From positions 1,674,001 through 1,738,000 of the forward strand of contig NZ_CP056080.1 of the NCBI RefSeq assembly GCF_014217215.1: 64,000 nt of DNA, read 5' to 3'. The DNA comes from Rothia nasimurium (GTDB taxonomy: Bacteria; Actinomycetota; Actinomycetes; Actinomycetales; Micrococcaceae). The position numbers and the translations under genes are program-made. Below, in pieces: positions 1 through 64,000 of the stretch. The notes beneath the pieces are model-generated. The model had not been told where the DNA came from. It saw nothing but the letters and a program-made list of their open reading frames with translations, and did no database searches. Position 1 is the first letter of the stretch; each line of letters begins with the position of its first letter.

Positions 1-612
1 CCTGTCGTATGTGCCTTCCTTACTATCGGCATCGCCGATATAGAGAACCTGAGCGTCAGGAATGAACTGAGGGCAAAAGTCTGTGATGATCTTTTCAATC
101 AGCTGGTTTTGCCCGCCTCGCTTTAACGAGACCTTTTCCCCTTGCGGCAGAGTTATGCTGAATCTCGACCGCTCTCTAGCTTTAGCGTACTTATCGGTAA
201 GAACGACCTTGGACTTTAGATAGTTTTCTATTATTTTTCCGTTGCTATCGCCCTGATAGGAGCGGACGACTGCGAGCGCTTCATCAGAAAGACGGTAAAC
301 ATTTTTTGATGAATTTGTGGGTCTTTCAGGGTCATCATCATTATGCAGACAAAACCCCGCTTCAACGAACTGCTTCAGCACAAATCGTCTAATAGTTTCT
401 CGCGTATTTTCAGCAACCTGAAAATCTAGCTCCTGCCGCATCCAGTCCATAATCGAGCGGACACCCATGCGAGGGTTGCTTGCTTCAGCCCAGTCTTGCT
501 CAAAATTAAGCTGGGCTAAAGCTAGAAGGGTTCTTGCGGCCATTACGTTAGTACGCTGCCTATCAAACCCTAGCGTTGTGAGAAGTTTTTGTGCATCGTC
601 AAGCTGCGGCAT
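1..612 (-). CDS. BsuBI/PstI-type restriction endonuclease (partial, 3' end beyond window)
   Basis: Translating the minus strand from an ATG at 612 gives 204 codons with no stop, running off the window edge. Residues ~1-110 resemble the helix-turn-helix N-terminal domain of BsuBI/PstI endonucleases. The part before the edge carries family landmarks: a LKRGGQNQLIEKII segment and then VLYIGDADSK, matching the conserved L-Y-x-G-D-T-x-x-K start of the catalytic domain. PstI and BsuBI are about 315-330 residues, so roughly 120 residues are missing, including most of the nuclease core. The start lies inside the 3' end of the methyltransferase gene (14-nt overlap), so translation is probably coupled. 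By homology it should cut CTGCAG; specificity is inferred, not seen. Base composition is AT-richer than the rest of the window, which suggests acquisition. Confidence 0.85.
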   Translation of the reverse strand, partial: MPQLDDAQKLLTTLGFDRQRTNVMAARTLLALAQLNFEQDWAEASNPRMGVRSIMDWMRQELDFQVAENTRETIRRFVLKQFVEAGFCLHNDDDPERPTNSSKNVYRLSDEALAVVRSYQGDSNGKIIENYLKSKVVLTDKYAKARERSRFSITLPQGEKVSLKRGGQNQLIEKIITDFCPQFIPDAQVLYIGDADSKEGTYDR

Positions 613-2074
613 GTACTTTGTCCTTGTTGCCTAACACTTCGTAAACAGCTGCATCGGGGTCAAGCCCGGTACGCGCTATATCTCTTAGTTGCTGTATCGA
701 GGGATAGGGCATCATCCGTAAATCGGTAGCATTTACCTGAGTATGGCCAGAGAAAATACGGAAGTATCTGTCGACATAGCTTGAGTTCAACCACAGTGTT
801 AGCCCTAGAGCTAAATCGTGAGAAAGCCCCTCGCCCTGGCAGTGAAAGTAGTTTGTCTTGTTATCAAAGGCAGCGCTCACTTCCGATGACCATATCGCTG
901 CTGTAACTCTTCGTTTTTCTTCTTTAGCGCTAAAACGTTTAACCAGCACGAAAGCGCCAGGGGCAACAGTGTTTTTATCTTCTGCTGTTGTTTGGTAATA
1001 CTGAGGTTTCTTCAGGTCTGCTTTCGGATGTTGCAGATTTCCTGCCGTAAAATGTGCTGGATATACCAAGGGGACAGTTAGTTTATTCGGCTGGAGTTGA
1101 AGTTTATCTTTATTCCTAAAATCAACCACTTTCCCAGTTGATACCTGCAGTCCGATATCGCTGAGCTTATTATCGACCCGTGTCATCCAAGCTATGATTT
1201 CTTCGTCTTCCTGACGAGTAGGGACGAAGATTATGCCCTGAGATTCGACTGCTTCTCGAGCAACTATTCGTGATTTTATTTCCTGGCCTTGCGCCACGGA
1301 GCTACTAATGTGCACGTCCTTGGTTGGCGCCTTTTTCTCAAACTGAGTAATAACCGATTCCTGAAGCACCCCAGTATCTTTAAATACTTCTTTTCGAGAC
1401 TCAAATGTATGGATGCGAGCGAGTGAGCAGGAGCGTTGTAAAAGTTCTCGGTACTGCTGAAAGTAAGGGCCGTTCATCCAAGAGCGGGGAGTAATCGCAA
1501 CGATTTGGCCGCCATCAGAGAGCAGCTGTGAGCTAAGTGCGACAAACGCTGCATACAGGTTTGGGACATTAATGTTGTGTAGTTTTAGGTGTTTTGACTC
1601 AGCGCTTAGGGCAGATAATTTTGCATAAGGGGGGTTGGTGATTACAACGTCGAAGTTCTGCTCTTGAGGGTCACCTAAATGTAGAAGGTCTCGGTTTGCC
1701 CAGTAAACAAAGTCTTGCTGATGAACTGCGTACGTGAAGTCTCCAAGATCAGTCTGAGCGTCATCCAGCGATGATTCTAGCGTTTCAACAAGTGAGGGAT
1801 CTTTTTCGATTGCTACGACGTGAATAGGGGTGTGAGGGAAGGTCGCTCGAATATAGTGGCTTGCAGCTATAGCCAGTATCCCGATTCCTGCGCCAGGATC
1901 AAGAATTTTTATAGACTTCTTCTTTGCCAGAATCTGGGTATTAATCATCTCTGCCATGATTTCTGCAACGGCAAGGGGCGTGAAAAACTGCTCAAATTCA
2001 TTCAGATTTTCCAGTCCTATGCGCTGAAGGGTGGAAGTGCGCACTTTTTCTGTGCGCTGAAGCAATGTATCCAT
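599..2074 (-). CDS. N6-adenine DNA methyltransferase of a BsuBI/PstI-type R-M system
   Basis: This 491-residue protein has the motif order of a gamma-class adenine methyltransferase: FFTP at 30-33 (motif X), DPGAGIGIL at 59-67 (SAM-binding motif I), and NPPY at 147-150 (catalytic motif IV). The rest is the target-recognition half. Length and order match M.PstI and M.BsuBI (about 500 residues). The endonuclease gene follows and overlaps its 3' end, so the pair is one operon read leftward. It should protect the host by methylating the adenine of the site cut by its partner, by family analogy CTGCAG. No C-protein gene is seen. Codon use and GC content are lower than in neighbouring chromosomal genes, a sign of lateral transfer. 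Confidence 0.9.
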   Translation of the reverse strand: MDTLLQRTEKVRTSTLQRIGLENLNEFEQFFTPLAVAEIMAEMINTQILAKKKSIKILDPGAGIGILAIAASHYIRATFPHTPIHVVAIEKDPSLVETLESSLDDAQTDLGDFTYAVHQQDFVYWANRDLLHLGDPQEQNFDVVITNPPYAKLSALSAESKHLKLHNINVPNLYAAFVALSSQLLSDGGQIVAITPRSWMNGPYFQQYRELLQRSCSLARIHTFESRKEVFKDTGVLQESVITQFEKKAPTKDVHISSSVAQGQEIKSRIVAREAVESQGIIFVPTRQEDEEIIAWMTRVDNKLSDIGLQVSTGKVVDFRNKDKLQLQPNKLTVPLVYPAHFTAGNLQHPKADLKKPQYYQTTAEDKNTVAPGAFVLVKRFSAKEEKRRVTAAIWSSEVSAAFDNKTNYFHCQGEGLSHDLALGLTLWLNSSYVDRYFRIFSGHTQVNATDLRMMPYPSIQQLRDIARTGLDPDAAVYEVLGNKDKVHAAA

Positions 2075-2232
2075 GGATGTGGCCCTCTAGTTGATACCGT
2101 AGGTCAGGCTGAGATAGTTCTGACGACCGTCTATATAGTTTACTGAACCATTTCTTACTCTGTATAGGAGCTATACAGTACCGGTAGTAACTGCCCTCTG
2201 CTATCGACTACGGTTGTGCGAAGATAGGAGCT

Positions 2233-3087
2233 ATGACTTCTACCTTCCCTCCCATCTCATCTCCCACCGCCTGCGTCTGGATTAACGGTGATGCCGCCGA
2301 GGCTGCCACCTACTACGCACAAGCCCTGCCGCTGACTGCGTCCGCCCCGGGTGCAGGCGTCACCACCCTCAGTATCGACGGCACCGACCTACTCCTGCTG
2401 GGAGCGGACGCCACCTACTCCCCCAACCCGTCCATCTCGGGTTTCCTGCGGTTTAGCCCCGACCGGTTCGGCAGTCTAGAGCAGGCCGAGCAGGCCCTGC
2501 GCCACACCCATACCGCCATCAGTGAGGGCGGGGAGCTCATGCCCCTGCAGGCCTACCCCTTCGCACCGCTTTTTGCATGGGTGCGCGACCGCTACGGCTT
2601 CACCTGGCAGCTCTTCCTTGAAGAAAACCCCAGCGACCTGCCTTTCTTCACGCCCTGCTTCATGTTTGGCAACGCAGCTCACGGCAAGTGCGAAGAAGCC
2701 ACCAACACCTGGTTGGAGCTACTCGGCGGCGAGCGCCTGAGCCTAACCCGCCACGGTGAGGACTCCTATCTCGAACCCGAGACGGTGCAGATGACCACCT
2801 TTACGCTGGGTGGCGGAACCTTCACCGCTATTGATGCGGGCACCTTCCATGACTTCACCTTTGATCCGGGTGTTTCTATGGCCCTGTTCTATCAGGATCA
2901 GGCGGGGATTGATGGGGCCTGGTCGGTGCTTTCGCAGGTTGCGGACGCCGAGCGCTGCGGCTGGTGCCTTGATGCCTACGGGGTCTCGTGGCAAGTTCTC
3001 CCTCACAATATAGGCGAGCTCATGGCAGATACGGACGCCCGCGCCAAGCTACTGAGCATGGGCAAGATAGATTTGAACCAACTGTAG
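2233..3087 (+). CDS. VOC-superfamily (PhnB/glyoxalase-like) protein with two domains
   Basis: A 284-residue protein of two tandem PhnB-like vicinal-oxygen-chelate modules. The N-terminal half contains CVWINGDAAEAATYYAQAL and ends with YGFTWQLFLEEN; the C-terminal half begins FFTPCFMFGNAAHGKCEEAT and ends YGVSWQVLPHNIGELM. The latter is the ending typical of the 3-demethylubiquinone-methyltransferase-like VOC family. Substrate and reaction are unknown; related proteins include resistance and isomerase-type enzymes. Start ATG at 2233 is preceded by AGGAG. The next gene begins 7 bp after the stop, so the two are probably co-transcribed. It contains three copies of the recurring octamer GCGGACGC (either strand), unlike the adjacent restriction genes, and so looks native. 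Confidence 0.75.
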   Translation: MTSTFPPISSPTACVWINGDAAEAATYYAQALPLTASAPGAGVTTLSIDGTDLLLLGADATYSPNPSISGFLRFSPDRFGSLEQAEQALRHTHTAISEGGELMPLQAYPFAPLFAWVRDRYGFTWQLFLEENPSDLPFFTPCFMFGNAAHGKCEEATNTWLELLGGERLSLTRHGEDSYLEPETVQMTTFTLGGGTFTAIDAGTFHDFTFDPGVSMALFYQDQAGIDGAWSVLSQVADAERCGWCLDAYGVSWQVLPHNIGELMADTDARAKLLSMGKIDLNQL

Positions 3088-3094
3088 AGAGCCT

Positions 3095-4309
3095 ATGAAC
3101 CTACTCGCTTACGCCCAAAAACACCTGCACGACACTCCGGCTGAACGTCCGCTCACCCACGTTGACCTCTGCCTGCTCAATGAGCTGGCTTATCTCCCCC
3201 TTGATGTGATTGCAGAGCACCATGCCGGGCTTACCTACGGGCTAGGTGCGGCGCAGATTTACCAGGAGTTCTACAGCGACAGCGAGCTGCGCGCCAACTG
3301 GTTCTTGGCTACCGCCCAACGGCTGCAGCTGCTCAGGCTGGTGGCGGCGTCCGCCCGTTTTGCAGGGCTCAAGTTCTACCGTTATGAGGTACGGCAGGAC
3401 GACGCAGAGCAGGTTCAGTTTGCGGCTCTCACCCTGGTGCTCCCCGGGGTGCTCAAACAGGTCATCTTTCGCGGCACCGACGATACGCTGACCGGTTGGA
3501 AAGAGGATTTTCATCTGGCTGCCCGGCAGCAAATCCCGGCCCAGGCACTGGCGGTTGATTACCTCTCACGTGCCCTGGCCCGGGCGCCGAAGACGCCCCT
3601 GTATATCACCGGCCATTCTAAAGGGGGCCACCTGGCGGTACACGCAGCCAGCATGCAGAGCGAGCAGGCCCAGAATCGTATTGACGAACTGATTACCTTT
3701 GACTCCCCCGGCTTTGTACCTGACTTTCTCGACCACCCCGGTTACCGGCGCACCCTGGATAAAACGGTGGAGTACATCCCGGTCGATAGCATCGTGGGCC
3801 GTCTGATGTTCAAACAGGGCAGCCCGCAGGTGGTAGCCAGCAGCTTCTTCGGCCTGATCCAGCATTCCATTTTTAACTGGCATGCTGATGTTCGGGGGCA
3901 CTTCATACTGGCCGAGCACCCCACTCCCGCCAGCGACCGGGTTGAGACGGTCACCCGGGCCTGGCTAGAGCGCCACTCTCCCGAAGAGGTGCAGCAGGTG
4001 GTTGATATTTGTTTTAGCCTAGCCATGGATGAGGGCTACACCAGCCTGCTCGCTATTAGCCAGAACATTGTGCCCTTCATCCAGCTCATGCGTACTAAAG
4101 CACAGGGGCTTGACCCCGAAACCTACCAGCTAGTGCAAGGACCCCTCGACGATTTCTTGGTCTTGTGGCGTCAGACCCGCAGTGAGCAGCGAAAGGCGAG
4201 CGGGAGCGTCCTTAAAATAGCTAGGCCCCGGCTTCTTCCCACCGTGCGGGTGGGGATCCGGGAGCTGGCTGATTTATTCTCTACTGAGCGGGGCGGACGC
4301 CTTCCCTAG
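3095..4309 (+). CDS. DUF2974 (Mbeg1-like) alpha/beta hydrolase, putative lipase
   Basis: A 404-residue protein of the DUF2974/Mbeg1-like family. The segment FRGTDDTLTGWKEDF (~125-139) and the nucleophile elbow GHSKG (173-177, Ser175) are the standard landmarks of this lipase-like fold. No signal peptide is visible, so it is probably cytoplasmic. The true substrate is unknown. It follows the VOC gene by 7 bp, with a GAGAG-type ribosome site overlapping that gene's end. Its stop overlaps the stop of the convergent P450 gene by 4 nt (CTAG), so no terminator separates the two converging transcripts. Confidence 0.75.
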   Translation: MNLLAYAQKHLHDTPAERPLTHVDLCLLNELAYLPLDVIAEHHAGLTYGLGAAQIYQEFYSDSELRANWFLATAQRLQLLRLVAASARFAGLKFYRYEVRQDDAEQVQFAALTLVLPGVLKQVIFRGTDDTLTGWKEDFHLAARQQIPAQALAVDYLSRALARAPKTPLYITGHSKGGHLAVHAASMQSEQAQNRIDELITFDSPGFVPDFLDHPGYRRTLDKTVEYIPVDSIVGRLMFKQGSPQVVASSFFGLIQHSIFNWHADVRGHFILAEHPTPASDRVETVTRAWLERHSPEEVQQVVDICFSLAMDEGYTSLLAISQNIVPFIQLMRTKAQGLDPETYQLVQGPLDDFLVLWRQTRSEQRKASGSVLKIARPRLLPTVRVGIRELADLFSTERGGRLP

Positions 4310-5595
4310 CTAACGGTGACGCGCACGCCGGTCTTGGGGCGGGTCAGCAGCTGGGTCATGCTGAAGGTGGTATCTTCGGCGTCTTCAGAGATAGTGACAT
4401 TATCTGCTGAGAGCGCTGCGATGGTGGAGGACAGCGCAGCCACCGCGATTTTCTCGCCGGGGCAACGGTGACCGGTGAGCACATCGCCGCCGCCCTGGGG
4501 GATGAAGCCCTTGATCGCTTCGTAGTCGGGCTGGTCGAGGAAGCGCTGGGGGTCGAAGCTGGTGGCGTTCTTCCAGAGCTGGGGTGAGGTGTTGGTGCCC
4601 AGAATGTCCAGCAGGACGCGCTGGCCCTTCTGAATCGGGCAGCCCGAAAGTTCTGTATCTTCTTTGACCATGGCGGGGAGCATGGGAACGAAGGGGTACT
4701 TGCGGCGGGTTTCCTGGGCGAAGGCAACGGCTTCAGGGATGTTAACTAGGCGACCATCGGCGTCCTCCACTGCCTTCTTGACCTTAGCAGCCCACTCGGG
4801 GTTCTCAACCATAGCGACGGCTGCGAAAGCGGCGAAGCGGGAGACAGCCACGGTGGGGCGGGTAAGGTTCTGCAGCTCGATACCGGCCAGCTTGGCAGTG
4901 ACCAGCTCGCCCTTTTCGTCGCGCAGGTCAGCCATGTGGCGTACTACCGAGTCGGGTTCGACGGTCAGTTCGCCGGAGCGGACCTTTTCGATGAGCTCTT
5001 CGGCCCAGGCATCCAGCTTCTTGCGGTCGATCCAGGAGAGCACGTTCTGCTTGAGCTCGCCGAAAGTGTCGAGCAGGTGGCTCATCTGGGTAGCACGCTT
5101 GTTGAGCTCGCGGTCGGACGCGGGTACCCCGGCCCAGCGGAAGGCGGCGCGACCGTAGGCTACAGCAACATCGTCGTAGATATTACCGGGGTTGGTCTTC
5201 CACCGTTCGATAAGGGCCTTCATCTCTTCTTCAACGAAGCCCTTAAAAGCCTCAACGCGCTCGTCGGCGTAGGCCATTTCAGCCATCTTAGCCTTACGAA
5301 CCTTGTGAGCTTCACCGTCGAGGGTATGAACAGCGCCTTCACCAAAGAGGGGCCCCTGAATTGCTGCGGGCATAGCACCGCCGCGGCTGATCTTGGACTC
5401 GTCATAGAAGAAGTCCACGGCTTCTTCGCCGCGAATCAGGGTTGCGGTACCGCCCAGAGCGGAGAAGGTGACGGGGCAGTGAGACTCTGCGGAGACCCCG
5501 GCCTTGCGGCGCTGGTGTGACATAAAGAGGTAGCCCTGCTTGATGAAGCTGGGCAGCTGGTCATTCAATAGGTTTTTTACGGGTGTGATGCTCAT
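4306..5595 (-). CDS. CYP152-family cytochrome P450 (fatty-acid peroxygenase/decarboxylase, OleT-like)
   Basis: A 429-residue P450. The heme-binding loop is GHRCPGE with Cys378 as axial ligand. The LTRPTVAVSRF segment carries Arg246-Pro247, the carboxylate-binding pair of CYP152 enzymes, which use hydrogen peroxide to attack fatty acids and lack a standard acid-alcohol pair. His90 in GEGAVHTLDG aligns with His85 of Jeotgalicoccus OleT; the hydroxylases P450-BSbeta and SPalpha have Gln there. In the literature that histidine goes with decarboxylation to terminal alkenes, and homologues in Kocuria were noted as OleT-like. Product type (1-alkene or hydroxy acid) is therefore inferred. The gene stands alone on its strand and converges with the DUF2974 gene. 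It is soluble, with no membrane anchor. Confidence 0.85.
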   Translation of the reverse strand: MSITPVKNLLNDQLPSFIKQGYLFMSHQRRKAGVSAESHCPVTFSALGGTATLIRGEEAVDFFYDESKISRGGAMPAAIQGPLFGEGAVHTLDGEAHKVRKAKMAEMAYADERVEAFKGFVEEEMKALIERWKTNPGNIYDDVAVAYGRAAFRWAGVPASDRELNKRATQMSHLLDTFGELKQNVLSWIDRKKLDAWAEELIEKVRSGELTVEPDSVVRHMADLRDEKGELVTAKLAGIELQNLTRPTVAVSRFAAFAAVAMVENPEWAAKVKKAVEDADGRLVNIPEAVAFAQETRRKYPFVPMLPAMVKEDTELSGCPIQKGQRVLLDILGTNTSPQLWKNATSFDPQRFLDQPDYEAIKGFIPQGGGDVLTGHRCPGEKIAVAALSSTIAALSADNVTISEDAEDTTFSMTQLLTRPKTGVRVTVS

Positions 5596-5777
5596 ACCAA
5601 CAGTTTACTTTCTTTCAGCGGGTATTTTGGCCAGCTGGTCAGGCGTGCCGCCCACGGTTTAACCTGCACTAGCTACCCAAAGCTGCACTGGTTGAGAACT
5701 TGCGAGAAATATCTTTTCTAGGAGTTTGTTTCGGGTAAGCTGAACACCACACACCACGCTACTCACCGGGAGCAATC

Positions 5778-6680
5778 GTGTCTTTTTCACTAAGCCGAGC
5801 CGCATCAGCTACTTCGCTGTGTGCAGTTCTTCTTTTCTCCGCCTGTGGCGGTCAGGGTAACGTTGCGGCACCCACCGCAGTACCAAGCCCCGTATCCTCT
5901 TCGGCGACTCCTTCGCCGAGCCCCTCAATATCTGAAGCGAGCAGCACCCCCAGCACTACCCCGCAGGTTACTGAAACCCCAGAAGCACCATCTCCTGTAG
6001 CTACTACTGAGCAGCCTGCGCCTTCACCCTCTGCTGAGCCCACTGTCGCTGAAGCGGCGGGACCCGCTGTCACGGCAGGCACCGACTGCGGCCCCAGCAA
6101 TACCGGCCGCACCACGCTCGTCCTAGCGGAGGGCTCAGCCTCGTGCGCCGAAGTGCAGCAGGTGTTTGCAGACTTCAATGCACAGTTCACGGGATCTAGT
6201 GAACAAGTAAACGTCGGTGGATATCTCTGCCGTTCTTACATGCCGCTTGAAACAAGATTCATGGGCCGCACCGTCTCATGTGAGGGCAATGGGAACAGGC
6301 TCGAGGCAATGACTGACTATCGACTGGGCGGAATTCCTATTGGCGATCCGAAACCGTATACACAAACTTCAATGACCGGTCATTTTTCAATCACAGCACA
6401 AGCCCATGGCGTGAGCTGTAGCTTGGGTGAAGGTAACCACCTTGCGTGCGTCAAACCTAGCGGAGGCAATACAAACCTCGTTATAACTCTGGGCCAGAAC
6501 GGAGCCCTGGTTCAGGATGCTAGTAAAGAAAGCGTTGTCAACACTGATGTAGCTGCTCTGCCGGTGGGGTACTCCATCAATACAGAAAAGGCTTCTTGCC
6601 TCAACGACGGCACCTACCTTGTGTGTAGCACCGGAACTGCATCGTTCAAGATGAACGCTACTGAATTTATTGAGTTCTAA
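5778..6680 (+). CDS. secreted lipoprotein of unknown function (paralogue of the one at 48.1-49.1 kb)
   Basis: Starts at GTG with GGGAGC upstream. Residues 1-22 form a lipoprotein signal with lipobox FSAC (Cys23). A Pro/Ser/Thr-rich linker of ~70 residues follows, as in wall-spanning tethers, then a globular domain from GTDCG onward. That domain has regularly spaced cysteines in short patterns (GTDCG, ASCAEV, YLCRS, VSCEG, VSCSLG, LACVKP, ASCLN, LVCSTG), which suggests several extracellular disulfides. The same architecture and several of the same signatures (GTDCG, SCxEV, GxYxC, CxxxxxGxxC) occur in the minus-strand gene ending at 48114. No catalytic motif is recognised. The gene ends just before a strong hairpin shared with the convergent lactate permease. 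Confidence 0.7.
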   Translation: MSFSLSRAASATSLCAVLLFSACGGQGNVAAPTAVPSPVSSSATPSPSPSISEASSTPSTTPQVTETPEAPSPVATTEQPAPSPSAEPTVAEAAGPAVTAGTDCGPSNTGRTTLVLAEGSASCAEVQQVFADFNAQFTGSSEQVNVGGYLCRSYMPLETRFMGRTVSCEGNGNRLEAMTDYRLGGIPIGDPKPYTQTSMTGHFSITAQAHGVSCSLGEGNHLACVKPSGGNTNLVITLGQNGALVQDASKESVVNTDVAALPVGYSINTEKASCLNDGTYLVCSTGTASFKMNATEFIEF

Positions 6681-6696
6681 CGGTAGTTGAAAGTAT

Positions 6697-6755
6697 AAGG
6701 ACGCCCGCCTCACCTCCCTGTTATATGCAGGAGAAGGTGGGGCGGGCGTCCTTTT
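6697..6755. terminator. bidirectional terminator between lipoprotein gene and lldP
   Basis: Long inverted repeat: AAGGACGCCCGCC at the left pairs with GGCGGGCGTCCTT at the right, with further pairing of CACCT and AGGTG inside. It is followed by TTTT on the plus strand and lies between two convergent genes. The stem begins with the AAGGACGC word that recurs in other terminators of this window. Confidence 0.85.
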
Positions 6756-6780
6756 CTAATGCCGTCTTATGCCGCTAGCT

Positions 6781-8436
6781 TTAGGCAGGCATTACGCGTG
6801 AGAGTACGAAGACCCAGACGCAGAGGATAACCAGCAGAGCCAGCGAGTACTTGATGGCTGCGTTGGTAATCTTTGATTCCTGGCCAGACATGTTCACCGA
6901 TGCCGCCGCAATCGCGATGGACTGGGGTGAAACGACCTTAGCCATCACACCGCCGGCAGTGTTAGCTGCAACCAGCAGGCCGGAGTTGGCGCCAATCTGG
7001 CTTGCGGTGGTGGCCTGCAGGCTGGCAAAGAGAGTGTTGTTGTTGACCACGGAGCCGGTGACGAACACGCCGATCCAGCCGATGATGGGCGAGAAGAGCG
7101 GGAAGATGGAACCGACAGCTGCCAGGGCCAGTGCCAGGGCTGAGGACATACCGCCGAAGTTCATCACGTTAGCAACAGCCATGACCAGGCAGATGAGCAG
7201 AATGGGCTGCCAGAGCTGCTTCCATGCGCCACCGAGTTCTTCGAAGGCGGCCTTCCAGCTGATGTTAGAGATAGCGATGGTGATGAGGGCGGCGAAGAGG
7301 ATAGCGGTACCTGATGCACCGAAGAGGGTCCAGTTCCAGACTGCCTTCATGGCGGTTTCTTCTGCCACGATGGGAGCGACCTGGGAAATCTGGCCGTGCA
7401 GGGCGGGCATCTGGACGGGGATGGTGGTCCAGTTAAGGGCACCCGCTGCGCTGGTTTCGGTCTTAGCCTTGACCAGGCCCTTAATGAGGGGGGTCGACCA
7501 GAGCAGAATCATGATGGACAGAATGATGAAGGGGCTCCAAGCCTTGACGACGCCGGAGAAGGTGAAGGCGCTGGGGCTCTTCTTAAGTTCTTCGAGGGAG
7601 GGGGCGCCGGGTTCGCGGTAGATGTGGGCGGGCTGCCACTTCATCATGGTGACAGCCAGCAGAATCAGGCCAAGCAGGTAGGGGATGATGTCTACGAGTT
7701 CGGGGCCGATAGCCAGCAGGACACCTGCCTGGGCAGCGGAAACAATCACGCCCAGCCCCAGGGCAACCAGGCCGGTTTCTTTGAGGCCGCGGATGCCGTC
7801 CAGCATCATGACCAGCAGAACGGGGATGAAGATGGTGATAATCTGCAGGACCCAGACCATCATGGAGTTCAGTTCAGCCTGGGGCACACCGGAGACGGTG
7901 GAGCCGGTGAGGACGGGGATGCCGATAGCGCCGTAGGCACCGGAGGCAACGTTGGAGATCAGAGCCAGAAGACATGCCTTGACGGGTTCAAAACCGAGGG
8001 TTACCAGCAGGGCTGCACAGATAGCAATCGGGATACCGAAGCCTGCAGCGCCTTCGAGAAAGCCGCCGAAGCAGAAGGCAATCAGGAGTACCTGGATACG
8101 CTGGTCAGCTGAAATTGCGGAAACCGAACCGCGAATCACTTCGAAGTTACCGGCGCGGACGGTGATGCGGTAGAGCCAGACGGCCATGAGCACAATCCAG
8201 CCGATGGGCCACATACCGGAGAGGAAGCCGTAGCCGATGGCTGAGAGGGAGGAGGCAAAGGGCATGCCGAAGACGAGGACGGCCAACGCCACGGCTGAGG
8301 CCAGGGAGACGAGGGCTGCGTGCAAACCCTTCATTTTCAGGACGGTGAGCCCCAGGAGGAAGACGAGGATCGGCACTGCCGCCACGAGGGCTGAGAGCGC
8401 CTGGTTGTTCAGTGGGTCGTAGACCTGCTGCCACAT
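6781..8436 (-). CDS. lldP: L-lactate permease
   Basis: A 551-residue polytopic membrane protein of the LctP/LldP family, with about a dozen hydrophobic helices and family segments such as FGGFLEGAAGFGIPIAI and GSVVNNNTLFASLQ. It imports lactate with protons; lactate is then oxidised by dehydrogenases not present in this window. Start ATG at 8436 has GAAGGA 10 nt upstream. The gene stands alone on its strand, with a ~500-bp upstream region that contains a 6-bp-arm inverted repeat (8573-8588) which could be an operator. The gene ends at a terminator shared with the convergent lipoprotein gene. Confidence 0.92.
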   Translation of the reverse strand: MWQQVYDPLNNQALSALVAAVPILVFLLGLTVLKMKGLHAALVSLASAVALAVLVFGMPFASSLSAIGYGFLSGMWPIGWIVLMAVWLYRITVRAGNFEVIRGSVSAISADQRIQVLLIAFCFGGFLEGAAGFGIPIAICAALLVTLGFEPVKACLLALISNVASGAYGAIGIPVLTGSTVSGVPQAELNSMMVWVLQIITIFIPVLLVMMLDGIRGLKETGLVALGLGVIVSAAQAGVLLAIGPELVDIIPYLLGLILLAVTMMKWQPAHIYREPGAPSLEELKKSPSAFTFSGVVKAWSPFIILSIMILLWSTPLIKGLVKAKTETSAAGALNWTTIPVQMPALHGQISQVAPIVAEETAMKAVWNWTLFGASGTAILFAALITIAISNISWKAAFEELGGAWKQLWQPILLICLVMAVANVMNFGGMSSALALALAAVGSIFPLFSPIIGWIGVFVTGSVVNNNTLFASLQATTASQIGANSGLLVAANTAGGVMAKVVSPQSIAIAAASVNMSGQESKITNAAIKYSLALLVILCVWVFVLSRVMPA

Positions 8437-8945
8437 GAGTATGGGTTCCTTCGCTGCGGAGGTGTGTTCCGCGATTGGTTTTGTGTGCTGTTTGCACTTT
8501 TCTACCTCCTAAATTACCACCAATTCACACACAAAACTTACGAAAACCAACCCTGCGCGGGGGTATCTGTAAAGGTCAAAAATGACCTAAGTGAGCCTGT
8601 CTAAGATGTATACCCGCATCGGAGGGTGCATTTTCACATCAGGCCCAGTCAAAAGCACCTCACCCTTCCACTCAACATGTGTTACCCCACTTAAAAACAC
8701 CCCCACCCTAACACCGTGGACTTGCTTACACCGGCAACAGTTTCCACCCCAATAACCACACCGCTTAAGCAAAACCCACAGACCCACACATACCCACCGA
8801 CAAAGTGGCAAAAATTAACCGTCCCGCTACTTAATTTTTGAATTGCGGCTTTAAATTTTGTACAGGCAAGACCCTAGAATGATGTGAGGTGGCTCCATGA
8901 GTCACATCACCACACATCTACTGTTAACATTCCCCAAGGATTCTC
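8437..8945. other. gene-free intergenic region between lldP and the SLH nuclease gene
   Basis: About 510 bp without a supported gene. It holds the inverted repeat at 8573-8588 and, from ~8630 to ~8810, a stretch with marked strand asymmetry (the plus strand is rich in C and A, poor in G). AT-rich sequence around 8831-8880, including TAGAAT at 8875-8880, could be the promoter of the nuclease gene. No riboswitch was recognised. A 74-codon frame on the minus strand is judged spurious. Confidence 0.6.
8573..8588. promoter_or_regulatory. inverted repeat upstream of lldP, possible operator
   Basis: AGGTCA-AAAA-TGACCT: perfect 6-bp arms and a 4-bp spacer, about 135 bp upstream of the lldP start in the gap shared with the divergent nuclease gene. 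No regulator gene is adjacent, so which gene it controls and what binds it are not known. Confidence 0.35.
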
Positions 8946-11402
8946 ATGCCTGATTTCCGACGCCTATCACACCACCGTGCGGCGCTTGCTCTTCTTGCCT
9001 CTACCGCCACGCTGACTCCCCTGCTCACAGCCCTGCCAGCCCAGGCTGCCGAGCTCACCCCGATTGCTACCATCCAGGGCACCGGAGCTACCAGCCCGCT
9101 CGCCGGTCAAAGCGTCACTACCCGCGGTGTCGTCACAGCCGTCTATGCCGAGGGCGGCCTACGCGGCTACTTTATTCAGACCGAGGGAACAGGTGCAGAG
9201 AACCGCACTCCGGGTGCCTCTGACGGCATCTTCGTTTACTCCCCCTCCACCGTAGCGCAGGTTTCTCAGGGCGACCTCGTTGAAGTAACCGGCGCAGTTT
9301 CTGAATACAATGGGCAAACCCAGATTACGGTTTCCCGCGCGGCTGACCTCACCGTCCTTGCTGTTCCCTATGCCCCCGTCACCCCGGTGACCGGCCAGCT
9401 ACCTGAGGGTGAAGAGGCCCGTGAAGCCCTCGAAGGCATGCTCCTACAGCCCACCGGCGATATCACCGTCACCGATAACTACAACACCAACCGCTACGGT
9501 GAAGTTGGCCTTGTCAATGGCACCCAGGCCCTGCGCACCGCAACCGACGTCGTAGCCCCCGGCGCAGCAGCCCTCGCCTACGAAGCAGATAATGCGGCTA
9601 AGGTTCTTCTGCTCGATGACGGTGCAACCGTGGATTACAGCCGAGCAGGTACCGGCACCCCGCTACCCTATGTCTCCACCAGCAACCCACTGCGCGTCGG
9701 AGCTGCCGTAAACTTCAACAATCCAGTTGTCCTGGGCTACTCTTTCAACGCCTGGCGTCTGCAGCCCACCGCTCCGGTCAACGGCGCAACCGACCCCGCT
9801 GCGCTGCCCGCGTCCTGGTCCAACACCCGCACAGCGGCCCCTGAGGTAGCAAGTGAGCACAGTATCTCTAGCTTCAACGTCCTCAACTACTTCACCACCG
9901 TGGGCGATACCGTCGCAGGCTGCAAGTTCTACACCGACCGCGAGAAAAACCCCATCACCGTCAGCGGCAGCTGCGCGGTACGAGGGGCAGCTACCCTAGC
10001 TAGCTTTGAACGCCAGCAGTCAAAGATTGTTCAGGCTATCAACAAGATCGATACTTCTGTACTCTCCCTGGAAGAAATCGAGAACACCCTAGCCACCGGT
10101 CACGATAACCGCGATATCGCCCTCAACAAGCTGGTTGAAGAGCTCAATAAGGACGCCGGCTATGAAAAGTGGGCGGCTGTTGCTTCACCTAGTGCTCTGC
10201 CTGCCAGCGAGGACGTCATTCGCACCGCCTTCATCTACCAGCCCGCTGAGGTCAACCCGGTCGGTGAGTCCGCAATTCTCGATGATGCAGCTTTCTCTAA
10301 TGCCCGCCAGCCCCTGGCCCAGGCTTTTGTACCCGCAGGTTCTGCCGCAACCAGCGGTGATGATGTCTTTGTAGCTGTTGTTAACCACTTCAAGTCCAAG
10401 GGCTCCGGTAGTGGCGCCGATGCTGACCAGAACGACGGCCAGGGTAGCTCCAACGCTTCTCGCGTCGCCCAGGCCCAGGCTCTGGTGAACTTCGCTGCGG
10501 CCCAGGGGGAACGGCACGGCACCCAGAACATCATGCTGCTGGGCGACTTCAACTCCTACACCAAGGAGGACCCCATGCAGGTGCTCTACTCCGCCGGTTA
10601 CACCAACCTGGGTGAGAAGTACGACGCTGGCCACACCTACCTGTACGGCGGCCGCGTTGGCTCACTCGATCATATTTTGGCGTCCCCTGCCCTGGCTGAG
10701 AAGGTAGAGAGCGCCCAGGTCTGGAACATCAACTCTGTTGAGTCCGTGGCGCTTGAATACAGCCGCTACAACAGCAACATCACCGATTTCTACGAGGCTA
10801 ACGAATTCCGCTCATCAGACCACGACCCCCTGCTGGTCGGTATAAACCTGACTCCCGAGCCGATTTCTTTCGTTGATGTTACCGAAGCCGATATTTTCTA
10901 CCGTGAAATCATGTGGCTGGCTCAGCAGCGCATCACGACCGGGTGGGCAGACGGCACCTTCCGCCCCTACGACCATGTTGACCGCGGAGCTACAGCCGCT
11001 TTCTTCTACCGTCTAGCGGGCTCCCCCGCCTTTGAGGCCCCCGAGACCCCCTCTTTCAAGGGCGTAGACCAGACCCACCCCTTCTACAAGGAAATTGAGT
11101 GGCTCAAGGCTGAGGGTATTACCACCGGGTGGGCAGACGGCACCTTCCGCCCCTTCGAACCTATTAAGCGCGATGCCATGGCTGCCTTCTTCTACCGCTA
11201 CGCGGGTGAGCCCTACTATGTAGCGCCTAAGGGGTCGCAGTTTGTGGATGTTCCCGAGAGCACCATTTTCTACCGTGAAATTATGTGGCTGCGTTCTCGC
11301 GGTATCACCACGGGCTGGGGCGACGGCACCTTCCGCCCCTACGAGCCTATTAAGCGCGATGCCATGGCCGCGTTTATCTACCGCTACGCTCACAACAAGT
11401 AG
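8946..11402 (+). CDS. secreted ExeM/NucH-type endonuclease with three SLH domains
   Basis: An 818-residue exported protein. Residues 1-34 are a signal peptide (cleavage near PAQA|A). Residues ~35-150 form an OB-fold nuclease-accessory domain (TPIATIQGTG... SQGDLVEVTGAVSEY). Residues ~305-634 are an endonuclease/exonuclease/phosphatase domain with SFNVLNYF, SLEEIENT, LGDFNSY, SLDHIL and RSSDHDP, the catalytic signatures of ExeM/NucH extracellular DNases. Residues ~640-818 hold three S-layer-homology repeats with the near-identical core ITTGWADGTFRP, which would hold the enzyme to the cell wall. A DNase tethered this way would digest extracellular DNA for nutrients or biofilm turnover (inference). 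AAGGA precedes the ATG; a terminator follows the stop. Confidence 0.9.
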   Translation: MPDFRRLSHHRAALALLASTATLTPLLTALPAQAAELTPIATIQGTGATSPLAGQSVTTRGVVTAVYAEGGLRGYFIQTEGTGAENRTPGASDGIFVYSPSTVAQVSQGDLVEVTGAVSEYNGQTQITVSRAADLTVLAVPYAPVTPVTGQLPEGEEAREALEGMLLQPTGDITVTDNYNTNRYGEVGLVNGTQALRTATDVVAPGAAALAYEADNAAKVLLLDDGATVDYSRAGTGTPLPYVSTSNPLRVGAAVNFNNPVVLGYSFNAWRLQPTAPVNGATDPAALPASWSNTRTAAPEVASEHSISSFNVLNYFTTVGDTVAGCKFYTDREKNPITVSGSCAVRGAATLASFERQQSKIVQAINKIDTSVLSLEEIENTLATGHDNRDIALNKLVEELNKDAGYEKWAAVASPSALPASEDVIRTAFIYQPAEVNPVGESAILDDAAFSNARQPLAQAFVPAGSAATSGDDVFVAVVNHFKSKGSGSGADADQNDGQGSSNASRVAQAQALVNFAAAQGERHGTQNIMLLGDFNSYTKEDPMQVLYSAGYTNLGEKYDAGHTYLYGGRVGSLDHILASPALAEKVESAQVWNINSVESVALEYSRYNSNITDFYEANEFRSSDHDPLLVGINLTPEPISFVDVTEADIFYREIMWLAQQRITTGWADGTFRPYDHVDRGATAAFFYRLAGSPAFEAPETPSFKGVDQTHPFYKEIEWLKAEGITTGWADGTFRPFEPIKRDAMAAFFYRYAGEPYYVAPKGSQFVDVPESTIFYREIMWLRSRGITTGWGDGTFRPYEPIKRDAMAAFIYRYAHNK

Positions 11403-11447
11403 CAGTTGCCTTACACCTGCCTGTGAGTGCTACTAGATAGCAGTACG

Positions 11448-11484
11448 ACCGCCTGCTCCGGCTGCTTCGGGGCAGGCGGTTCTT
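11448..11484. terminator. terminator after the SLH nuclease gene
   Basis: ACCGCCTGC at 11448-11456 pairs with GCAGGCGGT at 11472-11480, followed by TCTTTATAG. It lies between convergent genes and may serve both. Confidence 0.75.
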
Positions 11485-11945
11485 TATAGTTTGATGCGGT
11501 AACGTTGCGCGCTCGGCTTTTCTGCCAGGTCAGCTAGGGTTCTCTCCAGGCTGGTGATGCGGATGCCCGGGGCGAGCACGGTGGTATCGGTAGGCAGGTG
11601 CAGCTCCCCGTGGTGCACGGTGTAGTCTTTGGCGCGGGTACGGTGGTAGCAGTAGACGTGCACAGTCTCGGGCAGGCTTTCTAGGGGCAACCCGTGTAGC
11701 AGGGCGGCTGTCTGGTGGGAGAAGATAATTCCGGGGTAGGACGCCGCCAGGGCCAGTACCCGGGCAAGATAGACTTCTTCCGGCGTGAGACTATCCCAGT
11801 CGGTGCGGTGCAGGTAAAAACCGCGTGCTACCCGCCGGTAGAGCCCCCTCGCTATTGCGGCCTCAAGCTGGTAACGGTTAGGGTAACGGGCGGTGAGCTG
11901 CTGGCAGGTGAGTAGTTTCTGGTTGAGTTCTTCTAGCTGAGTCAT
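11484..11945 (-). CDS. AbiEi antitoxin-like N-terminal domain protein (short form)
   Basis: A 153-residue protein that begins with a winged-helix segment (QLTARYPNRYQLEAAIARGLYRRVARGFYL) typical of the AbiEi-antitoxin N-terminal domain, followed by the usual middle region (SHQTAALLHGLPL, VHVYCYHRT, ITSLERTLADLA). Actinobacterial members commonly run to about 280-330 residues and carry a C-terminal DUF559/Vsr-like nuclease-fold region. This one stops right after the LERTLADL motif, so it looks truncated or is a minimal form. No AbiEii-type toxin gene is next to it. It has no clear ribosome site and may be leaderless. Role: probably transcriptional or orphan antitoxin-like; uncertain. Confidence 0.6.
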   Translation of the reverse strand: MTQLEELNQKLLTCQQLTARYPNRYQLEAAIARGLYRRVARGFYLHRTDWDSLTPEEVYLARVLALAASYPGIIFSHQTAALLHGLPLESLPETVHVYCYHRTRAKDYTVHHGELHLPTDTTVLAPGIRITSLERTLADLAEKPSAQRYRIKL

Positions 11946-11994
11946 GCCACTAGGCTAGAAAAACCAGGACTGGCCAGTACAGGCAGGGGCAGCC

Positions 11995-12120
11995 TGTGGA
12001 TAACCTCGCAACCACACCCACCCCGTATTTTCCGGGCAAACCCGGGGCGCGGGCGTCCGCACCTCCCCGAAAACGGTGGAGCCGTGACGCGACTATGACG
12101 CCCTGTAAACGATATCCACA
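11995..12120. other. pair of inverted DnaA-box-like 9-mers
   Basis: TGTGGATAA at 11995-12003 is a perfect DnaA box (TTATCCACA) on the minus strand; TATCCACA at 12113-12120 matches 8 of 9 on the plus strand. They face each other across ~110 bp of intergenic DNA. Two boxes are too few for an origin. They may be chance or a small DnaA-titration or regulatory site. Confidence 0.25.
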
Positions 12121-12160
12121 GGGTAACTTCACCAGCCACCCCCGCTCTTTAGGCAACAAA

Positions 12161-12202
12161 AAAGCTCCGGCCACTAGGTTTTACCCTAGTGGCCGGAGCT
12201 TT
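12161..12202. terminator. strong terminator downstream of tRNA-Pro
   Basis: An 18-bp perfect stem: AAAGCTCCGGCCACTAGG at 12161-12178 and its complement at 12185-12202, with A-runs and T-runs on both flanks. It lies just past the 3' end of the minus-strand tRNA. Confidence 0.9.
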
Positions 12203-12207
12203 ATCTG

Positions 12208-12281
<74 letters not shown>

Positions 12282-12418
12282 ATTGTCTCTCGTGAACTTT
12301 GCTGTCCCCTTGAGCACTCGTATAACTATACACACCTCTTTGAGAGAGTGCAAAATCGAAAACCGGGTTTTTGGGGCTTTTTTGGAGCGTTTTAGGTCAC
12401 ACTTCAAATAGGCCGGTG

Positions 12419-13996
12419 TTAGCGGCGTCCGCCCTTACCTGACTTACCGCTCTGGCGCTCCCCCAGGCTGCGGCGCTCACGCACGCGCATGGTGATGTCG
12501 ATGGGGGTGCCGGTGAAGTCGAAGGTTTCACGCAGACGGCGGGCGATGAAGCGGCGGTAGCCGGGGTCAAGGAAGCCGGTGGTGAAGAGAACGAACTTGG
12601 GTGGGCGGGAGGAAACCTGGGTACCGAAGAGGATACGAGGCTGCTTACCGCCACGCAGAGGGTGGGGGTGGGCTGCCACGATTTCACCCAGGAAGGCGTT
12701 CAGACGGCCGGTGGGGATGCGGGAGTCCCAGGATTCCAGTGAGTGTTCCAGGGCGGGAACCAGCTTGTCCTTGTGCCAGCCGGTCTTGGCTGAGATGTTG
12801 ACGCGAGGTGCCCACTTCACGTGGGCCAGGTCGCGCTCAATCTCGCGTTCGAGCATTTCGCGGCGGTCTTCATCGAGGGTGTCCCACTTGTTGAAGGCCA
12901 GAACCATGGCGCGGCCGGCGTCCACAGCCATCTGCACGATGCGGACATCCTGCTCGCTCAGGGGCTCAGAAACATCCAGGAGCACCACGGCAACCTCGGC
13001 ACGCTCAATAGCGGTCTGGGTACGCAGGGAGGCGTAGAAGTCAGCGCCCTTGGCCATGTGCTGGCGGCGGCGGATACCCGCGGTATCAACGAAGCGCCAG
13101 GGGCGGCCGCCCAGTTCAACGATTTCGTCCACGGGGTCGCGGGTGGTGCCGGCCAGGTCATTGACCACGGCGCGCTCTTCACCGGCCAGCTTGTTGAGCA
13201 GGGAGGACTTGCCCACGTTAGGGCGGCCGATCAGGGCGATACGGCGGGGGCCACCCAGGGCTTCGGGCTCGGCGTACTGGGAGTGCTCGGGCATAACCTC
13301 AAGCAGTGCGTCGAGCAGGTCAGCCAGGCCGCGCCCGTGCAGGCCAGAGACCGGATAGGGCTGGCCCATACCGAGTGACCATAGGGCGTGAACTTCGGGC
13401 TCCTGGTGGCTATCGTCAATCTTGTTGGCAATCAGCAGGATGGGCTTGTCGATGCGGCGCAACATACGCACAATTGCCTCGTCGGTTGCGGAGATACCGA
13501 CCAGGGCGTCAACAACCAGCAGTACGACGTCCGCGTGGGCTACAGCAATTTCAGCCTGAGCCGCGACCTGTGCGTCGATCCCCTTGGCGTCGGCTTCCCA
13601 ACCGCCGGTATCGACCAGGGTGAAGTCCTTACCGGCCCATTCGGCCTTGTAGGAAACACGGTCGCGGGTCACGCCGGGCTTATCTTCAACCACGGCTTCG
13701 CGGCGGCCCAGGATTCGGTTGATGATGGTGGACTTGCCGACGTTGGGGCGGCCGACGATGGCGACCACGGGGTCGGCTTCGCGGTTGTCGTCCTCGTCGG
13801 TGTCGTAGCCCCAGGACGCCAGAAGCGCGCGGTCTTCTTCATCCAGGTCGTAGTCTTCCAGGCCAGCGAGCAGGGCTTCGGCGCGCTGGTCTGCGGTTTC
13901 GTCGTCAATTTCGGCCAGGCGGTCCGATACGTCATCGTCGCCGCCGCCGAGGAACTTGACCTCGTAGTCGTCGTGGGGGGTGAGTTCGTCGCTCAT
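12419..13996 (-). CDS. der: ribosome-assembly GTPase Der (EngA)
   Basis: A 525-residue protein with two tandem GTPase domains, each with a P-loop: GRPNVGKST at 82-90 and GRPNVGKSS near 262. A C-terminal KH-like domain ends in a basic tail. The first ~75 residues are an acidic extension, common in actinobacterial Der. It acts in 50S subunit maturation in the cytoplasm. A good ribosome site (AGGAGGT) lies 7 nt upstream of the ATG. It is the last protein gene of the leftward block that starts at parA, following cmk by ~100 bp, as in other actinobacteria. Confidence 0.96.
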
Positions 13997-14092
13997 GGGC
14001 GATACCTCCTGTGGTGGTTTCCGGCGGGTGCCGGTGCGTTGGTAGATAAGTTTAGTTCACGGGGGGGCCGACGCCTGCACGCCGCCCGGTCG

Positions 14093-14764
14093 CTAGCGCT
14101 TGAGTTGGCCTTCGACGGCTTCGATAACCGCTGCGATGGTTTCTTCGAAGTTGAGTTCTGATGAGTCAACGAGAGCTACGCCTTCGGCGGCTTCGGTGAA
14201 GCTGGTGACCTTGGAGTCTTTGGCGTCGCGGGCTGAGACCTGGGCTGCAAGCTGCTCGGAGTTCTGGGTGCCACCCAGCTGCAGGCCGCGGCGGGCAAGG
14301 CGCACTTCTTCGCTGGCGGTGAGCAGGACGCGGGCGTCGGCATCGGGGGCAACGACGGTGGTGATGTCGCGGCCTTCTGCCACCATGCCGGTGGTGGAGC
14401 GGGCAATAAAGTCGCGCTGCAGGTCGATCAGAATCTGACGGACGTCCATGTTCGAGGCAACAGCAGAAACAGCCTCAGAGATGCGGGGTTCGCGGATAGC
14501 CTCACGCACGTCTACTCCCCCGACCTCGATGATCTCTTCGTCGGAGCTGGTGCCCTGCACGTAGGGGAAGCTGCGGGCTGCAGCAACCAGGGCTGCGGCG
14601 TCCTCGGTGTTGACCTGAGTGTCTAAGCAGTACCAGGTCAGGGCGCGGTACATAGCGCCGGTGTCCAGGTATTCGAGCCCGTAGTGGCGGGCCACGGCCT
14701 TAGAGACCGAGGACTTGCCGGAGCCAGAAGGGCCGTCAATGGCGATCACGAGCTTGTCAGACAT
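14093..14764 (-). CDS. cmk: cytidylate kinase
   Basis: A 223-residue kinase with P-loop GPSGSGKSS at the N-terminus, LDTGAMYRALTW (CMP-binding segment) and GRDITTVVAPDADARVLLTAS. It phosphorylates CMP and dCMP with ATP. It lies 12 bp downstream of tyrA and upstream of der; the cmk-der pairing is conserved across actinobacteria. Start ATG with GGAAG upstream. Confidence 0.95.
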   Translation of the reverse strand: MSDKLVIAIDGPSGSGKSSVSKAVARHYGLEYLDTGAMYRALTWYCLDTQVNTEDAAALVAAARSFPYVQGTSSDEEIIEVGGVDVREAIREPRISEAVSAVASNMDVRQILIDLQRDFIARSTTGMVAEGRDITTVVAPDADARVLLTASEEVRLARRGLQLGGTQNSEQLAAQVSARDAKDSKVTSFTEAAEGVALVDSSELNFEETIAAVIEAVEGQLKR

Positions 14765-14775
14765 AGTTTTCTTCC

Positions 14776-15930
14776 TTACTTGACGACCTTCCAGCCGCGG
14801 CTGGTGAGGTCTTCGATGAGTTTTTCGTGTTCATTGGGGTTGACCGAAATTTCGGCCATGCCGACCTGGGCACCGGGTGAGTGTTCCAGGCGCAGGTCTT
14901 CCAGGTTGACGCCCAGTTCACCAATTTCAACCAGTAGGCGGGCCAGAGTGCCGGGGGTGTCGTCCACCAGCACGGTCAACTGGGCAAAGGCGGACGGGGA
15001 GCCGCCGTGCTTGCCGGGTATGCGGGCCACGCCCGAGTTACCCTCGCTCATCAGCTGGGCGATATCGAGCCTAGCCCCGGCAGCGGTGGGGGCTTCCAGG
15101 GTGCTGATGAGGCGCTCTAGGTCCTCACGCACCCCGTAAAGGGTCTGTACCACGGGCTCGGCATTGGCCGAAAGGATCTGCACCCACAGCCCGGGGTCTG
15201 AGGCTGCGATACGGGTAGTATCACGCAGACCCTGCCCGGCCAGGCCGAGCGCATAGAGGGGGGTATCCTGCAGACGAGAGGCCAGCAGAGAGCTCATTAC
15301 CTGGGGCACGTGGGAAATCAGGGCGACGGTGCGGTCGTGCTCTTCCACATCCATATGGGTGATGGTTGATCCCAGTTCGGTTGCCAGCTGCTGGGCTACC
15401 TTCACCAGTTCGGGGCGCACCGTCTCGTGGTCGCAGAGCACCCAGGGGCGGGCTGAGAAGAGCTCACCGCGGGCAGCCACGGGGCCGGATTTTTCACGCC
15501 CGGCCATGGGGTGGGTGCCCAGGTAGCGGCTCACATCAGCCCCAGAGGCCCGCACCTGCTCTAAGATCCCTGACTTCACCGAGGCTATGTCGATGACAAA
15601 GGACGCCGGGTAGTCGGCGAGCGCGCGCACCACCAGGTCGGCGGTGACGTCCGGGGGTGCCGCCACGACAACCAGCTGAGGGGTAAGTTCCAGCTGGTCG
15701 GGGGCGTCCGCTCCTGTTTTCCCTTGCCAATCGGTGGCTAGGGCTCGCAGGGAGGTGCCGGCGCCGATGTCTTCGGCGACGGCTTCGGTGGTGGGTGAGA
15801 TATCGGAGATGTAGACCGTGTAGCCGCGGTGGCTCAGGCCCAGCCCGATGGAAGCACCCAGCAGGCCTGCGCCAATCACCAGGACGGGGCCGTGCAGGTG
15901 GGAGTCGAGGACGGTGGGTGAACCGCTCAT
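14776..15930 (-). CDS. tyrA: prephenate dehydrogenase with C-terminal ACT domain
   Basis: A 384-residue enzyme. The Rossmann motif is VIGAGLLGASIGLGL (~18-32). SYLGTHPMAGREKSG-type substrate residues appear as YLGTHPMAGREKSGP. A C-terminal ACT-like region (LTVLVDDTPGTLARLLVEIGELGVNLEDLRLEH) probably senses tyrosine. It converts prephenate to 4-hydroxyphenylpyruvate with NAD(P). Its ATG overlaps the stop of the rluB-like gene by 1 nt, so translation is probably coupled. The position between rluB and cmk is typical of Micrococcaceae and related groups. Confidence 0.93.
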   Translation of the reverse strand: MSGSPTVLDSHLHGPVLVIGAGLLGASIGLGLSHRGYTVYISDISPTTEAVAEDIGAGTSLRALATDWQGKTGADAPDQLELTPQLVVVAAPPDVTADLVVRALADYPASFVIDIASVKSGILEQVRASGADVSRYLGTHPMAGREKSGPVAARGELFSARPWVLCDHETVRPELVKVAQQLATELGSTITHMDVEEHDRTVALISHVPQVMSSLLASRLQDTPLYALGLAGQGLRDTTRIAASDPGLWVQILSANAEPVVQTLYGVREDLERLISTLEAPTAAGARLDIAQLMSEGNSGVARIPGKHGGSPSAFAQLTVLVDDTPGTLARLLVEIGELGVNLEDLRLEHSPGAQVGMAEISVNPNEHEKLIEDLTSRGWKVVK

Positions 15931-17012
15931 TACATGCCTACCGAGGCCAGCAGCTTACCGATTTCGACCTTGGACAGGTTGCGTACGGTGCCCTGCTTCT
16001 GGGAGCCGATGTGGATGGGGCCCATCTCAACACGCACGAGCTTCTCGACGGGGTAGCCGACGTGCTCGAACATGCGACGGATGATGCGGTTCTTGCCGGA
16101 GTGGATGGTGACCTCAACGAGCACGTGGCCGGGGGTTGAGTCGACCAGCTTGAACTCGTCGACGCGGGTGACGCCGTCCTCCAGGCGCAGGCCCTTCTTC
16201 ATGGCTGCACCGATACCGGGTTCCATGGGGCCGGGTACCTGCACCAGGTAGGTCTTGGGTACCTCGTAGGAGGGGTGGGTCAGGCGGTTGGCCAGCTCGC
16301 CGTCGTTGGTCAGCAGGAGCAGACCTTCGGTTTCAACGTCCAGGCGGCCCACGTGGAAGACGCGTTCGGTCATGGAGGAGCGCAGGAAGTTGGAGATGTT
16401 GGGGCGGCCGTCGGGGTCATCCATGGCTGAGACGACGCCGGCGGGCTTGTTGAGCACCATGTAGACCAGCTTGTCGTTGGTCTGGATGGTCATACCGTCG
16501 ACCTGGATGGTGACCTGGTCGGGGTTAACGCGTACGCCGAGTTCGGTCACCAGGACGTCGTTGACGGTCACGCGACCTTCTTCAATCATTTCTTCGCAGA
16601 CGCGGCGGGATGCCACACCGGCGGATGCCATGACCTTCTGCAGGCGGACGCCCTCGTGGTCGTAGAAGGGGTAGTGGTCGACGGGTGCGTTCTTGGGGCG
16701 GCGCGGACGGTGGGGGCCAAAGTTCTTGGAGCCGCGGTTAGCGGGGCGGAACTCGCCCATTTCCTTAGCGAAGGGCTGGCCTGAGCGGAACTTGGGGCCC
16801 TTACCGGTACCGGCCTTGCGGGGGCCGCCGGGGGTGCCGGGCTTAGCGCCCTTGTTACCGGCAAAACCTGAACGACCGGAGCCACCCTTACCGGCTCCGC
16901 CCTTGCCAGCGCCGGCGAAACCCTTGCCGCCGCGTCCGGCTCCTGCTTTGCCTGCACCGGGGCGGCCGCCGCGGTTTGAGTTACCTCGTGATGAGTTGTT
17001 TCCGTATGCCAT
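15930..17012 (-). CDS. 23S rRNA pseudouridine synthase (RluB/RsuA family) with Gly/Arg/Lys-rich N-terminal tail
   Basis: A 360-residue protein. Residues ~120-180 form an S4 RNA-binding domain (VRLQKVMASAGVASRRVCEEMI). The catalytic domain includes HVGRLDVETEGLLLLTNDG, with the conserved Asp of the RsuA/RluB family, and GKNRIIRRM near the end. The first ~115 residues are a low-complexity extension of Gly, Lys, Arg and Ala (RGGRPGAG, GAGKGGAGKGG), probably disordered and RNA-binding. A similar tail is found on the unrelated TPR protein at 35.7-37.0 kb. It modifies uridine in large-subunit rRNA. It sits between scpB and tyrA, as is usual in actinobacteria. Confidence 0.92.
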   Translation of the reverse strand: MAYGNNSSRGNSNRGGRPGAGKAGAGRGGKGFAGAGKGGAGKGGSGRSGFAGNKGAKPGTPGGPRKAGTGKGPKFRSGQPFAKEMGEFRPANRGSKNFGPHRPRRPKNAPVDHYPFYDHEGVRLQKVMASAGVASRRVCEEMIEEGRVTVNDVLVTELGVRVNPDQVTIQVDGMTIQTNDKLVYMVLNKPAGVVSAMDDPDGRPNISNFLRSSMTERVFHVGRLDVETEGLLLLTNDGELANRLTHPSYEVPKTYLVQVPGPMEPGIGAAMKKGLRLEDGVTRVDEFKLVDSTPGHVLVEVTIHSGKNRIIRRMFEHVGYPVEKLVRVEMGPIHIGSQKQGTVRNLSKVEIGKLLASVGM

Positions 17013-17071
17013 TTCTTTTATCTCTTTCCTCTGTGTCGTAGTTTCTGGTGATGCCGCAGGTAGCGTGTGCG

Positions 17072-17857
17072 CTAGCTGGGGTCATCCAAGTCTAGGGTGG
17101 TGCTGCTGCCCATCTCGTGGGGGTCGGGTAGGTAGGGGGCCAGGGCGGGAAGCTCGTCAAGGGAGTTCAGCCCCAGCTTTTCAAGCAGGGTGTCGGTGGT
17201 GATGTACTGGGTGGCCCCGGTTTGATCGGGAACGGTCTCGGTGATGAGGCCGCGCTGTAGGAGGTTGCGCACCGCCGCGTCTGCCGACACCCCGCGTACC
17301 TGGGCGATATAGGCCCTGGTGGCCGGTTGCTGGTAGGCAATGACGGCCAGGGTTTCGAGGGCTGCCTTGGTGAGTTTGACGGTCTGGGCGCCGACCACGA
17401 ACCGGCTGACCCAGGGTGAAAAATCAGCCCGGGAGTAGAGCCGCCAGCCACCTGCCACTTGGCGGAGTTCAAAGCCGCGGGGCTCGTGGGTGCCGGTGGC
17501 ATCGTCGTAGCCGTCGTAGTCGCGCATCAGCTCGTCGAGGGCGGTTTCGATGGCTCGTTCTGAGACAATCAGGGCCGCCGCGAACTCGCGGACGCTCACC
17601 GGCATATCGGCTACCGCCAAAATCGCCTCGATAGCGGCTTTCACGCCGCCGGGCTGGAGCTCAACTCGGTTGAGTTCGTGGGCGGACGCCGCCACCTGCG
17701 GGGTGGCTTTCGTTGGCTTGGTAGCGGGTTGAGGTGCTACCGGGGAGGTTTCTTCTGGTGCTGGCTCAGCTTCGGGCTCTTGCTCCGGTTCAGCCTCCCA
17801 GCTGCCAGAGAGCAGAATCTTAAGGTCATCGTCTGTGTAGTCGGGGGTCCCGCTCAT
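17072..17857 (-). CDS. scpB: segregation and condensation protein B
   Basis: A 261-residue ScpB. The first ~70 residues are acidic and Pro/Ala-rich. Then come two winged-helix domains, with family segments GVKAAIEAILAVADMPVSVREFAAAL, LKLTKAALETLAVIAYQQPATRAYIAQVRGV and LLQRGLITE. It joins ScpA and SMC in the condensin-like complex that compacts and segregates the chromosome. Its ATG overlaps the scpA stop (ATGA), so the two are translationally coupled. ParA, encoded upstream, acts in the same process. Confidence 0.94.
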   Translation of the reverse strand: MSGTPDYTDDDLKILLSGSWEAEPEQEPEAEPAPEETSPVAPQPATKPTKATPQVAASAHELNRVELQPGGVKAAIEAILAVADMPVSVREFAAALIVSERAIETALDELMRDYDGYDDATGTHEPRGFELRQVAGGWRLYSRADFSPWVSRFVVGAQTVKLTKAALETLAVIAYQQPATRAYIAQVRGVSADAAVRNLLQRGLITETVPDQTGATQYITTDTLLEKLGLNSLDELPALAPYLPDPHEMGSSTTLDLDDPS

Positions 17858-18684
17858 TCTGTCTCTCCTTCCCGGTGGGCAGTTGCTGGGCTTTCAAGGC
17901 GCAGGGTGATGGGGCCCAGAGCCTGGCCCTGCTCTACGGCGAGTTTGCCCTCTTTATAGAGTTCTAGCACCGCAAGAAAGCGGACGGCCACGACTTCGCG
18001 GCTGGGGGCGTCCGCACAGGCCTCGGCGAAGCTCAACTTCCCTCCGTTCTCCCTCAGCTTGGCCAATAGTGTCGCTTCTTCGGCTGCGATGGTAGTGGCC
18101 GGGGTGTAGATGTGGCCGGTGTCGATGTGCTCGGGTTCCGGCTCGATGTCGGGGTCTTCGTGCAGGCGCAGGGCGCGGGCGGCAATCTCAGCAAATGCCT
18201 GCGGGGTCAGGTCGAAGACCAGCTCGGGTAGTACCTTGGTGAATGCCGGTTCGAGAGCTACGGTGCGGGAAAAGCGCTGGTTTTCTGCGGTGAAGTGCTC
18301 TTCGAGCACGCTTGCCACCTCGCGGTAGGCCCGGTACTGAAGCAGGCGGGCAAAGAGCAGGTCGCGGGCTTCAAGCAGGTCGGGGTTAGCGGCTAGTGCT
18401 TTGTCGCTGCGCGGGAGCAGTCGCGCTGTTTTGAGTTCGAGCAGGGTGGAAGCGGTGACGAGGAAGTCGCTTGCGGTGTTGAGGGCGGCGTCGCTGCCGT
18501 CTTCAAGCAGGGGGCGGATGTAGGTGAGAAATTCGTCGGTGACTTCGGCCAGGGCGATATCGGTGATATCAAGTTTACGGCGGGAAATCAGGGTGAGCAG
18601 CAGGTCGAAGGGGCCTTCGAAGTTGCTCAGGGTGAGCGTAAAGGGCGCAGGGGCGCTCTGGGTAAGTGTGTTCGGTACCGTCAC
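17854..18684 (-). CDS. scpA: segregation and condensation protein A (kleisin)
   Basis: A 276-residue kleisin, with the N-terminal SMC-binding segment FEGPFDLLLTLISRRKLDITDIALAEVTDEFL and ASDFLVTASTLLELKTARLLP, and a C-terminal winged helix (VVAVRFLAVLELYKEGKLAVEQ). It bridges the SMC heads and binds ScpB. Start is GTG with AGGAG 10 nt upstream. The stop overlaps scpB's start. About 150 bp separate it from parA. Confidence 0.94.
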   Translation of the reverse strand: MTVPNTLTQSAPAPFTLTLSNFEGPFDLLLTLISRRKLDITDIALAEVTDEFLTYIRPLLEDGSDAALNTASDFLVTASTLLELKTARLLPRSDKALAANPDLLEARDLLFARLLQYRAYREVASVLEEHFTAENQRFSRTVALEPAFTKVLPELVFDLTPQAFAEIAARALRLHEDPDIEPEPEHIDTGHIYTPATTIAAEEATLLAKLRENGGKLSFAEACADAPSREVVAVRFLAVLELYKEGKLAVEQGQALGPITLRLESPATAHREGETE

Positions 18685-18835
18685 GGCAGCGAGTCTCCTG
18701 TGGGTCTTGAGCCAGGATTCGGCGGCTTCTCATGAGCCGTTCTTTTTTCTGTGTTTTAACCATTGTGCCCGCCTGCCCTGAGGTTCTTCAAGGGCAGCCG
18801 GGCAAAAGTAGCCTAGAGCATAGGGGCAGGTGCAC

Positions 18836-19696
18836 TTAGGGGGCTCCGCCGCGGGAGATTAGCTCGCGGGCCAGCTGACGGTAGGCCTCAGCACCGGGGT
18901 GGTTCGAGGCGTACGACAGAATAGGCTCTGCCGATACGGAGGCATCGGGGAACTTAACGGTGCGCTTGATGACGGTGTCGAATACCTTATCGCCAAAGGC
19001 GTCGATGATGCGGGCCAGCACCTCTTTTGAGTGCAGGGTGCGGGAGTCGAACATGGTGGCCAGCACTCCATCGATTTCGAGCTTGGGGTTCAGGCGGTCC
19101 TGTACCTTTTCGATGGAGTCCACCAGCAGGGCTACCGCGCGCAGGGCGAAGAACTCGCAGATGAGCGGGATGATGACGCCGTGGCTGGCGGTCAGGGCGT
19201 TGACGGTGAGCAGGCCTAGGGAGGGCTGGCAGTCAATTAGGATCACGTCGTAGTCGTTTTCGACCTTGCGCAGGGCGCTGGCGAGAACCTGTTCGCGGGC
19301 GACCTCGTTGACCAGCTGCACTTCGGCTGCGGAGAGGTCGATGTTGGCGGGGAGCAGGTCGATGTTCTCGAATTCGGTGCTCTGGATAACCTCGCGGATG
19401 TCGACCTTACGGTCCATCATGACGTTGTAGACGGTGAGGTCAAGTTCGTGGGGGTTGGCGCCGAAACCGGCGGACAGCGCGCCCTGGGGGTCGAAGTCGA
19501 CGAGTAGGACGCGGCGTCCGGCTTCTGCGAGCGCGGCACCGAGGTTGATGGTGGAGGTGGTTTTTCCGACGCCGCCCTTTTGGTTGACCATAGAGATGAT
19601 GCGGGCGGGCCCGTGGGTGGAGAGGGGGGCGGGGTCGGGGTAGATGCGCAGGGGGCGGCCGGTGGGGCCGAGCTGCTCAGCGCCGGTTTCAGTCAC
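18836..19696 (-). CDS. ParA-family ATPase (second chromosomal ParA/Soj, scpAB-linked)
   Basis: A 286-residue ParA/MinD-type ATPase with deviant Walker A KGGVGKTTST (~40-49), VDFDPQGALS and DCQPSLGLLTVNAL. This is the ParA that adjoins scpAB in actinobacteria, distinct from the oriC-linked parA-parB pair; no ParB gene follows. It probably aids chromosome segregation or positioning. Start is GTG. In many actinobacteria xerD lies directly upstream; here ~8 kb containing a membrane protein and the propionate cluster lies between them. Confidence 0.9.
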   Translation of the reverse strand: MTETGAEQLGPTGRPLRIYPDPAPLSTHGPARIISMVNQKGGVGKTTSTINLGAALAEAGRRVLLVDFDPQGALSAGFGANPHELDLTVYNVMMDRKVDIREVIQSTEFENIDLLPANIDLSAAEVQLVNEVAREQVLASALRKVENDYDVILIDCQPSLGLLTVNALTASHGVIIPLICEFFALRAVALLVDSIEKVQDRLNPKLEIDGVLATMFDSRTLHSKEVLARIIDAFGDKVFDTVIKRTVKFPDASVSAEPILSYASNHPGAEAYRQLARELISRGGAP

Positions 19697-19870
19697 TGTG
19701 TTTCACCTTTGGTTGGGTTCAAGACTTTTACCTACCAGTTTAGCCGGTGGGTGCAAGTCACCACCTTCTAGTTCATTTCAACGACGATTTTGCCGGGGCA
19801 ACTTGGGCTTAAACTGTGCTGTTGGATTTGAGGTGTAAACGCCCAAAACCTTTGATGGCGCACGGATACG

Positions 19871-20578
19871 TTAGTGGAGGACCAGCACCCCAAAGAAGAC
19901 TGCCCCTACCAGCAGCATCAGGCTGTAGAGAGCAGTTAGATTGGCGTCCTTAATCCTTGTGAGCAGCCGAGTGACAGCGTGAGCAAAGCTCGGGAAGCGG
20001 TCCCAGCTTGCTTCGAGTAGCAGGTAGGGCCCGACCATACCGACTGTAAAGATGAGATAGGCCAGTACCCATTCAACCAAGTTATGGCTCACCGTTGTGA
20101 GCAGGCGACCCACCATATACATCGTTGCCATCGAGCTCAATCCGATAGCTGAATTCAAAAAGCCTTCCAGCACAGCTTTCCGGGGTGAGAGGTGGGAGTT
20201 TTTAACCTTGCGTGCCCTCTTGGGGTGGTTTCTGCGTACCCAGAGTAGAACTGCCGATAGTGCAAGCAGCAGGGCAGCACCGGAATCAATGCTCTTTCGA
20301 ACGAGGATTTTGCTCGTATCGCTGTGAACCAGCTGTATCAGGTTCTCTGGATCAACGAAGCGGAAGAGCAGGACGAGGACGGTAGCCCCCATGACAATCC
20401 CGCCACCAATCCAGCGGACAATATGCATTTTGCTGGGGTCGTTGATGAGCGCCAGAAAGGTGATGCTGTAGAGCGAGGGGCTAAAGCCCATCATGAGTCC
20501 CAGTCCGAGCAGGGCAGGTGCAGCGGCGAGAAGGGTTGTCATGATTATCAGTATGACACGGGCAACCACCCTACCCAT
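19871..20578 (-). CDS. GAP/Sap-like polytopic membrane protein
   Basis: A 235-residue membrane protein with about six hydrophobic helices (LLAAAPALLGLGLMMGFSP, IGGGIVMGATVLVLLFRF, SGAALLLALSAVLLWV, FLNSAIGLSSMATMYMVG, WVLAYLIFTVGMVGPYLLLEA, LMLLVGAVFFGVLVLH) and a basic loop near the middle. Layout and length resemble the Sap/GAP family, related to LysE-type exporters and mycobacterial lipid-addressing proteins. The transported molecule is unknown. The start could be the ATG at 20578 or a methionine 12 codons in. It lies downstream of prpE on the same strand, separated by the structured repeat at 20636-20816. Confidence 0.55.
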   Translation of the reverse strand: MGRVVARVILIIMTTLLAAAPALLGLGLMMGFSPSLYSITFLALINDPSKMHIVRWIGGGIVMGATVLVLLFRFVDPENLIQLVHSDTSKILVRKSIDSGAALLLALSAVLLWVRRNHPKRARKVKNSHLSPRKAVLEGFLNSAIGLSSMATMYMVGRLLTTVSHNLVEWVLAYLIFTVGMVGPYLLLEASWDRFPSFAHAVTRLLTRIKDANLTALYSLMLLVGAVFFGVLVLH

Positions 20579-20635
20579 TTCGCACTTTACCCCTGCCAGG
20601 GTAAGCCAAGAGGCTTATTCACAGAATGGGGTGAA

Positions 20636-20816
20636 GCAGGCTCACAGCGAAGCTGCTGGCTCGATGGAGTGAGCGAGTGCGAGCGCGCGAGCACACAAGA
20701 GCGAACGAAATCCGCCGTTAGGCGGGGCGTGAGGGTCAGGCTTGCACCTATTCCGCCCGCAGATTTATTTCCTCGCGCGCTCGGAATCTGCTGGGCTCCA
20801 TCCAGCGTGAGCCTGC
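20636..20816 (-). repeat. structured intergenic repeat, copy A (after prpE)
   Basis: About 181 bp bounded by perfect 10-bp inverted arms, GCAGGCTCAC at 20636-20645 and GTGAGCCTGC at 20807-20816. Nested inside are GATGGAG (20663-20669) with CTCCATC (20796-20802), an 11-bp pair GAGCGCGCGAG (20681-20691) with CTCGCGCGCTC (20772-20782), and a small hairpin CCGCC-GTTA-GGCGG (20712-20725). It begins 16 bp after the prpE stop. A second copy (43330-43513), about 90% identical by eye, follows tyrS in the same orientation. It would fold as an RNA in the prpE 3' UTR. It matches no family I recognise. Confidence 0.85.
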
Positions 20817-20831
20817 GAAGCCCCTAATGAA

Positions 20832-22742
20832 TTAGCTACGCAGCACCTTAGTGATATCGTCCAGCACGCTCATATCTTCGATGGTGGAGGGCACGGTGTA
20901 CTGCTCGCCGTCGGCAATCTGGCGCATGGTCTTGCGCAGGATCTTGCCGGAGCGGGTCTTGGGCAGGCCGTCCACAATCTTGACGTCCTTGAAGTCGGCT
21001 ACCGCACCGATGTCATTGCGCACGCTGGCGATGAGTTCGGCAGCCAGCTGCTCTTCAGTGATGTCGGCACCGGCCTTGAGCACCACGTAGCCGGCGGGCC
21101 GCTGGCCCTTGAGCTGGTCAGCCACACCGATCACAGCGCACTCAGCGACATCCGGGTGGCCGGCGAGCACCTGCTCCATAGCACCGGTTGAGAGGCGGTG
21201 GCCCGATACGTTGATGACGTCATCCGTGCGCCCCATGACGAAGACGTAGCCGTCTTCATCGATGTAGCCAGAGTCGCCGGTGGTGTAGTAGCCGGGGAAG
21301 GCATCGAGGTAGGAGGAAATGTAGCGGTCGTCGTTGCCCCAGAGGGTGGGCAGGGTGCCCGGGGGCATGGGCAGTTTGATGGCAAGATTGCCCTCTTCGC
21401 CGGGGCCGACGGGCTCACCGAAGGGGTCAAGCACCTGCAGGTTGTAGCCGGGTGAAGGAACGGACGGAGAACCGGGCTTCAGAGGCAGGGCTTCCAAGCC
21501 GCGGGGGTTAGCCGCAATGGCCCAGCCAGTTTCGGTCTGCCACCAGTTATCGATCACAGGCACACCCAGTTTCTCGGTGGCCCAGTGGTAGGTTTCGGGA
21601 TCTAGGCGCTCACCGGCAACGAAGAGCAGCTGCAGGGAGGAAATATCGTAACCGCCGAGCAGCTCGGCTTCAGGATCAGCCTTGCGGATGGCTCGCAGGG
21701 CGGTAGGAGCTGTAAAGAGGGACTTGGCACCGGATTCCTGGATAACGCGCCAGAAGGCACCGGCATCCGGAGTGCCAACAGGCTTACCCTCGTATAGAAC
21801 GGTGGTTGCCCCGGCCAGCAGGGGGCCGTAGACAATGTAGGAGTGGCCCACAACCCAGCCCACGTCTGAGGCACACCACATTACTTCGCCGGGGCCCACG
21901 TTGTAAATATTTTTCATGGTCCAGGTCAGAGCTACGGCGTGACCACCGTTATCGCGCACTACACCCTTGGGAGAGCCCGTCGTGCCGGAGGTGTACAGAA
22001 TGTAGAGAGGGTCGGTGGCTTTCACCTCAACAGGCGCGTGTGGCTGGGCTGCCTCAACGGCCTGACCCCAATCGAGCCAGGTCACGCCGGTGGAGTTCTC
22101 TTCAGCCCGGCGCACCGCATCAGATACTGAGTTCTCAAATCCCTCACGCTCGAAGACCAGCACGGTCGCAGGCTTGGTCTGCGATAGCTCAATAGCCTTT
22201 TCTACAGCGGGAATGTATTCGATACGGCGCTTTGGTTCCACACCACCAGAAGCGGTTAGGACGACGGTGGGCGAGCAGTCGTTGATACGGCTAGCTAGTT
22301 CGTTGGGGGCAAAGCCGCCGAAGACCACCGAGTGCACGGCGCCCAGGCGGGCGACCGCCAGCATGGCCATGGCAGCCTGGGGAATCATGGGCATGTAGAT
22401 GAGTACGCGGTCGCCTTTTTCGACCCCGGCGGACGCGAGCGCCCCGGCAATTTTTTCTACCTCGTCTTTGAGTTCTGAGTAGGTGATGTTCTGGCGGGTG
22501 CCGAGCATAGCTGAGTCGTAGGTGATGGCGGTGCGATCGCCGTGGCCAGCTTCTACGTGGCGGTCAACGGCGTTGTAGCAGGTATTGAGGGTACCGTCGG
22601 GGAACCAGCGGTACAGAGGGGCAGCATCGCTATCGAGGGCGCGGGTTGGTTCGGTTGACCAGCTAATGGCCTGCGCCTGCTCTAGCCAGAACTCTTCCTG
22701 GTTTTCGATGCTGCGGTTGTAGGTATCAGCGTATGTTGCCAT
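20832..22742 (-). CDS. prpE: propionyl-CoA synthetase (acetyl-CoA synthetase family)
   Basis: A 636-residue acyl-CoA synthetase of the Acs/PrpE type. Seen are the P-loop YTSGTTGSPKG, WWQTETGW, YYTTGDSGYIDEDGYVFVMGRTDDVINVSGHRL, and the C-terminal PKTRSGKILRKTM, whose Lys is catalytic and a known acetylation site. It activates propionate as propionyl-AMP and then propionyl-CoA. Propionate rather than acetate is favoured because the gene is divergent from prpD-prpB-prpC and its GntR regulator, and because of the PrpE-like opening YNAVDRHV. RBS AAAGGAGC is 8 nt upstream. The promoter region holds two TTTTGTATACAAAA operators. Confidence 0.88.
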   Translation of the reverse strand: MATYADTYNRSIENQEEFWLEQAQAISWSTEPTRALDSDAAPLYRWFPDGTLNTCYNAVDRHVEAGHGDRTAITYDSAMLGTRQNITYSELKDEVEKIAGALASAGVEKGDRVLIYMPMIPQAAMAMLAVARLGAVHSVVFGGFAPNELASRINDCSPTVVLTASGGVEPKRRIEYIPAVEKAIELSQTKPATVLVFEREGFENSVSDAVRRAEENSTGVTWLDWGQAVEAAQPHAPVEVKATDPLYILYTSGTTGSPKGVVRDNGGHAVALTWTMKNIYNVGPGEVMWCASDVGWVVGHSYIVYGPLLAGATTVLYEGKPVGTPDAGAFWRVIQESGAKSLFTAPTALRAIRKADPEAELLGGYDISSLQLLFVAGERLDPETYHWATEKLGVPVIDNWWQTETGWAIAANPRGLEALPLKPGSPSVPSPGYNLQVLDPFGEPVGPGEEGNLAIKLPMPPGTLPTLWGNDDRYISSYLDAFPGYYTTGDSGYIDEDGYVFVMGRTDDVINVSGHRLSTGAMEQVLAGHPDVAECAVIGVADQLKGQRPAGYVVLKAGADITEEQLAAELIASVRNDIGAVADFKDVKIVDGLPKTRSGKILRKTMRQIADGEQYTVPSTIEDMSVLDDITKVLRS

Positions 22743-22827
22743 GTGGGGTGCTCCTTTACGGACGCCGGTAGTGGGTTGTCATGAGGGAGTGACTCCAACC
22801 TAGTGCGAGGGGTCACATTTGGCAAGG

Positions 22828-22841
22828 TTTTGTATACAAAA
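22828..22841. promoter_or_regulatory. GntR-type operator 1 (prpE side)
   Basis: Perfect 14-bp palindrome TTTTGTATACAAAA in the prpE/gntR gap. The core TTGTATACAA is typical of FCD-class GntR regulators. It is identical to a second site 83 bp away and lies nearer prpE. Confidence 0.8.
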
Positions 22842-22910
22842 ATTTGTGAAACTGGTAAAAATGACACACTATTTCATGCACAGTCCGAAAATTTTCCCCC
22901 TTTTGTATAC

Positions 22911-22924
22911 AAAACTCGGGTCGG
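22911..22924. promoter_or_regulatory. GntR-type operator 2 (gntR-prpDBC side)
   Basis: Second identical TTTTGTATACAAAA palindrome, 68 bp upstream of the gntR start. Two matching sites flanking the gap suggest that the adjacent GntR protein controls both divergent transcripts, possibly with looping (inference). Confidence 0.8.
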
Positions 22925-22992
22925 TGTTTTAGAGTGGTCACAACCACCAATTTCAGTGCAACACATCACAAACCTGTGAAAGGAGAGAGCGA

Positions 22993-23673
22993 ATGAGAGC
23001 TGGTGAACTGGCCTATCAGAGCCTGCGCAGCGACATCATGGAGGGAATGCTCGCTCCCGGTTCTGTGATTGCGGAGGTAGAACAGTCAGAGCGATTGGGG
23101 GTCTCTCGTACTCCCGTCCGCGAAGCTATATCCCGCCTTCTCGCTGAGGGTCTTGCCGAACCGGCACCGGGCCGCGGCGTCATCGTTGCACCGATTTCTC
23201 TAGCGAATGTGTACGCCCTCTTTGAGCTCCGCACCTCGCTCGACAGCACGGCGGCAGCACTTGCGGCACGTCGAGGCGATTCCAAGGTCTTCAAAGAGCT
23301 GGCACAGGCCTTTGAAGAGGCATCGTTCGCCCTGCACCGCGGAGAAGCCTCGCTGGCGGAGTACTACTCCCTGGTGGATGAGCTCGACACCGCGATCGAC
23401 GCGGCAGCCAACAACCGCTACCTGCACCAAGCACAGACGTCCTTGCGCACCCAGCTCACCCGCATCCGCAAGCTTTCTAAAGCCAACCCCATCCGGCTGG
23501 AGCAGGCGGCTGAAGAGCACGCCCAGATTGCCCGCTGCATCGCCTCCGGTGACCCGCAGCTTGCTGAAGCCGCTACCCGCCTGCACCTAGCCAATGCGCT
23601 CTACGCCATCGAAGAGGCCGCAGCCTCCCAGAGCCAGCACAGTCTTTTCAACCATCCAGAACCAACAGCCTAA
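22993..23673 (+). CDS. GntR-family (FCD) transcriptional regulator of the propionate cluster
   Basis: A 226-residue regulator. The N-terminal winged helix has LAYQSLRSDIMEGMLAPGS and GVSRTPVREAISRLLAEGLAEPAPGRGVIV, the latter a classic GntR signature. The C-terminal all-helical FCD domain (YALFELRTSLDSTAAALAA...) would bind an organic acid, plausibly methylcitrate or a related intermediate. A strong AAGGAGAG site precedes the ATG. It is the first gene of the operon gntR-prpD-prpB-prpC, with prpD 53 bp downstream. The two palindromes upstream are likely its own operators, giving autoregulation. Confidence 0.88.
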   Translation: MRAGELAYQSLRSDIMEGMLAPGSVIAEVEQSERLGVSRTPVREAISRLLAEGLAEPAPGRGVIVAPISLANVYALFELRTSLDSTAAALAARRGDSKVFKELAQAFEEASFALHRGEASLAEYYSLVDELDTAIDAAANNRYLHQAQTSLRTQLTRIRKLSKANPIRLEQAAEEHAQIARCIASGDPQLAEAATRLHLANALYAIEEAAASQSQHSLFNHPEPTA

Positions 23674-23726
23674 GAAACCCCTCACCGGCGCCGCGGCCGT
23701 GAGGAACAACCTGAAAGGAAACATCA

Positions 23727-25244
23727 GTGACCAAGCTGCACTCCGTTCGAGTTTATAAGTCCGAAGAAAACCTGCCCCGCGAAGACCAGCTCGCCTACAA
23801 GCTCGCCCAGGTAGCTACCGACCCCGTTGAGGTGCTCCCCGAGGTCGAAGAGATGGTCATCAACCGCATCATCGACAACGCCTCTGTCGCTATCGCTTCT
23901 CTCAACCGCGGCCCCATCATCTCCGCCCGCGACCAGGCCCTTACCCACGCCCACTCCCCCAACGGCAAGGGCGCAGCCATCTTCGGCGTCCCCGCCAGCA
24001 CCAAGGTCTCCCCCGAATGGGCAGCATGGGCCAACGGCGTGGCAGTGCGTGAACTCGACTACCACGACACCTTCCTGGCCGCAGAATACTCCCACCCCGG
24101 CGACAACATTCCCCCGATTCTGGCAGTAGCCCAGCACGTGGGCTCCACCGGCCGCGACCTGATTCGCGGTATCGCTACCGGCTACGAGGTCCAGGTCGAC
24201 CTGGTCAAGGCCATCTGCCTGCACAAGCACAAGATTGACCACGTTGCCCACATCGGCCCGTCCGCCTCCGCTGGCATCGGCACCCTGCTGGGCCTGGACA
24301 CCGAAACCATCTTCCAGGCCATCGGTCAGGGCCTGCACACCACCACCGCAACCCGCCAGTCCCGCAAGGGCGAAATCTCCACCTGGAAGGCCCACGCCCC
24401 CGCCTTTGCAGGCAAGATGGCAGTTGAAGCGGTTGACCGCGCTATGCGCGGCCAGACCTCCCCCGTGCCGATCTACGAAGGTGAGGACGGCGTCATCGCC
24501 TGGATGCTGGACGGCCCCGACGCCCACTACGAAGTGCCCCTGCCCGAAATTGGCGAGCCCAAGCGAGCGATCCTCGACACCTACACCAAGGAACACTCCG
24601 CTGAGTACCAGGCCCAGGCATGGATTGACCTGGCCCGCAAGCTGCACCGCGAACACCCCGAATTCGCCAACCCCGAGAACATCGAGTCGATTGTTCTGCA
24701 CACCTCCCACCACACCCACTACGTCATCGGCTCTGGCGCCAACGATCCCCAGAAGTACGACCCCACTGCCACCCGCGAGACCCTGGACCACTCCATCCCC
24801 TACATCTTCACCGTTATGCTGCAGGACGGCGAGTGGGACCACGTCGGCTCCTACGCCCCCGAGCGTGCCCAGCGCGAAGACACCGTAGCCCTCTGGCACA
24901 AGGTCACCACCGCCGAGGACGCCGAGTGGACCCGCCGCTACCACTCCAACGACCCCGCAGAAAAGGCCTTCGGTGGCCGCGTTGAAATCAAGCTGGCTAA
25001 CGGCGAGACCTTCAGCGAAGAAATCGCTGTAGCGGACGCCCACCCGCTCGGCGCCCGTCCTTTCGCCCGCGAGGACTACATCGGCAAGTTCCGCAAGCTG
25101 GCCGAGGGCAAGGTCTCTGAAGAAGAGCAGAACCGCTTCATCGAGGCAGCCGAGAACCTGGCTAACCTGAGTGCAGGTGAGCTGGACGCCCTCAACATCA
25201 CCGCCTCCATCGACCTTGAAACCGGCAAGAAGGGTATCTTCTAA
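23727..25244 (+). CDS. prpD: 2-methylcitrate dehydratase (MmgE/PrpD family)
   Basis: A 505-residue MmgE/PrpD protein with landmarks such as [34 protein letters not shown]-region equivalents [15 protein letters not shown] and [21 protein letters not shown]. It dehydrates 2-methylcitrate to cis-2-methylaconitate. Start is GTG, with GAAAGGAA upstream. Its TAA overlaps the prpB ATG by 1 nt. Codons are extremely C-ending, suggesting high expression; this also creates a long spurious open frame on the opposite strand. Confidence 0.95.
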
Positions 25245-26155
25245 TGCTGTACGCTTCAAAGACCGCAGCCGAAAAGCGCAAAAACCTACGCGAGATGCTG
25301 GCTAGCGACCAGATTCGCCAGTTCCCCGGCACCTACACCCCCATCTCAGCCCGCCTGATCGAGGAAAAAGGCTTTGACGGTATCTACATCTCGGGTGCAG
25401 TGCTGGCCAACGAGCTGGGATTTCCGGACGTCGGCCTCACTACCCTCTCCGAGGTAGCCCAGCGCGCAGGGCAGATTGCCCGCATCACCAATCTGCCCGC
25501 CATTGTGGATGCCGACACCGGCTTTGGTGAGCCCATGAACGTGGCCCGCACCATCCAGGAGTTCGAAGAATACGGCCTGGCAGGCTGCCACATTGAGGAC
25601 CAGTTCAACCCCAAGCGCTGCGGCCACCTTGACAACAAGAACATGGTTGACCTTGAAACCGCGACCAAGCGAATCAAGGCAGCAGCCGAGGCCCGCCGGG
25701 ACGAGAACTTCCTGATTATGGCCCGCACCGACCTGCGCGGTACCTCATCCCTTGAGGAAACCATCAACCGTATCAAGGCTCTGGTCGATGCCGGCGCCGA
25801 TGCGATTTTCCCCGAGGCCATGAAGAATCTCGACGAGTTCAAGGCTGTCTGCGACGCTGTAGACGTGCCTGTTCTTGCCAACATGACCGAGTTCGGCAAG
25901 AGCGAGCTTTACACCAAGGAACAGCTGGCTGAAGCGGGTATCTCAATGATTATCTACCCCGTCACCCTGCTGCGCTCCTCGCTGGGAGCCATGGAACGCG
26001 TCCTGGAAACCATCGAGCGTGACGGTACCCAGGAGGCCTACGTGGACCAGATGTTCACCCGCTCCCGCCTCTACGACCTGGTCGACTACGAGGCCTATAA
26101 CCAGTTCGACACCGGCATCTTCAACTTCGAGGTTCCCGGTAAGTTCGAAGCCTAA
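25244..26155 (+). CDS. prpB: 2-methylisocitrate lyase
   Basis: A 303-residue member of the isocitrate lyase/PEP mutase superfamily. The catalytic loop KRCGH is at 124-128, with DADTGFGEP (89-97) for Mg2+ binding. It splits 2-methylisocitrate into pyruvate and succinate, the last step of the cycle. The start overlaps the prpD stop (TAATG). prpC follows 20 bp downstream with AAGGAG before it. Confidence 0.96.
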   Translation: MLYASKTAAEKRKNLREMLASDQIRQFPGTYTPISARLIEEKGFDGIYISGAVLANELGFPDVGLTTLSEVAQRAGQIARITNLPAIVDADTGFGEPMNVARTIQEFEEYGLAGCHIEDQFNPKRCGHLDNKNMVDLETATKRIKAAAEARRDENFLIMARTDLRGTSSLEETINRIKALVDAGADAIFPEAMKNLDEFKAVCDAVDVPVLANMTEFGKSELYTKEQLAEAGISMIIYPVTLLRSSLGAMERVLETIERDGTQEAYVDQMFTRSRLYDLVDYEAYNQFDTGIFNFEVPGKFEA

Positions 26156-26175
26156 ACGCACAAGGAGAAACAGAC

Positions 26176-27312
26176 ATGAGCGACAACGAGGTCAAAAAAG
26201 GTCTGGCCGGTGTAGTTGCTGACTATACCGCCATCTCAAAGGTCAACGCAGAAACCAACTCCCTGCTCTACCGGGGCTACCCGGTGCAGGAACTGGCAAC
26301 TGTTCCTTTTGAGAAGGTAGCCCTGCTGCTCTGGAACGGGGAGCTACCCACCGACGAAGAGCTGGCAGAGTTCACCGCTTTCGAGCGAGCCCATCGTGAG
26401 CTACCGGCAGCGTTGAAGGCAGTCATCGACGCCCTGCCCACCGACTGCCACCCCATGGATGTCTGCCGCACGGCGACCTCTTTCCTGGGCGCAGCCGACC
26501 CCAAGAGCGAGGATCTCTCCCCCGAGACCGAACTGCTCAAGGCCAAGGAACTGTTCGCGGTCATGCCGGCTGTCGTCTGCTACGACCAGCGTCGCCGCCG
26601 GGGCCAGGGCATCATTGCCCCGCGCGAAGACCTGGACTACTGCGATAACTTCCTCTACATGGCCTTCGGCGAAGTCCCGGCCCCCGAAGTCAAGACCGCT
26701 TTCAACGTCTCCATGGTCATGTACGCCGAGCACTCCTTCAACGCCTCTACCTTCACCGCCCGCGTCATTACCTCTTCGCTCTCAGACCTGCACTCAGCCG
26801 TCACCGGCGCTATCGGTGCCCTTAAGGGCCCCCTGCACGGTGGCGCCAACGAGGCCGTGCAGCACACCTTCGATGAAATCGGTGTGATTGAGGGTGAGTC
26901 CCAGGCGGACGCTAAGGCTCGTGCAAAGGCATGGATGGAGGCAGCCCTGGCAGAGAAGAAGAAGATTATGGGCTTCGGCCACCGGGTCTACAAGAATGGC
27001 GATTCCCGTGTGCCCACCATGCAGAAGTCCTTCTTCGACATGGTCGAATACTACGGCCGCCACGACATTATCGGTCTCTACCAGGGTCTGGCTGAAGCAA
27101 TGGACGAGGCTAAGGGAATCAAGCCCAACCTGGATTACCCCGCTGGCCCCACCTACCACCTGATGGGCTTTGACACCCCCACTTTCACCCCCATCTTCGT
27201 GGCTTCCCGCATCACCGGCTGGACCGCCCACATCTTGGAGCAGCGCGCAGCGAATTCGCTGATTCGCCCGCTCTCTGCCTACAACGGTGTGGACGAGCGC
27301 CACCTGAGCTAA
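26176..27312 (+). CDS. prpC: 2-methylcitrate synthase / citrate synthase 2
   Basis: A 378-residue citrate-synthase fold protein with GPLHGGANEAV (substrate His) and IMGFGHRVYKNGDSR (catalytic His and Arg), and the late catalytic Asp region PAGPTYHLMGFDTPTFTPIF. It condenses propionyl-CoA with oxaloacetate. This is the short ~375-residue form common for PrpC in actinobacteria. It is the last gene of the gntR-prpDBC operon; a 16-bp-stem hairpin follows. Confidence 0.95.
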   Translation: MSDNEVKKGLAGVVADYTAISKVNAETNSLLYRGYPVQELATVPFEKVALLLWNGELPTDEELAEFTAFERAHRELPAALKAVIDALPTDCHPMDVCRTATSFLGAADPKSEDLSPETELLKAKELFAVMPAVVCYDQRRRRGQGIIAPREDLDYCDNFLYMAFGEVPAPEVKTAFNVSMVMYAEHSFNASTFTARVITSSLSDLHSAVTGAIGALKGPLHGGANEAVQHTFDEIGVIEGESQADAKARAKAWMEAALAEKKKIMGFGHRVYKNGDSRVPTMQKSFFDMVEYYGRHDIIGLYQGLAEAMDEAKGIKPNLDYPAGPTYHLMGFDTPTFTPIFVASRITGWTAHILEQRAANSLIRPLSAYNGVDERHLS

Positions 27313-27334
27313 GGCCCTTTGGTGCACAGAAAGG

Positions 27335-27373
27335 CCGGCTGGTTCAGAGATAACTCGTCTCTGAACCAGCCGG
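27335..27373. terminator. terminator hairpin between prpC and xerD
   Basis: A 16-bp perfect stem: CCGGCTGGTTCAGAGA at 27335-27350 and its complement at 27358-27373, with a 7-nt loop. It lies between convergent genes. The T-tract is weak. Confidence 0.8.
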
Positions 27374-27410
27374 TCTAGTCTATAAATGCAGAAATTTTCT
27401 GCCCTTTTTG

Positions 27411-28385
27411 CTAGCGGGCGCGGGGGTGGCTAGCTGCAAAGACCTCGCGCAGGGTATCGGCGGTGACTTTGGTATAGACCTGGGTTGTTGTCACCGAAGC
27501 ATGCCCCAGAAGTTCCTGCACCACGCGAATGTCGGCCCCGCCCTCAAGCAGGTGGGTTGCGAAGGAGTGGCGCAGGGTATGCGGAGAAATCTCAGCCCGA
27601 ATTTTCGCGCGTTCAGCGTGGTTTTTAAGGATGAGGTAGGCCCCCTGCCGGGTGATACGCCCGCCTCTCGCATTGAGAAAGAGGGCAGCGCTTCCCCTGC
27701 CGTGGGAGGCGAGCGCCGGGCGTCCGCGCACCAGGTAGTCGTCGATAGCCCGGGCGGCGTAGGAGCCGACGGGTACTACCCTCTCCTTGTTGCCTTTACC
27801 GAAGAGTCTTACGACAGCGGGCAGCTGGGGGTTTTCTTCCGTGGAGTTTCGGTCGATGACCAGGTCATCGATATCAACCGTGATAGCTTCGCTGATGCGG
27901 GCACCCGTGGAGTAGAGGAATTCGAGCAGGGCCCTATCTCGTAGCCCCGCGGGGGTGGCGGGGTCGGGGCTTTCCAGCAGGCGGGTGATGTCTGCCAGGG
28001 GCAGGGCCTTGGGCAGACGGGCGGCGGGAGTGGGCGGACGGACGGTCGCCGCGGGGTCTGTGGGCGTGGTGCCTTCGCAGTACCAGAAGGAATGGGCGCC
28101 GCGCACGCCGCTGATGATGCGGGCGACCGATTTCGCTGCGAGGCCTGCTCCCCCGTCCTTGCCCGGGGCAGAGCAGTGGGCGGCGAAGTCGCGCACGTGT
28201 TTTTTGGTGATGGTACCCGGGGCGATGACGCCCTGGCCTGCCAGGTAGGTGCTGTAGCGGGTGAGGTCGCGGCGGTAGGCTGCCTGGGTGTTGGCGGCTA
28301 GGCCGCGTTCGATGGCCAGGTGGTTGAGGTAGGCCTCGATGGCCCTGTCGAGCGGGGTGGGTGCAGCCGGGGCTCTGGGGGTCAC
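27411..28385 (-). CDS. xerD: site-specific tyrosine recombinase XerD
   Basis: The open frame extends to 28952, but everything beyond ~28385 overlaps the nudix gene in another frame and lacks homology. The GTG at 28385, just after the nudix stop (TAAGGTG), gives a 324-residue protein that starts right before a SAM-like N-terminal domain (LDRAIEAYLNHLAIERGLAANTQAAYRRDL). The catalytic domain has the box TGARISEA, HTLRHSFATHLLEGG and the nucleophile region LGHASVTTTQVYTKV. With XerC it resolves chromosome dimers at dif. It ends a leftward run pyrG-nudix-xerD. Confidence 0.93.
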   Translation of the reverse strand: MTPRAPAAPTPLDRAIEAYLNHLAIERGLAANTQAAYRRDLTRYSTYLAGQGVIAPGTITKKHVRDFAAHCSAPGKDGGAGLAAKSVARIISGVRGAHSFWYCEGTTPTDPAATVRPPTPAARLPKALPLADITRLLESPDPATPAGLRDRALLEFLYSTGARISEAITVDIDDLVIDRNSTEENPQLPAVVRLFGKGNKERVVPVGSYAARAIDDYLVRGRPALASHGRGSAALFLNARGGRITRQGAYLILKNHAERAKIRAEISPHTLRHSFATHLLEGGADIRVVQELLGHASVTTTQVYTKVTADTLREVFAASHPRAR

Positions 28386-28386
28386 C

Positions 28387-29130
28387 TTAGAGACCTTCGG
28401 CGGGGCGGATTTCGCCGCGGTAGTTTGCCTCGCGCAGGGCGGGGTGGGCGGTGAAGGGGGCGGACGCCGGGTAGAGGGTTTCGAAGTTACGGCGGGCTGC
28501 GGCGTCGGCGGCAAGAATCGCATTGGTGGAGGCCGCGTTGTGGATTCGCCCGGCCAGCACAGCGCGGACGGCCTCATCGAGAGGTACCCAGCGCTGCACG
28601 ATTTCTGATTCTTCGTGAACCCGCTCTTCGCGGTCTTCAGTGGGGATGGCGCTGAGATCGCGAGCCAGGTAGATGCGGCAGGCCTCGCCCATACCACCGG
28701 GTGAGTTGTAAAACTCCATGAGGGTATCCCACCGGGCGGCTTGGAGGTCGGTTTCTTCTGCCAGTTCACGGGCGGCAGCGTGCACGGGGTCTTCACCGTC
28801 GATGTCGAGTAGACCTGCGGGGATTTCCCAGAGGTTGGCGCGGACGGGGTGGCGGTACTGGTTGATGAGCAGCACCTCGTTCTTCTCGTTGAGAGCAAGG
28901 ACGGCAACCGCCCCAGGATGCAACAGAAAATCTCGTTCGAAGGGTTCAGCACCTTCTTCCAATGCTATGCCCTCGCGGATAACGTCCCAGACGTAGCCCT
29001 CAAATTTGGTGGTGCGGCTGGTGACGTAGCGGGGGTTGGCGATGTCAGCGATTGTATCTTGGGTCGCGGCGAGCGCCGGTGCGTCGAGGCGGGGGGCGTC
29101 CCCCACCTCATACGAGAGATTCTGTTGCAT
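28387..29130 (-). CDS. NUDIX hydrolase, ADP-ribose pyrophosphatase type
   Basis: A 247-residue protein. The nudix box is GLLDIDGEDPVHAAARELAEETDLQ, in the G-x5-E-x7-REUxEExGU pattern. It is preceded by VAVLALNEKNEVLLINQYRHPV and followed by FYNSPGGMGE, features of the ADP-ribose pyrophosphatase subgroup. It probably hydrolyses ADP-ribose or related sugar nucleotides. It lies 14 bp after pyrG and directly before xerD, the standard actinobacterial arrangement. Confidence 0.9.
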   Translation of the reverse strand: MQQNLSYEVGDAPRLDAPALAATQDTIADIANPRYVTSRTTKFEGYVWDVIREGIALEEGAEPFERDFLLHPGAVAVLALNEKNEVLLINQYRHPVRANLWEIPAGLLDIDGEDPVHAAARELAEETDLQAARWDTLMEFYNSPGGMGEACRIYLARDLSAIPTEDREERVHEESEIVQRWVPLDEAVRAVLAGRIHNAASTNAILAADAAARRNFETLYPASAPFTAHPALREANYRGEIRPAEGL

Positions 29131-29144
29131 ACCTTAGAACAGTA

Positions 29145-30809
29145 CTAGCCGTTCTTGCGGGCCTCAAGTGCCGCCTTGATTAGCCCCGCAAAGAGGGGGT
29201 GGGGGCGGGTGGGGCGGGAGCGGTATTCAGGGTGGGCCTGGGTGGCGATGTAGTAGGGGTGCTCGCTCACGGGCAGCTCGACGAACTCCACCAGGGACGA
29301 GTCGGGTGAGGTTCCGGAGATGACCAGACCGGCTTCTTCCAGCTGCTGGCGGTAATCGTTGTTGACCTCGTAGCGGTGGCGGTGGCGTTCTGCTACCTCG
29401 GTTGCCCCGTAGACGCTTTCGGCCAGTGATCCTGCTGCCAGGGTTGCCGGGTAGAGGCCCAGGCGCATGGTGCCGCCCAGGTCGCCTGCGCCGTCCACGA
29501 ATGCCTTCTGCTCTTCGATGGTGGCGATCAGCGGGGATGCGGTCTCGGGGTCGAACTCGGTCGATGAGGCGTCCTTGATACCGAGCACGTTGCGGGCGTA
29601 TTCGAGCACCATGGACTGCAGACCTAGGCAGATGCCCAAGGTGGGAATCTTGTTTTCGCGGGCGTGGCGCAGGGCGCCAATCTTGCCGTCAAGGCCACGG
29701 ATGCCGAAGCCGCCGGGCACGAGAATGGCGTCCATACCGCGCAGCTGGTGGGCGGCGTCCTCCCGGCTCGCGCAGAGGTCGGCGGCAACCCACTTGATGT
29801 TGACCTTAGCGTCATTGGCAAAGCCGCCGGCGCGCAGAGCCTCAGTGACCGACAGGTAGGCATCGGGCAGGTCGATGTACTTACCGACCAGAGCAACATT
29901 GACCTCGGTCTTGGGGGTGTGGACGGCGCTCAGCAGCTTATCCCACTGGATGAAGTCAACGGGGTTAGCGTCGATGCCCAGGTAGTCCAGGATGTAGGCA
30001 TCGAGGTTCTGGCTGTGCAGGGTCTTGGGGATGTCGTAGATGCTGGGGGCGTCAGCGCAGGAGATAACGGCCTCGGGCTCTACGTCGCAGGCGTGACCAA
30101 TCTTGATCTTGTGTGACTCAGGCACTTCGCGTTCACAGCGCAGGATCAGGCCGTCGGGAATAATACCCAGACCGCGCAGGGCGGCAACGGAGTGCTGGGT
30201 GGGCTTGGTCTTCAGCTCGCCGGACGGTCCGATGAAGGGCACCAGAGACACGTGCAGGAAGAAGACGTTGCGGCGGCCCACATCGCGGCGGACCTGGCGG
30301 GCTGCTTCGAGGAAAGGCAGGGATTCGATGTCACCCACGGTGCCACCGATTTCGGTGATGATGATGTCGGGGGCGTTCTCGCCTTCAGCGGGAAGGCGCA
30401 TGCGGCGCTTAATTTCGTCGGTGATATGGGGAATGACCTGTACAGTATCGCCCAGGTATTCACCGCGGCGTTCCTTAGCGATGACGTGGGAGTAGACCTG
30501 ACCGGTGGTGACGTTAGCTGCCTGAGAGAGGTTCTCGTCGAGGAAGCGTTCGTAGTGGCCGATGTCGAGGTCGGTTTCTGCCCCGTCGTCGGTGACGAAT
30601 ACTTCACCGTGCTGGAAGGGGTTCATGGTGCCGGGGTCGACGTTGAGATAGGGGTCGAGCTTCTGCATGGTCACTGAGAGACCGCGGGAGCGAAGAAGTC
30701 GGCCGAGAGATGAGGCTGAAAGGCCTTTGCCGAGAGATGAGGCTACGCCGCCGGTGACGAAAATCTGGCGGGTGACTTTACCGTTGTTTGATGCGTTTGT
30801 ATCTACCAC
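29145..30809 (-). CDS. pyrG: CTP synthase
   Basis: CTP synthase with an N-terminal synthetase domain ([47 protein letters not shown]) and a C-terminal class I glutaminase (PGGFGIRG, nucleophile in GICLGLQSM, and a late His-Pro-Glu, QAHPEY). It makes CTP from UTP, ATP and glutamine. The frame is open to a GTG at 30827 (560 residues). The GTG at 30809 (554 residues) is preferred, because AGGCTGGA lies upstream at suitable distance and it trims a non-conserved lead. Confidence 0.95.
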
Positions 30810-30855
30810 GGAATTCCAGCCTATCACCGTTTCTGTTTCGCGAGTGTAAACACTG

Positions 30856-30889
30856 CGGGGCAGGGCCCGGTGGGTGGACGCCTGCCCCG
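30856..30889. terminator. GC-rich hairpin between recN and pyrG
   Basis: CGGGGCAGG at 30856-30864 pairs with CCTGCCCCG at 30881-30889; further copies of the CCTGCCCCG word follow up to 30920. There is no U-run on the minus strand, so it may be an attenuator or RNA-stability element rather than a full terminator. Confidence 0.5.
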
Positions 30890-30923
30890 GCTTCTGCGGG
30901 CAGGTAGGGAACCTGCCCCGGGG

Positions 30924-32630
30924 CTAGATCTGACCGGCGTCGGCCAGGAGTTCTCGGGCGTGTTCCTGGGCTGCTGCCGACTGGTCGTGACCAGAGAGCA
31001 TGCGGGCAAGCTCTACGACTCGTTCCTCGGGTGTGAGAACCTGTACACGAGAGAGGGACCCGTCATCATTTTTGCGCACCAGGATGTGCTGGTCGGCAAA
31101 GGCTGCTACCTGGGGCAGGTGGGTGACTACCAGCACCTGCACGTTCTTAGTGAGCATGGCCAGGCGGCGGCCGATTTCGATGGCTGCCTTGCCGCCGACG
31201 CCGGAGTCCACCTCGTCAAAGATGAAGGTGGGCACGGGGTCTACTTCTGAGAGCACCACTTCGAGGGCCAGCATCACGCGGGAGAGCTCACCACCCGAGG
31301 CACCCTTGCCTAGGGGGCGGGGGACGGCCTGGGCGTGGGGAGCCAGCATGAAGGTCACCGCGTCCTTACCGTAGCGGTGGAACTTCTCGGTTTCTTCTAC
31401 CTCAACCACCAGCGAAGCGTTCGGCATGGCCAGGGCTGAAAGTTCTTCGCTGACGGCCGCTGCCAGTTTGCGGGCTGCCTTGGTGCGCAGGTCGGTGAGC
31501 TCCGCAGCCTGCTCCCCCAGGGTCTCGCGCAGCTGGCGCAGCTCGGCTTCCAGGGCCTCCTGGCGGGCAGGGTCATCTGAGAGGGTTTCCAGTCGGGCCC
31601 GAGATTCTTCTGCCCAGGCCAGCACCTCGGCAATATCAGCCCCGTACTTGCGGGTCAGGCTCTTGAGCTGGGCCCGGCGGTGCTCGACCTCAGCTAGGCG
31701 TTCCGGCCCCTCGGTATCTAGCCCAGAGGTGTAGGCCGAGATTTCTTCGGCAATATCGGTCACATGGATCAGGGCCTCGTTCAGCCGTCCAGCGAGAGCT
31801 GCCAGGTCGGCGTCCGCATCTGCTTCTACGGCCAGGGCGGTGCGGGCGGCATCGAGCAGCCCCAACACGTTGGGATCGTCCGCATCCCCGTATTCGGTGC
31901 CCGACAGAGCGGCGGACGCCGTCGCCGCAGCTAGACGCAGGGACTCAACGTTGGCCAGTTTTTGGCTTTCTGCCCGCAGGGCCTCATCTTCACCCTCGGC
32001 AGGCTGCACCGAATCGATTTCTGCTAAAGCCCCCTGCAGGGTCTGAGCTTCCAGCGCGCGAGCGCGGGTATTTTCGCGGACGTCGCGAAGTTCCCCGGCA
32101 GCCTGACGATAGCGCTCGTAGTTGACGGTGTAGGCCGCTAAAAGCTTTTCAAGTTTTTTTCCGGCGTAGGAGTCCAAAGCGTGACGCTGTTCGGCGGCGT
32201 CCTTGAGGCGCAGCTGGTCGGACTGGCCGTGAACCGCAACCAGGGTATGGCCGATATCTGCCAGCGTGCCGATAGGGGCAGAGACACCGCCCACGTGGGC
32301 GCGGGAGCGACCGGCGGCGCTGACGGTGCGGGCCAGAAGCAGCTCGGCAGAACCGCCGTCGAGTTCTTCAACCGAACCACCGGCATCCTCGGCCAGGGCT
32401 AGGGCGCGGTGCCCCTGAGGAAGGCGGATAACGGCCTCAGCCAAGGCATTCTTAGCGCCGTTGCGTACGCTAGAGGCATCGGAGCGAGCGCCCAGCAACA
32501 TACCCAGAGCCGTCACGACCATGGTTTTACCGGCGCCCGTCTCACCGGTCAGCACTGAGAAGCCGGGTTCAAGAGGCAGGCGGGCATCGGTAATAACGCC
32601 CAGATCGCGCAGGTGAATTTCTTCAATCAC
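30924..32630 (-). CDS. recN: DNA repair protein RecN
   Basis: A 568-residue SMC-like ATPase. Walker A is GETGAGKTMVVTALGMLLG near the N-terminus. A long coiled-coil middle is rich in Glu, Ala, Leu and Arg. The C-terminal signature is LGKGASGGELSRVMLALEVVL, with Walker B PTFIFDEVDSGVGG. It acts early in double-strand break repair. Start is GTG. It lies 23 bp after nadK, as in most bacteria. Confidence 0.95.
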   Translation of the reverse strand: MIEEIHLRDLGVITDARLPLEPGFSVLTGETGAGKTMVVTALGMLLGARSDASSVRNGAKNALAEAVIRLPQGHRALALAEDAGGSVEELDGGSAELLLARTVSAAGRSRAHVGGVSAPIGTLADIGHTLVAVHGQSDQLRLKDAAEQRHALDSYAGKKLEKLLAAYTVNYERYRQAAGELRDVRENTRARALEAQTLQGALAEIDSVQPAEGEDEALRAESQKLANVESLRLAAATASAALSGTEYGDADDPNVLGLLDAARTALAVEADADADLAALAGRLNEALIHVTDIAEEISAYTSGLDTEGPERLAEVEHRRAQLKSLTRKYGADIAEVLAWAEESRARLETLSDDPARQEALEAELRQLRETLGEQAAELTDLRTKAARKLAAAVSEELSALAMPNASLVVEVEETEKFHRYGKDAVTFMLAPHAQAVPRPLGKGASGGELSRVMLALEVVLSEVDPVPTFIFDEVDSGVGGKAAIEIGRRLAMLTKNVQVLVVTHLPQVAAFADQHILVRKNDDGSLSRVQVLTPEERVVELARMLSGHDQSAAAQEHARELLADAGQI

Positions 32631-32653
32631 GTGGGAAAACTTTCTTGACGAGG

Positions 32654-33649
32654 TTAGTCGTTACGGATAACGGTCAGGGTGCTGGTCGCAGGCCCGGGGG
32701 TGTGGGGGCCGCGCCAGCCCGCAATGGGTAGCTCAAACTTTTTGACCAGGCGCTCCGAGAAGGGGGCCGGGTGCATACGGGCCAGGCGGACGGGCTTGGA
32801 CGAACGGGTCACCTCGACGCGGGCGCCGGGAGGCAGGTCTCGGGTACGCCGTCCATCGCACCAGAGCACACCTTCTGCCCCGTTGGTGGAGATCAGTTCT
32901 ACCGCCATCATCGAGGTCGGTGCGGTCACCAGGGGGCGGGCAAAAAGAGCGTGGGCCGAGAGGGGCACCATCAGCATAGCCTCAACGCTGGGCCAGACAA
33001 CCGGGCCGCCGCCAGAGAACGCGTAGGCGGTTGATCCGGTCGGGGTTGCCAGCACCACGCCGTCGCACCCAAAGGACGAGAGCGGGCGCCGGTCTACTTC
33101 AATGACCACCTCAATCATTTTTTCGCGGTTGCCCTTTTCAACACTGGCCTCGTTGAGAGCCCAGGTTTCAAGAATTTTCTGGCTGCCGTCCCAGACCTTC
33201 ACGTCGATCGCCATGCGTTCTTCGACCGTGTAGTCGCCCGAGACCACTCGCTCAACGGTTTCGGTCAGGTCGAATTCTTCGGCCTCTGCAAGAAACCCTA
33301 CGTGGCCGAGGTTGACACCGATGAGGGGTATCTGGGTGTGGCGAATCATCTCTGCTGCGCGCAGAATCGACCCGTCACCGCCCAGCACCATACCCAACTC
33401 AATGTCTTTGAGGGCCACAGACTCGTGAGCCACCGCCACAGGGACGGGGTTCTCCCACTTTTCGGTCAGGGCTTCCAGGTCAGCGCGGTTCATCACGGGC
33501 ACCAGGCCAGCCCGGTGCAGCTGCGTGCAGGTAGCACGAGCAGCGTTACGGGCCTCAAGACGGCCGGTATGGGCGAAGACAAGGATATTGCGCTCCCCCG
33601 GCGTCTTGGTCTGCTGTGGTGTGAGGGCGGTGTCAGGTGTTTCGTTCAC
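32654..33649 (-). CDS. nadK: NAD kinase
   Basis: A 331-residue NAD kinase with the GGDG motif (VLGGDGSILRAAEM), the NE/D region EASVEKGNREKMIE and the catalytic-domain segment GCDGVVLATPTGSTAYAFSGGGPVV. It phosphorylates NAD+ to NADP+. Start GTG at 33649 lacks an obvious ribosome site. The first ~20 residues (NETPDTALTPQQTKTPGE) are probably not part of the fold, so a later start is possible. Confidence 0.94.
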   Translation of the reverse strand: MNETPDTALTPQQTKTPGERNILVFAHTGRLEARNAARATCTQLHRAGLVPVMNRADLEALTEKWENPVPVAVAHESVALKDIELGMVLGGDGSILRAAEMIRHTQIPLIGVNLGHVGFLAEAEEFDLTETVERVVSGDYTVEERMAIDVKVWDGSQKILETWALNEASVEKGNREKMIEVVIEVDRRPLSSFGCDGVVLATPTGSTAYAFSGGGPVVWPSVEAMLMVPLSAHALFARPLVTAPTSMMAVELISTNGAEGVLWCDGRRTRDLPPGARVEVTRSSKPVRLARMHPAPFSERLVKKFELPIAGWRGPHTPGPATSTLTVIRND

Positions 33650-33740
33650 ACTTTTAGGCTAACTGACCGTAAGCGGTTTTGCTGTTTTTCTGGGCCCAAC
33701 ATACCGGATTTTTTCGAATATTTATTCGACTTTGGGTGTC

Positions 33741-34493
33741 TTATGAAGCAGGGGTTGCTTCGTCAGGCTTGCGACACCAGAGGAAGAATTCCACGTTGCC
33801 GTCCTGCCCCGGAAGGGGGCTTTCCTGCTCCCCCAGCACGAGCAGGCCGGCGTCCTGCACTGCTGCGCGGACGGACGCCACGGCGTCCGCTCTCACCTCA
33901 GGGTCGGTCACAACCCCGCCCTTGCCGATGCGGGCCGGGCCCACCTCAAACTGGGGTTTGACCATGAGCAGCAGATCCCCACCTGCGGCCGTTGCCCGAG
34001 CCAGCGGCTCAACGACCTTGGTCAGGGAGATAAAGCTCAGGTCTGAGACCGTAAGGGCTACCTGCCCGCCGATGTCCTCGGGGCTCATGTGCCGCACATT
34101 CATGCCCTCATAAACGTCAACGGACGGGTGATTCCGGATCTGCTCGACCAGCTGATCGTGCCCCACGTCAACCGCCGCAACCCGGCTGGCACCCCGGCGT
34201 AAGAGCACGTCGGTGAAGCCACCGGTAGAGGCGCCTGCATCCAGGCAGAATTTACCGGCAACGGTGATCTCGGGGAAGGCGTCCAGCGCCCCGGCCAGCT
34301 TGTGCCCGGCGCGGCTCACGTACTCGGTCAGCTCGCTACGGCGGACGCGGACGCGGTCCCCCTCCTTCAGCTTTTGGGCTGGCTTCGTCACGGTACGGCC
34401 GTTCACGCTGATGTGCCCGCCCTCAACCATCTTGGCCGCCAGCGTGCGGGAGCGGGCAATCTTTGCCTGCACCATGTACTGGTCCAGTCGCAT
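33741..34493 (-). CDS. tlyA: TlyA-family rRNA 2'-O-methyltransferase / hemolysin-like
   Basis: A 250-residue protein. An S4 RNA-binding domain (RLDQYMVQAKIARSRTLAAKMVEGGHISVNG) precedes an FtsJ-type Rossmann methyltransferase (CLDAGASTGGFTDVLLRRGA, VKPQFEVG). In mycobacteria TlyA methylates 16S and 23S rRNA and affects capreomycin sensitivity. GGAAGGAAG precedes the ATG. Neighbours nadK and recN downstream and the HAD phosphatase upstream are its usual partners. Confidence 0.92.
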   Translation of the reverse strand: MRLDQYMVQAKIARSRTLAAKMVEGGHISVNGRTVTKPAQKLKEGDRVRVRRSELTEYVSRAGHKLAGALDAFPEITVAGKFCLDAGASTGGFTDVLLRRGASRVAAVDVGHDQLVEQIRNHPSVDVYEGMNVRHMSPEDIGGQVALTVSDLSFISLTKVVEPLARATAAGGDLLLMVKPQFEVGPARIGKGGVVTDPEVRADAVASVRAAVQDAGLLVLGEQESPLPGQDGNVEFFLWCRKPDEATPAS

Positions 34494-34521
34494 GTTCTTC
34501 CTTCCCGCTCCGCACTCGGCT

Positions 34522-34722
34522 CTAGCGGCTTATATCTAGGTCTTCTTTGAGGGCGGACGCCAGCTGGCCCAGCCTCTCGATGCGTTCGGTGGCGTCCAGG
34601 GCCAGGGCAGCTGTCAGCGCCGCCTCGAACTCGGGGTCAAGGGCCTCGGCTTCTTCAGTCGGTAGCCCCGAAACTGCCTTTTCTTCGAGGCTCTGGGCGC
34701 TCCCGTCCGCGCCCTTAGCCAC
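34522..34722 (-). CDS. small acidic conserved-position protein, unknown function
   Basis: A 66-residue protein from the GTG at 34722, which overlaps the stop of the HAD gene by 8 nt (GTGGCTAAG). The frame is open further upstream, but that part lies inside the HAD gene and looks like a shadow. The C-terminal ~45 residues are acidic and helical (PEFEAALTAALALDATERIERLGQLASALKEDL). Comparable small proteins sit between the HAD and tlyA genes in related actinobacteria, in my recollection. The tight overlap and the abrupt start of protein-like sequence support a real gene. Function unknown. Confidence 0.6.
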   Translation of the reverse strand: MAKGADGSAQSLEEKAVSGLPTEEAEALDPEFEAALTAALALDATERIERLGQLASALKEDLDISR

Positions 34723-35704
34723 GGTGCACCTGGCTAGGGGCAAGCGGGGCGGACGCATCGGGGTGGGCAGCCCACCAGGCTGCGCAGGCCACACGCCAGC
34801 TATCGATCTCGCTACCCTCACCGGTGATGGTGAGTTCGGTATCGGTTGCCTCAGCGGACCAGCCTGCGCCCCGAGCACTCATACCGGTTGCTGTAGCTTG
34901 TACCTGGATCTGGGGGTAGTCCTCAAAGAAACCGGCGAGGTCTTCCAGAATATAGGTGGGGCGCTCCACCGGAATAGCCGCCAGAATGCTCTGGTAGGTC
35001 TCTACCCCGGTCATGACCACGGCCGTCGCCATCGCAGCCCGGTTGCCGCCCTGGATATCGGTATCTAGGCGATCGCCCACCACCACAGGACGCTGAGAGT
35101 TCAGCTTCTGGGCGGCGGTCACGAAAATGGGCGACTCCGGCTTACCAGCTACCTGCGGGGTGCGCCCGGTAGCCGTCGCCACAGCCCCCACCAGGGTGCC
35201 GTTACCGGGGGCGATACCGCGTTCCTTCGGGATAGTGAAATCGGTGTTCGAGGCAACCCACAGCACTTTCTCATCAGCCAGGGTGTAGGCGGCTTCAGCG
35301 AGATCTTCCCACACAATCTTGGGGTTGAAGCCCTGGGCCACTGCGACCGGCTCGTCAGCCTGGCTGGTGACGGGGGTTAGCCCGGCAGCTGCCACGCAAT
35401 CGGCGAGAGCCTGTGCCCCGGTGATCAGTACCTTAGCCCCGGCAGGGAGCTGGGTCTTCAGCAGTTCAGCTGCAGCCTGGGCTGAGCTAATCACGTGGTC
35501 GGCATCGGTATTGACGCCGAGTTCCACCAGATGATCTGCAACGGCCTGGACGCTGCGTGAGGCATTGTTGGTCACGAAAGCTACCGGTACCCCGGCGTCC
35601 TGTGCCCTATTCAGAGCCTCCGGGGCACCTTCAATAGCGAAGGGTCCCGCATACACTACACCGTCAAGGTCAGAGAGAATAGCGTCGTGGGCTGCCAGCA
35701 GCAT
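34715..35704 (-). CDS. HAD-superfamily IIA hydrolase (NagD-like phosphatase)
   Basis: A 329-residue HAD-IIA protein, with motif I LSDLDGVVYAG at the N-terminus (nucleophile Asp in DLDG), motif II VTNNAS, and motif III/IV VVVGDRLDTDIQGGNRA. Family members are sugar-phosphate or nucleotide phosphatases such as NagD and phosphoglycolate or glycerol-3-phosphate phosphatase; the substrate is not evident. A ~70-residue C-terminal extension resembles an SCP2-like or acidic add-on. Its ATG overlaps the stop of the TPR gene by 1 nt. Confidence 0.88.
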   Translation of the reverse strand: MLLAAHDAILSDLDGVVYAGPFAIEGAPEALNRAQDAGVPVAFVTNNASRSVQAVADHLVELGVNTDADHVISSAQAAAELLKTQLPAGAKVLITGAQALADCVAAAGLTPVTSQADEPVAVAQGFNPKIVWEDLAEAAYTLADEKVLWVASNTDFTIPKERGIAPGNGTLVGAVATATGRTPQVAGKPESPIFVTAAQKLNSQRPVVVGDRLDTDIQGGNRAAMATAVVMTGVETYQSILAAIPVERPTYILEDLAGFFEDYPQIQVQATATGMSARGAGWSAEATDTELTITGEGSEIDSWRVACAAWWAAHPDASAPLAPSQVHRG

Positions 35705-37038
35705 TAGTCGCGGTCCTCCTCAGAAGCTTCAGCAGACAGCTCGAAGAGGGCTTCTTCCTCTGCCTGGTCTTCGCTCACTACGGTTTCAGTGGTCGTTAGG
35801 GTTTCGTCGACCTCAAAAAGAGCGCCATCTTCGCTGGCTTCAGGCTCTTCTGCGGTTACTGCATCGGCAGCCTCAGTCTCGGTGGCTTCAGCAACGTCTG
35901 CTTCTGTGTCGGTCTCTACGGCCTCGGCAGCCGGTGCCTGAGCTTCAGCGGCTTCAAGGTCAACGGAAGGTTCTTCGGGTTCAAGCAGGTCCTGCTCAGT
36001 GAAAATATCGAAGATTTCAGGTTCAACAAAGTCACCCTGGCCTAGAGCAGCCTCGGTCATCAGGGCAAGGCGGGCCCAGCGGGCTGCTTCCTTGCTACGC
36101 CCGTCCTGCTCCAGCAGGTCAGCATAGGTGTTGAAGAGGCGGGGTGAGTAGTCGAACCCGCGCTTGGGGTTCAGCTCAGGAATCTCAAGGGCCTTCAGAG
36201 CCTTCTTCAGCTCGCCCTGGTCGCTGTAGATACCGGAGACAACGATAGCGACCTCAGAGCGGACGGCCGCAGGTACCTCTTCGTTCTTCGCTTCTTCAGC
36301 CAGGGTCAGGGCCTTTTCGATACGCCCCAGGGCACGCTCACAGTCTACGAGCAGCGCGAGGTGCTCGTTGGAGCCCGAAATACGGCGGTGGGTGCGCAGT
36401 TCACGCAGGGCCAGTTCAAAGTCCTCTGCAGCGTAGGCTGCGATACCGACGACCTCGCGGACGACGCCGATTCTGCCTGCGCGCTTTGAGGCAGCAACAG
36501 CGTGTTCCAGGGCGAAATCGGGGTCAATATCGAGGTAACGGCCGACCATGACCAGGTGTTTGGCTACGGTATCTGCGTTCTGGGCTTCTAGCTGGCGCAG
36601 GGCACGTAGGGTCCAGTTTTCAAGTTCTTTACCGGTGACGTCAGTGTCGATTTCGGGTGCGTTCTTTGACGGACGGTAGTCACCGCTGGGGTTCTTTGCC
36701 TCAGCAGTAAAGTTACGGTCTTTGCGTTCCCCCTGGAAGCCGCGCTTATTCTGGTCGCGGTCGAAGTTCTTGCGGGGGCCATTACCCTTACGATCGAAGG
36801 AGCGTTCGCCGCGGCCGTTACCGTTGTTTTTACGGTCGTCGAAGCGCTTGCCACCGCCACGGTTCTTATCAAAGGGCTTCTTCTTGTCGCCGTAGGGGCG
36901 GTCACCGTCGCGCTTAGTGTAGCCGCCTTCGTTACGGTCGGAGCGGTCGCTGCGGTAGGGGCGTGAGGAGTTACGGTCGTTGTTCTTCTTGTAGCCACCG
37001 CGGTTTTTATCTGAGTGGTTACGTGAGTATTCAGCCAA
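35704..37038 (-). CDS. TPR protein with basic disordered N-terminus and acidic C-terminus
   Basis: A 444-residue protein in three parts. Residues ~1-120 are Asn/Arg/Lys/Gly-rich with RGG and DRN repeats (SDRNEGGYTKRDGDRPYG), probably disordered and nucleic-acid binding. Residues ~125-335 are helical, TPR-like (ALRQLEAQNADTVAKHLVMVGRYLDIDPDFALEHA, YAAEDFELALRELRTHRRI). Residues ~345-444 are Glu/Ala/Thr-rich and strongly acidic. Start is TTG with GAGGAG at 6-7 nt. It adjoins the HAD-tlyA block. Function unknown; charge layout suggests an RNA-associated scaffold (inference). Confidence 0.8.
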   Translation of the reverse strand: MAEYSRNHSDKNRGGYKKNNDRNSSRPYRSDRSDRNEGGYTKRDGDRPYGDKKKPFDKNRGGGKRFDDRKNNGNGRGERSFDRKGNGPRKNFDRDQNKRGFQGERKDRNFTAEAKNPSGDYRPSKNAPEIDTDVTGKELENWTLRALRQLEAQNADTVAKHLVMVGRYLDIDPDFALEHAVAASKRAGRIGVVREVVGIAAYAAEDFELALRELRTHRRISGSNEHLALLVDCERALGRIEKALTLAEEAKNEEVPAAVRSEVAIVVSGIYSDQGELKKALKALEIPELNPKRGFDYSPRLFNTYADLLEQDGRSKEAARWARLALMTEAALGQGDFVEPEIFDIFTEQDLLEPEEPSVDLEAAEAQAPAAEAVETDTEADVAEATETEAADAVTAEEPEASEDGALFEVDETLTTTETVVSEDQAEEEALFELSAEASEEDRD

Positions 37039-37209
37039 GTGAGCTCCTCTATGGTGTTTGTGGTGGGGGTTGGGCTCTTTTCTGCCCTGTTTTTAATGCT
37101 AGGTTCTAGTCTATCTGGCTTGGGGTACCTTGCGTAGGGGCTGCCTGGTCTTACCGGTGCGTTTTCAGGCACACAGCTCCGCGCTTACCTGTAGCTTTAA
37201 AACAAAAAA

Positions 37210-37268
37210 TGGCTCGGAACGATAGCTCCGAGCCATAAACAAAAAGAGCCTGAGCTTTATAGCTCAGG
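37210..37268 (-). terminator. tandem terminators of the rRNA operon
   Basis: Two hairpins just past the 5S gene: TGGCTCGGA (37210-37218) with TCCGAGCCA (37227-37235), and CCTGAGCT (37249-37256) with AGCTCAGG (37261-37268). T-rich sequence on the minus strand lies after the second (distal) stem. Confidence 0.85.
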
Positions 37269-37291
37269 ATCTTCCTGTATCCCAATCAAAA

Positions 37292-37408
37292 ACCGGCGGT
37301 GACCTACTCTCCCACACCGTCACCAGTGCAGTACCATCGGCGCAAAGAGCCTTAACTTCCGGGTTCGGGATGGAACCGGGTGTTTCCCTCTCGCTATAAC
37401 CACCGTAA
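37292..37408 (-). rRNA. rrf: 5S ribosomal RNA
   Basis: The minus strand reads TTACGGTGGTTATAGCG at the start, contains CACCCGGTTCCATCCCGAAC, the highly conserved 5S loop B/C region, and ends GGTCACCGCCGG. Length is about 117 nt. It is last in the 16S-23S-5S order. Confidence 0.95.
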
Positions 37409-37516
37409 ACCTACGATGACCACCCCACACAAGGGGGGCAGCAATAACAAACCCAAGGGTTGTTATCTCAAAACCATACAGTGGACGCAAACAAAAACAA
37501 AACTCAGTCATAAAGT

Positions 37517-42516
<5,000 letters not shown>

Positions 42517-43329
42517 AAAATGAAGTAGTTGATGATCCTGGTCTCTGATTGTTAGCGAACCATTCACCACGGGGTGGTGTGGTTCAAGCTGACGAATCTG
42601 AAACCATATGATTATCAAATTCTGCAAGAAACCGTTGGTTTCTCACATTGTTATATAAATATTTGGTATCAGTTCAAGACCATAATCACTCCAGGACCGT
42701 TGTGGTCTTGGTATTGTGATGATGGACGATAAGAATGTTATTTATAACATTGGTACGCTATTGAGTTTTCAAGCAACAAACCGCATTCTCAACCCTAGCC
42801 AAATATTGGCCGGTGTTTCGTATCGGTCATTCTCAGTTTTTTATGCTACCCGCTTGGGCAACTCATTCACTCTATAATGCTTTTTCCATCATCGCAACTC
42901 GTTAGAGCGTGACGATAGCCACAAGCTCTTTTCTTTACTTCAAAGCCTTAGCTTCAAACCCGAAAACCAGTTCAATCAACTCTCCCTGGGAGTCTTTATC
43001 GACTCAACTTGTGGTGCACTATCCGATTATTTTTCGCTTTCGGCCGGTTCCCCGTGCCTCAGCGACTCGTTATACTTTACGCAGTTTTTTTGGAGCATGC
43101 AACCCGAACAGGGCTCTTTTTCCCTCAAAACACCACTCAAAGCCACACAATCAAAGGTATTTGCCCTAGTAAACAGCGGGTTAAATTTTCTCAAAAATAT
43201 TTTGAAAAAATTTTCTAGCCTCGCAGAACCTCACCCTGCCCTACCTCCGATTTCATTCGCTTTCACCGCTCTGACCAGGGTAAATAGCTAAATAACTGTT
43301 CTTGCTGAGGTATGTCTACAAGGTAAAGG
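42517..43329 (-). promoter_or_regulatory. rRNA operon leader and promoter region (gene-free)
   Basis: About 810 AT-rich bp between 16S and the structured repeat after tyrS. On the minus strand TTGCTTGAAAACTCAATAGC (around 42757-42776) is a boxA-like leader element echoed in the 16S-23S spacer. A weak promoter candidate is TTGCGA (42892-42897) with TATAGA (42871-42876), 15-bp spacer. Upstream AT-runs near 43170-43215 could be UP-like elements. No coding region is supported. Confidence 0.5.
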
Positions 43330-43513
43330 AAAAGCAGGCTCGCAGCGAAGCTGCTGGCTTCGATGAAGTGAGCGGGTGCGCCAGCACGCAAGAGCGAACG
43401 CAATCCGCCGTTAGGCGGGGCGTGAGGGTCAGGCTTACGCCTATTCCGCCCGCAGATTTATTTCCTCGTGCGCTCGGAATCTGCTGGGCTCCATCCAGCG
43501 CGAGCCTGCTTTT
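43330..43513 (-). repeat. structured intergenic repeat, copy B (after tyrS)
   Basis: Second copy of the element at 20636-20816. The terminal arms are 14 bp and perfect: AAAAGCAGGCTCGC (43330-43343) with GCGAGCCTGCTTTT (43500-43513). Compared with copy A, the ninth arm pair changes from A-T to G-C on both sides at once, so pairing is kept. GATGAAG (43362-43368) faces CTCCATC (43489-43495), which becomes a G-U wobble in the minus-strand RNA. It lies 12 bp after the tyrS stop, the same side and orientation as copy A after prpE. Confidence 0.85.
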
Positions 43514-43525
43514 CAACAACAGAAC

Positions 43526-44833
43526 TTACTGGGCAACCTCAATAACTGCCATGTTCTTCTTGCCGCGGCGAACTACCGCGTACTTGCCGAGAAGCAGGTC
43601 GGACTCAGTGAGGGCGGCGTCCTCGCCCTGTACCTTGACGTTGTTGATTGCAGCGCCACCTTCCTTGAGGGTGCGGCGGGCCTCGGACTTAGAAGCAGAA
43701 AGGCCAGTCTCGGTCAGTACAGTCACCATGTCTAGCTGGTCAGCTGAAAGTACCGCATGGGGCAGCTCGGCGGTAGCGGCCTTGAGGGTAGCCTCGTCCA
43801 GGGTAGCGAAATCGCCCTTGCCGAAGAGAGCCTCAGAAGCAGCGATTACCTTTTCGGTAGCCTCAACACCGTGTACCAGAGAGGTCACCTCGTAGGCCAG
43901 GATCTTCTGGGCTAGGCGCTTGAAGGGCTCTTCTTCAACAGACTTCTGCAGGGCAGCAATTTCGTCGCGGGTCTTGAAGGTGAAGACCTTGAGGCGGTCA
44001 GCTACGTCAGCGTCAGCGGTGTTCAGCCAGAACTGGTAGAAGGCATAGGGTGAGCACATCTCGGGGTCAAGCCAGATAGCGTTACCCTCAGACTTACCAA
44101 ACTTGGTGCCATCAGAGTTAGTAATGAGCGGGGTACCCAGGGCGTGGACAGATTTACCGGTGACCTTGCGTACCAGCTCGGTACCGCTGGTCAGGTTGCC
44201 CCACTGATCGGAGCCACCGCACTGAAGGGTTATGCCGTGGCGGCGGTTAAGTTCCAGGAAGTCATTGCCCTGCAGAATCTGGTAAGAGAACTCTGTGTAG
44301 GAGATGCCCTCTTCAGAGTTCAGGCGCTTAGCCACGATTTCCTTTTTAATCATGGTGCCCACGCGGAAGTTCTTACCGATTTCGCGCAGGAAATCGATGG
44401 CAGATAGTTCACTGGTCCAGTCCAGGTTATTAACCATCTGGGCCCCGTTCTCACCCTCAAAGGACAAGAAACGCTCAATCTGGCCGCGCAGACGGCTTAC
44501 CCAGCCCTCAACGACATCGCGCGAGTTGAGCACGCGCTCAGAGGTCTGGCGGGGATCACCAATCAGGCCGGTAGCACCGCCGACCAGGCCGAAGGGGCGG
44601 TGGCCAGCCAGCTGCAGACGACGCATGAGCAGCAGCTGGACCAGGTGCCCCAGGTGCAGGGAAGCTGCGGTGGGGTCGTAACCGATATAGAAGTTCACGG
44701 TCTCTTCAGCCAGCGCCTTCTCAAGGGCTTCTTCATCGGTGCTGACGTGCACAAAGCCACGCCACTTCAATTCCTGCCAGATATTCTCGAAGGAATCATC
44801 GTTGTGCTGAGCTGCAAGAGTCTCTTCAGACAC
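43526..44833 (-). CDS. tyrS: tyrosyl-tRNA synthetase
   Basis: A 435-residue class I synthetase. YIGYDPTAASLHLGHL carries the HIGH-type motif HLGH at 60-63; KFGKSEG is the KMSKS-type loop; QCGGSDQWGN binds substrate; the C-terminal ~70 residues are an S4 domain (SKSEARRTLKEGGAAINN). The frame is open to 44878, but the GTG at 44833 with GGAG 6 nt upstream fits the known N-terminus, and the extra 15 residues are hydrophobic and unrelated. No T-box leader was seen. It ends 12 bp before structured repeat copy B. Confidence 0.95.
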   Translation of the reverse strand: MSEETLAAQHNDDSFENIWQELKWRGFVHVSTDEEALEKALAEETVNFYIGYDPTAASLHLGHLVQLLLMRRLQLAGHRPFGLVGGATGLIGDPRQTSERVLNSRDVVEGWVSRLRGQIERFLSFEGENGAQMVNNLDWTSELSAIDFLREIGKNFRVGTMIKKEIVAKRLNSEEGISYTEFSYQILQGNDFLELNRRHGITLQCGGSDQWGNLTSGTELVRKVTGKSVHALGTPLITNSDGTKFGKSEGNAIWLDPEMCSPYAFYQFWLNTADADVADRLKVFTFKTRDEIAALQKSVEEEPFKRLAQKILAYEVTSLVHGVEATEKVIAASEALFGKGDFATLDEATLKAATAELPHAVLSADQLDMVTVLTETGLSASKSEARRTLKEGGAAINNVKVQGEDAALTESDLLLGKYAVVRRGKKNMAVIEVAQ

Positions 44834-44950
44834 GGTTACTCCATGGTTAGTAATGAACAAAAGCAGTGGCAAAGCCACCTCTACAAAGGTACCAGTTCAC
44901 CGCCGGGACGGGCAGCGGGCGCTTCCGGTGTTCTCTGATTGAGAGAAAGA

Positions 44951-45010
44951 GAAAGGACGCCCCTCCCCCACTTCCCTGCCCGCGGGCAGGAAAAGAGGGT
45001 GGGAGCGTCC
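44951..45010 (-). terminator. terminator after the HelD-type gene
   Basis: Outer pair AAGGACGC (44951-44958) with GCGTCCTT (45003-45010), inner pair CCTGCCCG (44973-44980) with CGGGCAGG (44981-44988). It lies between the helicase gene stop and the tyrS start. The outer stem carries the recurring AAGGACGC word. Confidence 0.75.
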
Positions 45011-45033
45011 TTGCGCTACGGATTCTCGTGCAG

Positions 45034-47334
45034 CTACTCGGTAGGGGCGATGCCCGCGGGCAGGTCACGGGAAGCGAGCAGGTGCAGGCGCTGGGTGGGG
45101 CGGGTCATGGAGACATACAGGTCGCCCACCGAACCGTTAGCTGCACGCACCAGGTCGGCAGGCTCAACGATAATCACGGTGTCGAACTCTAGACCCTTGG
45201 CTTCCCAGGGAGTCAGAATCAGCACCTGGTGTTCCAGGGCAGAGGCCGAGGTGCCCAGCTTACCCTTGTGCTCGGCAGCAATTGCCAGGGCGGTTTCGCG
45301 GTAGCGTTCCTCGCTGACGATCACGCCGATGAGGCCGCCGGCGCCCTGCTCCAGCTCATCGCTGACGGTGCTCACCACAGCCGGGTAGAGGCCGTCCTCA
45401 CCCACAACACGGGCGGACGGCGCCCACTTGCCCTCGCGCACGGCGCGGGGGGCAGAGATATCCAGGCCGGCGGCGCGGGCAACCGCAACGGCGGCATCCG
45501 AAATCTGGGCGGGGGTGCGGTAGTTGACGGTCAGCTCGTCCAGGGTGAAGCGCTCCCCCACAAAAGGCTCAAGAGCCTGCGCCCAGGACTGCGACGCTGC
45601 CGCCGAAGACGCCTGCGCAATATCGCCAACAATCGTAAAGGACTTCATGGGGCAGCGGCGCATGAGCAGGCGCCACTGCATGGGGGAAAGCTCCTGGGCC
45701 TCATCGACCACCACGTGCCCGTAGGCCCAGGTGCGGTCGGCCTGCGCGGCGCGGGCAGCGGTCATACGCTCGCCACGTTCCTCGTTCAGCTCGGCAATTT
45801 GCTCGGCGGTGACCACGCCGTCCACGCCCATATCGGCCAGCTGCTGGTCCACGTTCTCCAGGGCCTTACGGGCGTTTTCGAGATTGGCCTGGTGGGCCGC
45901 CTCGGCGCGGGCAGCGGCTCCGGCACCGGCGACCTTGGAAAAATCACCGAGAAGCTCCGCGGCCTCGTCTAGTAGGGGCACATCGGACTCGGTAAAGGGC
46001 AGGTTCGCTGCGCGCGCCAGGACGTCACGCTCAGCGTCGGTGAGGACGCCCGCGGTTGCGCTCTGCAAGTATTCCGGCTTTGAAAACAGCGAGCGCACCA
46101 GGGTCTCGGGTGACAGGGGCATCCAGGCGAGGTTGATGGCTCGGCGGACGTCCAGGGACCCGCGGACATCGTCTTCGAGGTAGGGACGGTCAACCGCGTG
46201 GCCGGCGGCGGCGTCCAGCTTTTCGTTGAGCTGGGTGGTGAGCTCTTTCAGGAGCACCTTCACAAAGGTTTCGCGGGCCTCGTTGTGGGGCTTGCCGGTG
46301 GAGCGGGCGGTGGTACGGGCCTGCTTGACCATGCCGGGGGTCATCTCGATGGCGGTGGAATCCACGTACATCTTCACGGGCTTGGCCGGCACCTTCTGAC
46401 GGTCGGCCACCGCCTTTTTGATGACCTCGGCCATGCGCAGGTCGCCCTTAATCTGGGCAACTGCGGGGTCGGTCTCGGGTACAGCCTTAATACCGGGGTA
46501 CAGGGTAGCTAAGGACGACATCACCACGCCGGTCTCACCCAGGGAGGGCAGCACACGCTCGATGTACCACATGAAGGAAGCGGAGGGGCCGACCACCAGA
46601 ACACCAGCGTTATTGAGACGCTCGCGGAAGGTATAAAGCAGGTAGGCGGCACGGTGCAGGGCAACGGCGGTTTTACCGGTACCGGGGCCGCCCTGCACAA
46701 CGCGGACGCCTGCCAGGTCGGCGCGGATGATGGCGTCCTGCTCTGCCTGAATTGTCGCCACGATATCGCCCATGCGGCCGGTGCGCTTGCGGTTCAGGGC
46801 CGCTAGCAGGGCGCCCTCACCGTGCAGGTTCTCATCGCCGTCCTCAAGAAGGGTTGAGTCGAGCACATCGTCTTCGAAGCCGGTTACTTCGCGGCGCTCT
46901 AGCATCAGGTGGCGGCGGCGGCGCACACCCTGCCGATTGAAAGCGGTCGCCTGGTAGAAGGTACCTGCTTCGGGGGCGCGCCAGTCAATGAGCAGGCGCT
47001 CGTGGTCTTCGGTTGCCAGGCCGATACGGCCGATATAACGGATAGCCTCGTCGTCGAGGTCAAGACGGCCAAAAGCCAGGCGGTGGTCAACAGCGTTGTA
47101 CTGGGCCAGGCGGTCTTCATAGTGCTGGGCGTAGGCGTCACGCTCTGAACGGTTCTGGTGGCTACCAACAGCCTGGTTCTTGCGGGTGCTCTTGAGCTTT
47201 TTCTCGTTAATCTCTCGGAGCTCATCAAGGCGGGCGTACAGCCTGCCCACGTAGGCTCGTTCACCTGCCAGCTGAGCCTCGTAGGCTTTTTCAGCGGCAG
47301 TCTGCTCACCGGTTGCGGTTGTGTTCTCGGTCAA
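45034..47334 (-). CDS. HelD/HelR-type RNA polymerase-recycling ATPase (UvrD-like)
   Basis: A superfamily I helicase-like protein of ~766 residues. The N-terminal coiled coil (YEAQLAGERAYVGRLYARLDELREINEKKLKS) is characteristic of HelD, which pries RNA polymerase from DNA. Walker A is QGGPGTGKTAVALHRAAYLL; Walker B region VVVDEAQELSPMQWRLL; later motifs VGDIAQ, LTVNYRTP and VEPADL. Actinobacterial HelR members also release rifampicin from RNA polymerase. The frame is open to an ATG at 47349 without a ribosome site; the TTG at 47334 with GAAGGG upstream is preferred. It stands as a single gene ahead of tyrS. Confidence 0.88.
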   Translation of the reverse strand: MTENTTATGEQTAAEKAYEAQLAGERAYVGRLYARLDELREINEKKLKSTRKNQAVGSHQNRSERDAYAQHYEDRLAQYNAVDHRLAFGRLDLDDEAIRYIGRIGLATEDHERLLIDWRAPEAGTFYQATAFNRQGVRRRRHLMLERREVTGFEDDVLDSTLLEDGDENLHGEGALLAALNRKRTGRMGDIVATIQAEQDAIIRADLAGVRVVQGGPGTGKTAVALHRAAYLLYTFRERLNNAGVLVVGPSASFMWYIERVLPSLGETGVVMSSLATLYPGIKAVPETDPAVAQIKGDLRMAEVIKKAVADRQKVPAKPVKMYVDSTAIEMTPGMVKQARTTARSTGKPHNEARETFVKVLLKELTTQLNEKLDAAAGHAVDRPYLEDDVRGSLDVRRAINLAWMPLSPETLVRSLFSKPEYLQSATAGVLTDAERDVLARAANLPFTESDVPLLDEAAELLGDFSKVAGAGAAARAEAAHQANLENARKALENVDQQLADMGVDGVVTAEQIAELNEERGERMTAARAAQADRTWAYGHVVVDEAQELSPMQWRLLMRRCPMKSFTIVGDIAQASSAAASQSWAQALEPFVGERFTLDELTVNYRTPAQISDAAVAVARAAGLDISAPRAVREGKWAPSARVVGEDGLYPAVVSTVSDELEQGAGGLIGVIVSEERYRETALAIAAEHKGKLGTSASALEHQVLILTPWEAKGLEFDTVIIVEPADLVRAANGSVGDLYVSMTRPTQRLHLLASRDLPAGIAPTE

Positions 47335-47455
47335 GAGGGAACCCTTCATCGCGGAAAATTCAAGCCCTCCATTCTACCCGTACACCCGAGTAAAAAGAAA
47401 GGACGCCCGCGGCAGCTCTGCGGGGCAGGGCACCCAGACTTTCAATCGCTGCTTA

Positions 47456-47710
47456 TCAGTAGTGGTATCTGCAGGCGGCAATCAATATTGCCGTATCTGT
47501 TATCGCATAAATGAGTCTGTGTTCGTCTGTAATCCGCCGCGACCAGAACCCTGACCAGTCGTGTTTAAGGGCCTCGGGTTTGCCGATGCCCTCGTGCCCG
47601 TTGCGGGCAATATCTTTAATCAGAGTGTTAATGCGTTTGAGGACTTTGCGGTCCTGTTGCTGCCACCAGAGGTAGTCTTCCCAGGCGTTTTCATCCCACA
47701 CGATTTTCAT
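47456..47710 (-). CDS. yoeB: YoeB-family ribosome-dependent mRNA interferase toxin
   Basis: An 84-residue RelE-superfamily toxin. The length equals that of E. coli YoeB, and the catalytic positions coincide: Glu46 (KPEAL), Arg65 (EHRLIY) and the C-terminal His83-Tyr84 (RYHY). Family knowledge: it cleaves mRNA in the ribosomal A site and is neutralised by YefM. Its ATG follows the antitoxin stop after a 3-nt gap. The full active-site set suggests it is functional. Confidence 0.95.
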   Translation of the reverse strand: MKIVWDENAWEDYLWWQQQDRKVLKRINTLIKDIARNGHEGIGKPEALKHDWSGFWSRRITDEHRLIYAITDTAILIAACRYHY

Positions 47711-47713
47711 GGC

Positions 47714-47968
47714 TTACTCTTCGATCAGCTGGTGCTTTTCCCCCAGACCAGCTTTCAGTCGCGCGATTGAGTCAGAGATTCGACGAGCGTTCCGGGGGGA
47801 GCGCATGAGGTAGGCGGCTTCTTTGAGGGACTCATAGTCTTCGAGCGATAGCATGACGACGGGGTCGTGCCCCACTCTAGTGATGACGACTTCTTCGCGG
47901 TCGTTGATAACAGAGTCCATGACCTCTGCGTAACGAGCCCGAGATTCTGAATAGGTCATTGTTTTCAT
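47714..47968 (-). CDS. yefM: YefM-family antitoxin (Phd/YefM)
   Basis: An 84-residue antitoxin. The N-terminal part, MTYSESRARYAEVMDSVINDREEVVITRVGHDPVVMLSLEDYESLKE, is the classic YefM DNA-binding and dimer domain; the acidic/Leu C-terminal tail binds YoeB. The frame is open to 48067, but homology begins at the ATG at 47968 and the operator lies within the longer frame, so the short form is right. First gene of the yefM-yoeB operon, which it should autorepress. Confidence 0.94.
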   Translation of the reverse strand: MKTMTYSESRARYAEVMDSVINDREEVVITRVGHDPVVMLSLEDYESLKEAAYLMRSPRNARRISDSIARLKAGLGEKHQLIEE

Positions 47969-47984
47969 TCCACACAGCCTTTCT

Positions 47985-48002
47985 TGTACAACCAATTGTA
48001 CG
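47985..48002. promoter_or_regulatory. YefM-YoeB operator: paired TGTACA boxes 12 bp apart
   Basis: TGTACA at 47985-47990 and TGTACG at 47997-48002, 12 bp centre to centre, 17-34 bp upstream of the yefM start. In E. coli the YefM operator has TGTACA-core palindromes at the same 12-bp spacing, so this is likely the autoregulatory site. Confidence 0.8.
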
Positions 48003-48062
48003 ACTAGTGGTTTTTCTTGGATAGCCCCGAGAGTACAACACGACCCCTTCCAGGACGAAGAG

Positions 48063-48100
48063 GACACCCGCCCTTCCCCGGTTTGGGAAGGACGGGCGTC
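48063..48100 (-). terminator. terminator after the minus-strand lipoprotein gene
   Basis: Stem GACACCCGCCCTTCCC (48063-48078) with GGGAAGGACGGGCGTC (48085-48100), two mismatched pairs, 6-nt loop. It lies between the lipoprotein stop and the yefM operator. Confidence 0.7.
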
Positions 48101-48113
48101 TGCTCAAACGCCG

Positions 48114-49061
48114 CTAGGGCTGGGTCACGCCGTCAGGTGAAATCGTAAAACCTGCACCATCAGTACCAATGCATTTGATGGAATCGGCAGAAACAGCCTG
48201 GCAGGAAACACCGTTGAAGTTAATAACGGTGCCAACATCAAGCGCGGTACTTTGAGACGTTGTCTCACTCGGCCCCTGCAGGCCGCCTTCCTCAACAACC
48301 ACGCCAGCGCTCGGGTTCATGGTAACCTTCCAGGTTTTGACATAACCACCGATAGGATTGCCGGCAACAGCCCCATTGGCCTGAGTTGTCTCGCATACTA
48401 CGCCGAGGCCTCCCATAGTGATACCGCAGCCAAAGGTTCCCATCGACGCACCAGCCGGAGCAAAACCGTAGTCATAGGTACTCTGAGCAACCGTGGAATA
48501 GTACTGCGCGGTATCAGCTACCGGTCCCGGGATCGGTGCAATGCCTGAACGCAGTTGGATGTATGCGCTATTCACAGGGTTAGTACAAGTAGCGTAAGCA
48601 CCCGTGGTGCGGCTCGAGCTACCACTTTCTAAGCAGGTGTAGTCACCCAAAGCTACCTGTGCAGGGGCCTGCCCTGCAGAACCGTCTGTCATCGAGGGCA
48701 GGAAGGATTGCATAACGTCAACGGCCTCGTCACAGCTGACTTGGCCACCAAAGACATAGATATGGCTTTGAACTCCGATTGACTGAGCAAGGCCGCAGTC
48801 TGTGCCCGGTGCAGCTAAAGCAACAGCTGCTTCGCTAGTCACTTCAGGAGAAGACTCCGATGAAGCAGTTTCGGCATTGGAGGCACTAGCTGAACTGGTA
48901 GCTACAGTGGATGCAGAAGATGGAGAAACTGATGCACTTACTGAGTTAGTCGCCTCAGTAGTTGGTGATTCGCTAGATTCAGTCTGATGAGCGTTAGAAC
49001 CGCAGGCAACCAAACCAAGCAGAGCAACAGTAGTGCAGGAAACAAAAAGTTTACGGCGCAT
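48114..49061 (-). CDS. secreted lipoprotein of unknown function (paralogue of the 5.8 kb gene)
   Basis: A 315-residue lipoprotein. The signal ends in lipobox LVAC, followed by ~65 residues of Ser/Thr/Ala/Glu-rich linker. The mature domain starts GTDCG, then VSCDEAV, YTCLE, YATCTN, FGCGITMGGLGVVCE, VSCQA and SIKCIG, the same cysteine rhythm as in the lipoprotein at 5778-6680. The two are diverged paralogues with a shared but unrecognised domain. Two ATGs adjoin (49064 and 49061); GAGG upstream fits the second. Surface or wall-associated; the role is not known. Confidence 0.7.
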   Translation of the reverse strand: MRRKLFVSCTTVALLGLVACGSNAHQTESSESPTTEATNSVSASVSPSSASTVATSSASASNAETASSESSPEVTSEAAVALAAPGTDCGLAQSIGVQSHIYVFGGQVSCDEAVDVMQSFLPSMTDGSAGQAPAQVALGDYTCLESGSSSRTTGAYATCTNPVNSAYIQLRSGIAPIPGPVADTAQYYSTVAQSTYDYGFAPAGASMGTFGCGITMGGLGVVCETTQANGAVAGNPIGGYVKTWKVTMNPSAGVVVEEGGLQGPSETTSQSTALDVGTVINFNGVSCQAVSADSIKCIGTDGAGFTISPDGVTQP

Positions 49062-49110
49062 CATGACCTCGTAGTGTGTGCGGTAATAGTGATATCACCA
49101 GCTTACTCAA

Positions 49111-49148
49111 AAGCCCAACAACAGTACGTACGCACCGTTGTTGGGCTT
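49111..49148. terminator. terminator after apt
   Basis: A 12-bp perfect stem AAGCCCAACAAC (49111-49122) with GTTGTTGGGCTT (49137-49148). It lies just past the apt stop and upstream of the lipoprotein gene on the same strand. Confidence 0.85.
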
Positions 49149-49177
49149 CAAGTTACAAAATTTTATGTGTAGAAGAC

Positions 49178-49729
49178 CTACTCAGCGACCAGAGACAGAG
49201 CCTCCAGGCGGTGGCCAGCCAGAATCTCGCGTCCGCCCAGGCCCTCAAGCTCCAGAAGCACGCCGATGCCAGCGACCTTCAGGTCAGCCATCTCCATCAG
49301 GTGGGTGGCCGCCTCAAGGGTGCCGCCGGTAGCCAAAAGGTCATCCACAATCAGCACACGGGAACCTGCCGGGATATCGTCCTTGTGAATCTCAATCGCG
49401 GCCTGACCGTATTCGAGGGAGTATTCCTTCATATAGGTGTCGCGAGGCAGCTTACCAGCCTTACGCACGGTCATGACGCCGGTACCGGCAATGTAGGCGA
49501 TAGCCGAAGCCATCAAAAAGCCGCGCGCTTCAACGCCAGCTACGATATCGAACTGACCCTCAAAACGCTGGGCGAGCTCTTCCATCGACGCCCGGAAAAC
49601 CCGCGGGTTAGCGAACAGGGTAGTGACGTCGTAGAAGAGGATGCCTTCCTTGGGGTAGTCCTGAATCTGCGCGCAGGCAGCGGGAATCTGCTCCTCAAGG
49701 GGCAGGGAAGAATCAACGGGCTTAATCAT
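49178..49729 (-). CDS. apt: adenine phosphoribosyltransferase
   Basis: A 183-residue type I phosphoribosyltransferase. The PRPP loop is VLIVDDLLATGGT, with VAGVEARGFLMASAIAY and FYDVTTLFANP, all typical of Apt. It salvages adenine to AMP. In many actinobacteria apt lies near relA and secDF; here it is a single gene ended by a strong terminator. Start ATG at 49729, with AAGGTG about 13 nt upstream. Confidence 0.94.
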   Translation of the reverse strand: MIKPVDSSLPLEEQIPAACAQIQDYPKEGILFYDVTTLFANPRVFRASMEELAQRFEGQFDIVAGVEARGFLMASAIAYIAGTGVMTVRKAGKLPRDTYMKEYSLEYGQAAIEIHKDDIPAGSRVLIVDDLLATGGTLEAATHLMEMADLKVAGIGVLLELEGLGGREILAGHRLEALSLVAE

Positions 49730-49911
49730 GAAAAATCTACACCTTAGACGTTAAGAGAAGGCGCAACTGTTCAAGCGCCACAGTCAGTATACGCTCACAA
49801 TACTCATATCAACTGTTGACTCCGGCAGGTGAGAATCATGAAAAACCTCATGAGCAGACTAGTAGACTAGGTACAAATATCACCTCACACAGACTCACAT
49901 AAAGAGCTACG

Positions 49912-51663
49912 ATGCACTCCACTATCTACAGTAAAACCCGCCTCCTCTTCAAAAATGAAGGGCAAGAAGGCGCGAGCGCTGAACTTCAGGTACCACCCTC
50001 AACTTCAATCACCATCATGTGGGATGGTACCGGCGCAGAACCCCAATTCACCGGCGATGAGTTCTTCATCAGTAACAGCCTCTTTACAGCAGCCTTCTTT
50101 GACTACCTCATCCACAAAAAAGCTCAGCAAAAAGCAGCAGCCGAAGATGTGCTGCCCCAGTGGGAAGAAACCCCAGACGAAGAGCACGCAAATTTCCAGG
50201 ACGACTCAGCTGCTGAAAAGACCTATGAAGAAAAGCTAGCCAGCCTCCGGAAAGACACCAAAAAAGCAGAAGAAACCCTCCTGGAACTAGCCGAACTTCT
50301 AGCCTTCGGACCCAAAAAGGACAGCTTCCACGAGGCTTACTGCTCTGCCTGCGTCGAATTTACCCACCATCAGGAACTAGCAACCCCAAGGATCTGGGCA
50401 AACGCCTACATCTGTGACAACTGCAATGTGATTACAGCAGGTTGTTCAGTTCCCGGTTGCTCACACTTCGCCCTTAGAGGTTTTGGCCATACAGGCATGC
50501 GGGCAGCTTCGCTTCCTCTATGTGCTGAACACACTCACGAGATACCCAGTTTTGAACGGGCAAAAGCAACCCTCAGCGACCTTTCCCACTGGGACACCCT
50601 GTTTGAGTACGAAAAGTCAGACATCAAAAAGGTAGCGAAGCGAGGGGCAGCCATTGCAACCGTCGCAAGCCTTGCGATACCTTTTGCCTACGTTGCGGCC
50701 CCCGGTATCGGCGCAGCTGTTGGCGTAGCAAAGGGATTGCATGGAGCCGCCGCTGTGAACCACGGCCTTGCACTATTGGGCGGTGGCTCCCTTGCGGCAG
50801 GCGGTATGGGCATGGCCGGTGGCCAGATTGTTATTACCGCAATCGGCTCCGGACTTGGCGGTGTGGCCGGTATGAGAGTCGCATCGGCCTATATGTCCAA
50901 GGATTCTTCATTCAACATCGAATCAATCCGTGGTGGGGAGGGCCCAGCAGTAGTCTTCGCCTCTGGCTTCACCACCGAAGATGACCAGAAGTGGGCCCGG
51001 TGGAAGCGCGTGATTGACACCGAATACCCCAACAACCCCGTCTACAGGGTTTACTGGGGTGCCAAGGAACTCAAGGACCTCGGCGTGTACCTGGGTATGG
51101 GCGGTCTCGGTGGTGTTGGCGGCCTGGGCCTACAGGGTCTCGCTGCCAGGGGCGTCAAACGAGCCGCAAAGAACCTCGGTGGTCTAGGGGTAGCAAATGC
51201 AGCCCTGGGTCTGGTCACCAACCCTTGGACCACAGCTTCAAACAGAGCCAAGCAGGCAGGCTCTGCTCTTGCCTCTATCCTTGCAAGAACAGAACATCAG
51301 GACGGATTTATCCTCATCGGCCATAGCCTCGGCGGTGCCTTGATGGCAACCGCTGCAGCTGCTCTTGCCAACGGTAATGAGCAGACACCGATCGTTGGCA
51401 TCCATCTCCTCGGTGCCGCCTACCCTGCTAACACCGCAACCGAATCTCTTGCTAACGGCGTCAACGGCACAGTTTTCAACTACCATTCACTCAACGATGA
51501 GGTATTGAGAAAGCTGTATAAGGTTGGGTCTTTCGGTAAGACAGCAGCAGGCTTTAGAGGTTTTTCGCAGGATCACCCCCGAGTAATCAATGTTGACGTC
51601 ACTGAGCACGTCCCCGGTCACCGGAAATATATTGACTTTGTGACCCTTCACGGTGACAAATAA
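49912..51663 (+). CDS. DUF726 (TMCO4-like) alpha/beta hydrolase with Cys/His zinc-binding-like cluster
   Basis: A 583-residue protein. Residues 144-207 hold a Cys/His array (Cys144, Cys147, Cys168, Cys171, Cys178, Cys183, His185, Cys204, His207) spaced like a treble-clef or B-box zinc module. Residues ~245-330 are glycine/alanine-rich and hydrophobic, probably membrane-associated. The C-terminal half is a DUF726-type hydrolase with nucleophile elbow GHSLG (Ser472) and VFASGFTTEDDQKWARW, close in style to eukaryotic TMCO4. The first 140 residues include a Lys/Glu coiled coil. Function unknown; possibly lipid-active. It stands alone on the plus strand amid minus-strand genes, lacks the common octamer, and looks accessory. 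Confidence 0.7.
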   Translation: MHSTIYSKTRLLFKNEGQEGASAELQVPPSTSITIMWDGTGAEPQFTGDEFFISNSLFTAAFFDYLIHKKAQQKAAAEDVLPQWEETPDEEHANFQDDSAAEKTYEEKLASLRKDTKKAEETLLELAELLAFGPKKDSFHEAYCSACVEFTHHQELATPRIWANAYICDNCNVITAGCSVPGCSHFALRGFGHTGMRAASLPLCAEHTHEIPSFERAKATLSDLSHWDTLFEYEKSDIKKVAKRGAAIATVASLAIPFAYVAAPGIGAAVGVAKGLHGAAAVNHGLALLGGGSLAAGGMGMAGGQIVITAIGSGLGGVAGMRVASAYMSKDSSFNIESIRGGEGPAVVFASGFTTEDDQKWARWKRVIDTEYPNNPVYRVYWGAKELKDLGVYLGMGGLGGVGGLGLQGLAARGVKRAAKNLGGLGVANAALGLVTNPWTTASNRAKQAGSALASILARTEHQDGFILIGHSLGGALMATAAAALANGNEQTPIVGIHLLGAAYPANTATESLANGVNGTVFNYHSLNDEVLRKLYKVGSFGKTAAGFRGFSQDHPRVINVDVTEHVPGHRKYIDFVTLHGDK

Positions 51664-51680
51664 ATAGCGGAAAACAAAGA

Positions 51681-51725
51681 GGAAGGGACTTGGTCTAGAG
51701 AAATTCTCTGGGCCAAGTCCCTTCC
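51681..51725. terminator. bidirectional terminator between DUF726 gene and argH
   Basis: A 13-bp perfect stem GGAAGGGACTTGG (51681-51693) with CCAAGTCCCTTCC (51713-51725), followed by TTCTT on the plus strand and flanked by A-rich sequence on the left. It serves two convergent genes. Confidence 0.88.
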
Positions 51726-51745
51726 TTCTTGCCTGACTATGGTCC

Positions 51746-53302
<1,557 letters not shown>

Positions 53303-53308
53303 CTAGTT

Positions 53309-54511
53309 TTAGAGGCCCAGGCGCTGGTCGCGGGCTGAAGCGACCTTGGAGGACATACCGAACAGCTCAATGAAGCCGCGGGCCATGGACTGATCGAAGG
53401 TGTCGCCCTCATCGTAGGTGGCCAGGTTGAAGTCGTAGAGGGAGGTCTCTGACTTACGGCCGGTAACAACGGCGCGGCCACCGTGCAGGTCCATGCGGAT
53501 ATCGCCGTTGACCATCTTCTGGGTGTCGTTGATGAAAGCGTCCAGGGACTTCTTCAGCGGTGAGAACCACTGGCCGTCGTAGACCAGTTCAGTCCAGCGC
53601 TGGCCAACAATCTTCTTGAAGCGGGCCTGCTCGCGCTCGATGGTGACGTTTTCGAGTTCCTTGTGGGCAGCCATGAGGGCCATAGCGCCGGGAGCCTCGT
53701 AAATTTCGCGGGACTTAATGCCGACCAGGCGGTCTTCAACGATGTCGATACGGCCGATGCCCTGGGCACCTGCGCGGCGGTTCATCATCTCGATAGCTTC
53801 AAGCGGGGTAACTGCCTGGCCGTCGATAGCAACGGGGATGCCTTCCTTGAAAGAGATGACGACGGTGTCGGGTGTGGGAGCGAAGGTGGGGTCGTCGGTG
53901 TAGTCGTAGACATCCTTGGTGGGGCCGTTCCAGATGTCTTCGAGGAAGCCGGTCTCAACAGCGCGGCCCCAGACATTCTGGTCGATGGAGAAGGGGTTCT
54001 TCTTGGTGGTAACAATCGGCAGGTTGTTCTTCTCTGCGTAGTCGATGGCCTTCTCACGGGTCAGGGCCAGGTCACGCACGGGAGCGATGCACTTGAGCTC
54101 GGGGCCCAGGGTCTGGATACCAACCTCAAAGCGGACCTGGTCGTTACCCTTGCCGGTGCAGCCGTGGGCAACGGTAGTGGCGCCAAACTGCTTGGCTGCT
54201 GCTACCAGGTGCTTGGTGATGACGGGGCGGGACACAGCCGATACCAGGGGGTAGGCGTCCATGTAGAGGGCGTTGGCCTTGAGAGCGGGCATGCAGTACT
54301 CATTGGCGAATTCATCGCGGGCATCCGCTACATAGGCCTCAACAGCACCGCAGTCGAGGGCGCGCTGGCGGATGGTCTCGAGGTCCTCGCCGCCCTGCCC
54401 TACGTCAACGGCAACGGCGATAACTTCTGCGCCGGTTGCTTCGCCGATCCAGCCGATGGCAACTGAGGTATCTAGACCGCCTGAGTAGGCCAGGACGATG
54501 CGCTCTTTCAT
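53309..54511 (-). CDS. argG: argininosuccinate synthase
   Basis: A 400-residue ATP-pyrophosphatase-type enzyme with the N-terminal [17 protein letters not shown]-loop, [14 protein letters not shown], and [34 protein letters not shown]. It joins citrulline and aspartate using ATP. AAGGAGC precedes the ATG. The promoter region carries two ARG boxes, so ArgR, encoded at 62.5-63.0 kb, is its likely repressor. Confidence 0.96.
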
Positions 54512-54560
54512 GGTGCTCCTTGAGATATTACGTTCAGGGGCGGGAGGTCCCCGCAGGTTC

Positions 54561-54598
54561 TATAAATAATTATGCACACTCAGACATAATTATGCAAA
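54561..54598 (-). promoter_or_regulatory. argG promoter with two ARG boxes
   Basis: Box 1, TATAAATAATTATGCACA (54561-54578), matches the ArgR consensus TNTGNATWWWWATNCANA at all but one fixed position. Box 2 (54581-54598) shares the half ATAATTATGCA. They are 20 bp apart. On the minus strand TTGCAT (54597-54592) and CATAAT (54574-54569), spacer 17, form a promoter lying inside the boxes, so ArgR would block RNA polymerase. Confidence 0.75.
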
Positions 54599-54600
54599 AC

Positions 54601-54617
54601 GTATCAGCCAGTGATAC
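54601..54617. promoter_or_regulatory. inverted repeat between argG and the glycerate operon
   Basis: GTATCA-GCCAG-TGATAC: 6-bp arms, 5-bp spacer, next to the ARG boxes and ~117 bp upstream of the Asp-tailed membrane protein gene. It may be an operator for the rightward operon, possibly its own response regulator's; untested. Confidence 0.3.
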
Positions 54618-54733
54618 GCGCTACTATCATCGCGCGCCGTTACAAAACCAGCAAGAGAAACGCGCACCCCAAAATGAAAAAACCTTAATGGAATACTCAC
54701 AGAATTTTTAAAGACGACTGACACACTAGAAAC

Positions 54734-55183
54734 ATGCTCAAGAAATACATGTTCGGAATCCTGCTCCTGGCAGCTATTGGAATGGTCGCTGCTCTCGCTC
54801 TACTGATGAGCTTCCGCGGCCAGCTCGGTGACGAGGTAGACCCCATCGTCCTCGACCGCACCACTTCCCCCAGCTCGTCAGCGTCCGCCTCTGCAACCCC
54901 CTCGCCGTCAGCAAGCAGCGAGAGCCCCAGCCCTGAGCCCACCGAAGAGCCAGCAACTGAGGAAGCAGCCCCGGTTGAAGAAGCCCCCGCCGAGCAGGCA
55001 CCGGCTGTCGTTGAAGCCCCGGCCCCCGCAGTGGTTGAGCAGGCTCCCGCACCTGCACCGGCTCCCGTCGTGGTAGAACAGGCACCGGCCCCCGCACCTG
55101 CCGACGACGATGACTTTGATGATGACTTTGATGATGACTACGAGGTCGATGACGATGACGATGACGATGGCGACGATGACTAA
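54734..55183 (+). CDS. membrane-anchored Pro/Ala-rich protein with poly-Asp tail
   Basis: A 149-residue protein. One transmembrane helix (~5-25, MFGILLLAAIGMVAALALLM) is followed by a Ser/Pro/Thr-rich then Pro/Ala/Val/Glu-rich linker (repeated VEQAPAPAPA), ending in ~35 residues that are mostly Asp (DDDDFDDDFDDDYEVDDDDDDD). The tail should lie outside the cell and could bind Ca2+ or other cations (inference). The stop overlaps the histidine kinase start (ATGACTAA), so the two are coupled and probably functionally linked. No ribosome site is obvious. Not a known family. Confidence 0.7.
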   Translation: MLKKYMFGILLLAAIGMVAALALLMSFRGQLGDEVDPIVLDRTTSPSSSASASATPSPSASSESPSPEPTEEPATEEAAPVEEAPAEQAPAVVEAPAPAVVEQAPAPAPAPVVVEQAPAPAPADDDDFDDDFDDDYEVDDDDDDDGDDD

Positions 55184-56759
55184 CCCTATCACCAAGCTGT
55201 GGGCCAAGCGGCATTCTAGCGACTCTTCCCGCCTGAACAACCAACGCACAGGGTCGGTACGACTTCGCATTGTCGCATGGATGGTTTTGGTGACCGCCTT
55301 TATCATCACAGGCCTCATCTTCACGGTTCGCGAGATCCTCATCAGCGAGGTCGGCGCCAACGCCGCAGCAAGTACCGAAAGCGAAATTTCAGAGTTCCGC
55401 ACCTTTGCTGAACTCGGTGTAGACCCCACCACCGCTGCCCCCTTCGAAGACCTGGACCAGATGCTCACAGCCTTTGTGTCCCGCCAGTTCACCGGCTACG
55501 CAGAGCAGCTCATTGGCGTTACCAGCAACCAGGTCATCATCATCGATGAGCAGCAGGACTACGCAGAAGAAACCGGCTACAGACTGCATCAAGACAAGGA
55601 CCTCCTTGCCCTCATCACCGGGTATGAGAGGACGTCGGGGGTCGAGCAAACCCCGGCAGGCCCGGTGCACTGGGGCAAGGTCGAGGTCAGCCTCAACACT
55701 GACGATGGAACCCAGACCGGGCACCTCATCGTTGTGGAATATATCCAGCCTGAGCTCGATGCGGTGCAGCACACCATCGTCACCATGATTTGGGTGGGGC
55801 TGGGCGGGCTAGCTGCCACCGTAGTCATCGCGTGGCTGGTCGCGGGCCGCATCACCAAACCGATTCGGAGCCTGCGCACCGTCGCCCAAGAAATCAACGA
55901 CAAAAACTTTTCAGGACGAGTCGCCGTCAAGGGCGACGACGACGTGGCAGCTATGGGCCACACCTTTAACCAGATGCTAGATAGATTGGAGGAGTCAGCC
56001 ATGATTGAACGCCAGTTTATGGACGACGTGAGCCACGAGCTGCGCACCCCCATCACCATCGTGCGCGGTCACCTTGAGCTCATGGACCGCACCGAGGAAC
56101 AGGATCAGACCCTGCAGCTGGTCGACGATGAGCTAGAACGCATGGGTCGTATCGTCGCTGACCTGCTCACCCTCGCCAAGTCCGAGCGTCCTGACTTTGT
56201 CTCACCGCACCCGGTAGACGTCGCCGACCTGATGATTACCCTCGACTCGAAGGTACAGGCCTTTACCGACCACCGCTGGATGATGGCCGATATTGCCGAA
56301 GGTGAAGTTGACCTGGACGAACAGCGCATCACCCAGGCTCTCGTCCAGCTCTGCGCCAACGCAGCCCAGTACTCCCCCGAAGGAACCACCATCTCTATCG
56401 GCTCAGCCTTTGAGGGAGCAGGTTCCCACCGCGAGCTCAAGCTCTGGGTACGAGATCAGGGCCCCGGCGTCAGCGAAGAAGACGCCGCAACCCTCTTCGA
56501 ACGGTTCAAACGCAATAACGCCAAAAACCCTGCCACCGCTAAAAAGCACTCCGTAGGTGCCGGGCTGGGGTTGGCCATCGTCCGCTCCATCGCAGAAGCC
56601 CACGAGGGATCCGTCTGGATCGCCCAGCCGGACGACGGTATCGGCGCTATCTTCGGCATCACCCTGCCAGCAGCTGCCGCAGCGGATAGCGGTAAGGACG
56701 ACACCGATGCCCTAGCAGATAGCGTCTCCAGCGTACGCTACCCCAGCTGGACCAAATAA
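55176..56759 (+). CDS. sensor histidine kinase (OmpR-type partner)
   Basis: A 527-residue kinase from the ATG at 55176; the longer frame to 55110 is only shadow of the Asp repeat. TM1 is ~32-53. An extracytoplasmic sensor of ~150 residues follows, then TM2 (IWVGLGGLAATVVIAWLVA), HAMP, HisKA with DDVSHELRTP (His287), N box LCANAAQYSPEG, G1 DQGPGVSEED and G2 GAGLGLAIVRSIAEAHEG. Its cognate regulator follows by ~40 bp and then a DASS transporter and glycerate kinase, so the ligand may be glycerate or another small carboxylate (inference). Confidence 0.88.
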   Translation: MTNPITKLWAKRHSSDSSRLNNQRTGSVRLRIVAWMVLVTAFIITGLIFTVREILISEVGANAAASTESEISEFRTFAELGVDPTTAAPFEDLDQMLTAFVSRQFTGYAEQLIGVTSNQVIIIDEQQDYAEETGYRLHQDKDLLALITGYERTSGVEQTPAGPVHWGKVEVSLNTDDGTQTGHLIVVEYIQPELDAVQHTIVTMIWVGLGGLAATVVIAWLVAGRITKPIRSLRTVAQEINDKNFSGRVAVKGDDDVAAMGHTFNQMLDRLEESAMIERQFMDDVSHELRTPITIVRGHLELMDRTEEQDQTLQLVDDELERMGRIVADLLTLAKSERPDFVSPHPVDVADLMITLDSKVQAFTDHRWMMADIAEGEVDLDEQRITQALVQLCANAAQYSPEGTTISIGSAFEGAGSHRELKLWVRDQGPGVSEEDAATLFERFKRNNAKNPATAKKHSVGAGLGLAIVRSIAEAHEGSVWIAQPDDGIGAIFGITLPAAAAADSGKDDTDALADSVSSVRYPSWTK

Positions 56760-56800
56760 AACTCTTAGACCCGACCGCACCATCAGAAAGAAGCCCCGCC

Positions 56801-57463
56801 ATGAGCCATATACTGATTGTTGAAGATGACCCGCGCATCTCGTCCTTCATCGTCAAGGGCCTGAAATCAGCAGGCTACACCTCAACCCTCATCGACGAAG
56901 GCCGCTCAGCCTACGCCCTGGCTAAGGTCAGCGACTTCGACCTCATCATCCTCGATGTGGGGCTTCCCGGTATGGACGGTTTTACCATCATGAAGTCCCT
57001 GCGGGCTGAAGGCATCACCACCCCTATCATCATGCTCACCGCCCGCGACTCCGTTTCAGACACCCTCGAAGGTCTTGAAAACGGCGCCAACGACTACATG
57101 ACCAAGCCCTTCCAGTTCGCCGAGCTCTTAGCCCGTATCCGTCTGCGCCTGCTCGACACCAACCGCGAAGAAACCAACGCCTCGACCCTGGCCCACCGCA
57201 ACCTTGAGCTCAACGTGCTGACCCGCCAGGTCACCGTCAACGGCACTATCGCTGAACTCACCAGCCGTGAATTCGCCCTGCTTGAGACCTTCATGAGGCA
57301 CAAGAACCAGGTGCTCTCGCGCGAGCAGCTCCTGGGCCAGGTGTGGGGCATGGACTTTGACCCTAACTCCAACATCGTCGACGTCTATATTCGCGCACTC
57401 CGCAAAAAAATTGGTGATGACTATATCGCCACCGTCCGAGGGGCAGGGTACCGATTCGTATGA
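56801..57463 (+). CDS. OmpR-family response regulator
   Basis: A 220-residue regulator. The receiver has acidic pocket EDD (8-10), phospho-acceptor Asp52 (LDVGLPGMDG) and Lys in MTKPF. The C-terminal winged helix (TSREFALLETFMRHKNQVLSREQLLGQVWG, VDVYIRALRKKIG) is OmpR/PhoB type. Its stop overlaps the transporter start (ATGA). It probably controls this operon and perhaps others. Confidence 0.9.
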   Translation: MSHILIVEDDPRISSFIVKGLKSAGYTSTLIDEGRSAYALAKVSDFDLIILDVGLPGMDGFTIMKSLRAEGITTPIIMLTARDSVSDTLEGLENGANDYMTKPFQFAELLARIRLRLLDTNREETNASTLAHRNLELNVLTRQVTVNGTIAELTSREFALLETFMRHKNQVLSREQLLGQVWGMDFDPNSNIVDVYIRALRKKIGDDYIATVRGAGYRFV

Positions 57464-58977
57464 AACTTCTATACTCATCAACCAATGTACCTGCCCACGA
57501 ACCGGCAGTAGATACCGCGCCGCTGACCATCGTCAAGCCCAGTTTCATCACCGGTAAGCTACTCATCTCGTTCTTCGTTGCGGTGCTCCTCATCGGTGCT
57601 ACTACCGTCACCGGGATGACCTCCACCGAACTCTCCCTTGAGGGCGCCCTCACCCTTGCCATCTTCATCCTGGCAATCTGGGCCTGGGTGTTCAGCCCGC
57701 TGTCAGACACCTACGTCTCACTCGCAGCTGCGGTAGCTCTGGTGCTAACCGGCATTATCAGCACCGACCAGTTCACCGCTTCACTGGGCACTTCGGCTGT
57801 CTGGCTGCTGGTGGCAGCTGTGGTGATGGCCCAGGCTCTGACTGCCTCAGGTCTCACCCGCCGTCTCACCGCCCGACTTGTAGCCCTGGCCCGCACCCCG
57901 CGCCAGCTCGCCCACCTCTACAACCTAGCCCTCTTTCTGACTGTCTATCTGGTCCCCTCACCTTCAGGCCGAGCAGCCCTCACCCTGCCCATCTACCTGG
58001 CCATAGCAGAAGCTATGCCCGACCGTCCCAAGCTGGTCAAGGCCCTGGGAATCCTGGCCCCCTCCACCATCCTGGTCTCAGCGGTTGCCTCCTTTATCGG
58101 TGCAGGTGCCCACCTGGTCACCGCCGAAATCCTCGTGGCCTACGGGCTAGAAACCATCGGCTTTCTCGAATGGATCATTCTGGGCTCGGGTCTAGGCCTG
58201 CTTGCCTCACTCCTGGTCACCGAGCTGGTCTTCATCCTCTTCCCCACCCGCGATGACGCCCCGGCAAAACTCCATATCGACCTGGCAGACTTCGAAACCG
58301 AAGGCAGCACTCCTGTGCGAGGCTCCCTCACCCAGGCAGAGAAAAACATCGCGCTGGTACTTGGCGTTGCGATTCTGCTCTGGTGTACAGAGTCCTTTCA
58401 CGGGGTAGACCCGGTGATTGTAGCTGTGCTCGGCGCGCTGGCTGCCAGCGCTCCCCGTTTCGGTTCGGTCAAGCTGGCTGCTGCTCTCAAAAAGGCCCCC
58501 TGGCCCATGCTCATCTTCATGGCCACAACCCTGGCCATTGGTACCGCTCTCTCGGAGTCGGGGGCAGCGACCTGGCTGGCAGAGTCAATCTTCGCCCCGG
58601 TTTCAGGGCTAGGACGCAGCGGCGCAGCGGTCTTCGTGCTTCTGGTCATCGCCCTCTCAACGATGGCCCACCTGGTGATTCAGTCCCGCTCAGCCCGTTC
58701 GGCTGTGCTCGTCCCCCTGATCATCACCGCCGCCATCCCCCTGGGGGTCAACCCGGTAGCGGCCGCCTTCATCTCAACCGCAGCCGCCGGATTCTGCCAC
58801 ACGCTGACCTCCAGCGCTAAGCCGGTAGCCCTCTTTGCCACCATTGACGGCCGTCCCACCTACACCCCGTCCGATCTTCTCAAGCTTTCAGCCTGGCTGG
58901 CACCGCTCCACGCAGCGCTCATTGCCGGCTTCGCCTTCTTCATCTGGCCGGCCCTGGGCCTGCCGCTCTACCTCTAA
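57460..58977 (+). CDS. DASS/SLC13-family anion (carboxylate) transporter
   Basis: A 505-residue membrane protein with about 12 helices and DASS-type features (PSPSGRAALTLPIYLAIAEAMP near the first half, SARSAVLVPLIITAAIPLGVNPVAAAFISTAAAGFCHTLTSSAKPVA near the end, the paired SNT-like hairpin regions). Members move di- or tricarboxylates, sulfate or glycerate-like anions with Na+ or H+. Next to glycerate kinase and a two-component system, glycerate or a related hydroxy acid is the likely substrate; not proven. The start overlaps the regulator stop. Confidence 0.8.
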   Translation: MKLLYSSTNVPAHEPAVDTAPLTIVKPSFITGKLLISFFVAVLLIGATTVTGMTSTELSLEGALTLAIFILAIWAWVFSPLSDTYVSLAAAVALVLTGIISTDQFTASLGTSAVWLLVAAVVMAQALTASGLTRRLTARLVALARTPRQLAHLYNLALFLTVYLVPSPSGRAALTLPIYLAIAEAMPDRPKLVKALGILAPSTILVSAVASFIGAGAHLVTAEILVAYGLETIGFLEWIILGSGLGLLASLLVTELVFILFPTRDDAPAKLHIDLADFETEGSTPVRGSLTQAEKNIALVLGVAILLWCTESFHGVDPVIVAVLGALAASAPRFGSVKLAAALKKAPWPMLIFMATTLAIGTALSESGAATWLAESIFAPVSGLGRSGAAVFVLLVIALSTMAHLVIQSRSARSAVLVPLIITAAIPLGVNPVAAAFISTAAAGFCHTLTSSAKPVALFATIDGRPTYTPSDLLKLSAWLAPLHAALIAGFAFFIWPALGLPLYL

Positions 58978-59006
58978 ATCACCACACCTTTACAAGGAGA
59001 AACACC

Positions 59007-60248
59007 ATGACTATGTCCATTCCCCAGCGTATTCTAATCGCCCCTTCCGGTTTCAAGGGCTCTCTTGAAGCTGATGTTGTAGCGGACGCCATTGCGTCCG
59101 GTATCCGCCGCGTCATCCCCGGCGTCAACACCGTGACCATACCGATTCCCGACGGCGGCGAAGGTACCGCAAAGATGCTGGCTGGCTCCACCGGCGGCAA
59201 GCTCGTACACACCAAGGTCACCGGCCCGGTAGGCCAGCAGGTTCGTTCCCACTACGCCCTGCTCGGCGGAGCTCAGGACGGCGTCGCAGTCGTTGAAATG
59301 GCAGCGGCCGCAGGGCTCTCCCTGGTACCTAAGGATCTGCGTAACCCCGCTGAAACCACCACCTACGGAGTGGGGCAACTCATTGCTGCGGCACTCGATA
59401 ACGAAGACGTACACACCGTACTGGTAGGCTGCGGCGACTCAGGCACCTCAGACGGCGGTGCCGGTGCCCTCTCAGCACTGGGTGCCCGTATTCTCAACGA
59501 GGCCGGAGAAGAAATCCCCCTGGGCGGTGCCCACCTGACCGAGGCTGCGTCCATCGACTACTCCGGTCTACACCCCCGCCTTTCCCAGGTACGCATCGTC
59601 CTGGCTCTCAACCAGCACAACATCCTGACCGGCCCCAAGGGCGTTGCCCGCGTCTTTGGCCCCCAGAAGGGGGCAACCCCCGAGCAGGTTGAACAGCTGG
59701 ATGCGGCCCTAACCCACTGGGCCAACCTGCTAGAAGAGACCTACGAGACCATGACCGACGGCAAGCTGCACATGGACTTCCACACCGGCGCAGGCACTGG
59801 TGCCTCCGGCGGTCTGGGGGCAGGGCTGGCTTTCATCGGTGCCGAGCTCACCCCGCGCTTTGAGGCCCTCATCGACTCCGGCCTGGCCGGCATCAACCTT
59901 GATGAAGAAATCCGCCACGCTGACCTGGTCGTTACCGCAGAAGGCGCTATCGACTTCCAGACCCCCAAGGGCAAGGTTCCTGCAGAAATCGCCGCCCGCG
60001 CCCAGGGTTCGGGTGCTCCGGTCCTCGCATTGGCTGGCTCTATCGGTAAGAAGGCCTACCGCGTGCACGATGCCGGCATCGACGCTTTCGCCTCGATTAT
60101 CCCCCTGCCCATGGATCTTGAAGATGCCCTGGTCAACGGTGAAGAGCTGCTGACCGACTCGGCAGAGCGCACCTTCCGCATGATTCTGTTGGGTGCTTCG
60201 CTCTCGGCCTCCATGCAGTCCCGCCGGGCGCAGCTGGCTGCCGCCTAA
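59007..60248 (+). CDS. glycerate kinase (GarK/GlxK type)
   Basis: A 413-residue type-I glycerate kinase. The N-terminal ILIAPSGFKGSLEADVVADAIASGIRRV and PIPDGGEGT are the family signatures, with GTGASGGLGAGL and VTAEGAIDFQTPKGKVP further on. Members form 2-phosphoglycerate from glycerate and ATP, feeding lower glycolysis. AAGGAG lies upstream; it follows the transporter by 29 bp. Last gene of the five-gene plus-strand operon; no clear terminator before the convergent acyl-CoA ligase. Confidence 0.9.
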   Translation: MTMSIPQRILIAPSGFKGSLEADVVADAIASGIRRVIPGVNTVTIPIPDGGEGTAKMLAGSTGGKLVHTKVTGPVGQQVRSHYALLGGAQDGVAVVEMAAAAGLSLVPKDLRNPAETTTYGVGQLIAAALDNEDVHTVLVGCGDSGTSDGGAGALSALGARILNEAGEEIPLGGAHLTEAASIDYSGLHPRLSQVRIVLALNQHNILTGPKGVARVFGPQKGATPEQVEQLDAALTHWANLLEETYETMTDGKLHMDFHTGAGTGASGGLGAGLAFIGAELTPRFEALIDSGLAGINLDEEIRHADLVVTAEGAIDFQTPKGKVPAEIAARAQGSGAPVLALAGSIGKKAYRVHDAGIDAFASIIPLPMDLEDALVNGEELLTDSAERTFRMILLGASLSASMQSRRAQLAAA

Positions 60249-60277
60249 GGTAACCGGTACACGGTAGAGGATCTTCC

Positions 60278-61852
60278 CTAGGCTTCCTGGGTGAGGGCCT
60301 CTGCCAGTACCCGCTTCAAGATTTTGCCGGTGGGCCCCAGCGGCAGCTCCTCTTTGAAAACATAGCGACGCGGGTACTTGTAGGCGGCAAGTTCGCGGCG
60401 GGCCAGCTGATCGAGGGACGCGGTCAGCTCAGCCTGCTGCGAAGCGTCCAGGGGTTCGCGCGGCACCACTACCGCTACAATTTCTTCGCCCACGGACTCA
60501 GAGGGCTGCCCCACCACGGCTGCCAGCTGGACAGCGGGGTGGGTGTAGAGAACGTCCTCAATTTCCCGAGGGTAGACGCTGTTGCCGTTACGCAAGATCA
60601 TGTCTTTGAGGCGGTCAACGATAAAGATATTTCCCGCCTCATCGAGCCGGGCCACATCACCGGTGGCAAACCAGCGGCCCTTGAGCACCTCGGCACTCGC
60701 TTCGGGGCGGCCCCAGTACCCGGCCATGACGTTGGGCCCTGCCACCCACAGTTCACCCGCTTCACTGGTAGCCAGCGGCTCCCCCTGCCTATCGACCACT
60801 TTCACCTCTACCCCGGGTAGGGCCCTGCCGACAGAACCAATCACTAGGCCGTATTCAGCCCGGTTGAAGGACACAACGGGTGCAGTTTCGCTCAGCCCGT
60901 ACCCCTCGTAGATGGGGAAGGCCACCAGTCGCTCAATATCAGCGTGGACGGAAGCGGGCAGGGCAGCCCCGCCCGATATACCGAAGCGGACGCGCCCCCG
61001 CAGCTGGTGGGTCAAAGCGGGGTCGGTGCCCAGATAGGTAGCCAGGACACTGTACATGGTAGGAACTGCAGCGAAAACAGTGACACCGGCACTTGCACAT
61101 AGCTGGGCTGCTCCACCCGGGGTGAAGCGCGGGAGCAGGGCAATGGCGGCGCCCGCTGCGAGTACCGCGTTCATCGATACGGTCTGCCCAAAGGCATGAA
61201 ACAGAGGAAGGCCACCGAAGATAACGTCGTCTGCGGTGAAGCCAAAAACGTCAACGCAGGTTCTAGCGTTCGACAGCATATTGGTATGGGTCAAGGTCGC
61301 GCCCTTAGGAGCACCTGTTGTGCCTGAGGTGTAGAGGATAACGGCAGGATCATCCCCGGCAACCGCCTGCGGAGCCCAAGAACTCAAGCTGGGAGTATCT
61401 ACCTCGAAGGCTTCCTCGGGCGCTATAAGCTCAATGTGCAGCGCGGCTCCTACCTCGGCAGATACCTGGTCTAGCTCCTGCCCAACCCGGGTCCCAGCCG
61501 CTGCCACCAAAAGCCGCGCACCGGCGTCCTGAACCTGATAAGCCGCTTCGCGGGCTGATAGGAGGGGGTGTATAGGCACCACAATCACTCCCAGCGACAA
61601 GGCACCGTAGTAGAGACCCACCATAGCCGGTACGTTGGGTAGCGCCAGCGCAACCCGGTCGCCGGTCTCAACACCGCGATGAAGGAGCCAGTCACGAGCA
61701 GAAGCCGTCAGCAGGTTCAGCTGACGGTAGGTAAAGGTTCCACCCGCCCAGGTCAAGGCTAGGGAATCGTCATCTGCCCGCTCCGAAAGCAGGGCTGCAA
61801 TATTGTACTGAGGCGATGCGACGAGAGTCTGGTCAGCATCTTTGGTATCCAC
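60278..61852 (-). CDS. long-chain acyl-CoA ligase / AMP-forming synthetase
   Basis: A 524-residue adenylate-forming enzyme. The P-loop is YTSGTTGAPKGATLTH; GYGLSETAPV, FATGDVARLDEAGNIFIVDRLKDMI and the C-terminal LGPTGKILKRVL, with the catalytic Lys, complete the ANL-superfamily set. Layout resembles FadD-type long-chain fatty-acid CoA ligases; substrate not proven. Start is GTG with AAAGG upstream. It converges with glycerate kinase and shares no operon with neighbours. Confidence 0.85.
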   Translation of the reverse strand: MDTKDADQTLVASPQYNIAALLSERADDDSLALTWAGGTFTYRQLNLLTASARDWLLHRGVETGDRVALALPNVPAMVGLYYGALSLGVIVVPIHPLLSAREAAYQVQDAGARLLVAAAGTRVGQELDQVSAEVGAALHIELIAPEEAFEVDTPSLSSWAPQAVAGDDPAVILYTSGTTGAPKGATLTHTNMLSNARTCVDVFGFTADDVIFGGLPLFHAFGQTVSMNAVLAAGAAIALLPRFTPGGAAQLCASAGVTVFAAVPTMYSVLATYLGTDPALTHQLRGRVRFGISGGAALPASVHADIERLVAFPIYEGYGLSETAPVVSFNRAEYGLVIGSVGRALPGVEVKVVDRQGEPLATSEAGELWVAGPNVMAGYWGRPEASAEVLKGRWFATGDVARLDEAGNIFIVDRLKDMILRNGNSVYPREIEDVLYTHPAVQLAAVVGQPSESVGEEIVAVVVPREPLDASQQAELTASLDQLARRELAAYKYPRRYVFKEELPLGPTGKILKRVLAEALTQEA

Positions 61853-62008
61853 AGGTCTGCCTTTCTTCGAGCCTAGCTAGCCCTGCCCATTCTTTCACAC
61901 CTTCTACCTCAAAACTTCTGAACAAAAGTTATAAATAAGGCGAGCATGAGCTGTAGGGTGGTCTAGACAGGGTTGCTAACGTGCCTCACTTTTTGAGAGA
62001 GTGAAAGT

Positions 62009-62407
62009 ATGACAGATGTGAACCATAGCCTGACCGAGCAGGACATCGACTTCCTTAACTCGGTGTTCGACCTGGCACGTGACAACAAGCCGGTAGCCCT
62101 CAAATCACTGTTTGACCAGGGCATACCTGTTGACCTCACCAACGCCAAGGGCGATACCCTGCTCATTTTGGCCGCTTATCACGAACACGCTGACCTGGTT
62201 CAGCTCCTGATCAATGAGGGGGCCGATCTTGACCGTCTCAATGAGCGGGGCCAGACTGCTCTTGTCTGCGCTACTTTCCGTAACAACCTTCCGATTGCCC
62301 GCATGCTTCTCGATGCTGGCGCCGACGAAACCCTGGGGTCGCAAACGCCCGCTGACGTGGCAGAGTTCTTCGACCTTGACGAGATGAAGAAACTTTTTGA
62401 GGGGTAA
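62009..62407 (+). CDS. ankyrin-repeat protein
   Basis: A 132-residue cytoplasmic protein with about three ankyrin repeats: NKPVALKSLFDQGIPVDLTNAKGDTLLILAAYHEHADLVQLLINEGADLDRLNERGQTALVCATFRNNLPIARMLLDAGAD. Such small bacterial ankyrin proteins serve as protein-binding modules; in some bacteria they sit next to catalases. No catalase is here. GAGAGAGTGAAAG lies upstream of the ATG. Partner unknown. Confidence 0.85.
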   Translation: MTDVNHSLTEQDIDFLNSVFDLARDNKPVALKSLFDQGIPVDLTNAKGDTLLILAAYHEHADLVQLLINEGADLDRLNERGQTALVCATFRNNLPIARMLLDAGADETLGSQTPADVAEFFDLDEMKKLFEG

Positions 62408-62459
62408 TGGGTTAGACCGGTATCATCACCGGGTTTACCTACGCCTACCACGTTAATTC

Positions 62460-62491
62460 AGCCCCGGTCTTCGACGATGAAGACCGGGGCT
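62460..62491. terminator. bidirectional terminator between the ankyrin gene and argR
   Basis: A 13-bp perfect stem AGCCCCGGTCTTC (62460-62472) with GAAGACCGGGGCT (62479-62491), 6-nt loop, between convergent genes. Confidence 0.88.
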
Positions 62492-62523
62492 TAACTGTGG
62501 TGTGAGGCATCTGTTCAGCGGGG

Positions 62524-63003
62524 TTAGGCCGCCCACTCCAGGAAGAGGGCGGCTACTTTTTCGCCGCCGTTGGGGTCGCGGGTAATGACCATGACGGTGT
62601 CGTCGCCCGCGATGGACCCCAGCAGGGGCTCTAGCCCTGCCTGGTCAATAGCTGAGGCAAGGAACTGGGCGGCTCCCGGCGGGGTACGCAGGATGACCAG
62701 GTTGGCTGAGGCCTCGGCAGTCACGAGCAGTTCTTTAAAGAGGGAAACGAGGCGGGCATCGGGGCCTTCCTGGGTGCTACGACGGACGGGGCGGTTAGGC
62801 ACGGCGTAAATCAGCCCCGACTTTTCGTCGCGCACGCGCTCGGCGCCAATTTCCACCAGGTCGCGGGAGAGGGTCGCCTGGGTGACTTTGAGCCCGTCGT
62901 CGGTGAGCAGCTGGGCTAGTTCGGCCTGCGAGCGCACGCGATGGGTTTGGAGCACCTCGATGATGCGGGCTTGCCGCGCGGTTTTGGTGGAGGGAATCGC
63001 CAT
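62524..63003 (-). CDS. argR: arginine repressor
   Basis: A 159-residue ArgR/AhrC. The N-terminal winged helix (RQARIIEVLQTHRVRSQAELAQLLTDDGLKVTQATLSRDLVEIGAERVR) ends in the SRDL recognition helix. The C-terminal hexamer and arginine-binding domain includes TPPGAAQFLASAIDQ and GSIAGDDTVMVITRD. With arginine it represses biosynthetic genes; two likely boxes lie on the argG promoter. It follows argF by 25 bp, as usual. Confidence 0.95.
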   Translation of the reverse strand: MAIPSTKTARQARIIEVLQTHRVRSQAELAQLLTDDGLKVTQATLSRDLVEIGAERVRDEKSGLIYAVPNRPVRRSTQEGPDARLVSLFKELLVTAEASANLVILRTPPGAAQFLASAIDQAGLEPLLGSIAGDDTVMVITRDPNGGEKVAALFLEWAA

Positions 63004-63028
63004 TGTTTCTTCTCTTTTTCTGGTCGGT

Positions 63029-63994
<966 letters not shown>

Positions 63995-64000
63995 CTAGGG

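Follow-up and report, generated by a model that had tools for sequence, protein, structure and literature searches.

The window examined here, a stretch of 64,000 nucleotides of the Rothia nasimurium genome, carries two copies (A and B) of a palindromic repeat, each placed just behind the stop codon of a minus-strand gene. The features assigned to the two loci are as follows, with positions in the window:

20636..20816, plus strand: copy A, a type I element of 181 bp, behind the prpE-like gene
20636..20645, plus strand: left arm of copy A, GCAGGCTCAC
20712..20725, plus strand: inner hairpin of copy A, CCGCC-GTTA-GGCGG
20755..20796, plus strand: inner hairpin of copy A, GCCCGCAGATT..AATCTGCTGGGC
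20807..20816, plus strand: right arm of copy A, GTGAGCCTGC
20832..22742, minus strand: prpE-like acyl-CoA synthetase gene, stop codon 15 bp from copy A
43334..43509, plus strand: copy B, a type I element of 176 bp, behind tyrS
43329..43343, plus strand: extended left arm of copy B, GAAAAGCAGGCTCGC
43448..43489, plus strand: inner hairpin of copy B, counterpart of 20755..20796 in copy A
43500..43514, plus strand: extended right arm of copy B, GCGAGCCTGCTTTTC
43526..44878, minus strand: tyrS, tyrosine--tRNA ligase gene, stop codon 16 bp from copy B

Copy A lies exactly where the initial annotation had placed it. The existence of copy B was also confirmed, its bounds, previously given as 43330-43513, being revised to 43334-43509, or to 43329-43514 with an A/T extension that gives the arms 15 perfect base pairs; read from the tyrS side, the stem is followed by TTTTCCTTT. 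The two copies are 91% identical (about 90% had been claimed) and, in agreement with the 12-16 bp stated earlier, lie 15 bp (copy A) and 16 bp (copy B) past the stop codons of prpE and tyrS, the latter distance being 11-12 bp when measured to the extended arm. They are separated by one 1-bp and one 6-bp indel, and their likeness stops at the edges of the repeat. Because these indels break the reading frame and the similarity ends with the repeat, duplication of a coding sequence was ruled out as the origin of the pair. The hairpin at 20755..20796 is the site of the motif most widely shared in the family (GATTCCGAGCGCGCGAGG, on the opposite strand). Copy A matched the structural model R2 with E=0.0013, and the same model covered only a part of copy B (E=0.15). 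As for the neighbouring genes, the prpE-like gene passes the NCBIfam cut-off for an acetate--CoA ligase subfamily and has its top score with propionate--CoA ligase, though below the cut-off of that family. An rRNA operon (5S, 23S and 16S, minus strand, positions 37291-42515) adjoins copy B.

Modules, distribution and gene context

The family to which both copies belong is modular. Its canonical types open with an arm like GCAGGCTCRC and close with the complement of that arm, and are composed of recurring modules that give either a minimal form or total sizes of about 95, 180 or 215 bp. In type I, to which copies A and B belong, the interior measures about 160 bp. Type III is about 97 bp in total, with the core GGCTGGCGTGAATC-[variable stem-loop]-GAGAGGGTC, and type II is a composite whose left half is that of type I and whose right half is that of type III, with one additional internal hairpin. 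The minimal form consists of GGCTCRCAGCGAGYGYGAGCC and its arms and nothing else. The pattern of this minimal hairpin was matched 29 times in 9 of 35 Rothia genomes, the reversed control pattern not once in the same 35. Inverted arms were retained in 102 of the 125 rows of the catalogue of copies (perfect arm of at least 8 bp, full flanks, duplicates removed). Beyond the shared arm, the stem may be prolonged by complementary extensions specific to the site, e.g. AGGTGAA/TTCACCT, ATAACGCG/CGCGTTAT and GGAAAGGT/ACCTTTCC. Such extension is not universal: across 91 copies, outer positions 4-7 pair at frequencies of 0.54-0.78 versus 0.31-0.65 with shuffled partners, and positions 1-3 are less clear (0.33-0.45 versus 0.26-0.30). 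The loops of the inner hairpins are of the form GNNA or GNA in 61 of 63, 33 of 33 and 97 of 101 cases in the 125-row catalogue. The first of these counts refers to the CCGCC-GTTA-GGCGG hairpin, whose loop is GNNA in the 61 copies; in 34 of them the third base is a pyrimidine, so that these loops are not GNRA. Loops of the GNA and GNNA kinds are unusually stable and favoured in hairpins of single-stranded DNA.

Several irregular arrangements were seen besides. Three tandem units of 99 bp (L020-L022, at 1400353-1400582 of the host contig C1) each contain, of the element, nothing but the inner e hairpin, together with a copy of an apparent gene 3' end with its stop codon. Partial copies at L017, L042, L044 and L049 (about positions 1450-1600) appear by eye to be flanked by direct duplications of a gene end of some 20-60 bp. 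At L048, from a Rothia sp., a core-only copy (about 1370-1545) adjoins an apparent tRNA gene whose 3' end occurs inverted in the flank. The copies at L001, L014, L018, L025 and L093 are nested in an additional palindrome like GAGGCTTATTCATAAGGGG that surrounds them and perhaps represents a second repeat family.

The genome search for further copies proposed by the initial annotation recovered, with copy A as query and copy A itself included, at least 40 matches in the host genome (2.53 Mb in three contigs), which is a lower bound, since 40 of the 51 first-look candidates were scored. With this number of matches, and E values at other loci down to 1e-82, a chance origin is excluded. Eight of the matches are full-length at 91-100% identity, and many others share one part only. 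The same search over 59 genomes, the host genome among them, gave 25 with matches, every one Rothia, and none of the 24 genomes outside Rothia matched. A scan of 35 Rothia genomes with a second model, describing the structure of the commonest subtype and scoring at most 119 candidates per genome, yielded 703 matches in 20 of them, 47 in the host genome. The most widely shared inner motif was found in 63 stretches of a collection of named genomes, 62 in records titled Rothia (R. nasimurium, nasisuis, endophytica, mucilaginosa, aeria, avicola and unnamed species) and the remaining one in a Micrococcaceae metagenome-assembled genome. The first model was run over 297 genomes of the order, on the best 13 candidates of each listed genome and with strict filters by which weak relatives could be missed, and matched three, all Rothia. 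An exact pattern of the core occurs 17 times in the host genome and is absent from the other 395 genomes of a sample of the phylum. Among the genomes searched, the family thus appears confined to Rothia, the only genus in which it was seen.

The initial annotation had recognised no family, and Rfam likewise gave nothing above the gathering cut-off for the 64-kb window; five loci searched to E=5 gave four weak matches, all below the cut-offs. Carriage by phages or plasmids was rejected when a type III copy matched neither collection, from which records close to the genome of the window may have been left out, and twelve pattern matches on viral contigs, in which the stem was missing by eye, appear to be due to chance. 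In the portions accessible to us of the literature on Rothia, palindromes, repeats, terminators, tetraloops and SbcCD, no account of such an element was found.

The description of the repeat as dispersed, structured and settling behind genes was borne out, positions being counted against gene calls from a purpose-made simple codon score and no published gene finder. Of the host copies with clean arms, 20 of 24 lie within 60 bp of a stop codon (median 20 bp), and the gaps holding these 24 copies are tandem in 11 cases, convergent in 10, divergent in none and unclassified in three, as compared with 17 tandem, five divergent and four convergent among the gaps of at least 40 bp in the window. When all genomes are taken together, 84 of 102 copies (orthologues included) lie within 60 bp of a stop codon and two are in divergent gaps. 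Relative to the nearest gene, eight copies of the host genome are in sense and 12 in antisense orientation; in the 102-copy set, again with orthologues, the numbers are 31 and 53. A hand tally of 33 copies on contig C1 of the host gave 24 against and nine with the direction of replication, on the assumption of an origin at the contig ends, where DnaA boxes are found, and a terminus opposite.

Covariation and strand asymmetry

At the ninth arm position copy A has A/T and copy B has G/C, as had been pointed out from the two copies; among 39 type I copies this pair is A-T in 19, G-C in 14, G-T in five and A-C in one. The covariation test called for in the initial annotation was carried out with a covariance model built from 26 type III copies, which also found more copies in distant Rothia species. 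In alignment A3 (39 matches), which like the second alignment consists of related copies fitted to the model and is thus biased towards it, 97.5% of the cells are paired and 24 of 30 pairs show two-sided changes; none of 500 shuffles reached any of the measures, and sliding the partner lowered the pairing to 38% or less. Alignment A4 (73 matches, 59 of them distinct) gave 95.8% paired cells and two-sided changes in 25 of 30 pairs. The compensatory pairing of the arms is real and general. In the inner arms, the variable pair of GATGRAG/CTYCATC is A/C in 25 of 38 type I copies, A/T in 10 and G/C in three, so that the inner arm is much less strictly kept than the outer one.

In types II and III, the strand on which the a-module comes first folds better in 25 of 25, 15 of 15 and 12 of 12 copies, and its imperfect pairs are G-U in 97 cases versus A-C in eight, or 32 versus eight after removal of two constitutive G-U pairs, counts that come from related and not independent copies. 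In type I the bias is weaker (27 of 38), and the finding of A-C in the inner arm of 25 of 38 copies speaks against a plus-strand rule for this type. The one-sided excess of G-U suggests that in types II and III a single-stranded form is of importance; given an orientation towards genes that is neutral in the host genome, it may be the element, and not the adjacent gene, that is served by this form.

These observations bear most directly on the possibility that the repeat is a structured RNA with a function for the host in 3'-end processing, stability or protein binding, each copy being held by selection, with the core UGGC..GGGCUGGCGUGAAUC-[stem]-GAGAGGG conserved between two freely varying stems. 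The very strong covariation in both alignments and the plus-strand bias of types II and III speak for such an RNA, as does G017, from another Rothia species, where the core is conserved in 10 copies whose arms are mutually unlike and yet complementary. However, with both orientations about equally used in the host genome, transcription from the nearest gene will often produce the strand that is not favoured; moreover, types I, II, III and the minimal form replace one another at one site, type I and the minimal form are without the exact core, the strand bias is lower in type I, and no Rfam family matched. On balance, a host RNA of this kind seems doubtful to us.

The covariation has also to be weighed against a purely mutational origin, in which template switching during replication makes and repairs perfect hairpins that have neither mobility nor function. 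Template switching is reported, in the part of the publication available to us, to create perfect stems together with multibase compensatory changes (PMC8794818), and the left arm at C1:1320666 resembles by eye an inverted copy of host sequence found in G027. Since stems can be made and repaired in this manner, compensatory changes in the arms alone do not prove an RNA function. As a complete account, however, such a by-product is very improbable, leaving unexplained both why the same interiors, about 70-190 bp long, recur at dozens of sites unrelated to one another and why they lie just past stop codons.

Turnover of interiors at orthologous sites

The 158 distinct entries were grouped into sites by both flanks, the relatives being mostly draft assemblies and the sites those retrieved from them. 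Forty sites are present in at least two genomes; 11 hold a single type and 29 different types, a few of which (e.g. ag versus afg) may be calling noise, the type strings having come from fuzzy motif matching. Twelve of the 40 sites combine a minimal form in one genome with a full form in another, and at seven the element occurs in opposite orientations. In a strict arm test the 14 bases outside the shared arm were compared and at least 10 had to match on both sides, a requirement passed by 96 of 2956 unrelated pairs. By this test 33 of the 40 sites keep their outer arms between at least two genomes, including 22 with different types, eight with minimal and full forms and one with opposite orientations. 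With the threshold raised to 11 of 14, 32 sites are kept, of which 20 show different types, seven minimal and full forms and none an inversion. Each site has an outer stem of its own that is often kept between species, and it is the interior at that site that is exchanged or lost. Replacement of the interior inside a kept stem is well supported by these comparisons, and alternation of minimal and full forms inside a kept stem is supported. Widespread inversion in place, considered at first from the seven sites, was rejected, because L006 alone among them retains its outer arms and most could be separate insertions.

At L006, a locus of the host genome, the stem GGAAAGGTAGGCTCGC holds type I one way in G000 and the other way in G012, type III in each direction in G028 and G027, and a longer form in G011. 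Other arms are found there in G002 and G026, and no element modules in G014, G005 and G018. The initial proposal of a cis-acting 3'-UTR RNA is, as it was stated, unsupported, because both orientations towards genes are about equally used in the host genome and one site carries the interior both ways in the same stem. The tyrS site holds type I in three genomes and type III in one; in five close genomes, G027, G012, G014, G026 and G005, an unrelated GC-rich hairpin occupies the same place. At the prpE site, type I, type III and minimal forms occur, and the outer stem fails the strict arm test between minimal and full forms. In G032 and G033 (L060, L061) an unrelated long hairpin lies at the same spot of the prpE end, which therefore seems to be a general hairpin site.

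The interiors of the 39 type I copies are nearly as similar between sites as within them: 93.6% identity at the same site (22 pairs), versus 93.1% at different sites within a genome (85 pairs) and 92.6% between genomes (634 pairs). The effect of the site is weak (permutation p=0.06; for genome, p=0.07). Between G000 and G028, the flanks of the tyrS site are 98.4 and 99.6% identical and the interior 90.7%, and at another site the interiors are 100% identical. In the least fragmented pair, G000 and G027, a comparison that took in only part of the host-genome sites, seven comparable sites gave three changes of type, three unchanged and one opposite orientation (L096, with changed inner arms); in addition, L026 has a full and a minimal-like form and L102 is unchanged. 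Host copies at L019, L095 and L099 are absent in G027, and those at L318, L325 and L094 are broken there. At L322 (1343-1564; C1:1320666 of the host) two elements stand adjacent in opposite directions, the second being absent in G027; the left arm of this second element resembles, by eye, an inverted copy of the host sequence to its right.

Turnover of this kind could also arise if the repeat were a non-autonomous mobile element, of the MITE or single-stranded-DNA type, moved by a putative palindrome-targeting enzyme of Rothia, the differing interiors at one site then being repeated insertions into a hotspot. The inverted arms, the high copy number, presence and absence at orthologous sites, and opposite orientations with differing outer arms at the same gene end would all fit, the minimal hairpins could be empty targets, and the GNA and GNNA loops are of a kind stable in single-stranded DNA. 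Direct repeats of at least 12 bp between the flanks, as a target-site duplication would leave, were however found in none of the 102 copies. Symmetric repeats of 4-9 bp were near the shuffled values, except for k=6 (four versus 0.7 expected), and these four cases comprise three different words at different offsets, so that neither long nor short target-site duplications are credible. The search for mobility enzymes covered two families, and neither is present in the host genome: Y1 transposase (RAYT-type, Y1_Tnp) occurs in three of 35 Rothia genomes and reverse transcriptase (RVT_1) in four of 35, three of them over the cut-off. Of the earlier suggestion of a MITE-like repeat, the inverted arms have stood; the missing duplication, the absence of the two enzymes from the host genome and the differences in interior between species at stem-kept sites have gone against it, and we would not expect differences inside kept stems from an ordinary MITE. 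An enzyme-driven mobile element is accordingly judged rather unlikely.

As for the minimal hairpins, the scar GGCTCRCAGCGYGAGCC predicted for slippage deletion of type I was not found in 12 genomes, so that they are not scars left by type I. Either ancestral empty stems or deletion products of types II and III through the direct repeat CAGCGA could account for them.

Proposed copying between hairpin loops and comparison with known systems

The reading that we tentatively favour, and whose probability we place a little short of even, is that of a Rothia-specific palindromic family whose cassettes are copied between the loops of terminator-like hairpins behind genes. Its basis was observed directly, namely dispersal, position, structure, covariation and differing interiors in kept stems, together with the alternation of minimal and full forms and one site whose stem encloses the interior in either orientation. 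The exchange would be triggered by a break, or by stalling of a polymerase, at the tip of the hairpin, and interiors would then be copied ectopically from one hairpin to another with the same arm sequence. Because cutting a palindrome leaves two ends alike in sequence, insertion of a donor interior could take place in either direction. Such copying would account for replaced interiors, for minimal and full alternation and for the one clean inversion. SbcCD, which cuts palindromes in Escherichia coli, may take part in cutting the element, and template switching may supply the site-specific arms. The stem itself would serve the host as a bidirectional terminator or as a hairpin at the mRNA 3' end, and with this putative role a cassette could be tolerated there. 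Both the moving enzyme and the host function are what we infer.

The copying model has its limits. The sequence shared where an exchange ends may amount to no more than 10-12 bp, which is short for RecA-type conversion; in addition, 11 of the 40 sites hold a single type, and the better folding of types II and III on one strand is not needed by a pure double-strand conversion. A related possibility, to which we give a low probability, is that the element, in a structured single-stranded form, enters the loops of terminator hairpins already present and uses the host stem for its outer helix, or has this stem made by fold-back copying, and spreads by host break repair with no dedicated enzyme.

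Dispersed palindromes located behind genes are common in bacteria, and how they spread and how their stems are kept perfect is often unclear. In Rothia, many orthologous sites amount to before-and-after pairs, with the same stem and flanks and a different or missing interior, so that the mechanism of spreading can be tested directly within one genus, and so can the assumption that an RNA function is always proved by compensatory changes.

Among known repeats, REP sequences are for the most part situated past the ends of coding regions, in the gaps of co-directional and convergent gene pairs, according to the accessible parts of two reports (PMC3116915, PMC3733652). The Rothia element resembles the REP, BIME and REPIN repeats associated with RAYT in being an extragenic hairpin palindrome present in many copies behind genes, but it is longer and modular, its interiors differ inside kept stems, and its host genome is without a Y1 (RAYT-type) transposase. 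A comparison can also be made with intrinsic terminators, which share with it a stable hairpin, located within about 50-60 bp of the stop codon in 20 of 24 host copies, with A- and T-tracts around the stem in some copies (GAAAAGC..GCTTTTC in copy B); the element differs by the repeated, structured interior in its loop, and its role as a terminator is putative. MITE-like repeats such as Correia/NEMIS, RUP and ERIC are structured intergenic elements of about 100-220 bp with inverted arms. Size, arms, intergenic location and structure are thus held in common with them, whereas in the Rothia element no target-site duplication was found, the arms are partly site-specific and the types are replaced in place. 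Group IIC introns insert behind terminators and so show a similar preference for sites behind genes near terminator stems; the Rothia element is far too short to be one of them, has no Rfam intron match, and its host genome has no reverse transcriptase. What makes the Rothia element unusual among dispersed palindromic intergenic repeats is that its interiors are replaced inside stems that are kept.
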